From a virus, in IMG/VR virus record IMGVR_UViG_3300044695_002323, positions 1 through 29,584 of that record: a stretch of DNA of 29,584 bases. One strand, given 5' to 3'. Shown here in pieces: positions 1 to 29,584 of this stretch. Position numbers and translations under genes: made by a program. The notes below the pieces were generated by a model that did not search any database, had not been told where the DNA came from, and was given only the letters and a program-made list of their open reading frames with translations. The number at the start of each line of letters is the position of its first letter. Position 1 is the first letter of the stretch.

Positions 1-302
1 GTGTCAGTCGTGTCAAGCGTGTAAGTGGTTGTTGAATCGCCGTAAGTATTGGTTGAAGTACAAGCAAGGATTTCGCCACCCTCTTCTACTTCGGTCTCAG
101 GTAAACGCTGAATCCAACGAGCTTGTACTGTTTTTAATTTACCACCACCGGGTGCAACCTCAGTGCGGATTAGTTTTGCGTTTTCAGGCGAAAGCAAGAA
201 CTCTAAAAAAGGCAATTGCTCACGCTGTCCAACTTCGATGAAGAGTTCGCTAAGTGACATTTGCACATTAGGACACTCCGATAGAATGCGAGATATAGAC
301 AT
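1..302 (-). CDS. Probable major capsid protein, N-terminal 100 residues (runs off left edge)
   Basis: An open frame starts at ATG 302 and stays open for 100 codons to the window edge, so the C-terminus is missing. The visible part begins MSISRILSECPNVQMSLSEL and continues with a hydrophilic region containing PGGGKLKTVQARW. I do not recognise the fold from this fragment. The capsid call is inferred from position and expression: it is the next large gene after a scaffold-like gene, and it has its own terminator-insulated promoter and a leader of about 95 nt, as expected for the most abundant virion protein. A second ATG at codon 15 could be the real start, but the first ATG fits the leader. It could instead be another abundant head protein. 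Confidence 0.6.
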   Translation of the reverse strand, partial: MSISRILSECPNVQMSLSELFIEVGQREQLPFLEFLLSPENAKLIRTEVAPGGGKLKTVQARWIQRLPETEVEEGGEILACTSTNTYGDSTTTYTLDTTD

Positions 303-398
303 GATTAATGTAGTATTAAGAGAACTCCCAATTACAAAGGCCGGAAGTTGCGCCTACTTTGCCGCGATAAGTTGCGGCTCACTACATCATAGATGCTA
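303..398 (-). promoter_or_regulatory. Structured 5' leader of the probable capsid gene
   Basis: About 95 bases separate the TATCTTTG box from the capsid start, long for this compact genome. The RNA contains GCCGC and GCGGC arms (a 5-bp stem near 361-380) and two copies of CGCAACTT, at 369-376 and 345-352 (minus strand), 24 bases apart. The second copy lies between GGC and GGCC. The leader may affect translation or RNA stability of an abundant mRNA; this is inference. Confidence 0.4.
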
Positions 399-432
399 CA
401 AAGATAAATAAAAAAAGCCTGCATTTCTGCAA
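399..432 (-). promoter_or_regulatory. Bacteroidota-type promoter for the capsid gene
   Basis: The minus strand reads TATCTTTG at 406-399, an exact match to the -7 consensus TAnnTTTG. A TTG lies 23 bases upstream at 432-430, at the edge of the usual spacing and inside the terminator stem. It is the only promoter-like sequence between the terminator and the capsid start. Confidence 0.6.
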
Positions 433-439
433 GCCTTTT
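410..439 (-). terminator. Intrinsic terminator before the capsid gene
   Basis: On the minus strand AAGGCTTGCA, loop GAAA and TGCAGGCTTT form a 10-bp stem with two G-U pairs, closed by a GNRA-type tetraloop and followed by a run of T. It would end read-through from the portal-scaffold genes just before the capsid promoter. Confidence 0.75.
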
Positions 440-492
440 CAAATTGTGCCTAAACAATTAGTATGAATGAATAAAGAACGAGCTGCAATATA

Positions 493-765
493 CTAAGGCA
501 ATTCGATTCTACCAAAAAAAGGTTTGTCACTTACCGACCTTCGCCCCTCGCAGCTCCAAAGCTGCCGAGCCCACCAATTCGCCGAGCCTTTCGGCGAAGG
601 GATGCCATTACTACGAGCGCAGTAAGAGTTGCCTGCATCCGTGCCGGGGTTAATCCGATACCCTTCAGCGCCAAAGTGAATCTCATTCCCGTCATCGTCT
701 ACCGCTTTATACTTTTTGCCAGCGCGATCGGATGCCGTGACATTGTACCCCTCATACTCCGGCAT
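493..765 (-). CDS. Small phage protein, possibly capsid-associated
   Basis: A 90-residue protein starting MPEYEGYNVTASDRAGKKYK. It is rich in aromatic and basic residues, with the segments EIHFGAEGYR, NSYCARSNGI and ANWWARQLW. The pattern of an IHFG-GY stretch followed by an ARS-GI stretch and a W-rich end resembles a family of small phage proteins found near head genes (from memory, similar to DUF5754), possibly DNA- or capsid-binding. It starts inside the end of the upstream 53-residue gene, which suggests translational coupling, and is the last gene before the terminator. Function is not established. Confidence 0.7.
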   Translation of the reverse strand: MPEYEGYNVTASDRAGKKYKAVDDDGNEIHFGAEGYRINPGTDAGNSYCARSNGIPSPKGSANWWARQLWSCEGRRSVSDKPFFGRIELP

Positions 766-913
766 AGGTCGATTGAGTTAGTTTGTTTTCGAGATATGTA
801 AGCACAATCTCAAGTGCTTTGGTCAGGTCGGCAGGGCTTACCATTTCGCTGTGTTTGCCTTGCCGCCAATCTGCGTGGTGCATCAATATCTTATAGGCTT
901 GCTTAATTGTCAT
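752..913 (-). CDS. Small unknown protein, 53 residues
   Basis: The frame begins with ATG at 913, overlapping the scaffold stop as ATGA, and ends with TGA at 754-752 inside the start of the next gene. The product begins MTIKQAYKILMHHADWRQGK and ends LTQSTYAGV. It looks mostly helical and has no membrane segment. The overlaps at both ends support it as real despite its size. No family is recognised; position suggests a minor head or assembly role. Confidence 0.6.
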   Translation of the reverse strand: MTIKQAYKILMHHADWRQGKHSEMVSPADLTKALEIVLTYLENKLTQSTYAGV

Positions 914-1734
914 TTTGTGAAAAATCGAGGGTTAACACCTTTCATGCGTTTGTCGGTCTGTGCTTCAATCGGAGGGATGATAGCCTGCCCCGGTCTCGGC
1001 ACACGCTGCCCAGCCGATGGGTTCTTCATAATGATGCCCGCCGCCGTAGCTTCGGCAAGCAGCACATCGGAGAGGTTCAGGAATGAGCCTGCTTTCTCTT
1101 TTGACTTCAATCGCTCGCCGCTGTTCTTATCCTTAACAAAGATATTTCCATCGTCCTCCAAGTCGATTGCATACTTCTCGCCGATGGTAGCCTTGAAGCC
1201 CTTAATGGTAAACTCATTCACCGATGGGTCGAGCTTGATTGCTGAGAGCTCCTTCTCGAAGGTATGGTTAATCTTGCTTTGCTTTTGTTCGTCTGCAATC
1301 TTAATCTTGAATTGCTCGAATTGGTTAATGGCTTCTTGCCTTGCAGTGTCAACTTCAGTAAGTTTGCGCTCGAGTGATTTGTGCTTCTTCTCCCACTCCT
1401 TCACCAGCTCTTCGCTGCCTGACTTATCGGCTCGCTGTTGCCACTCTTCTTGCTGCTTTTCATAAGCCTCTCGAGCTCGCTCGGATGCCATGCGTAGAAC
1501 ATCTTGCGCCTTCTTATCCTTGAAATCTTCTTCGGTTAGCGTAACTCCGAAAGGCTCAAATGCTCGCTTAGCAACGTGGGCAATTGTGCCGTTAATCTTT
1601 CCGAGCTTTTCGCTTAGCTCCTTTGAGTTGACCCAGTTCTCCTGGAACTTCTCCTTTGCTTCCTCGAGGTTCTCGGCTTCGTTTAAGTTTAGGAAGTTCA
1701 CTATCTCCAGTGCTTCCTCCGGTTTGATCGGCAT
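910..1734 (-). CDS. Probable scaffolding protein
   Basis: A 274-residue, highly charged, largely helical protein. Residues about 20-170 are rich in E, K and Q in heptad-like order (KEWEKKHKSLERKLTEVD), typical of a coiled-coil scaffold. The C-terminal third is less charged and ends with a basic tail, KRMKGVNPRFFTK, of the kind scaffolds use to bind capsid shells. It lies between the MuF-like gene and the probable capsid gene, the classical scaffold place. The start MPIKPEEALEIVNFL follows the 88-residue frame directly. No protease motif is seen. It could instead be a GP20-type minor structural protein, which is similar in form. Confidence 0.75.
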   Translation of the reverse strand: MPIKPEEALEIVNFLNLNEAENLEEAKEKFQENWVNSKELSEKLGKINGTIAHVAKRAFEPFGVTLTEEDFKDKKAQDVLRMASERAREAYEKQQEEWQQRADKSGSEELVKEWEKKHKSLERKLTEVDTARQEAINQFEQFKIKIADEQKQSKINHTFEKELSAIKLDPSVNEFTIKGFKATIGEKYAIDLEDDGNIFVKDKNSGERLKSKEKAGSFLNLSDVLLAEATAAGIIMKNPSAGQRVPRPGQAIIPPIEAQTDKRMKGVNPRFFTK

Positions 1735-1858
1735 ATATTTGAGGGGTGTTAATTGGTTGCAATACTAATTCCTTTGCGCCCTTCTTATTAAGTAGGTGCT
1801 CGGCCACCATATCTGATGCTTGAATGATACGGCCATCTGAGAGTATTAAATGTCTCAT
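1592..1858 (-). CDS. Small protein overlapping the scaffold gene
   Basis: An 88-codon frame beginning MRHLILSDGRIIQASDMVAE. The first 41 codons lie upstream of the scaffold start and look coding; the last 47 overlap the scaffold gene in the +1-shifted frame and look like low-complexity shadow sequence rich in G, K, R and E. Either the small gene really runs on through the overlap, or ribosomes shift near the boundary to give an N-terminally extended scaffold, or there is a sequencing frameshift. The ATG lies only four bases after a TACCTTTG box. The first 40 residues resemble short phage proteins of unknown role found near portals. Confidence 0.5.
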   Translation of the reverse strand: MRHLILSDGRIIQASDMVAEHLLNKKGAKELVLQPINTPQIYADQTGGSTGDSELPKLKRSREPRGSKGEVPGELGQLKGAKRKARKD

Positions 1859-1862
1859 ATAG

Positions 1863-1888
1863 CAAAGGTATAAAATTTATTTAATCAA
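1863..1888 (-). promoter_or_regulatory. Possible promoter before the 88-residue frame and scaffold gene
   Basis: TACCTTTG on the minus strand (1870-1863) matches TAnnTTTG, with a TTG 15 bases upstream at 1888-1886, slightly short spacing. It is only four bases from ATG 1858, so the transcript would be leaderless for that gene, or would give the scaffold start at 1734 a leader of about 125 nt. Confidence 0.45.
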
Positions 1889-2792
1889 TAAACCCTTCAG
1901 CTCTCGCTCGAGCTTTAACGCTATCCGGCACCTTACGGTCGGGCACTGGCACAAGATAGTGCCGACAGTTCCACCCCCCTACAAGTGTAAAAATCGACTT
2001 ACTATCTGTGCCATCTATGCGCCCAGCCCAAGTGCCGTCACGAATATCATTGATGCCAGCACTATTCTTACCCGCGCCCCATGCCTCAATCTCTTTGCGA
2101 TGGTAGATGCCGCCCTCGCGATTCTCGCAGAATGGGCGAGTTGTGTCAATCTCCCCGCCGAGGTATTCAAACCACTGGATGCCGAGCTCATCATTGACAG
2201 CGGCTGAGTAGCTTCGGTCTGCAACGGCTTGCGCGGTGGTGGCTGTGGTCTTGATGTTGGCAAGCAGCCGCCCATCATTCGCCTCGGTTCCGGTGACAAT
2301 CCCTTCCAATGCAACCACGGCCTCGCGTAGCGGTGCGCGTGCTGCGATGTTCGTGGTTAGTTGCTCGAGAAAGGGCTGCGTGAATCGAGCATCCAAGCCA
2401 GCACCGAAGAATGTATTAATCGCATTCTGCTTAGATATTTGCAACAATTGCTTTTGCACTTCGGTCGGTTCGAATGCGCTTTCGAATGTTCTTGCAATCT
2501 CGTTAGTGAGCTGCACCCCTTCATCGATTGAGCCGAGGAAGGAACGAACTGCTTCCTTGTATTCGCTGCCAGCGAGCACCTTCTTAAGTTCATCAGCAAT
2601 AAGGCCGATGCGCCTGATGTTGCCTTCGGTTTGCTCGATGTTTCCGGCTGCTGTGACATCCATGTCATCGAGAATTGGGCGAATCTTGCGCCATATCTCA
2701 GCCTGTGTCTTAATCGCAGCTGTTGCCAGTTTATCCGGCACCGACTCGAAGAGCTTAATCTTATCGCGAACTAACGAATCAAATGATGCCAT
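1881..2792 (-). CDS. MuF-like minor head protein
   Basis: A 303-residue protein starting MASFDSLVRDKIKLFESVPD. The first 200 residues look helical. The C-terminal 100 carry hallmarks of the phage Mu F minor head domain: an aromatic ELGIQWFEYLG segment, DTTRPFCENREGG with a conserved cysteine, a HRKEIEAW segment, and GGWNCRHYLVPV with a second cysteine and histidine. Proteins of this family join portal and capsid and are often packaged in the head. The gene overlaps the end of the portal gene, the standard neighbour. No toxin domain follows the MuF region, so it is the structural form. Confidence 0.8.
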   Translation of the reverse strand: MASFDSLVRDKIKLFESVPDKLATAAIKTQAEIWRKIRPILDDMDVTAAGNIEQTEGNIRRIGLIADELKKVLAGSEYKEAVRSFLGSIDEGVQLTNEIARTFESAFEPTEVQKQLLQISKQNAINTFFGAGLDARFTQPFLEQLTTNIAARAPLREAVVALEGIVTGTEANDGRLLANIKTTATTAQAVADRSYSAAVNDELGIQWFEYLGGEIDTTRPFCENREGGIYHRKEIEAWGAGKNSAGINDIRDGTWAGRIDGTDSKSIFTLVGGWNCRHYLVPVPDRKVPDSVKARARAEGFID

Positions 2793-4686
2793 TCAATAGT
2801 TCCTGTTGCGCCTGTTGAATCGGGTCGAGCTGCACGGCAATCCTATCCGATGCCAAGCGGTTGAGTGCTGCAATCTGTTCGGCCATTGGTAGGTCGATGA
2901 AGCGTTGAGCACCCTCGGTCGGGATGTGATTGCGAATAAGCTCCATGATTAGCTGAGGTGCGCTGTGATGGATTACATCCTGATACTTCTCGATTGTGCC
3001 ATTAGCAACGCGCAGGGCGATATCTGCCGAGCTCATTAGTAGCAATTCATCAGCGTTCAGGATAAGGTCATAAACAGCACTTGTCTCTTCATCGGTGTAG
3101 TGAATCGCTTTGATGTAATTGTACACATTGCTGAATGTAATCGATGGCGGCACGCCTGCCTTAACACCTTCGCTTATTACAGCCAAGTAATCGCTCGGGG
3201 TGCTGATGTCGAAGCTGGTCGGATAAACTAAGTTCACACCGCCAAAGTTTTCGCCGTAACGCATTCGCCCCATCGTCACCAAGCAAAACTCGTAAAGGTT
3301 GAATAGCTGGTCTGATATAGGCTTAATAAACGCATAGAGCGCACGTAGCTTATTCAATGAGCCTGTGGCTGTCGATGCTTCGCCTATTGTTCCGGTTTCG
3401 TCTGAGCTTGGCAAGTGCAATATCCTGCGAGCCTTTGCCATCTGTTGCTCAATCTCGGTCCGTAGGAAGTTCAGCGTGTCCATCGGTGGGCTCACGAACT
3501 TTAGATACTCGCCGCTGAGTGCGCTGTCTCCTTCGCTCAATGCTGTCTTAGGCTTAATCAATAGCATCCCTGTTGGGCTGAATCGGCTCTTCACGCCCGA
3601 GCCATTACAGCTCGAGCAAGTACGGTAACCGCCATTGATTGGGTCGAAGATTTGGCCGTCCTGACACTTGTTACCTTCGCGATCAGTGAACTCGCAAATC
3701 TCACCAAGGGCAACCATAAAAGGAAACGCGCTTGTGGCTTTGCTGATTTGCAAGTAGCTTTCATCGAGAATCACTTGGTCGAGCAATGGCACGGCTGTGA
3801 TGAATGGAGACTGGAAGTTTATCTCCCCACCGATAAGCTGAGGCATCCCTTGCAGCTTTTGCGCTGGTACATATCCGAGGTTGTGCGAATAGTAGAGCTC
3901 AGGTTCGCTGAATGTGTAATCCGACTTCTTACCGATTTGGTAAACCTTCCAGATATTCATCGTGTCATAAATCTCCAACACGATGCCGCTCTTTTCTTCC
4001 TTGCTTCCGTTGCGAACCTTTGAATAGTCATCGGTTATGACCATGTAATACTCGCCATATTTCTGACCTACGATGCTTTTGCATGAGTAGTATTCGGGCA
4101 TCGGATTAATTAGCTCGTTGCTGATTATCTCTTCGCCGTCCTCGTTCTCGTAGGTGTCAACATCTTGGGGCTCGATTGCGATAATGCCATTCGGGTCGAT
4201 TAGCTTCAGCGTTGGGAGCATCGTCTTAACGAATGCCTCAAGAGAGCCGAAGCGTTCAATCTCTTGGTTCACGTAGCGCTGGAACGTATCCTCGCCAAAG
4301 ATTGGCTCAAGCTCGGGGCTGTATCGGATGCTCCAATTCTGATCGGCGAATGCACGGCTTATCGTGGCTTTGAAGTCCTCAAACACACTAAGCGTTGTTG
4401 GCTTATAGTTCGCTCGGATGTACTCAGCCTGTGCATCGGTTTGGTTAGGTGCGCGCACGCTGAGTAGATGTGCCGGGTAAATGTCAGGCCGGGTATGCGG
4501 CAAGATGCTGTCATACATCTTAGCGGCATAGTTATACCCCGGCCAATACTCAGGATATTGACTCACGCCTGTGCGCTGCTTAGTGATTGGATTGATAGGT
4601 GTCTTCATTGCTGCGGCTTCCCAGCCCTTGTGCAGCATTGCGAACCTATTCACAATCTTATCAATGTCCTCTATGCTTAGTGCCAT
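2779..4686 (-). CDS. Portal protein with a zinc-ribbon-like insertion
   Basis: A 635-residue protein. Length, position before the MuF gene and the long C-terminal helical region fit a portal, the dodecameric ring at the DNA entry vertex. The stretch QMAKARRILHLPSS followed by a GEASTATGSL segment resembles the portal stem and wing region. Unusually, residues 331-364 contain four cysteines (C331, C341, C357, C360) ending in CSSCNGSG, a pattern like a small zinc ribbon. The start overlaps the stop of the 26-residue gene as TAATG. Related portals of Bacteroidota phages may carry the same insert, which I cannot check. The portal call is by context and overall pattern, not by a single catalytic motif. 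Confidence 0.75.
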   Translation of the reverse strand: MALSIEDIDKIVNRFAMLHKGWEAAAMKTPINPITKQRTGVSQYPEYWPGYNYAAKMYDSILPHTRPDIYPAHLLSVRAPNQTDAQAEYIRANYKPTTLSVFEDFKATISRAFADQNWSIRYSPELEPIFGEDTFQRYVNQEIERFGSLEAFVKTMLPTLKLIDPNGIIAIEPQDVDTYENEDGEEIISNELINPMPEYYSCKSIVGQKYGEYYMVITDDYSKVRNGSKEEKSGIVLEIYDTMNIWKVYQIGKKSDYTFSEPELYYSHNLGYVPAQKLQGMPQLIGGEINFQSPFITAVPLLDQVILDESYLQISKATSAFPFMVALGEICEFTDREGNKCQDGQIFDPINGGYRTCSSCNGSGVKSRFSPTGMLLIKPKTALSEGDSALSGEYLKFVSPPMDTLNFLRTEIEQQMAKARRILHLPSSDETGTIGEASTATGSLNKLRALYAFIKPISDQLFNLYEFCLVTMGRMRYGENFGGVNLVYPTSFDISTPSDYLAVISEGVKAGVPPSITFSNVYNYIKAIHYTDEETSAVYDLILNADELLLMSSADIALRVANGTIEKYQDVIHHSAPQLIMELIRNHIPTEGAQRFIDLPMAEQIAALNRLASDRIAVQLDPIQQAQQELLNGII

Positions 4687-4766
4687 TACGCAGTTGCTTT
4701 AGTAGTTGGTTGGTTTATGATGTGCGAGCCGCATGACTTAGAGCGGCAGAAGGTAAGTGCTTTCAT
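4686..4766 (-). CDS. 26-residue micro-protein between methyltransferase and portal
   Basis: ATG at 4766 overlaps the methyltransferase stop (ATGA) and TAA at 4688-4686 overlaps the portal ATG (TAATG). The product starts MKALTFCRSKSCGSHIINQP and then has a short basic end. It has two cysteines and a histidine but no recognisable fold. Perfect overlaps on both sides argue that ribosomes cross it, if only to couple portal translation to the upstream genes. Confidence 0.5.
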   Translation of the reverse strand: MKALTFCRSKSCGSHIINQPTTKATA

Positions 4767-5329
4767 GGTTTCTGAATTAGCGAAAGGCCACGCCCCTCGG
4801 ATGTGTTTAACATTATCACATTGTAGTTATAATGCGCTGCGTACTCCATCAGCTTCTTTACATCAGCAATATGAATTGTGTCATGGTAGGCAACGATGCC
4901 ACCATTGGCAAGCACGCGCTCAACCTCTTTGAACTCGGGCAATATGTTCTCCCAGCTGTGGTCGCCATCCACGAATATGAAGTCGAAGTAATTTGCCGGA
5001 TAGCCTTTGAGCAATGTTATCGATTCGCCGAGGATAAACTCGACATCAGTGCCGAAGGATTTGAGGTTATACTTCAGATAATTGTTAATGTCGATGCCTG
5101 TGTACTTACCGCCGTATGGCACGGCTTCAATCATCTTAACGGCTGTCTCGCCTTCGAACACGCCAATCTCGAGCACGTTCGCTGAATTGTTCATCTTAAT
5201 GAGTGAGCCAATGAACTGACATACATCGGGCTCGCTGTTCCATCCGTGGCGCGCCACTTCGTTGAATGTCGCAGTTGTTACAATCTTTTTAGGTCTGCCT
5301 CTCTTTGGCTTATCGCTTAGGGTCTGCAT
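4763..5329 (-). CDS. Class I SAM-dependent methyltransferase with AT-hook-like N-terminus
   Basis: A 188-residue protein. VLEIGVFEGET (about residues 52-62) is the SAM-binding glycine-rich motif I, YTGIDI near 76-81 is the acidic motif II, and FIFVDGDHSWENILPEF near 118-133 followed by AYHDT resembles the Methyltransf_24 group, which often methylates sugars or small molecules. No DPPY-type motif is present, so it is not an obvious DNA base methyltransferase. Residues 9-15, KRGRPKK, match an AT-hook core. The gene overlaps the end of the glycosyltransferase gene by 20 bases; a role in finishing a glycan on virion proteins is an inference. Confidence 0.75.
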   Translation of the reverse strand: MQTLSDKPKRGRPKKIVTTATFNEVARHGWNSEPDVCQFIGSLIKMNNSANVLEIGVFEGETAVKMIEAVPYGGKYTGIDINNYLKYNLKSFGTDVEFILGESITLLKGYPANYFDFIFVDGDHSWENILPEFKEVERVLANGGIVAYHDTIHIADVKKLMEYAAHYNYNVIMLNTSEGRGLSLIQKP

Positions 5330-6230
5330 GCTTATGGTCGGTTATTCGGTGAATGAAGTATTTATGCTGGATGCCGTCCTGTTGCATCCATGCTTTGAGC
5401 TTTCGGTCGAGCCATTCGATGTAAAAGGTCGGCGTGAATCCTTTGCCACCATAGTAGCTCATCAGGTAGAAGCGCTCTTCGATTTGCGCATAGCTGAACT
5501 CACGATTCATCTGAAAGCAGATAGCATCAATCTCATACGGCTTGAAATTATTCTTGCCGAATGACACATTGAAGTAAAGCTCATCGGGTTGCCCGCCGCC
5601 CCACTTCATGCGGAGCTTGTTAATCGGCATCGGATTGTTGAGGTAAAGGTCGGCAGCTGTGCGGTAAATCGCTTCGGCTTCATTGCATTTCTCAATGAAC
5701 TGGATGCTGCTATTAATCGCATAAATCTTGTCGGCTTTCGTCAATCCGAAGTGCTGCCATAGTTGGTCAGCCCACGCCCATTGCATCTCCTTGAAATCGC
5801 GGCCTTGGTCGATGGTATGCTCACCCACAACGCGAGTTGCATACTTCGCATCGTTAGCAATCAGCTGGTCAATCAATGGCTGCAAATCCTTTAGGCATAC
5901 AGCATCGACATCGAGGTAAAGGTTGTAATGGAACGGCAAGTAATCGAAGAGCAATACCTTCGCCTTGCCGGGGTCAAGTTTCTTATTCGTGTATATGTGC
6001 TGCTCGGGCAGGTCAACATACACATCGATTTGATTTGTCAAGTCATGGCAATAGTACAACGCCCTGTCCTTAGAATCGCTGATTAGCGCAATCTGCAAAT
6101 CCTTGTTGAATCGCTTAATCGAATACGCTAAGTTGTAAGCAGCCCAATAGTATTGAGGCTTACCAAAAGCAACAAGCACCACCCCTGTTGAGGTAGGCTT
6201 GCCGCTTTTATTTGTGATTTGAATATCCAT
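5310..6230 (-). CDS. GT-A type glycosyltransferase
   Basis: A 306-residue protein with a Rossmann-like N-terminus (GVVLVAFGKPQYYWAAYNLA) typical of nucleotide-sugar binding and the motif YLDVDAVCL with DVD at residues 107-109, the metal-binding DxD of GT-A enzymes such as GT8. WGGGQPDELYFN near 210-221 fits a later catalytic loop. No signal peptide or membrane segment is seen, so it should act in the cytoplasm. It follows the probable tail tube gene directly and precedes the methyltransferase. Likely substrates are virion proteins or host surface sugars; modified DNA bases are less likely because no base-modifying gene is adjacent. Family membership is read from motifs only. Confidence 0.7.
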   Translation of the reverse strand: MDIQITNKSGKPTSTGVVLVAFGKPQYYWAAYNLAYSIKRFNKDLQIALISDSKDRALYYCHDLTNQIDVYVDLPEQHIYTNKKLDPGKAKVLLFDYLPFHYNLYLDVDAVCLKDLQPLIDQLIANDAKYATRVVGEHTIDQGRDFKEMQWAWADQLWQHFGLTKADKIYAINSSIQFIEKCNEAEAIYRTAADLYLNNPMPINKLRMKWGGGQPDELYFNVSFGKNNFKPYEIDAICFQMNREFSYAQIEERFYLMSYYGGKGFTPTFYIEWLDRKLKAWMQQDGIQHKYFIHRITDHKHADPKR

Positions 6231-6769
6231 TATCCAAAAATGCCAGCAGGGGCATCGTATTGTGCTGGGATATTCTTGTCACGCCAGCTGAATGTAACTT
6301 CGTAGCGCTGCAATTCATTGTTCTGCTCAGGCAAGATGAAGTTCGCCGATGTGGTAATACCCACAGGAGGGTTGATGTAAATCACCTTTCCGCTGTCGCA
6401 CATGAATGCGAGCACCCATGCGATGCGGCGATTGTTTACATCATTCCAGAAAGTATTATTTTCATCGGTTACGTTTGCATCGTACAAGGTTGCGGTTCTA
6501 TCTTCGTTGATACGAATAGGAGTACCGCAGCCGATCGGGCTGTCAACAGTCACAGGTGAGCCAGCAGGCAACGCGAAACGGATGTCCTCGATTAGCTTCG
6601 CAGTTCCGGCAGTGATTAACGCCTCGACTTCGACCGCATCTGAAGGGTCAACCAATTCGGTACCGCATGCACCCACAAGGATAGCAGACACGCCGCCGAG
6701 CTTGTATTCATTGCAGTTTACTAAGTTGTGGTCAAGTAGCGAAGAGTCGCAGTAGCTTACACAAGCCAT
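6230..6769 (-). CDS. Probable major tail tube protein
   Basis: A 179-residue protein starting MACVSYCDSSLLDHNLVNCN, rich in beta-forming residues, with several cysteines in the first third and ending QYDAPAGIFG. The size fits a tail tube subunit. It has its own TATATTTG promoter with a TTG 17 bases upstream and a leader of about 70 nt, consistent with high expression. The sequence shows no enzymatic motif. It lies after the distal tail genes rather than before the tape measure gene, which is unusual for a tube protein, so an abundant head or decoration protein is also possible. Confidence 0.55.
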   Translation of the reverse strand: MACVSYCDSSLLDHNLVNCNEYKLGGVSAILVGACGTELVDPSDAVEVEALITAGTAKLIEDIRFALPAGSPVTVDSPIGCGTPIRINEDRTATLYDANVTDENNTFWNDVNNRRIAWVLAFMCDSGKVIYINPPVGITTSANFILPEQNNELQRYEVTFSWRDKNIPAQYDAPAGIFG

Positions 6770-6841
6770 AGTAGTAGAGATTTAATTATTGTCAGCCTGT
6801 TGAATAGGACGGCATAACCCCTACGTTCCTATGATGTAGTG

Positions 6842-6869
6842 CAAATATACGAATTTATTGTTGATACAA
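6842..6869 (-). promoter_or_regulatory. Promoter for the probable tail tube gene
   Basis: TATATTTG at 6849-6842 on the minus strand with TTG at 6869-6867, a 17-base spacer. It overlaps the end of the preceding 557-residue gene and leaves a leader of about 70 bases before ATG 6769. Confidence 0.65.
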
Positions 6870-8528
6870 GTTAATGAAGTTCTCCGTTGTGATGCGCTCG
6901 TTATCCTGCGTAAGGATAAACGGCTCATCTGCGTTGTCGAGAATTGACGGCAAGCAGTCAGCATCCACGCCAACACAGACCGTCTTACGCACCTTATCGA
7001 GCTTCTTATACAGCTCGATTGTTAGGCTGCCAAGGTCATCGGCATTGTCATACTCGATGGTCGGGAATTCATTGTCGGCTGGGAAGGATAGCTCACCATT
7101 CACGTAGCAGTTATCGAAGTAGAATACAATTGAGAGGAAGTCGAGCACGTACTCAGGCAAGCGCCCAAAGTGATAGCTCAGTTTCTTTTTGCGGTCCACG
7201 AAGCTCGCTTGCCATCTGCCGGAAGCATACCTAAACAAATCGGTATCGGTATCGTATTGCGGCTGGAATCTGCGACCTTCCAATCGGATGCCCGGCAAGA
7301 ATGATGTGCCACTGAATCCGAGCCCGAATTGGTTCTCGCCATTGCAGCCTTCAATCTTAAAGAAGCGGCATTCATCGGCGAAGCCACCAATCTGAATCAG
7401 GTCGCTGTACTTGTCATACTTCGCCCAGTTCTTATCAGCTCGCACCGTTATCCGCGTAACCGTTATCTCGCCATCGAGCGAAGCACCAAACTGCGAACCG
7501 AGTAGGCTCAATGCTCCGGACTGCGTTACCGTTATAGTGAAGTTATACGTGCCCGCTGTGCTTATGGCTGTGGCGTAGTTAACCCCATCCACCTGAAGCC
7601 TTAGCCGTGCATTGACAATCGAATCCACCTCAATAGTCACATAGTAATCCGTGTCCTCACAAAGCTCGGTAATCGATTCAAGGCTTGTGGCATTGCCGAT
7701 TGCCGTTAGGTCAATCTGTGCTTCGCCGCCGCCGATGTTCCAGGTATCGCTGCCAGTTACCGCCACGCTACTCCAGCCAAGCGGAGGGCAATCGATACAC
7801 CCGCCCCAATCGTTGAAGTATGGATTGTAAATGTAATACTGCCCGCAAGTGTTGGTGCAGAAATCAGCAATCGCTAAACGATAGCAGCCCGGCTCAATAT
7901 CGTAATCAGCCAAGGCAATGCCCGCCGTGAGGTATTGGTCTTTCGTTGTGAGTACTGGGTCGAGCACTTGCACTACTGCCAGCGTGGTAGCATCAACGAT
8001 GCCCGCGAATAATGCGCCGTTGCAATTTGGCTGGAAGTCATCAATGGTAACGCTCCCGATGAATTCTTGCACGGTTGTGTTAGTGCCAATAAATAAATCC
8101 TGAATGTTGCTGTTAGTATTCGCAGGGATGTCGGTAGCCTTCAGGTAAATTACATGCGTACCCACCGCGCTGATGTTCACCGAATCACCATTGGTAAAGC
8201 CAACGATAAGCGTACCCACCGAGCCGGTATTGATTGTGATTGTTAGCTTATACTCGAGGCAGTTGATGAACTTGAAGAAGGTATATGCAACAAGCGCGGT
8301 ATCGTCATTGCTGCCGGGAAAGGTTATATTAAAGCCATCAACATTCGCATCATTGACAAGTATAATTTCATTGAATCGCAAGTAACCGCACTCTCCTGCT
8401 TCGAGCTGCCAGAACAATTGATCGTTAAAGTCGGCAAGCTGGGCGAACTCAGAGCCGCATCCCTCGCATACCTCGGGAAGTTCAGTGTTAAATATTATCG
8501 GTTGGTTGGGTATCGATGTATAACTCAT
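6855..8528 (-). CDS. Large distal tail or baseplate protein
   Basis: A 557-residue protein starting MSYTSIPNQPIIFNTELPEV. Composition is beta-rich with many N, T, G and D residues and repeated jelly-roll-like strands, as in carbohydrate-binding or baseplate domains (for example LRLQVDGVNYATAISTAGTY near residues 300-320). Several cysteine pairs are present, including VCEGCGSEF near the N-terminus. It overlaps the 690-residue tail gene by four bases (ATGA) and lies downstream of the tape measure gene, where distal tail and receptor-binding proteins are found. No exact family is recognised. A role in tail tip assembly or host-glycan contact is inferred. Confidence 0.65.
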   Translation of the reverse strand: MSYTSIPNQPIIFNTELPEVCEGCGSEFAQLADFNDQLFWQLEAGECGYLRFNEIILVNDANVDGFNITFPGSNDDTALVAYTFFKFINCLEYKLTITINTGSVGTLIVGFTNGDSVNISAVGTHVIYLKATDIPANTNSNIQDLFIGTNTTVQEFIGSVTIDDFQPNCNGALFAGIVDATTLAVVQVLDPVLTTKDQYLTAGIALADYDIEPGCYRLAIADFCTNTCGQYYIYNPYFNDWGGCIDCPPLGWSSVAVTGSDTWNIGGGEAQIDLTAIGNATSLESITELCEDTDYYVTIEVDSIVNARLRLQVDGVNYATAISTAGTYNFTITVTQSGALSLLGSQFGASLDGEITVTRITVRADKNWAKYDKYSDLIQIGGFADECRFFKIEGCNGENQFGLGFSGTSFLPGIRLEGRRFQPQYDTDTDLFRYASGRWQASFVDRKKKLSYHFGRLPEYVLDFLSIVFYFDNCYVNGELSFPADNEFPTIEYDNADDLGSLTIELYKKLDKVRKTVCVGVDADCLPSILDNADEPFILTQDNERITTENFINLYQQ

Positions 8529-10597
8529 GGAAGTAGTTTGTTTGAACGTAGCTCGAATTGCGCGGCCTTGCGCATCACTGACTCAATCTGAATGTTCTTA
8601 ATGTAGGTATCAATCACCGCAAGGCTGTCATCCCTGCGCCCGAGTGCAATCGGCTTTGATGTCTCCGATGTGATGGCGTTAATCTCTGCCATCGTGAGCG
8701 GGCGCTTGAACTTGTAGAGGTAGGCTTGCACATCGTCGATGTTTACTGGGTCGAGGGTTTGCGGTGTGAATGGCTCACCTATAACTGAAAAGAATGAGAA
8801 TGCTGATGGTAGCGTAGTATTTTGGAATCCACTTCCAAATCGTAAGAAGCGTTGAATAACATCAGGCAATGGGGCTGTGGCGGTTGCTGATATGCCAATG
8901 TCAACTGCGATTAAATCACCCGCCTCGCAAATGAATACCTCGTTCGTTATTGTATACCAAGCTGGTTGACCGGGCACAGCTAAATCACTGCCAGTAATAA
9001 ATCTTGTTTCTAATAAATTCAGACCGGCATCAAATCGCTTAATCATTAACTTAACTTGCCTGCCAGCTGCAAATGCAATCGGCAAAAATGTAACAGGGTC
9101 TAAGTATTCATCTAATACAAGCCCGGCATTAACCGTGTATATGCCCGGATTTGCAACGCTGTAATACTCATACGTGCCCGGCACAGGCTGCGTGAAATTA
9201 TTTGGATTTATAACTGGGTCAAGCCAAATGAAGTAATGAGCCAACAGCCCTGAAAGAGTATTCTGAGTTGGAGCATTAACAACAGAGAATTGATTTACAA
9301 TTTGGTTTGCAAGTGTATTATCAAACCTTAATGTTCCAGTGGCCGTTGATGGATTGAATCCCTCAAAGAAAGATTGAAGCGAATTAGGATATCCACTCAG
9401 CCAATTAGCAGATACAAGCTCGTTGCGATAAGTGCCATTGTAAATTGTATTGCCTACGCCGTAAGGGTCATATCCGTTAGCCGTTGCGGTATTCGCTGCT
9501 TGGCTGCCAGTCCAATTGGATTGGATAATCACTCCATTAGTCTCATAGCCGGTATTGTTAAAAACAACAATGTCCTGAATGAGATTGGTGTCGAATATTA
9601 TCTCGCTTGTTTTAAGGTTCAATACATTCGATGTATTGCACTCACCTAAGAATCCAAATGTCTCAGTCCTGAAGCCTCTGAATGGTGTCTGCGTAAATTC
9701 GCAAAGCGTGTCTCCATTATCACATTGACCTACTTCTAAGAATAATTCATTGCCGAAGTCAGCCGCTTGGTATAGCCTGCTTGTATCGAACTTCATCTCA
9801 ATCTCCGGCTGATCGTAAAGGTTAGCCGATGCCCCTGATTGTTGGAAGTATGCAATAGGCTCGATGCGTAGTAATGGCCTTCCATTAGATTGCTTCTCGA
9901 ATCCCATGCCGAGGTTTAGCTTTGACCGCATCGCTGCGTATAGGCTTTCAAAGTCTGCAAGTATCTCAACGTTTGACTTGATTCGAATCGATTGCCCATT
10001 GGTGTAGAATGGCACATCGTTCTGCGGATATGTAGCGGCAAAGTAATTAGAATCAAAGTCGATTAAACCATCGCTCATGCAATTCACAAGATGAGCAAAC
10101 GTATCATAAACCGTATAAGCGTATGCTGGGTCTGGGTAGATTATCACACCCGGATTGAACACATAAAGCGGCACTGCTGTTGGCGGCGTTATGGGTACGC
10201 CGTTCTTTGATGTGGTAAGGCGCAGCGAGAATGGTATAGCCTTATTGTTGTTTATCTTGGTGCTGAATGTTTCATCATAGAGCTTCGTTTTAACTTGACA
10301 CCTATCGAGCAAAAAGTTCGATTCGGTTACAATGATATAGCCATCGACCAACTTCTCCCAAGTACCCGAGTTGCAAAGGTATTGCACAGTCACGCGCACA
10401 AGCTCGCAGTAACCCGATGTTGCAAGTTTATTGTAAAGATAGCCGAACACATCGCCGCCAAAGATTAACTCATTGTCGAACGATACTATGCGGGCTCCGA
10501 TGTTACTGTCCTCGGTTATGTTTATGCCGAAGTCCTCAGGGTTAAGCGGCTGGCCTCGATCGAGATTGTCGATTAAAAACTTAATTTCTACTGCCAT
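8525..10597 (-). CDS. Tail tip protein
   Basis: A 690-residue protein starting MAVEIKFLIDNLDRGQPLNP. It follows the tape measure gene with a 10-base overlap, the usual place for Dit/Tal-type tail tip proteins. The N-terminal 220 residues and C-terminal 60 (AQAYLYKFKRP-like and IESVMRKAAQFELRS regions) are encoded by DNA of the same base composition as neighbours. The middle, roughly 8.8-9.8 kb, is clearly richer in A and T and in N and T residues, suggesting an exchangeable domain. No enzymatic motif is seen. Exact role is unproven. Confidence 0.65.
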   Translation of the reverse strand: MAVEIKFLIDNLDRGQPLNPEDFGINITEDSNIGARIVSFDNELIFGGDVFGYLYNKLATSGYCELVRVTVQYLCNSGTWEKLVDGYIIVTESNFLLDRCQVKTKLYDETFSTKINNNKAIPFSLRLTTSKNGVPITPPTAVPLYVFNPGVIIYPDPAYAYTVYDTFAHLVNCMSDGLIDFDSNYFAATYPQNDVPFYTNGQSIRIKSNVEILADFESLYAAMRSKLNLGMGFEKQSNGRPLLRIEPIAYFQQSGASANLYDQPEIEMKFDTSRLYQAADFGNELFLEVGQCDNGDTLCEFTQTPFRGFRTETFGFLGECNTSNVLNLKTSEIIFDTNLIQDIVVFNNTGYETNGVIIQSNWTGSQAANTATANGYDPYGVGNTIYNGTYRNELVSANWLSGYPNSLQSFFEGFNPSTATGTLRFDNTLANQIVNQFSVVNAPTQNTLSGLLAHYFIWLDPVINPNNFTQPVPGTYEYYSVANPGIYTVNAGLVLDEYLDPVTFLPIAFAAGRQVKLMIKRFDAGLNLLETRFITGSDLAVPGQPAWYTITNEVFICEAGDLIAVDIGISATATAPLPDVIQRFLRFGSGFQNTTLPSAFSFFSVIGEPFTPQTLDPVNIDDVQAYLYKFKRPLTMAEINAITSETSKPIALGRRDDSLAVIDTYIKNIQIESVMRKAAQFELRSNKLLP

Positions 10598-13092
10598 GTG
10601 TATCGCGAATCCCCGCCGTTAATGTTTACAATCATTTGCTTGCCTGCCATTGTCTTGTTCAGCCTGTCGAGCTTGCGCTCCATAGCCTTGCTATTCAGCG
10701 AAGCGTTAACCGTTATGCCATCGCGCTTGTTGCTCATCGCATAGCTGAGTATGGCAGGGCGCACGTAACGCTCATCTATCAATCTCTTGAATGCCGCGCT
10801 CGATGTGTTAATCGCATCCAGTTCGCGCCGGTTGCGCATTACTGAGTTCTTATTAACCACGAACTCACCACGCTCAGCTTCAATCAACGTTCCGCCTGCC
10901 TCATGGCTGCGCCCGCCTACCATACCACCCTTCTTGAACTTAGGGATAGGCGTTGCTGCAATGATGGCAATCTGAGCCAAGCCTGAAGCAAGGGCGATGG
11001 CTTTCTCAACTACCGTGACAGCCTTGGCAACAGCGGCAGCCGTGCCAATCGTTGCATTAAATATAGCCGCCGCCTTTTCGGCTTTCGCTTGCCGTGTCTT
11101 TTCGGCTGCAACCTTTTGCTCTGTTCTTATGCGTAAGGCCTCGAGCTTGCGTTGCTTTTGAGCTTCGCTTATTGTGCTGCCCTCGATAGCCGCCTTCTCG
11201 GCTTCATTTGCCGCATTGATTTCCTCGATTCGCTTTTGCGATTGAATGCCTTGCAGCTCAATGATGCTTCCAAGTGTATCAGCAACAGCCTGCGCAATCT
11301 CAAGCGCTTGGTCAATTGCTTCATCGCGTGACTTCTTACGCTCATCGCGGATAGCTTGCTCGGTCTCGGCGTTGATGAGTTTTATCTCGCTGGCATTTTC
11401 TTTAGCATCTTCAATTCGCTTTTTAGATTCGAGTTGTATAATCTCAATCCTTCTTTCGAGCGATGTGCCCTCTGCAATCTCTAATGTCTTAAGCGCATTT
11501 ATCTGAGCATCGATGCCAGCGATTGTTAGCTTGCTTCTTTCCTCGGCTGCCTTCTCTGCTTCTTGCTGTGCCTTCTCAGCTGCTTCCTTTTCCTTTGCTG
11601 CTTTGTCATCAATTGCCTTTTGGTCAATCTCAGCAATACTCTTTGTCGCTTGTTCTTTTATTGCTAAGATGGCATCTTGCAGTTTCTTTTCTTCAGCACT
11701 TCCGGCTGCAAACCTTGATTCTAAAAACGCCTTTTCAAGTTCTTGAATTTTAGCGTTGCTCTCGCTTAGTATTTTTTCGCGTTCATCCAATTGAGCCTGC
11801 AAAGCATCGGTCTCTAACTTAGCTAAGTTTTCACGTGCCTTGGCTACATCCTCAGCGGCTTTCTTTGCAGCCTCAGCTCGTTTCTTTGCTTCCTCTTGTG
11901 CCTTCTCGCTTGCTTCACGTTCTGCCTCATTACGAATTACGGTAATCTTCGCGCTTGCATCCAACACGGCGTTAACCGCTGATTGCTGCACTTCCTTCGC
12001 CTTTGCCTTTTCTTCTTCGCTTAACTGGCTTAATGTTCCGGCTTTCTTCGTATAGTCAGCGATGATGGCACGGTTAGCATTTATAACCGCTTGCTCGCGT
12101 TGTATCTCGAGCGCAACCGTTGAACGCCCTGCCGACTTCTCAATATCGATTTGCCGCTCAATCCTTTCAATCGCTGCATCGGAAGCGGCCAGCTGCTTCT
12201 TACTCGCCGACTCGAAAGCAGTCGCAGCGCGATCGGCTTCATCGGATGCGCCTACCCAATCTTTGATTGTATCTACCACGCCGCCGATTGCGTTGCTTAC
12301 CTCTTTGAATCCCGGTATCGAGTTCTCCAGAGCGCGCTTAACTTTATCGAAGTTCTCGACTAAGGCAATCAAGCCAATCACAAGCAATCCAATCCCAGTA
12401 GCGGCAAGTGCAATCCTAAGCGCTTTCAATGCTCCAGTAGATGTTCCAGTAACAACTGCAAGCACTGACTCAGCTCTTGCCAAAACAAGAGTCTTAATTG
12501 CACTCTCTTCGAGCAATAGGTTAGCCACTTGCTGCACGCCGTTAGCGATGGCAGTCGCAGCTTGCACCTTGAGCAATGCCTTTTGCAAATCTTCGCTCTC
12601 TGAGCCGAACAATGCCGCTGCTCCTTGCGCAATCTCGAAGCCAGCCGCGAGCCCTTGCGTGGCTTGCACAGCTGCATCGAACTTAAACGTATCCGATGCA
12701 AGTATACTAACCCTTGCACGCGTATCTCCAATCTGGTCTTCGAGCCGTGCGGCCTCAATCTCTAATTGCCTGAACTGAGCCGTGCCAGCTTTGCCCGCTT
12801 CCTCAAGTGCGTTGAGTTCATTCTTTAAGCCACGCAACACCCTTGTTAGCGGCACGGCCTTCTTATTCAAATCTTCAAAGGACTTGTTCTGATCGGCCAG
12901 AGCTTTCTTAACTTCATTGCCTGAGAACGCAGCTGCGATGCTTTTGCCAGCTGTCTTATAGGTATCGGCTACCTTCTTCGAGCTTTCCTGTGCCGATGCC
13001 ACCACGGCATCATTTGCCTTGTTAACTTCGTTGACCGTTGCCTTCAGGCTCGTTGCCTCGGCTTCGTAGATAATCTCAACCTTTACCGCCAT
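10588..13092 (-). CDS. Tape-measure protein
   Basis: An 834-residue protein, the longest in the window. It has long alanine-, lysine- and glutamate-rich coiled coil (about residues 370-660), a hydrophobic membrane-type segment at about 221-246 (RIALAATGIGLLVIGLIALV), and a C-terminal GGMVGGRSHEAGGTLIEAER region typical of tape-measure proteins, where repeated glycines precede a VN-type end. Tape-measure proteins set tail length and pass into the host membrane during DNA entry; their length usually scales with the tail, here about 120 nm by the usual rule of thumb. It lies directly after the assembly-chaperone genes, as expected, and overlaps the 39-residue frame by 17 bases. Confidence 0.9.
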   Translation of the reverse strand: MAVKVEIIYEAEATSLKATVNEVNKANDAVVASAQESSKKVADTYKTAGKSIAAAFSGNEVKKALADQNKSFEDLNKKAVPLTRVLRGLKNELNALEEAGKAGTAQFRQLEIEAARLEDQIGDTRARVSILASDTFKFDAAVQATQGLAAGFEIAQGAAALFGSESEDLQKALLKVQAATAIANGVQQVANLLLEESAIKTLVLARAESVLAVVTGTSTGALKALRIALAATGIGLLVIGLIALVENFDKVKRALENSIPGFKEVSNAIGGVVDTIKDWVGASDEADRAATAFESASKKQLAASDAAIERIERQIDIEKSAGRSTVALEIQREQAVINANRAIIADYTKKAGTLSQLSEEEKAKAKEVQQSAVNAVLDASAKITVIRNEAEREASEKAQEEAKKRAEAAKKAAEDVAKARENLAKLETDALQAQLDEREKILSESNAKIQELEKAFLESRFAAGSAEEKKLQDAILAIKEQATKSIAEIDQKAIDDKAAKEKEAAEKAQQEAEKAAEERSKLTIAGIDAQINALKTLEIAEGTSLERRIEIIQLESKKRIEDAKENASEIKLINAETEQAIRDERKKSRDEAIDQALEIAQAVADTLGSIIELQGIQSQKRIEEINAANEAEKAAIEGSTISEAQKQRKLEALRIRTEQKVAAEKTRQAKAEKAAAIFNATIGTAAAVAKAVTVVEKAIALASGLAQIAIIAATPIPKFKKGGMVGGRSHEAGGTLIEAERGEFVVNKNSVMRNRRELDAINTSSAAFKRLIDERYVRPAILSYAMSNKRDGITVNASLNSKAMERKLDRLNKTMAGKQMIVNINGGDSRYTWQ

Positions 13093-13195
13093 TATTTTGA
13101 GCCTTTATTGCTGCCTCAAATTTAAGCAAATAAACCGAAACATCGGAAGCCATTAACTCATTGAACTCGGATATGCTACCTCCGGCAAGGTTCAT
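13076..13195 (-). CDS. Small frame between tail chaperone and tape measure (T-like)
   Basis: ATG at 13195 overlaps the preceding stop as TGATG, and the 39-residue frame (starting MNLAGGSISEFNELMASDVS) ends inside the tape-measure start. It is in the -1 frame relative to the 213-residue gene, and that frame stays open upstream to a T-run slippery site. This is the arrangement of lambda G and T, where a -1 shift makes a longer chaperone. It may be made by re-initiation, by frameshift, or both. Confidence 0.55.
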   Translation of the reverse strand: MNLAGGSISEFNELMASDVSVYLLKFEAAIKAQNNGGKG

Positions 13196-13836
13196 CACTT
13201 GCTCGCGGAAGGTGTCGGCTGTTCTCTTAGCCCTGCTTTGCGGTGAGAGCTCAGCTGGCGTAACGCCTCGTGCAGCTTGCGAAGTTCTACCGTGTTGTAC
13301 TCCCAGAGCGTTTGAAACTCTTCCGCTGAAATATTGAATAAGGGCATCAGCGGCTCGATACCCAAGCTGTAAAAAAAATCATGAGCACCCCCCTTGCTCA
13401 ACGCCTCAAATGTTTGCAACTTTTGCTGATGGATATCGGGGTTAATCTCTGCCGGGTTCTCGTCCTCACGTATTATCCAAGTCGCTGCGATGTTAAGCAG
13501 TATGTCGCGATGGATAACCGTATTTTGCCTCTCGCGGATTACGTGGATGTATGCGCCCATCAATGCCGCTGTCTTAGGATTGCTCAATCCAGCGCTGAGC
13601 GCCTTCTCCATCTCAGTGAGTATCTTCTCCATCTCGCTGCCACTTAACCCGCTGCTTAATCGCTCAAGCAGACTCATGCTCATGCTGAACCTTTCGAGGG
13701 GCATGTTCACCTCCTTCGGGAATCGGTAGTACCTATGCCCGCCATGCTTGAATACTTCAACGAGGTTGTACGTGGTGGGCTTACTGCGAGTAAATGTTGA
13801 TCGAAGTCGCTCGCCTAATCTTTTGAATAATTTCAT
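13195..13836 (-). CDS. Probable tail assembly chaperone
   Basis: A 213-residue, mostly helical protein starting MKLFKRLGERLRSTFTRSKP. It lies immediately before the tape-measure gene, where siphoviruses encode the chaperone that coats the tape measure during assembly. Residues 50-105 (LLERLSSGLSGSEMEKILTE) and 115-210 look like two helical bundles. The frame contains a T TTT TTT heptamer at codons 154-155, and a -1 shift there would give a product of about 253 residues. The call rests on position and form; no family signature is certain. Confidence 0.6.
   Translation of the reverse strand: MKLFKRLGERLRSTFTRSKPTTYNLVEVFKHGGHRYYRFPKEVNMPLERFSMSMSLLERLSSGLSGSEMEKILTEMEKALSAGLSNPKTAALMGAYIHVIRERQNTVIHRDILLNIAATWIIREDENPAEINPDIHQQKLQTFEALSKGGAHDFFYSLGIEPLMPLFNISAEEFQTLWEYNTVELRKLHEALRQLSSHRKAGLREQPTPSASK
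13372..13378 (-). other. Candidate slippery heptamer T TTT TTT
   Basis: Within a run of eight T on the minus strand (13378-13371) the frame reads GAT TTT TTT TAC, giving X XXY YYZ in the right phase for a -1 shift. The -1 frame is then open for about 98 codons to the stop at 13076. The distance to the normal stop (about 175 bases) is long for a G/GT-type site, so the case is suggestive only. Confidence 0.35.
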
Positions 13837-14065
13837 CCAGTGTGTTCTTTGTGGTAATCTCTTTATCGTTGCTCATTAGCGTTATGAATGTCCGCTCTGC
13901 GTGTTCATCCTCATACACAACGCTGATGTCGCTTGTGTTAACAATCAGGTCAAGCCATCGCTCATCCTTGTCGAGCAGCTCGTCCACTTCATCCTTGTGC
14001 TGCAAGGCACTAACCAAGATGAAGCCGGTCATCATGTCACCAACGTAACAGCGGGCAGGTTTCAT
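13781..14065 (-). CDS. Small protein, possibly tail completion or chaperone-related
   Basis: A 94-residue protein starting MKPARCYVGDMMTGFILVSA, with alternating hydrophobic and acidic stretches and no membrane segment. It overlaps both neighbours (29 bases with the zinc protein, 56 with the chaperone), so it is probably co-translated. Position between terminase and chaperone suggests a head-tail joining or tail role, but no motif supports a specific one. Confidence 0.65.
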   Translation of the reverse strand: MKPARCYVGDMMTGFILVSALQHKDEVDELLDKDERWLDLIVNTSDISVVYEDEHAERTFITLMSNDKEITTKNTLDEIIQKIRRATSINIYSQ

Positions 14066-14255
14066 CAGGCACTCGAGTCTTAGCCGGTAGGAAGCATCCG
14101 CATTCGCGGCAAGTGTCAGTTAGCTTGATGCGGTAGGGGCACTCCTTGCAGATTGCCATCCGCGGCTTCGATACCTCGCGGCTCTCCTTCGTGTCAAACG
14201 CCCACAGCGCCCAGCCGTGCGCGATGCTCTTGAGTTTCTTTAGCAGTCCAAGCAT
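14037..14255 (-). CDS. Small cysteine-rich zinc-ribbon protein
   Basis: A 72-residue protein. Residues 36-67 contain CKECP, CRECGC and ETCP with cysteines at 36, 39, 49, 52, 54 and 67, a compact zinc-ribbon pattern, and the protein ends in LLRW. Similar short proteins are common in Bacteroidota phages (from memory close to the DUF6171 type). It sits in the virion operon between a small Ig-like gene and the tail module. A DNA- or protein-binding role is likely but not known. Confidence 0.7.
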   Translation of the reverse strand: MLGLLKKLKSIAHGWALWAFDTKESREVSKPRMAICKECPYRIKLTDTCRECGCFLPAKTRVPDETCPLLRW

Positions 14256-14581
14256 TCGAGTAGGTTTATCGTTTCAGGTTCATCAACATCCATGTTCACC
14301 ACGCTGAAGCTGATGCAGTCATACTCAACCTCGCAAATGGTGAACTTCTCGCAGTTCTTCAATCCAATCGTGTAGCCCTGCAATGCATCAATCTTTGCGC
14401 CCACAATCGTGATTATGCCATCGACATCCGACTCAACCACAAAGCTCTGCACACGCTTAGTTGCATTGTGCGTTATGGTTACACTGTACTCGGTCTCTGG
14501 AGTAACAACACCAAAGGCAATGCCAGCATTGCATGCCGCAACGCTGATGCCGGAATCAAAGCAAGGTGAACATACGCTCAT
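14240..14581 (-). CDS. Small beta-rich structural protein
   Basis: A longer frame begins at 14623, but ATG 14581 overlaps the terminase stop as ATGA and is the better start, giving 113 residues beginning MSVCSPCFDSGISVAACNAG. The body has alternating hydrophobic strands (VVTPETEYSVTITHN, GIITIVGAKIDAL) resembling an immunoglobulin-like or adaptor fold, plus several cysteines. It is directly downstream of the large terminase gene and upstream of the zinc protein. A virion joining or decoration role is inferred. Confidence 0.6.
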   Translation of the reverse strand: MSVCSPCFDSGISVAACNAGIAFGVVTPETEYSVTITHNATKRVQSFVVESDVDGIITIVGAKIDALQGYTIGLKNCEKFTICEVEYDCISFSVVNMDVDEPETINLLECLDC

Positions 14582-15855
14582 AAGTATCGCTTTAGAATTG
14601 CGTTTACAAAGTAACGGAAACAATCGAGAAAGTCAGCACGCTCGGCAATGTTTTTTCGATTGGTCTTTATGATGCTTCCATTCGCATCGCACTGCACTTG
14701 CTTAGCATCGAATACGAATCCCTTGCAGCGCTTTGAGTTAACGCGTATGTCGAGCTTGCGTAATGCTGCGTTGCAATCGATGCGGCTATTGTAGTGCGTT
14801 GGGTTGGCCGGTATCAGAAACTGGCTGTCGCTCATGCCGAGCCGCCGCTTTATCATTGTGTAGGCGCTGGAGTTGTCACGCTGTTGCACCGTGCCACCTT
14901 TCCCCATCGCATCGCCTGTGATGCGTATCAGCCCCATCGGAATGCCGAGGGCAAGCACAGCATCGCAGAAAGCATCCACGCTGCCCTTCTCAATCTTTAT
15001 CTCATCCACCACCACCGCGCCTCTGCCAACGTGCTGCATCACAAGCGCGCACAGCGGGTTGATGTTGAAGTCAACGCTGATATGCACTGGCATGTTTCGG
15101 TTCAGCTGCACGCTGTCATCGATGTGCTTCGCATCATCCCACTCGTAGAGGAACGGATTCGCCACATCGTCCATTACATCCCAATCCCCTTCCACGAAGC
15201 GGGCGTACTGCACAGGCGGGAGCTCCTTCAGGCTTTCGAGGTACTCAGCCGGTATGTGCGGGTTATCGGTAATCTTGCTCGGTATGAATGTCCAACGCTC
15301 GGGCAGCGTGCCCTCCTTATAGCGCTCGTAGATGATTGACTTCACCCAGTTGTTCGCCGGGTTGCAAGTTGCCAGGCACACGATCGGCGGCTGGCCATGC
15401 GCCTTATTCCAACTGCCGATGCGCTCCTGAACTTTGTAGAACGTTTGCTCTTGCAGCTCGTTAACTTCATCCAAGCCCGCGCCATTGACCTCGAGCCCCT
15501 TGAAGCGGTTGAGGTCTTTGTCATCGTCAAAGCTCTCAGCCATGAACAGCAGCTCACTGCCATTGATGAATGTCACCACTTGCGTATCGCGGTTCCAGCT
15601 CTCAACGTACTGGTTAACGCCATCGTCAAGTATCGAGTTGAAGCTCGGAAAGGTTGTGCGCTTCAGGTCGGGCAGGCTGCGGCGAATAATCACCCACCGA
15701 CTGCGTGGATATTGCAGCGCAAGGTAGCTGAGGGTTAGCAACAGCCAATACGTTTTACCGCCACGAATTGCCCCCCCGAATACGATGACACGGTATGCGC
15801 CTGACTCAATTGCCTCAAATGCTGTGGTCTGCCTTCCGGTGAGTTCGAAGTTCAT
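14578..15855 (-). CDS. terL: Terminase large subunit
   Basis: A 425-residue ATP-driven packaging motor and nuclease. The ATPase half has a Walker A motif GGAIRGGKT at residues 27-35, a GAGLDE Walker B with D129-E130, and an ATCNP coupling motif at 162-166. The RNase H-like nuclease half shows acidic residues in HISVDFN (D262), ITGDAMG (D315) and ADFLDCFRYF (D408, D411), the expected two-metal triad. Length is normal. It follows the small membrane protein with a TAATG overlap, and the DUF5681-type gene just upstream is the likely small subunit. Downstream come tail genes rather than portal, which is unusual. Confidence 0.95.
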   Translation of the reverse strand: MNFELTGRQTTAFEAIESGAYRVIVFGGAIRGGKTYWLLLTLSYLALQYPRSRWVIIRRSLPDLKRTTFPSFNSILDDGVNQYVESWNRDTQVVTFINGSELLFMAESFDDDKDLNRFKGLEVNGAGLDEVNELQEQTFYKVQERIGSWNKAHGQPPIVCLATCNPANNWVKSIIYERYKEGTLPERWTFIPSKITDNPHIPAEYLESLKELPPVQYARFVEGDWDVMDDVANPFLYEWDDAKHIDDSVQLNRNMPVHISVDFNINPLCALVMQHVGRGAVVVDEIKIEKGSVDAFCDAVLALGIPMGLIRITGDAMGKGGTVQQRDNSSAYTMIKRRLGMSDSQFLIPANPTHYNSRIDCNAALRKLDIRVNSKRCKGFVFDAKQVQCDANGSIIKTNRKNIAERADFLDCFRYFVNAILKRYL

Positions 15856-15980
15856 TATTCTTCCTCATCATTCGGGTCGGGCATGCAGTCGATAACATGG
15901 CGAAGCACAATGAACAAGCAGTATGCAAGCCCAACCATGAACAGGGTGAACAGCACTCCGATGCCGATGGCTTTAAGCAT
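15855..15980 (-). CDS. 41-residue single-pass membrane protein
   Basis: ATG at 15980 lies inside the end of the DUF5681-type gene and the stop overlaps the terminase ATG as TAATG. The product starts MLKAIGIGVLFTLFMVGLAY, giving one hydrophobic helix over about residues 4-27, then a short acidic tail ending DPNDEEE. It was found by reading overlaps. Role unknown. Confidence 0.6.
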   Translation of the reverse strand: MLKAIGIGVLFTLFMVGLAYCLFIVLRHVIDCMPDPNDEEE

Positions 15981-16287
15981 TGCCATCCTCTTTCGTCTTG
16001 ATGATCACAAGCGGCTCGGTAGTCTTGAGCGTGGTCTCATTGGTCTGCTTCGGCTTGCCGTAGGCTCGGTCGAGCAACAACTCGGCGGCGCGGGTATCGC
16101 CCTTCTTAGCCTTTGCATGCAATGCGTTGAGTATCTCTTCAGCGGCTGTCAGCCCATCCTTGCCTTCCTTGCCGAGCACGTTAGCCAAAAGCACATGAAG
16201 CTCGGGTAGCTTTGGCGGTCGGCCGCTGGGGTTGCCGCTTTCGCCCTTCTTGAACTTGGTGTGCTCTGGTGGTATTCCCTTTGGCAT
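15973..16287 (-). CDS. DUF5681-type protein, candidate terminase small subunit
   Basis: A 104-residue protein with the N-terminal signature KFKKGESGNPSGRPPK at about 11-26, the hallmark of the DUF5681 family often found next to phage terminases. It is followed by a helical region (LTAAEEILNALHAKAKKGD) and a basic C-terminus. Position two genes before terL supports a DNA-binding small terminase role, which selects the packaging site. That role is inferred from position; the family itself is uncharacterised. The start MPKGIPPEHTKF is the first ATG and has an A-rich upstream sequence. Confidence 0.75.
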   Translation of the reverse strand: MPKGIPPEHTKFKKGESGNPSGRPPKLPELHVLLANVLGKEGKDGLTAAEEILNALHAKAKKGDTRAAELLLDRAYGKPKQTNETTLKTTEPLVIIKTKEDGNA

Positions 16288-16307
16288 TTTCCCTGTTTTA
16301 TCCCTGT

Positions 16308-16448
16308 TTACCTTCTGCGTCTTGCGCGGTACTTCTCAGCCTCTGCCAGTGCGATTGCCTGCGCTTGCTGAGGTGGATATCCCTCGCCAATTAGCTTGCG
16401 GATATTCATCGAAATGACCTCTTGACTGTCTCCTTGAAATAGTGGCAT
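16308..16448 (-). CDS. 46-residue basic-tailed small phage protein
   Basis: ATG 16448 follows the preceding gene's stop by one base and TAA is at 16310-16308. The product starts MPLFQGDSQEVISMNIRKLI, contains GYPPQQAQAIALAEAEKY and ends with RARRRR. The pattern NIRKLI-EG-P-QQA-AIAL-A is a recurring short phage motif of unknown function, often near terminase genes; the basic tail suggests nucleic-acid binding. Confidence 0.7.
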   Translation of the reverse strand: MPLFQGDSQEVISMNIRKLIGEGYPPQQAQAIALAEAEKYRARRRR

Positions 16449-16449
16449 G

Positions 16450-16821
16450 CTATGCTGTGATTAATTCGGTAAAGATACGGCTTTCGTGCTGTGCATTAAG
16501 GCTGTGCCCATTGGTAACGATTTGATTGTATTGCCGTGGGTAGATAACAAGGTTGTGTAGTTTGCCCGATGCGAATACCTTGCATGTGTAGGCATTGTTC
16601 TTATCGCGGTCTTCGGTTGGCAATATAACCCCGAACTTATACTCAGGTTCATCGGTTGGGAGTATCAGCTTATTGACTTCTGCAAAGCCTTTCAAATCCT
16701 TTTCAGTAAATGCCACGGCTATATCGTACTCCAATCCGGGATGCGTAAGGTAGCCGAAATAATGCGGCTTTCCGTTCACCTCTGAATCTATCAATACTCC
16801 GGCTCTTAATCTTCTTGTCAT
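16450..16821 (-). CDS. Unknown protein, 123 residues
   Basis: Starts MTRRLRAGVLIDSEVNGKPH and overlaps the upstream gene's stop by four bases (ATGA). It is globular with mixed alpha and beta character (FGYLTHPGLEYDIAVAFTEK) and no membrane segment or catalytic motif. It sits in the small-gene block between the replication genes and the terminase. Confidence 0.65.
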   Translation of the reverse strand: MTRRLRAGVLIDSEVNGKPHYFGYLTHPGLEYDIAVAFTEKDLKGFAEVNKLILPTDEPEYKFGVILPTEDRDKNNAYTCKVFASGKLHNLVIYPRQYNQIVTNGHSLNAQHESRIFTELITA

Positions 16822-17201
16822 AGGTTGTATGTATCAATTCGTTTCTTAACCATCTCGATGAATCGCTCCATCATTGCCGCGTAGAAGCTGTTAAAGTCCT
16901 TATGCCCTTCGGGTGCGTGTTCAAAGAGCACGTAGAGCGTTGATCGTAACCGCTGGCTCGGTGTCTTACTTCCAAGCTCGGCGGCATCGAGCTTTAGGTT
17001 GTTGAGTAGCTGTTCATCGTTGTAGTTGAACTGCTCGCCTTTGAATGCCATTACACCCACGCCACCCATCCATTGGTTGAACAGTGAGCTCGTTTGCTCG
17101 GGTGAAAGCTCCTGCGTTCCGATTGTAACCTTGATGGTTTTATCGCGGCGCGTTGCTACCGATTCAATCGCACATGGTATGGTTAAGAGCTTAGCATCCA
17201 T
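16818..17201 (-). CDS. Unknown protein, 127 residues
   Basis: Starts MDAKLLTIPCAIESVATRRD. The N-terminal third looks beta-rich (KTIKVTIGTQELSPEQ) and the rest helical. It overlaps the upstream regulator gene by 11 bases and the next gene by four. No family recognised. Its position between the regulator and terminase region would allow a role in the switch to late expression, but nothing in the sequence shows that. Confidence 0.65.
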   Translation of the reverse strand: MDAKLLTIPCAIESVATRRDKTIKVTIGTQELSPEQTSSLFNQWMGGVGVMAFKGEQFNYNDEQLLNNLKLDAAELGSKTPSQRLRSTLYVLFEHAPEGHKDFNSFYAAMMERFIEMVKKRIDTYNL

Positions 17202-17406
17202 ATTCAGGAATATTGCGCTTAGGTTCGTGCTTTGGGTTTGTCTTTAAGCCATCCATGTAATCGTACACCATACGGCGAATCGTTGACTTATGCGATTCGG
17301 GAACGCGGAAGGTAATGTTAACCGTTGGCTCGCCATATAGCGGCTTCGCTCCAGCGCCCTCGCGGTAGCCCCCTCGCCCTGTCTTTATGTTTTCACTTGA
17401 CTCCAT
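17191..17406 (-). CDS. Small DNA-binding-like protein (candidate regulator)
   Basis: The longer open frame reaches 17607, but the start chosen is ATG 17406, which is 22 bases after a TATCTTTG box; this gives 71 residues starting MESSENIKTGRGGYREGAGA. GRGGYREGAGAKP followed by a beta strand and helix (TVNITFRVPESHKSTIRRMV) is a pattern recurring in phage-encoded ribbon-helix-helix-like proteins of Bacteroidota. A transcriptional role is inferred. The upstream part of the open frame continues without stops from a slippery site in the 78-residue gene, so a frameshifted fusion is possible. Confidence 0.65.
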   Translation of the reverse strand: MESSENIKTGRGGYREGAGAKPLYGEPTVNITFRVPESHKSTIRRMVYDYMDGLKTNPKHEPKRNIPEYGC

Positions 17407-17428
17407 TGAATTAAGAATTACATGCATG

Positions 17429-17436
17429 CAAAGATA
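17429..17436 (-). promoter_or_regulatory. Promoter-like box before the candidate regulator
   Basis: TATCTTTG at 17436-17429 on the minus strand matches TAnnTTTG and is 22 bases from the start codon at 17406. No TTG is seen in the -33 window, so it is weaker than the others. Confidence 0.5.
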
Positions 17437-17441
17437 AGTAT

Positions 17442-17678
17442 TTATTTGATTGTGTGATGCATTTCGATGCCGTTTTTTTTCAAAAGCATCAGCCATCCAT
17501 AGCAGCGTTTTAGGTATGCCTTGCGCACGAATGAGCCATTCGGTGAGTGTTTCAAGTGCGCTGCGTAGCTTCGATGCGTTCGCGTGGTGCTGTGGTATGT
17601 TACGCATCCATCGGTTATCGTTGCCTCATTCGGTTCGTAGTTATTCATGCGCTCGATTAGTTGCTCTTCGATTGTCAT
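17442..17678 (-). CDS. Small unknown protein with in-frame A AAA AAC heptamer
   Basis: Starts MTIEEQLIERMNNYEPNEAT, overlaps the helicase stop as TAATG, 78 residues. The C-terminal part is basic (VRKAYLKRCYGW). Codons 67-69 read AAA AAA AAC, the heptamer A AAA AAC at 17478-17472 being among the most slippery known in bacteria. A -1 shift there would join it to the following regulator frame, giving about 161 residues. Function unknown. Confidence 0.65.
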   Translation of the reverse strand: MTIEEQLIERMNNYEPNEATITDGCVTYHSTTRTHRSYAAHLKHSPNGSFVRKAYLKRCYGWLMLLKKNGIEMHHTIK

Positions 17679-19084
17679 TAGAAAGGACTTATATCAAAAC
17701 TTTCATTAGGCTGCATTGCTTTCGGCTCGACCTCAATTGGAAGGTAGGTGCTGCCACCACTCGAGCCGGTATCGTGAAAGCTCGTAAGCGTGCTGTTATG
17801 CTTAAAGCGTACCTCACCCGTTGAACCTTGCCGATGCTTCTCGAATAGATAAAACACATCGGAGCTATAAGGGTTGCCAGCTTCATCGTTTAATCCGTAG
17901 TATTCAGGTCGATAGACGAACATAACCGTGTCGGCATCCTGTTCGATGCTTCCAGATTCGCGAAGGTCTGAGAGTATCGGTCGCTTATCGGCACGTTGCT
18001 CGACTTGTCTGCTTAACTGGGCAAGTGCGATAATCGGTATATTAAGTTCCTTTTGCGCGGCTTTCAACGTGCGGCTTATCTCTGCAACCTCAGCCTCTCG
18101 ATTACCGCCTCTGAAGCCCTCTATCGTCATAAGCTGAAGATAGTCAATGATTGCCCATTTGCAATTGTTCTTACGTGACTCCCGCCGCATTATGCGTATT
18201 GCCTCATGCACACCGCATCGCGGCTTATCGTAAATTGTGATGGGTAGCTTCTCAACTAATCCGATCGTGGTTTCGAATGCGTGTAGTTCGGGCTGTGATA
18301 GGTTCCCATCGCGCAGGCGTGCGCTATTAATCGAATCGTTTGCATGCTGAAGTATGAGCCGCTGGCAGAGCTGGCTTTGATTCATCTCGAGGTTGAAGTA
18401 TATGCCCGCCTCGTTGAACTGGCAGGCGTGGTACAATGCGAGGGCAGTCTTACCCATTGATGGTCTGCCTGCTAAGATTATAAGCTCGGGATGAAAGCCT
18501 CCGGTGAATCGGTTAAGTGCTGCGATGCCGGTATTCAATCCGCTTGTCTTACCGCTTTGGTGCAATGCGGCGCGGCGGTAGTATGCTTGCCGCTCTTCGT
18601 GGGTGAGCTGAAGTGTTGTAATGATGTTATCGGTAGGGCTGCCATTCTCGATTAGGGTATTGAGGCGCTTAATGATGTTTACGGCTGTTTCACCGCCGCT
18701 CTTTAGCTTACCTAATCCGAGTGCCTCTTCGGTTAGGATGTGGTTTATATTGCGCTTGATGTGTTCATCTTTGAGAATACTGATGTACTCATTGATCGGC
18801 TCTGAGTAACTAAGCTCATTGCCCCACTGGGTAACGCTAGCAATCTCATTAGCCGTGAGTGTTTTTTCGGTCAATGCGTATTTACCGAAGGTAACGAATG
18901 TCGGCTGCTTGCCGTCCTTCATTATCGCGTTTATGACCTTAAAGGCTTTGAGGGCTGTATCGTCTGAGAAGTGTTCATCGATAAGCTGCGGCGCGATTTC
19001 CTTATAGTTCTCATCGCCGTTAAGGCAAAGAAACATTAAAGCCTGTTCGATTTTAGGCACGTAGTGATTTGGTATTGATTTCAT
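17678..19084 (-). CDS. dnaB: DnaB-family replicative helicase
   Basis: A 468-residue hexameric helicase that unwinds DNA at the phage fork. The RecA-like C-terminal half has Walker A GRPSMGKT at 206-213, a FNLEMNQSQLCQRL segment, a Walker B region AIIDYLQL near 312-319 and the IIALAQLSRQVEQR and DLRESGSIEQDAD motifs characteristic of DnaB. The N-terminal domain (about 1-110) is typical in form but divergent. It lies just after the initiator-like gene with a gap of 18 bases, the usual initiator-helicase pair of phage replication modules. The start MKSIPNHYVPKIEQALMF matches the beginning of the family's N-terminal domain. Confidence 0.92.
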   Translation of the reverse strand: MKSIPNHYVPKIEQALMFLCLNGDENYKEIAPQLIDEHFSDDTALKAFKVINAIMKDGKQPTFVTFGKYALTEKTLTANEIASVTQWGNELSYSEPINEYISILKDEHIKRNINHILTEEALGLGKLKSGGETAVNIIKRLNTLIENGSPTDNIITTLQLTHEERQAYYRRAALHQSGKTSGLNTGIAALNRFTGGFHPELIILAGRPSMGKTALALYHACQFNEAGIYFNLEMNQSQLCQRLILQHANDSINSARLRDGNLSQPELHAFETTIGLVEKLPITIYDKPRCGVHEAIRIMRRESRKNNCKWAIIDYLQLMTIEGFRGGNREAEVAEISRTLKAAQKELNIPIIALAQLSRQVEQRADKRPILSDLRESGSIEQDADTVMFVYRPEYYGLNDEAGNPYSSDVFYLFEKHRQGSTGEVRFKHNSTLTSFHDTGSSGGSTYLPIEVEPKAMQPNESFDISPF

Positions 19085-19102
19085 GAGTTAAAGTTATTTT
19101 AA

Positions 19103-19681
19103 TTATTCCATCTTAACGCCCATCGAGGCGCGTGTCTTTGTTGGTGCTGCGTTTGCTGGCTGTTTATCCTTATCGCGTTTATTCCAAGTAACCAACCTGC
19201 GCCCAGTATCCCAAGCATCCTGAGAGGTTAAGCGTATCCTACCATTCGCAAGCGGCTCAGTCCAATAGTTAAAGAAAGCATTTAGGAGTTCCTTAGGATA
19301 TCTATCCTTGTATGCCGTCATTGATTGAATCAAATCTTGCTCGCTCCACCTCTTAAAGCTATCTTTATTTTTATCCTTATCCTTATCCTTATCCTTATAG
19401 GCTTCCGTTTCGCTTTCAATTCGCTTCGGTTTCGCTTCCGATTCGCTTCCTATTCGCTTCGATTTCGGTTTGCTTCCGTTTATGTAGTTAGTGTTGCCCT
19501 TTGTTAACACAGGCTCAAAAGCAATGAATAATGCCTTCGCGAGTCCGGTTAATTCAGACTGTTTGAAATCGAGCGAATAAAGAAAAATTGCATCGTATAA
19601 CTCAAGCCTTGCGGCTTCAGGTAGCTCTTGCATTGCCTCATACATTGATCGGTAAAATATGCAAGTATCTCGCTTATCCAT
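19103..19681 (-). CDS. Replication initiator-like protein (DUF6291 type)
   Basis: A 192-residue protein starting MDKRDTCIFYRSMYEAMQEL; this conserved beginning supports the start. Residues 1-75 resemble the N-terminal domain of small phage replication proteins (from memory DUF6291). Residues 70-110 are charged linker containing 11-residue repeats (KRIGSESEAKP, KRIESETEAYK) and an alternating KD run, and the C-terminal part (LIQSMTAYKDRYPKELLNAF) is a helical domain with conserved W and R. It lies upstream of the DnaB gene. The role of loading helicase at the origin is inferred from this pairing and the iterons inside the gene. It is preceded by a structured RNA with a terminator ending three bases before the ATG. 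Confidence 0.75.
   Translation of the reverse strand: MDKRDTCIFYRSMYEAMQELPEAARLELYDAIFLYSLDFKQSELTGLAKALFIAFEPVLTKGNTNYINGSKPKSKRIGSESEAKPKRIESETEAYKDKDKDKDKNKDSFKRWSEQDLIQSMTAYKDRYPKELLNAFFNYWTEPLANGRIRLTSQDAWDTGRRLVTWNKRDKDKQPANAAPTKTRASMGVKME
19363..19398. repeat. AT-rich hexamer repeat beside the iterons
   Basis: Plus-strand 19373-19396 is four perfect copies of ATCCTT, preceded by ATCTTTATTTTT-like sequence. It encodes the alternating KD run. Next to the iterons it resembles the easily melted region of a phage origin. Confidence 0.6.
19408..19462. repeat. Five tandem 11-bp iterons, candidate replication origin
   Basis: Plus-strand units: TTTCGCTTTCA (19408), ATTCGCTTCGG (19419), TTTCGCTTCCG (19430), ATTCGCTTCCT (19441), ATTCGCTTCGA (19452), consensus WTTCGCTTYNN with exact 11-base phasing. 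Degenerate partial copies lie on both sides. Because 11 is not a multiple of three, the units are read in all three codon phases, which points to selection on the DNA. Iterons inside an initiator gene next to an AT-rich tract copy the layout of the lambda origin in gene O. Confidence 0.75.
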
Positions 19682-19684
19682 TGT

Positions 19685-19758
19685 AAAAAAAATGCCCTTT
19701 GGCGGCTGCGGTCAGAGCGGCTCGGTTGTTACACTTCGCCTCGCAGCCATCAAAGGGC
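19685..19758 (-). terminator. Strong terminator-like hairpin ending before the initiator start
   Basis: Arms at 19758-19742 and 19710-19694 on the minus strand pair over 17 positions (15 Watson-Crick, one G-U, one A-C mismatch), enclosing a 31-base loop. Eight T (19692-19685) follow after one A. The U run ends three bases before ATG 19681, so transcription of the initiator gene must read through it. The long loop is unusual for a simple terminator. Confidence 0.65.
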
Positions 19759-19798
19759 TTCAAGATTTTTGAAACTACATTCAGGCTCTGACCTCCGA
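19685..19798 (-). ncRNA. Candidate structured small RNA with pseudoknot topology
   Basis: Predicted transcript from just after the TATATTTG box to the U8 run, about 115 nt. Two long helices are seen: A at 19793-19785 (GGTCAGAGC on minus) with A' at 19718-19710 (GCTCTGACC), nine perfect pairs, and B at 19758-19742 with B' at 19710-19694. The order A, B, A', B' is a pseudoknot; A' and B' share one base, allowing end-to-end stacking. The connecting segments, 26 and 23 bases, are long enough. It has a promoter, a terminator and no open frame of note. It may act freely or as the initiator leader. No known RNA family is recognised. Confidence 0.6.
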
Positions 19799-19803
19799 AT
19801 GCT

Positions 19804-19811
19804 CAAATATA
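19804..19811 (-). promoter_or_regulatory. Promoter for the structured RNA
   Basis: TATATTTG on the minus strand (19811-19804) matches TAnnTTTG exactly. It lies between the lipoprotein stop and helix A, placing the start of transcription a few bases before the helix. No TTG lies in the preferred upstream window, so the -33 element is weak. Confidence 0.5.
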
Positions 19812-19820
19812 CAAAATAAA

Positions 19821-20078
19821 TCAATACTCCTTGCAGAATACGCGGGTATCGGTTGTGTACTTTTTGCCGTTAACGATTACAGTTGTGCTGGTTGTCATCT
19901 GCTTAACGTATTGCTTATTCTCGCGCCGAGTCATGCCGCATTGTTCAATGATAACCGGCGGCTGTGATTGCATCTGCCCGTATTGGTTAGTGCTGCTCTG
20001 CATTATTCGACATTCAAAGCATCGCTCGCAGCTGGTGAATAACATCGCAGCGGCTAATATTGTGTAAATTGTTTTCAT
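19821..20078 (-). CDS. Small predicted lipoprotein
   Basis: An 85-residue protein starting MKTIYTILAAAMLFTSC. A basic N-terminus, hydrophobic core and LFTSC lipobox with Cys17 form a type II signal peptide. The mature part starts CERCFEC and has more cysteines, a glutamine-rich stretch and a beta-rich end (TVIVNGKKYTTDTRV). It should be lipid-anchored on the cell envelope. Phage lipoproteins such as those of T5 (Llp) can block the receptor and stop superinfection; a like role is inference. It lies between the helicase-methyltransferase gene and the structured RNA. Confidence 0.75.
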   Translation of the reverse strand: MKTIYTILAAAMLFTSCERCFECRIMQSSTNQYGQMQSQPPVIIEQCGMTRRENKQYVKQMTTSTTVIVNGKKYTTDTRVFCKEY

Positions 20079-20097
20079 GGTTTTATTTGTTTTATTA

Positions 20098-22287
20098 TTA
20101 AAATAGACTATATTGAGATTTGGAGCCTAAAGCTATTTTTACATTTGCTTTTGCTAGATCATAGTAACTTTCTTTAAGCTCAAACCCTACTGCCTTTCTA
20201 TCCATTTTTACTGCTTGATAAACTTCGCTACCTATGCCCATAAACGGAGTAAATACAATATCATTTTTATTTGAATAAAGCAAAATCAATCTTTCAATTG
20301 TATCAAGTTGTAGAGGGCATATATGTTTTTCATCATTCTCTTCTCTTCCATTTCTAAATCCTTGCAAAGTATTTCCATAATCTATATCCATCCATACTGG
20401 CGATGCTATCTTTTGCCATAAATCTACACTCATATCAGTATTTTTTACAGGATTAGTTCTCTCGCCATCTTTTCTAAAAATCATTACATAATCAGGTATG
20501 CCAACTCGACTCATTGTACTGTCTTTTTTAACTTGTTTATGAAGTAATCCCAGTGCCTTAGTTCTTTGCATTTCAATTACAGGGTCTTTCCATATTGTAA
20601 CTCTACTAGCATAAATAAACCCAGCATCTTCAAATGCCTTTAGAATCATTCCGCTAAAATCTCGAAGTCCTATAAATCCTTCTTTGCCTTTCTGTATCGG
20701 CAAATCCATGCAATGAATTGCTACATTTCTTCCTTGCATCATTATTCGATATAATTCTTTTATCAGAAAACTAAACTGAGTTAAAAACTCTTTATAATCT
20801 TTTGAATTTCCCATATCCTCTAAATGGCTAGAATATGTGTAAAGCTCTGCGAATGGCGGAGAAAATACAGAAAGTCCAACGCTCTCGCTTTCTACTTCAG
20901 TAATCAACTGAATGCAATCGCCTCGCTTTATATGATACCATTCATTTTTTTCTTCTGTTATATTAAAATTTGCAGTAGTCATTTTTTTACCTTGTAGATT
21001 AGCATTTATAGCTTGGCTCATTTCGTCTTGCATGATTTCAAATTGTTTTTGTTTTTGATTGATTGCTTCGTTTACATTGCTCATGGTGTCAGTTGTTATT
21101 AGATAAATGTTCACTTCGTTCTTTTGACCAAATCGATAGCTTCTTCGTATTGCCTGATACAATCCCTCAAATGAAAAATCTAAACTTGCAAATATCTGAT
21201 TTCTGCAATTTTGATAATTCATCCCGAAGCTTGCTATTTTTGTCTTTGTAATAAGTATTCTAAATTCATTATTTGCAAATCCGAGCAAAGTTTTCTCTTT
21301 CCATTCATTTGAATCGCTTCCTTTTACTTCTTTTGCTTCAGGAATTAGTTTTTTTAACATTTCCCCTTCCTCATTCTGTTTAATCCAAATAATAAAATTT
21401 TCATCGGGCTTTGAATTTATTATTTTAACAACCTCATCAAGGCGCTCAAACTTTGTTAATCTTAATTCTTGATTAAAATTAGTTGCAGATATTATAGCGT
21501 CATTGAATAGGCTGCCATTATCTCTTTTGGGTGTTATAATTTGCTTTTCAAGTAAATTTAGCTTAGGTAAATTATATCCATCCATTTGAAATCCGATATC
21601 ATGCGGCTTATTAAGCATAATTGCCCAACTACCTATAAATTGATAAAATAGCTTTATAGCGTGTCCTTTTAATCGCCATTTTGCTGTTTCGCCTCCATCA
21701 TGAACAAAATACATTGCAAGCATTTCATTTCGGCTCATAACATCTAAAAATTCAGAATGATTACCAAGCTCCATCGGGTCGTTTGGTGATGGGGTAGCAG
21801 TGCATGCAAGCTTATAAGGTGTTTTAGAAAATAAATCTAAAATCAGCTTTTTGGTTGCGCCCTCAAAATTTTTTAATATAGAACTTTCATCTAAAACAAC
21901 TCCACTAAATATAGAACAATCAATATTTTCAAGTTGCTCATAATTTGTAATTTGAATTGGATAATTACTGCCATCATATTTAATTGCATTTATATTAAAT
22001 TTTGCAGCCTCCTTTATAGTTTGTCCGGCAACTGCTAAAGGAGCAAGAATCAATACTGGCTTATCAGTTTTTTTATTTACTTGATTTGCCCATTCTAATT
22101 GCATTAATGTTTTACCTAATCCGCAATCAGCAAAAATCGCATACTTTCCAGCATTTAACGCTCTTTTAACTATGAACTTTTGGAAATCAAACATTTGATT
22201 GTTTAATTCGGTTTCTAGAATATCAAAACCGCTTTTTGTGTGTGTCTTTTGTTTCTGCTCTAGAAACTTTAAATAGTCTGTTTTCAT
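20098..22287 (-). CDS. SF2 helicase fused to beta-type DNA methyltransferase
   Basis: A 729-residue fusion. Residues about 30-400 form an SNF2-like helicase: Walker A DCGLGKT (54-60), LDES (132-135) in place of DEAH, TATP (163-166) and QAIRRSYRFGQ (378-388) as motif VI. Residues about 445-729 form a methyltransferase with motif IV SPPF (476-479) before the SAM-binding FMGIGS (682-687), the beta order. SPPF occurs in N4-cytosine enzymes such as PvuII; adenine is not excluded. No nuclease domain is seen. Its DNA is strikingly AT-rich (one sampled line is 18 G+C in 60) against neighbours near half, so recent transfer is likely. Protection from restriction, as with P1 DarB, is a possible role. 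Confidence 0.85.
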   Translation of the reverse strand: MKTDYLKFLEQKQKTHTKSGFDILETELNNQMFDFQKFIVKRALNAGKYAIFADCGLGKTLMQLEWANQVNKKTDKPVLILAPLAVAGQTIKEAAKFNINAIKYDGSNYPIQITNYEQLENIDCSIFSGVVLDESSILKNFEGATKKLILDLFSKTPYKLACTATPSPNDPMELGNHSEFLDVMSRNEMLAMYFVHDGGETAKWRLKGHAIKLFYQFIGSWAIMLNKPHDIGFQMDGYNLPKLNLLEKQIITPKRDNGSLFNDAIISATNFNQELRLTKFERLDEVVKIINSKPDENFIIWIKQNEEGEMLKKLIPEAKEVKGSDSNEWKEKTLLGFANNEFRILITKTKIASFGMNYQNCRNQIFASLDFSFEGLYQAIRRSYRFGQKNEVNIYLITTDTMSNVNEAINQKQKQFEIMQDEMSQAINANLQGKKMTTANFNITEEKNEWYHIKRGDCIQLITEVESESVGLSVFSPPFAELYTYSSHLEDMGNSKDYKEFLTQFSFLIKELYRIMMQGRNVAIHCMDLPIQKGKEGFIGLRDFSGMILKAFEDAGFIYASRVTIWKDPVIEMQRTKALGLLHKQVKKDSTMSRVGIPDYVMIFRKDGERTNPVKNTDMSVDLWQKIASPVWMDIDYGNTLQGFRNGREENDEKHICPLQLDTIERLILLYSNKNDIVFTPFMGIGSEVYQAVKMDRKAVGFELKESYYDLAKANVKIALGSKSQYSLF

Positions 22288-22307
22288 GTGTTTTTGTGTT
22301 TAGTTGT

Positions 22308-22691
22308 TTATCGTAAGTACTCTTCAATTATTTCAATGCATTCCATTAACCCAATGCCGAACACGGCCTTATAGCCTACCATGTTGAGGTGTTTCAGCAT
22401 TGCATGTTGCTCTTCGAGGTGCTGATCAGCGTATAGCGTACCATCTTTTCGTTGCGTTCGTTCGCCGTCCTTTTTGATTTCGATGTATAGCCCTGCATAA
22501 CCGTTCGATGGCTGGCAGATGAATAGGTCAGGGTAGCCGCGATGGGGGTTGAGCCCCTTGTGCGATTTAGCTTGCCCGATGCTCATCTTAACTCCAGCGC
22601 TGAAGTCGAAGCGCCATAATACTCTCGGGTGCTTTAGCTTCATAAACTTCGCGATTGCAAAGTATATATCTGATTCTTTAGCCTTTCTCAT
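22308..22691 (-). CDS. VRR-NUC-type nuclease
   Basis: A 127-residue protein of the small, single-domain PD-(D/E)xK nuclease class. GYPDLFI at 52-58 and YIEIKKDG at 69-76 give the catalytic D55, E71 and K73, with Q95 in a following helix, as in VRR-NUC proteins; these often cut branched or structured DNA. An N-terminal basic segment (MKLKHPRVLWRFDFSAG) precedes the core. It sits between the exonuclease genes and the helicase-methyltransferase gene, pointing to recombination or replication-intermediate processing. It overlaps the preceding gene by four bases. Confidence 0.8.
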   Translation of the reverse strand: MRKAKESDIYFAIAKFMKLKHPRVLWRFDFSAGVKMSIGQAKSHKGLNPHRGYPDLFICQPSNGYAGLYIEIKKDGERTQRKDGTLYADQHLEEQHAMLKHLNMVGYKAVFGIGLMECIEIIEEYLR

Positions 22692-22924
22692 CGCGAATAA
22701 ACTTTATCAATCATTCGTACCAGCTCGACCTTGTTAAGCCGTTCAGCATCATCGTAGAGGTCAATAACGATGCAGCGATTGTTCTCATAATCGTTGTAGA
22801 ACTTCCGGTATTTATAGTTCGATTCATAATAATCGAAACCGCAAGCCATGAGATACGATGCCACATTCTTATAGTTGTGATCGATGAACTCGCTCAGGTT
22901 GCCTAAGTCGGGTGTCGCGCTCAT
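22688..22924 (-). CDS. Small unknown protein, 78 residues
   Basis: Starts MSATPDLGNLSEFIDHNYKN and is rich in tyrosine, asparagine and aspartate (ESNYKYRKFYNDYENN). It overlaps the exonuclease gene and the nuclease gene by four bases each, so all three are probably translated together. No family recognised. Confidence 0.65.
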   Translation of the reverse strand: MSATPDLGNLSEFIDHNYKNVASYLMACGFDYYESNYKYRKFYNDYENNRCIVIDLYDDAERLNKVELVRMIDKVYSR

Positions 22925-23493
22925 AATTGTTCGAAGTATTTAGAGATTAACTGCTTCGCGTTCTCAATCTCGAGCGCATTGTGCCGGTATAGGTAGAGGT
23001 CGCTGAACTTACCAGACTGCTTCACCTTTGGCGGTATGCCGATGTAGTAAAAGTTCGCAGGGTTGAAGCCCATTAGCATCGAATACCATACCGCCTGAAC
23101 GTGGTTGAGGTGCCGTATCATATCCTCGGCGAATGCCTGCATCGTTGGAGCGCTTGTGGTCTTAACATCGGCAATGATGCCCTCGCTTATCCAGCACAAG
23201 TCCATCATTCCCTTCGCCTCGCGTTCAATGCCGTTTACCTCAATGCTTCCGAGCTTTATGTATTCGTGCTCCGATTCATTAAACAATCGCGCAAGCATCG
23301 GCAATTCGTTAATCGCTGTGTATACATTCTGAACCATTGGCGGCATCTGAATGAATGGCTGCTCCAGTAGGTCAAAGTGAAACGCAGCACCGGCATCGAG
23401 CGCGGCTTGTGCATAGCTTATATCGCCTGTATAGTGGCGTTTAATCCTACTCGCGCTCGTTGCTGGGTGTTTAATATATTCTTCGCGTGTCAT
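22921..23493 (-). CDS. RecB-type PD-(D/E)xK exonuclease
   Basis: A 190-residue nuclease. H39 in the early GAAFHFD segment, an acidic residue near E89-E92, D98 in KGMMDLCW, the DVKTT core (D109, K111) and Q133 in a helix make the usual RecB/lambda-exonuclease-like site. Phage enzymes of this size resect DNA ends for recombination. Its neighbours are a single-strand DNA-binding-like protein upstream and a VRR-NUC nuclease downstream, as in phage recombination modules. An annealing partner of RecT type is not evident, so it may be one of the unknown genes nearby or lacking. Confidence 0.8.
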   Translation of the reverse strand: MTREEYIKHPATSASRIKRHYTGDISYAQAALDAGAAFHFDLLEQPFIQMPPMVQNVYTAINELPMLARLFNESEHEYIKLGSIEVNGIEREAKGMMDLCWISEGIIADVKTTSAPTMQAFAEDMIRHLNHVQAVWYSMLMGFNPANFYYIGIPPKVKQSGKFSDLYLYRHNALEIENAKQLISKYFEQL

Positions 23494-23729
23494 TGGGTGA
23501 AGGTCTCAGTAAAATATTCTTTAGCCGTTTGCGAGCCTTCGATTAAGCCTTCAGTTTTTCCAGCGTTGTACATCATCATCATGTACTCGCGTTCAAGTAC
23601 TTTGGCAGTTTCAAATGCCTCGGTAATTGCTTCGCTAAAATTTACATTTGCTTCGTCATTTTCATAATACTCAATAAATATCTTGACCATTTGATCGTAG
23701 AAATAATTTGTTGCGGTTTGCTTTGTCAT
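23490..23729 (-). CDS. Small acidic helical protein, 79 residues
   Basis: Starts MTKQTATNYFYDQMVKIFIE, with many E and Y residues (NFSEAITEAFETAKVLERE). It overlaps the exonuclease start by four bases and the 140-residue gene by four. No family recognised; context suggests the recombination operon. Confidence 0.6.
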   Translation of the reverse strand: MTKQTATNYFYDQMVKIFIEYYENDEANVNFSEAITEAFETAKVLEREYMMMMYNAGKTEGLIEGSQTAKEYFTETFTQ

Positions 23730-24148
23730 TGCTTTGGTTCTTTGGGTTGTTTGGATTCTTTGAATTGTTCGATTTGTTCAAGTGATATGAATATTTGCAG
23801 CTCATGGCAGTACCTTGTAAAGAGTAACGGCTGGCCGTTCTCAACGATAAACTCACGCGGTATATTCCATGTCGAGAATTCATCAATGATGCGCACAATA
23901 TCGAATCGCGTTGCCTCTGTGATTAGCTTATGATTTAGTCCATAGGCATTGCGCTTAATTAGTAAGTGCTTCATCCGGCTGCGCTTAACGATTAATGTGC
24001 GAGTGCTCATGTTAATGTCACCAATATACCTATCGGTTGTGCTGTTGGCTAACTTAATCGACACCGTTAGCTTATCGTTATTGCGGTTCACGATAATCCT
24101 ATTGCCGCAAGTGTCATCCACGTAGGCTGAGTTTTCGTTGATTTTCAT
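23726..24148 (-). CDS. Unknown protein, 140 residues
   Basis: Starts MKINENSAYVDDTCGNRIIV. The N-terminal part is beta-rich (NDKLTVSIKLANSTTDRY); after about residue 70 comes a helical region (TRFDIVRIIDEFSTWNIPRE) and a low-complexity tail ending QPKEPKQ, encoded by imperfect CAAAGAA-type repeats. It overlaps neighbours on both sides. No family is recognised. Confidence 0.65.
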   Translation of the reverse strand: MKINENSAYVDDTCGNRIIVNRNNDKLTVSIKLANSTTDRYIGDINMSTRTLIVKRSRMKHLLIKRNAYGLNHKLITEATRFDIVRIIDEFSTWNIPREFIVENGQPLLFTRYCHELQIFISLEQIEQFKESKQPKEPKQ

Positions 24149-24312
24149 TAGATTTCCTCCCAGTTTTCAATTGGTTTGTAAACCCTATATCCAGCATCCT
24201 TAACCATTTGAATCGCAATGCTGAGCGTTATTACGCCATAGGTTTGATTTTCATTTTTTTGATCAGTAAGGTGTTTTTTAATTGAGACTGTTGGTCTGAT
24301 TTTTGTTTTCAT
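24148..24312 (-). CDS. Small unknown protein, 54 residues
   Basis: ATG 24312 lies two bases after the preceding stop and TAA at 24150-24148 overlaps the next ATG as TAATG. The product starts MKTKIRPTVSIKKHLTDQKN and continues ENQTYGVITLSIAIQMVKDA. It is basic at the start and mostly helical. The overlap with the next gene supports it. Confidence 0.6.
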   Translation of the reverse strand: MKTKIRPTVSIKKHLTDQKNENQTYGVITLSIAIQMVKDAGYRVYKPIENWEEI

Positions 24313-24314
24313 GT

Positions 24315-24974
24315 TTATCTGATTATTTGAGTTTTAGATTCGTAAAGTTCAATGCCATCGATGCTATCCACGCCGAGCTCCTTCATTGCTTTCGGCAGCC
24401 CGGTCAATAGGTCTTCAGCGGTTAGGTTGCCAAATGCAAATTGAACAGAGAGCACCTTCAACCAGTCGACCTCGCCATTGGTGCGCGCCTTAATCGTGGT
24501 GCGCACGTTCTTAGTGTGATTCGTCTCAACGCTGGTAGTGTATAGGCTATCAGTAAACGATGCCATAATATCGCCTATTGATTGCGCCTGCCGCATTGAT
24601 GCCTCTGCTTCGGCTTTCAACTTTGCCTCAGCCGCAGCACGTTCAACAGCAAGGCGCTCGTGGTAATCAATCATGCGCTGCTTCGCTGATTCGATAAACT
24701 CGTTAAGCGGTGCGATGCTCTCCTTTTCGAGCTTCATTAATTCCTTTTTGAAAGCATCGAGCGGCGTTGTTACTTCCTTGCGCGCTGATTCGATTGCCTT
24801 AACTGCATCGCTTATCTCCTTAACGCAAGCAGTCATCGCGTTGTATTCACTCACGTTGTTAATGAGTATGCCTTTATTCGCAGCGATTAGAGATTGCGCG
24901 TTTAATGTTTTAGGCGAATTAATCGCGATGTATATTTTCTCGATTGGTATTTGTACCTTTGTCAAAGTGTTCAT
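24315..24974 (-). CDS. Coiled-coil phage protein (DUF1351/Gp157-like form)
   Basis: A 219-residue protein. Residues about 45-130 are a long coiled coil (FKKELMKLEKESIAPLNEFI, then AAAEAKLKAEAEA) followed by a compact C-terminal domain with VDWLKVLSVQFAFGNLTAED. Similar proteins (DUF1351 or Gp157-type, by form) are common upstream of recombination genes and single-strand DNA-binding proteins in phages; their function is not firmly known. It lies directly after the SSB-like gene across an intergenic hairpin. Confidence 0.6.
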   Translation of the reverse strand: MNTLTKVQIPIEKIYIAINSPKTLNAQSLIAANKGILINNVSEYNAMTACVKEISDAVKAIESARKEVTTPLDAFKKELMKLEKESIAPLNEFIESAKQRMIDYHERLAVERAAAEAKLKAEAEASMRQAQSIGDIMASFTDSLYTTSVETNHTKNVRTTIKARTNGEVDWLKVLSVQFAFGNLTAEDLLTGLPKAMKELGVDSIDGIELYESKTQIIR

Positions 24975-24995
24975 GTTTGTTTCTATTAGTGTGAG

Positions 24996-25018
24996 AGGGG
25001 CGGCGCTTTACCGCCCCT
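24996..25018 (-). other. GC-rich intergenic hairpin after the SSB-like gene
   Basis: On the minus strand AGGGGCGG and CCGCCCCT pair over eight bases around a seven-base loop. No T run follows, so it is not a simple intrinsic terminator. It may slow ribonucleases or set expression of the gene ahead. Confidence 0.55.
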
Positions 25019-25030
25019 TATTTATTTCAA

Positions 25031-25696
25031 TTAATCCCAAGGTAAGTCATTCGCCGCTTTCTGCCCAAAGATATCGTCAATGTCCGGCAGCTCTTCAATG
25101 TTTTGCGGCGGTTTATTGAACGCTGACTTCTGCTCGTTGCGGCTCATTGCAATGTATTCATCCGATTCTTTAATCTTATCCTGAATGAACTCGGGCAGCT
25201 TAGAGAATACTTCCTGATCGTGCGCGGTTGGCGTGTAGGTAAATGCTTCGTTAATTGCTGCCGGGCATTCGTAGCCCTTCATCAGCGGCGCGAAGCTGAT
25301 AATGTTTGCGTAGGTGTTCTCGCCTTTCGTTACGTGAGCAATGTTAACCATTCCAGTTTTACCGAGCATCTTGAATATGTCGAGCTTTGCTGCCTCGGCA
25401 TCGCTTAACTTTTTACCAAGCCACGCCGAAAGGTCGCGGCGTAGTAATGCTTTCTCATTCATAGAGAGCGTGTAAATGCTGCGCACGTAATACGGCTGCT
25501 TGCCTTTCGCTTCATCGAATACTGCCAGCTCGGTAGGTAGCTCAAATAGCAATTGTACTTTTCGCTTTTTACCGGGAAAGTTACCGCCCTGCTCAGTGGT
25601 TCCGAGGTCAATGATTTGGTAGCAGCGTGCAGGGTAGCTGCCTTCGGGTGCGATTTGACGATTCGATGAACCGCCAATGGGTGCTGTTAAAGCCAT
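25031..25696 (-). CDS. Predicted single-strand DNA-binding protein
   Basis: A 221-residue protein starting MALTAPIGGSSNRQIAPEGS. Beta-rich N-terminal two-thirds are compatible with an OB-type fold, and the C-terminus is acidic and ends DLPWD, the kind of tip that binds partner proteins in SSB. It is upstream of the coiled-coil and exonuclease genes, the usual place of such proteins in phage recombination modules. The call is from form and context, not from a clear signature, so a recombination-assisting protein of another family is possible. Flanking intergenic hairpins could raise or stabilise its mRNA. Confidence 0.6.
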   Translation of the reverse strand: MALTAPIGGSSNRQIAPEGSYPARCYQIIDLGTTEQGGNFPGKKRKVQLLFELPTELAVFDEAKGKQPYYVRSIYTLSMNEKALLRRDLSAWLGKKLSDAEAAKLDIFKMLGKTGMVNIAHVTKGENTYANIISFAPLMKGYECPAAINEAFTYTPTAHDQEVFSKLPEFIQDKIKESDEYIAMSRNEQKSAFNKPPQNIEELPDIDDIFGQKAANDLPWD

Positions 25697-25721
25697 GATA
25701 TAAATGTTTAAGGGTTAAAGA

Positions 25722-26021
25722 TTAAAGATTGTCAGATTCGAGTGATTGGATAAGGTCGCGGTTGATGCCATCGATTACGCTGGTAAACCTATCAATGTAA
25801 TCAGCGCGAGATAGTGGCTCGAATAGTCGATGCTCAACTGGTACGCCCTCGAATTGCTCGCGGTGAAACTTACGCGCCATATTTGCTGCGCCTGAATCGC
25901 AGCGTGTGTGAATGCCCTTTTGGCATCCGTGTGAAACGAGCAAGGTCATAACACCGCTGAGGTGATCGTAATGGTAGAACTCTGTGCGCTCGTAGTTTTG
26001 AAATGTTGTGCTTGTGTCCAT
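25722..26021 (-). CDS. Unknown protein, 99 residues
   Basis: Starts MDTSTTFQNYERTEFYHYDH. It has several histidines and two cysteines (SHGCQKGIHTRCDSG), which could bind a metal, then a helical end. It has a leader with TTTAAGGG-type repeats and follows a hairpin. No family recognised; it is the second gene after the early promoter. Confidence 0.6.
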   Translation of the reverse strand: MDTSTTFQNYERTEFYHYDHLSGVMTLLVSHGCQKGIHTRCDSGAANMARKFHREQFEGVPVEHRLFEPLSRADYIDRFTSVIDGINRDLIQSLESDNL

Positions 26022-26032
26022 GTGTATAATTG

Positions 26033-26054
26033 TTTAAGGGTTTAAGGGTTTAAG
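26033..26054 (-). repeat. TTAAACCC tandem repeats in a leader
   Basis: On the plus strand TTTAAGGG occurs twice in tandem with a third partial copy; on the minus strand it reads as repeated CCCTTAAA before ATG 26021. Similar sequence recurs before ATG 25696. It may be an unstructured leader that helps ribosome loading where no Shine-Dalgarno is used. Confidence 0.5.
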
Positions 26055-26062
26055 AATGTATA

Positions 26063-26081
26063 GGGCGGTTATTAGCCGCCC
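26063..26081 (-). other. GC-rich intergenic hairpin before the 99-residue gene
   Basis: GGGCGG and CCGCCC on the minus strand pair over six bases around a seven-base loop. The stem is like that at 24996-25018, and no T run follows. It follows the 73-residue gene. Confidence 0.5.
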
Positions 26082-26088
26082 GTAATGG

Positions 26089-26310
26089 TTATGAAAATGC
26101 TGGAGCCATTGAGTAAGTACCTAAAGCCATAACATACTCGTTACCATTGTAGCCTACTTTTACTTTTTTGCGTACAATATCCTTGTAGCCTTTTACTTTA
26201 AGGGTTACAAAATCACCCTTGCGAGTTAGTACTTCGGCTGTAAAAACGCATTCTGAATCGCAAATGCTTACCGCCTTAATTGTTGTTCCTGCTTTAATTG
26301 TTGTGCTCAT
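26089..26310 (-). CDS. Small beta-rich protein, first gene of the early operon
   Basis: A longer frame reaches 26349, but that overlaps the promoter, so ATG 26310 is chosen, giving 73 residues starting MSTTIKAGTTIKAVSICDSE. It is basic and beta-rich (DFVTLKVKGYKDIVRKKVKV) like small SH3- or KOW-type domains, perhaps nucleic-acid binding. It is the first gene after a well-formed promoter and precedes the SSB-like gene. No family is recognised. Confidence 0.65.
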   Translation of the reverse strand: MSTTIKAGTTIKAVSICDSECVFTAEVLTRKGDFVTLKVKGYKDIVRKKVKVGYNGNEYVMALGTYSMAPAFS

Positions 26311-26338
26311 CGTGTAAGTGTTTAATTGTTTAACACTG

Positions 26339-26368
26339 CAAACATACAACCTTTATTTGAACCTGCAA
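26339..26368 (-). promoter_or_regulatory. Early-operon promoter
   Basis: TATGTTTG at 26346-26339 with TTG at 26368-26366, a 19-base spacer, on the minus strand: a near-ideal Bacteroidota promoter. It follows the AT-rich end of the preceding gene block and leaves a leader of about 25 bases before ATG 26310, so it probably drives the recombination-replication operon. Confidence 0.7.
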
Positions 26369-26423
26369 TACACGAACAAAGAAAAAAGCAAAAAAATTTA
26401 TAAAGTGCTGATTTACAACGGAA

Positions 26424-27068
26424 TTATTTTGCGCGACCAATTGCGAATCCTGTAATGCCACCAAGTGCGAAAGCGAATGCGCGTGTCTCATACCACTTCT
26501 TCGGCGGCTCGGGCACGATTATATTGTTCATGCCGGTAACGGTCACGTATGGGTTATCGATGCCAAGCCGAACAACCTTATCACGCTTACGCGATAGGAA
26601 GCCCTTACGCAGCGTATCTCCGATTGCAACGGTATAAGACACCGGAATGATAATTGAATCAATCTGGAGCCTCCCTGCGCGGCTTATTTGCCCACCTATC
26701 TCGAGCCACTTACCGGGCCGATGGAAGTATCGAGGCAATCTCATATGCGGGAAGCTGTCAATGTACACAGTCTCGCCGAGTTGAATCTCGGTCTTTACTT
26801 TGGTGCGCGTTTGGTAGCGTATCACCACCTCAGGCTCACGCAGCTCCAAGGCTCGCAGCTTGGTGCCTGCCGCTGCGAGCTGCACTCCTTGGCTGTGTAT
26901 TTTGCTGCTATCTCTCGCGATTCGCACCGCGTACTCATTGTTGAGCGAATCGAGATACATCGCATTGCTTTCAGCCTCGCCCAATGCCCCGCACGTGCGA
27001 AGCAATAGCAGCAATAGAAATAGGCATATTACTAATAGGCTGAGACTGGTTACGTTGCTTTGCTGCAT
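26424..27068 (-). CDS. Membrane-anchored protein, spanin-like candidate
   Basis: A 214-residue protein. Residues 9-26 (SLLVICLFLLLLLLRTC) are a strong N-terminal membrane anchor, followed by a helical coiled-coil-like region (residues 28-75) and a mostly extended part. A second hydrophobic stretch near the C-terminus (FALGGITGFAIG) could be a second membrane segment. It lies downstream of the lysozyme and holin-like genes and might act with them in lysis, for example spanning the periplasm. It resembles the spanin layout only in form; other envelope roles are possible. Confidence 0.5.
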   Translation of the reverse strand: MQQSNVTSLSLLVICLFLLLLLLRTCGALGEAESNAMYLDSLNNEYAVRIARDSSKIHSQGVQLAAAGTKLRALELREPEVVIRYQTRTKVKTEIQLGETVYIDSFPHMRLPRYFHRPGKWLEIGGQISRAGRLQIDSIIIPVSYTVAIGDTLRKGFLSRKRDKVVRLGIDNPYVTVTGMNNIIVPEPPKKWYETRAFAFALGGITGFAIGRAK

Positions 27069-27235
27069 AGGATTAGTTCGTTTAATCGTTTGAGGTACGT
27101 GCTCTTATCTCTGAGCTCGTTAAGCAATATATCGCCCGCCACCTTAATCGGCATCGACTTCTCGGCTATGTAAACTGCCAGCACCTTTACCAAGCGCTCA
27201 TCGCATTCGCAATCGGTGGCTGGTAGGTTGCTCAT
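27050..27235 (-). CDS. Small helical protein, 61 residues
   Basis: Starts MSNLPATDCECDERLVKVLA, with an early cysteine pair and helical remainder (ILLNELRDKSTYLKRLNELI). It overlaps the PAS-HisKA gene's end by four bases and the next gene by 19. No family recognised. Confidence 0.55.
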   Translation of the reverse strand: MSNLPATDCECDERLVKVLAVYIAEKSMPIKVAGDILLNELRDKSTYLKRLNELILCSKAT

Positions 27236-27798
27236 AATTGCCGCGTTGCTTTCTTTACCAATAGCCGAATCACATTGTCGAGCTTTTCAACGCTATCTTC
27301 GAGCATCTTCATCACGCCATCGCGTTCCTGATCGGTTGCCCACGTATGCTCGTTTATCATTTTCACCAAGCCGCCAATCGATGTCAATGGCTGACGAAGT
27401 TCGTGCGATAGGGTAAAGCGAAACTCTTCGAGTAGTATCTTTTGCCGTTCATATTCGTGGTTGCTGATGGAAGTAACATCGACCAATTGAATGCCGATGA
27501 AGTGCAGCATGTCAACAATGGCGTAAACATTCCACATATTGAAGCGCTCGGATGCAATCTTCTGTTTCGTCTTTGCGTATGCCCGAATCGGGTCGGGCGA
27601 TTTGCTTTGCGCCTTGCGAATGGCTGCAAGCAGTTCATCGCGGTCGCTGTCTTGCGCTGCAATGTCGAGTATGTTGCCGGGCTTTATGTGGCTTGAGTAT
27701 TCGCGGAATAGGTCATTCGTAGTGACGATGTTGCCATCCTTATCTGTAATCACATAGAAGAGGTCAATTGATGACTCAAGGATGTGCAGCGATGCCAT
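27232..27798 (-). CDS. PAS-HisKA protein lacking a kinase ATPase domain
   Basis: A frame open to 27861 exists, but ATG 27798 follows a promoter box and avoids the upstream gene, giving 188 residues starting MASLHILESSIDLFYVITDK. Residues about 5-110 look like a PAS sensor domain (FYVITDKDGNIVTTNDLF). Residues 126-146 form a HisKA H-box, FTLSHELRQPLTSIGGL, with phospho-acceptor candidate His132; helix two of the dimerisation domain follows (LEDSVEKLDNVIRLL). The protein ends there, without the N, D, F and G boxes of the ATP-binding domain, so it cannot phosphorylate itself. It could accept or divert phosphate from, or dimerise with, host kinases. Such a phage-encoded half-kinase is unusual. 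Confidence 0.75.
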   Translation of the reverse strand: MASLHILESSIDLFYVITDKDGNIVTTNDLFREYSSHIKPGNILDIAAQDSDRDELLAAIRKAQSKSPDPIRAYAKTKQKIASERFNMWNVYAIVDMLHFIGIQLVDVTSISNHEYERQKILLEEFRFTLSHELRQPLTSIGGLVKMINEHTWATDQERDGVMKMLEDSVEKLDNVIRLLVKKATRQL

Positions 27799-27802
27799 GC
27801 TG

Positions 27803-27835
27803 CAAAGATACGTTAAACCGAACGTAAATCCGCAA
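27803..27835 (-). promoter_or_regulatory. Promoter of the PAS-HisKA gene
   Basis: TATCTTTG at 27810-27803 with TTG at 27835-27833, a 22-base spacer. The box is only four bases before ATG 27798, which suggests a leaderless transcript. It lies inside the end of the upstream gene. Confidence 0.6.
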
Positions 27836-28205
27836 TTAATGAACGCCATGCAGGCATACATCCGAGCGCATACTTGATGGTAAGCAGCATCGTGAAGGTG
27901 AGCACAATTCCATTAGCAAGTATATCGTAATTCATAGGCGTTGGCATTTCCGGCTCGTTTCTTACAGCGTGAGTTTTCGGGATGTAATACGTGGCGGCTG
28001 GGTACAAAGATACATCACACGGCTGAATCGTGTCGAATGCTGTGAGCACTTTCGGCTTTGGCGGTTGCGCCATGACCGCCTGAAAGGATTCACGATTCGC
28101 CTGGGCGAATGAGGTGTCCACATCGGGCTGTTGCCACTGCATCTCATCGATGTTCACCTTATTATGGCGAACCACCTTTATTGTATCTCTTCTAATCTGT
28201 TGCAT
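27813..28205 (-). CDS. Membrane protein, 130 residues
   Basis: Starts MQQIRRDTIKVVRHNKVNID. The N-terminal two-thirds are soluble and proline-rich (VMAQPPKPKVLTAFD); a membrane segment follows near residues 96-115 (NGIVLTFTMLLTIKYALG). It overlaps the holin-like gene's end by 14 bases and ends beside the PAS-HisKA promoter. It could assist holin or lysis; no family recognised. Confidence 0.6.
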   Translation of the reverse strand: MQQIRRDTIKVVRHNKVNIDEMQWQQPDVDTSFAQANRESFQAVMAQPPKPKVLTAFDTIQPCDVSLYPAATYYIPKTHAVRNEPEMPTPMNYDILANGIVLTFTMLLTIKYALGCMPAWRSLIADLRSV

Positions 28206-28410
28206 CGCTTTTGGCTTTTGGTATGTACCCTGCGGCTAATAGTGCTGCAATTATGGCTGTTAATGTCTCGGCTGTTATCACTTTGAAGATAAGTAGGAAG
28301 ATGGACACCAGAATCATAAGCGAACCGATTGTGCCGCGCCAATGCTTCACAATCACATCAATAATCCGCCTTGGTTTGGTAGCCCTTTTCCGCATATCTA
28401 ATATACGCAC
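28192..28410 (-). CDS. Holin-like small membrane protein
   Basis: A 72-residue protein starting MRILDMRKRATKPRRIIDVI with a basic N-terminus and two close hydrophobic segments (TIGSLMILVSIFLLIFKV and TLTAIIAALLAAGYIP), ending with a charged tail. Small two-helix proteins beside a lysozyme are typical holins, which form membrane holes letting lysozyme out. It is the next gene after the lysozyme. Holin families are diverse, so the call rests on topology and position. Confidence 0.65.
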   Translation of the reverse strand: MRILDMRKRATKPRRIIDVIVKHWRGTIGSLMILVSIFLLIFKVITAETLTAIIAALLAAGYIPKAKSDATD

Positions 28411-28440
28411 ACGCCAGCGCGGCGTTGGGGCAAGATGCCG

Positions 28441-28899
28441 CTAAATATTACAAAGTGAGAAATAGAGATTTGCCTCTTCGCGGCGGCGGTTCGTTAGCCC
28501 TGAGAGCACCTTCCCGCCTGCCTTGTTCCAACGAAGGAATTCATCGAGGATGCTTGGGTCGGCTGAGTTGGCTTTTGCCTTCTTTAGCAGCGTTGACTTA
28601 ACCAACGCTCCAGTTCCTACGTTGTAGCTGAATGACACAAGCGCATCGAACTGGCATTGGTTAAGGTTAGGTAGGTGCTTATTTACGGCTGCCTCGAATG
28701 GGTCAAGCGTGGATAATAGCAATTGCGTTGCTTCCTTTTCGCCTGTCAACTTTTCGCCGAGTAAAACCTTCTTTCCGTTCGCATGGCGCGTGCTGCCGTA
28801 GCCTATGGTGGGCACTCCGGCGGGGCATAGGTATGAACTAAGCCGCAAGCCCTCATACTTCTTAATCAGGTTCAGACCGAGAAGCGAGGTGCTGCGCAT
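28441..28899 (-). CDS. T4-type lysozyme (GH24 endolysin)
   Basis: A 152-residue muramidase that cuts the glycan strands of peptidoglycan. KKYEGLRLSSYLCPAGVPTI at 13-32 and GYGSTRHANG give the GH24 signature with Glu16 as catalytic acid, Cys25 at the Asp position (seen in many phage lysozymes with YLCPAG) and Thr31, spacing E-x8-C-x5-T. The C-terminal helical lobe is complete (LVSFSYNVG and RRREEANLY). No signal peptide or SAR anchor is seen, so release must depend on the holin-like protein next door. It starts two bases after the fibre-like gene. Confidence 0.9.
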   Translation of the reverse strand: MRSTSLLGLNLIKKYEGLRLSSYLCPAGVPTIGYGSTRHANGKKVLLGEKLTGEKEATQLLLSTLDPFEAAVNKHLPNLNQCQFDALVSFSYNVGTGALVKSTLLKKAKANSADPSILDEFLRWNKAGGKVLSGLTNRRREEANLYFSLCNI

Positions 28900-28901
28900 T
28901 G

Positions 28902-29405
28902 TTAAAGGATTAAGTATTGCGCAACAATTGAGGCCGCCATTGTATCTGCGGCAGTGTCCGATTCAAAGCTGCATTGCATTAAATCGGTGTTTGTAATATC
29001 AGCCTGAACAAAACTTATACTAAATGATAACGCAGCTACTGATGGGAAAGCAACAAAAGTACCTATCAACTCCTCCCTATCAGTAAACGCAGTTGATATT
29101 GGCAAACTTAAATTAAAGGATGTTTCAGTTTCTCCTGTGTCTAACTGAACTATTAATTTAATTGAAACGGTAACAATATCCCCCACTCTTGAATACAACC
29201 CTCCTTCAATTGTTATGGTTGAATTATTTGTTTCATTGCTTACCACAGGCGTATACGTACCACTCGCAAACTGCGGCATCCCTGAATAGATGTCTTGAAC
29301 CTCAATCTGCTTGCTGGTATTGCTGCTTGTATCAACGATGTAGAAGATGTCATCGCTTGCTGCCGTTGCTAAGGGTGTTAGGTCGGTTACTTTTACGCCT
29401 GCCAT
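28902..29405 (-). CDS. Fibre-like or attachment protein, beta-rich
   Basis: A 167-residue protein starting MAGVKVTDLTPLATAASDDI. The N-terminal TPLATAASDDIFYIVDTSSN segment is typical of phage tail or head fibre N-termini, where it docks onto the virion. The rest is beta-rich with many T, S and V (TVSIKLIVQLDTGETETSF), and its DNA (28.9-29.2 kb) is more AT-rich than the neighbours, as host-recognition genes often are. It has its own TAACTTTG promoter and lies just before the lysozyme. Confidence 0.65.
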   Translation of the reverse strand: MAGVKVTDLTPLATAASDDIFYIVDTSSNTSKQIEVQDIYSGMPQFASGTYTPVVSNETNNSTITIEGGLYSRVGDIVTVSIKLIVQLDTGETETSFNLSLPISTAFTDREELIGTFVAFPSVAALSFSISFVQADITNTDLMQCSFESDTAADTMAASIVAQYLIL

Positions 29406-29417
29406 AGTTTTTAGTTT

Positions 29418-29584
29418 TTACAAAGTTAGTGATTCTTTTGAAGTATATTCAATCGCGGGCAATTGCTTAACCCAGTCGATGGTTGTGCTGCTTACCTCTT
29501 CGCTGCTTATTATCCAAGTGCCATTCGCATCTTCTATCGGATTGAATGTAACATCTGAGACATATTCAACGCCGCGTAATTGCT
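29418..29584 (-). CDS. C-terminal end of an unidentified protein (runs off right edge)
   Basis: A minus-strand frame enters from the window's right edge and stops with TAA at 29420-29418. It encodes about 55 residues ending TIDWVKQLPAIEYTSKESLTL-like sequence, acidic with several aromatic residues. It has the look of a phage structural or attachment protein end. The next gene's promoter overlaps the last codons. Confidence 0.6.
   Translation of the reverse strand, partial: QLRGVEYVSDVTFNPIEDANGTWIISSEEVSSTTIDWVKQLPAIEYTSKESLTL
29421..29452 (-). promoter_or_regulatory. Promoter for the fibre-like gene
   Basis: TAACTTTG at 29428-29421 with TTG at 29452-29450, a 21-base spacer, on the minus strand, 15 bases before ATG 29405. 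It overlaps the last codons of the partial upstream gene. Spacing and both elements are close to the Bacteroidota consensus. Confidence 0.65.

Follow-up and report, generated by a model that had tools for sequence, protein, structure and literature searches.

Proteins that join a DNA helicase to a DNA methyltransferase are already known from hundreds of phages, where the two parts are encoded either by one fused gene or by adjacent genes. One homologue, gp60 of Mycobacterium phage Pacc40, already has a published description in which a helicase domain precedes a methylase domain (PMC11855218), and SWI2/SNF2 ATPases coupled to adenine methyltransferases are known in phages and plasmids (PMC5512222). 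Among the open-access papers searched we found no experimentally characterised member of this family, and no paper stating the role of the motor in phage helicase-methylases. A further phage polypeptide with both an SNF2-related ATPase and a DNA methyltransferase is DarB of phage P1, a virion protein of 2255 amino acids in which a gamma-class N6_Mtase domain (residues 145-290) is N-terminal and the SNF2-like domain starts at residue 849. The Dar system works exclusively in cis on DNA packaged in the virion, possibly by physical obstruction (PMC12707154). Type I and type III restriction-modification systems also pair SF2 motors with methyltransferases, the type III Mod being of the beta-class type (PMC5512222).

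How does the gene studied here compare with these systems? It lies in a window of 29,584 nucleotides, the whole stretch of DNA that was analysed, which by its sequence is probably that of a Bacteroidota tailed phage. Among cellular sequences, the closest matches come from Chitinophagaceae MAG contigs (77-78%), the terminase scores highest with Flavobacterium phage 11b, and the gene leaders are A-rich and have no Shine-Dalgarno sequence; together these features point to a probable Bacteroidota host. The gene occupies positions 20098-22287 on the minus strand, which the preliminary description did not give, and encodes 729 amino acids in a single open frame (GC 32%). Residues 1-440 (20968-22287, minus strand) form the SNF2-type ATPase region, as judged from Pfam and an AlphaFold model, and residues 441-729 (20101-20967, minus strand) the methyltransferase region, which resembles TTHA0409. 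Pfam places SNF2-rel_dom at residues 55-176, Helicase_C at 281-387 and N6_N4_Mtase (PF01555, E 4.9e-20) at 472-713, the last with 72.9 bits against a curated cut-off of 26.7; the PHROG matches are to DNA helicase (16, 62) and DNA methyltransferase (67).

The elements expected of an SNF2-type SF2 ATPase are all present. On the minus strand, Walker A is DCGLGKT (residues 54-60, with GLGKT at 56-60; 22108-22128), Walker B is VLDESS (residues 131-136, with DESS at 133-136; 21880-21897), TATP stands at residues 163-166 for the TAT motif, and motif VI, QAIRRSYRFGQ (residues 378-388; 21124-21156), has the form QxxRRxxRxGQ. In the second half, methyltransferase motif IV, SPPF (residues 476-479; 20851-20862, minus strand), precedes motif I, PFMGIG (residues 681-686; 20230-20247, minus strand), and because of this order the domain belongs to the beta class of amino-methyltransferases, as its PF01555 score also indicates. 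The AlphaFold model has a mean pLDDT of 81. Its residues 24-427 match the ATPase cores of INO80 and ISW1 (INO80: Z 32.6, rmsd 3.3, about 373 residues), giving the SNF2 fold, and its methyltransferase part matches TTHA0409 (2zig) with a TM-score of 0.78 normalised to the target. The matches listed in the VIA-align structure search cover the helicase region alone and have no bearing on the methyltransferase part. The preliminary description had reported an SNF2-like helicase fused to a beta-type methyltransferase with all motifs in one frame, and had asked for structure prediction; domain matches, motif order and the predicted model all agree with it.

A tblastn search returned 422 phage records, 304 of which align over 80% or more of the query, and relatives also occur on a few plasmids. 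Homology to the known family (PHROG 16 and 67; Gorpy gp73, CaptainTrips gp64/65 and the FCV-1 group) spans both domains, and the gene follows the family order, helicase and then methyltransferase, whether fused or adjacent. Fused relatives with an SNF2 N-terminal part and a PF01555-type C-terminal part (coverage about 93-98%) include FCV-3, Gorpy gp73, Pacc40 gp60 and phi297. The protein of Flavobacterium phage FCV-3 (ASD51632.1) keeps SPPF and is 53.5% identical over 98% of the query. Split pairs, which differ from the window's gene in being two genes and not one, are adjacent, carry SPPF and have the same order in CaptainTrips (gp64/gp65, about 39% identity over 94% of the query), Gordonia phage GMA1 (Orf62/63), Dulem virus 39 and ct7QV12; in snusmum6-1, an endonuclease gene lies between the two halves. 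Among solved structures, the methyltransferase domain is most closely related to TTHA0409 (PDB 2zie/2zif/2zig), which has SPPY at motif IV and, unlike the window's protein, stands alone without a helicase. PADLOC matched only generic type II methyltransferases and, weakly, a ZorD motor, and gave no assignment to a defence system.

Gorpy gp73, which is annotated in this Arthrobacter phage as 'DNA helicase/methylase', Pseudomonas phage phi297 (YP_005098037.1) and Pacc40 belong to a sister clade with about 30% identity, in which S-[IV]-P-F replaces SPPF. Among the sister-clade loci (L084, L085, L088, L090, L093 and L119-L256), the motif reads TSIPF in 132 of 141 and TSVPF in 8 of 141. The second glycine of motif I is often absent in this clade, which comprises Pseudomonas, Mycobacterium, Arthrobacter and Flavobacterium phages, and the helicase motifs are mostly kept. 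The sister-clade methyltransferase is perhaps altered or non-catalytic; the conservation of S-[IV]-P-F implies that the clade is nevertheless probably functional.

The likeness to DarB was the ground on which the preliminary description held that helicase-methyltransferase fusions can protect phage DNA. It could be taken to mean that the window's protein is likewise co-packaged in the virion and injected, protecting the incoming DNA in cis, since two like activities share one polypeptide and the ATPase of DarB is SNF2-related. However, the domain order is opposite to that of DarB, the methyltransferase belongs to PF01555 and not to N6_Mtase, and the protein has no long extra regions. The gene also lies among replication genes and not among head genes. 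Homology to DarB was considered and rejected: BLASTP matches the ATP-binding region only (E 0.022), with nothing significant beyond it. The arrangement typical of DarB and the polyvalent methylase-helicase dyads, a gamma-class adenine methyltransferase with an N-terminal LPD36 followed by an SF2 helicase, is absent from this protein. A DarB-like virion role is therefore very improbable. Because Dar acts in cis and may obstruct, DarB serves as an analogy and sets no precedent for protection by methylation, so this argument of the preliminary description falls away.

Is the gene likely to be active? Conservation was assessed in a set of 81 close relatives, which counts the window's own gene alongside 80 from IMG/VR that are 79-89% identical. 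All catalytic motifs are preserved throughout: DESS and the arginines of motif VI are kept in 81/81, and Walker A is invariant except for one conservative T60S substitution in a single sequence. Motif IV is SPPF in all 81 and in 44/44 wider relatives of both fused and split form. The preliminary description had named an inactive site among close homologues as evidence against itself; none was seen. The median dN/dS is 0.037 for pairs with dS between 0.1 and 1, which shows strong purifying selection on the protein. The whole methyltransferase, including the putative recognition region, is strongly conserved among phages of unrelated backbone.

The two domains are also inherited together. Across 41 sequences, the helicase and methyltransferase distances are correlated with r = 0.955, a value reached by none of 2000 shuffles, and in 96% of pairs the methyltransferase half is the better conserved. 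At least six switches between fused and split forms are required on a tree of 48 sequences, during which the helicase and the methyltransferase were never parted. This is strong evidence that the two act together.

The gene differs sharply in composition from its surroundings, as had been noted before. Its GC content is 0.321 and its GC3 0.23, compared with 0.472 +/- 0.037 and 0.542 +/- 0.067 in the 29 other genes (z of -4.1 and -4.6, respectively), and the abrupt change coincides with both gene ends. In 69 of 74 loci (L002-L082), including phages of widely differing GC, the GC3 of the helicase-methylase gene is below that of its neighbours. Low GC is thus both a family habit and a sign of transfer; with the best whole-gene IMG/VR relatives saturated at synonymous sites, it is weak proof of transfer when taken alone. 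Divergence from these relatives is too great for transfer to be seen directly; within the 70-75% nucleotide-identity class, 851 of 1100 pairs have no common flanking homologue. Sibling contigs were therefore needed, and they were retrieved by searching with the flanking genes.

Two of the sibling contigs carry the same gene on a different backbone. L274 contains residues 1-444 at 97.7% nucleotide identity, with a dS of 0.11 for the gene and 0.53-0.62 for the backbone, while L319 contains residues 452-729, with a dS of 0.11 against 0.60-0.69. Backbone divergence is about five times that of the gene in both contigs, from which it follows that the gene moved between backbones after these had diverged. 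Strong codon bias may depress the dS of the gene somewhat, but a five-fold drop by this route is implausible. The earlier claim of a transferred gene is upheld by these values and by the empty site in other siblings: the fused gene is an AT-rich cargo, exchanged recently, in a slot for DNA modification. The sharp break at both ends would also be expected if an AT-rich gene of another phage had been misjoined to the contig during assembly. Against such a chimera, the left junction recurs in L274 and the right junction in L319, from another metagenome and with diverged backbones; the frame is unbroken, as is the leader, leaving an assembly error with almost no likelihood.

No integrase and no terminal repeats were seen around the fused gene. 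A 30-bp direct repeat (D3) near both gene ends was considered as a transposon end and rejected, as it merely reflects how alike two genes are at their starts. Scans for promoters and terminators yielded no more hits than shuffled sequence did, and the Bacteroidota -7 motif TANNTTTG was not enriched (28 occurrences against 22 expected).

Comparison of the siblings defines the insertion site. Slot A is the interval in the replication operon from a VRR-NUC-type nuclease gene to the next backbone gene, on the side of the nuclease gene that faces DnaB; slot B is on its other side. In the window, all of the following features being on the minus strand, the left edge of slot A is a 20-bp A-rich leader (22288-22307), and the right edge (20079-20097) lies ahead of a small lipoprotein-like gene (19821-20078). 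Next come backbone genes for a DUF6291 protein (19103-19681; Pfam) and a DnaB-type replicative helicase (17678-19084; Pfam and PHROG). In L271/L300, whose VRR-NUC and DnaB are 98% and 99% identical to those of the window, slot A is empty and only 12 bp separate the VRR-NUC stop codon from the start of the lipoprotein-like gene. Of the 26 resolved siblings whose VRR-NUC shows 85% identity or more, 22 have no ORF of 70 or more amino acids in slot A, so the benefit of a cargo is conditional.

What occupies the slot in the other siblings? L262 has a split pair, an SNF2 helicase and an N6_N4 methyltransferase with SPPF, about 40% identical to the fused gene; such pairs also fill slot A in L334 and in the more distant siblings L289 and L294. 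The 20-bp leader before the start codon is identical in the fused gene and this diverged L262 pair, as would fit cargoes being swapped at one fixed point. L276 carries a pair comprising a ParB-like and a PAPS-reductase/DUF3440 protein (L276:7405-9733; GC 0.32 against 0.44 in the flank), and L263 and L282 a 248-aa protein that matches GmrSD_N weakly. In the distant siblings L286 (7345-9536), L288, L291 and L299, slot A holds a 466-aa N6_N4-methyltransferase-like protein and a 264-aa ORF, possibly a DNA hypermodification pair; by eye, the former has a GNAT-like N-terminus, and the latter contains cysteines. The slot A cargoes are AT-rich relative to their own backbones (GC 0.32-0.38). The occupied examples, few as they are, suggest that slot A favours DNA-modifying genes.

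Slot B is empty in the window. In 12 contigs, it contains proteins clustering with C5-cytosine methyltransferase (PF00145, E 5e-42 for L262). The slot B protein of L271 (L271:6331-7011; 227 aa) has an FPPCT stretch and no Pfam match, and may be a divergent cytosine methyltransferase. A locus at which sibling phages show either an empty slot or one of several cargoes, the fused gene and the split pair among them, is new here.

The gene between the two slots bears on another claim. The preliminary description stated that no nuclease is present; this holds inside the ORF, in which Pfam finds no nuclease domain, but not for its surroundings. A gene for a VRR-NUC-type PD-(D/E)XK nuclease of 127 aa (22308-22691, minus strand; phrog_5702/824; PDB 4qbl, E 3.8e-5, with a sub-threshold match to Pfam VRR_NUC) ends 20 bp upstream of the fused gene and runs in the same direction. 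Together with the motor-methyltransferase pairing of type I and III systems, this neighbour raises the idea of a phage-borne restriction-modification system, in which the fused protein would supply motor and methylation and VRR-NUC would cleave host or competitor DNA. However, VRR-NUC is 98-99% identical in siblings with slot A empty, and L257 has both slots unfilled, so the nuclease needs no cognate methylase and is part of the backbone rather than a restriction partner. A match to phrog_5702 is found in just 6 of the 89 upstream ORFs of fused-gene relatives, the window included. The protein also departs from type III Mod/Res in having an SNF2-like motor on one polypeptide with the methyltransferase, and no nuclease domain. 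The arrangement of a type I or III system is missing here, and a restriction-modification function is very improbable.

The remaining neighbours are those of a replication region. Upstream on the minus strand are a 78-aa ORF overlapping the VRR-NUC gene (22688-22924), a PD-(D/E)XK protein of 190 aa that is DUF3799 / exonuclease VIII-like (22921-23493; Pfam and PHROG) and a phage replication initiation protein of the NGO0469 family (25031-25696; NCBIfam, E 1.5e-51). A small phage ORF at 27232-27861 has a weak match to HisKA, the histidine kinase dimerisation domain (E 3.9e-7). With DnaB, VRR-NUC, the exonuclease-like protein and the initiator near the gene in the window, and RecA, SSB, the beta clamp, DnaB and primase-helicase near its relatives, could the protein be a replication or recombination factor? 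The SNF2 ATPase would then remodel intermediates, and the methyltransferase would mark nascent or parental DNA, for strand discrimination or origin control and not for restriction evasion; conservation of the family in many phage lineages is in keeping with this idea. Against it, the gene is absent from near-identical siblings (DnaB 98-99%), which shows that it is dispensable for replication, and the other slot A cargoes are mostly DNA-modifying genes. We regard a replication role as unlikely, though a more serious candidate than the alternatives discussed above.

The explanation that we favour, and consider fairly likely, is that the fused gene is a mobile self-modification gene: its product would mark phage DNA, probably as m4C, so as to escape restriction, and methylation would be coupled to the motor. 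It is an AT-rich accessory gene that was recently recombined into the interchangeable modification slot between VRR-NUC and DnaB, and it encodes an SNF2-type ATPase joined to a beta-class DNA methyltransferase in one polypeptide. The motor would bind or translocate on double-stranded phage DNA, or remodel it; the C-terminal domain would methylate that DNA, probably at cytosine N4; and the modified progeny genomes would resist host restriction. The reported exchange of methyltransferases among Bacteroides phages (PMC10333322) and in actinophages (PMC9957025) fits such a gene. As to the product, SPPF is a motif IV of the S-P-P-(Y/F) type and is suggestive of N4-cytosine methylation, no more. Among the named PDB and NCBIfam neighbours of the C-terminal part, adenine enzymes predominate, which keeps m6A among the possible products.

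Some observations weigh against the self-modification reading, among them the lack of any cargo in slot A of most siblings. Strong conservation of the methyltransferase is unlike the diversification of sites expected in an arms race; swapping of whole modules could substitute for it, in which case specificity would be changed by replacing the module and not by evolution of this methyltransferase. In addition, simple methylation leaves the ATPase unexplained. To our knowledge, stand-alone phage methyltransferases need no ATPase. A bolder and rather doubtful proposal is that the SNF2 translocase drives the beta-class methyltransferase along phage DNA, perhaps while it is replicating; such proteins would form a distinct class of modification enzyme, a self-contained unit moving among plug-in slots like that next to VRR-NUC, with the S-[IV]-P-F clade altered or non-catalytic.

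Phage helicase-methylase proteins are very common, and the fused gene is a real, intact and recently exchanged member of this known family; of the two discoveries, the slot is the more useful. Since near-identical phages carry either nothing or other DNA-modifying genes at this position, the context suggests that the cargo disguises phage DNA from bacterial defences. The locus amounts to a natural experiment: in some siblings the slot is empty, and in others it is filled by the fused gene, by helicase and methyltransferase as separate genes or by a different modification gene. The slot is also a marker by which unknown phage DNA-modification genes might be found. If methylation proves to be ATPase-dependent, the family would represent a mechanism of motor-coupled modification outside restriction enzymes.
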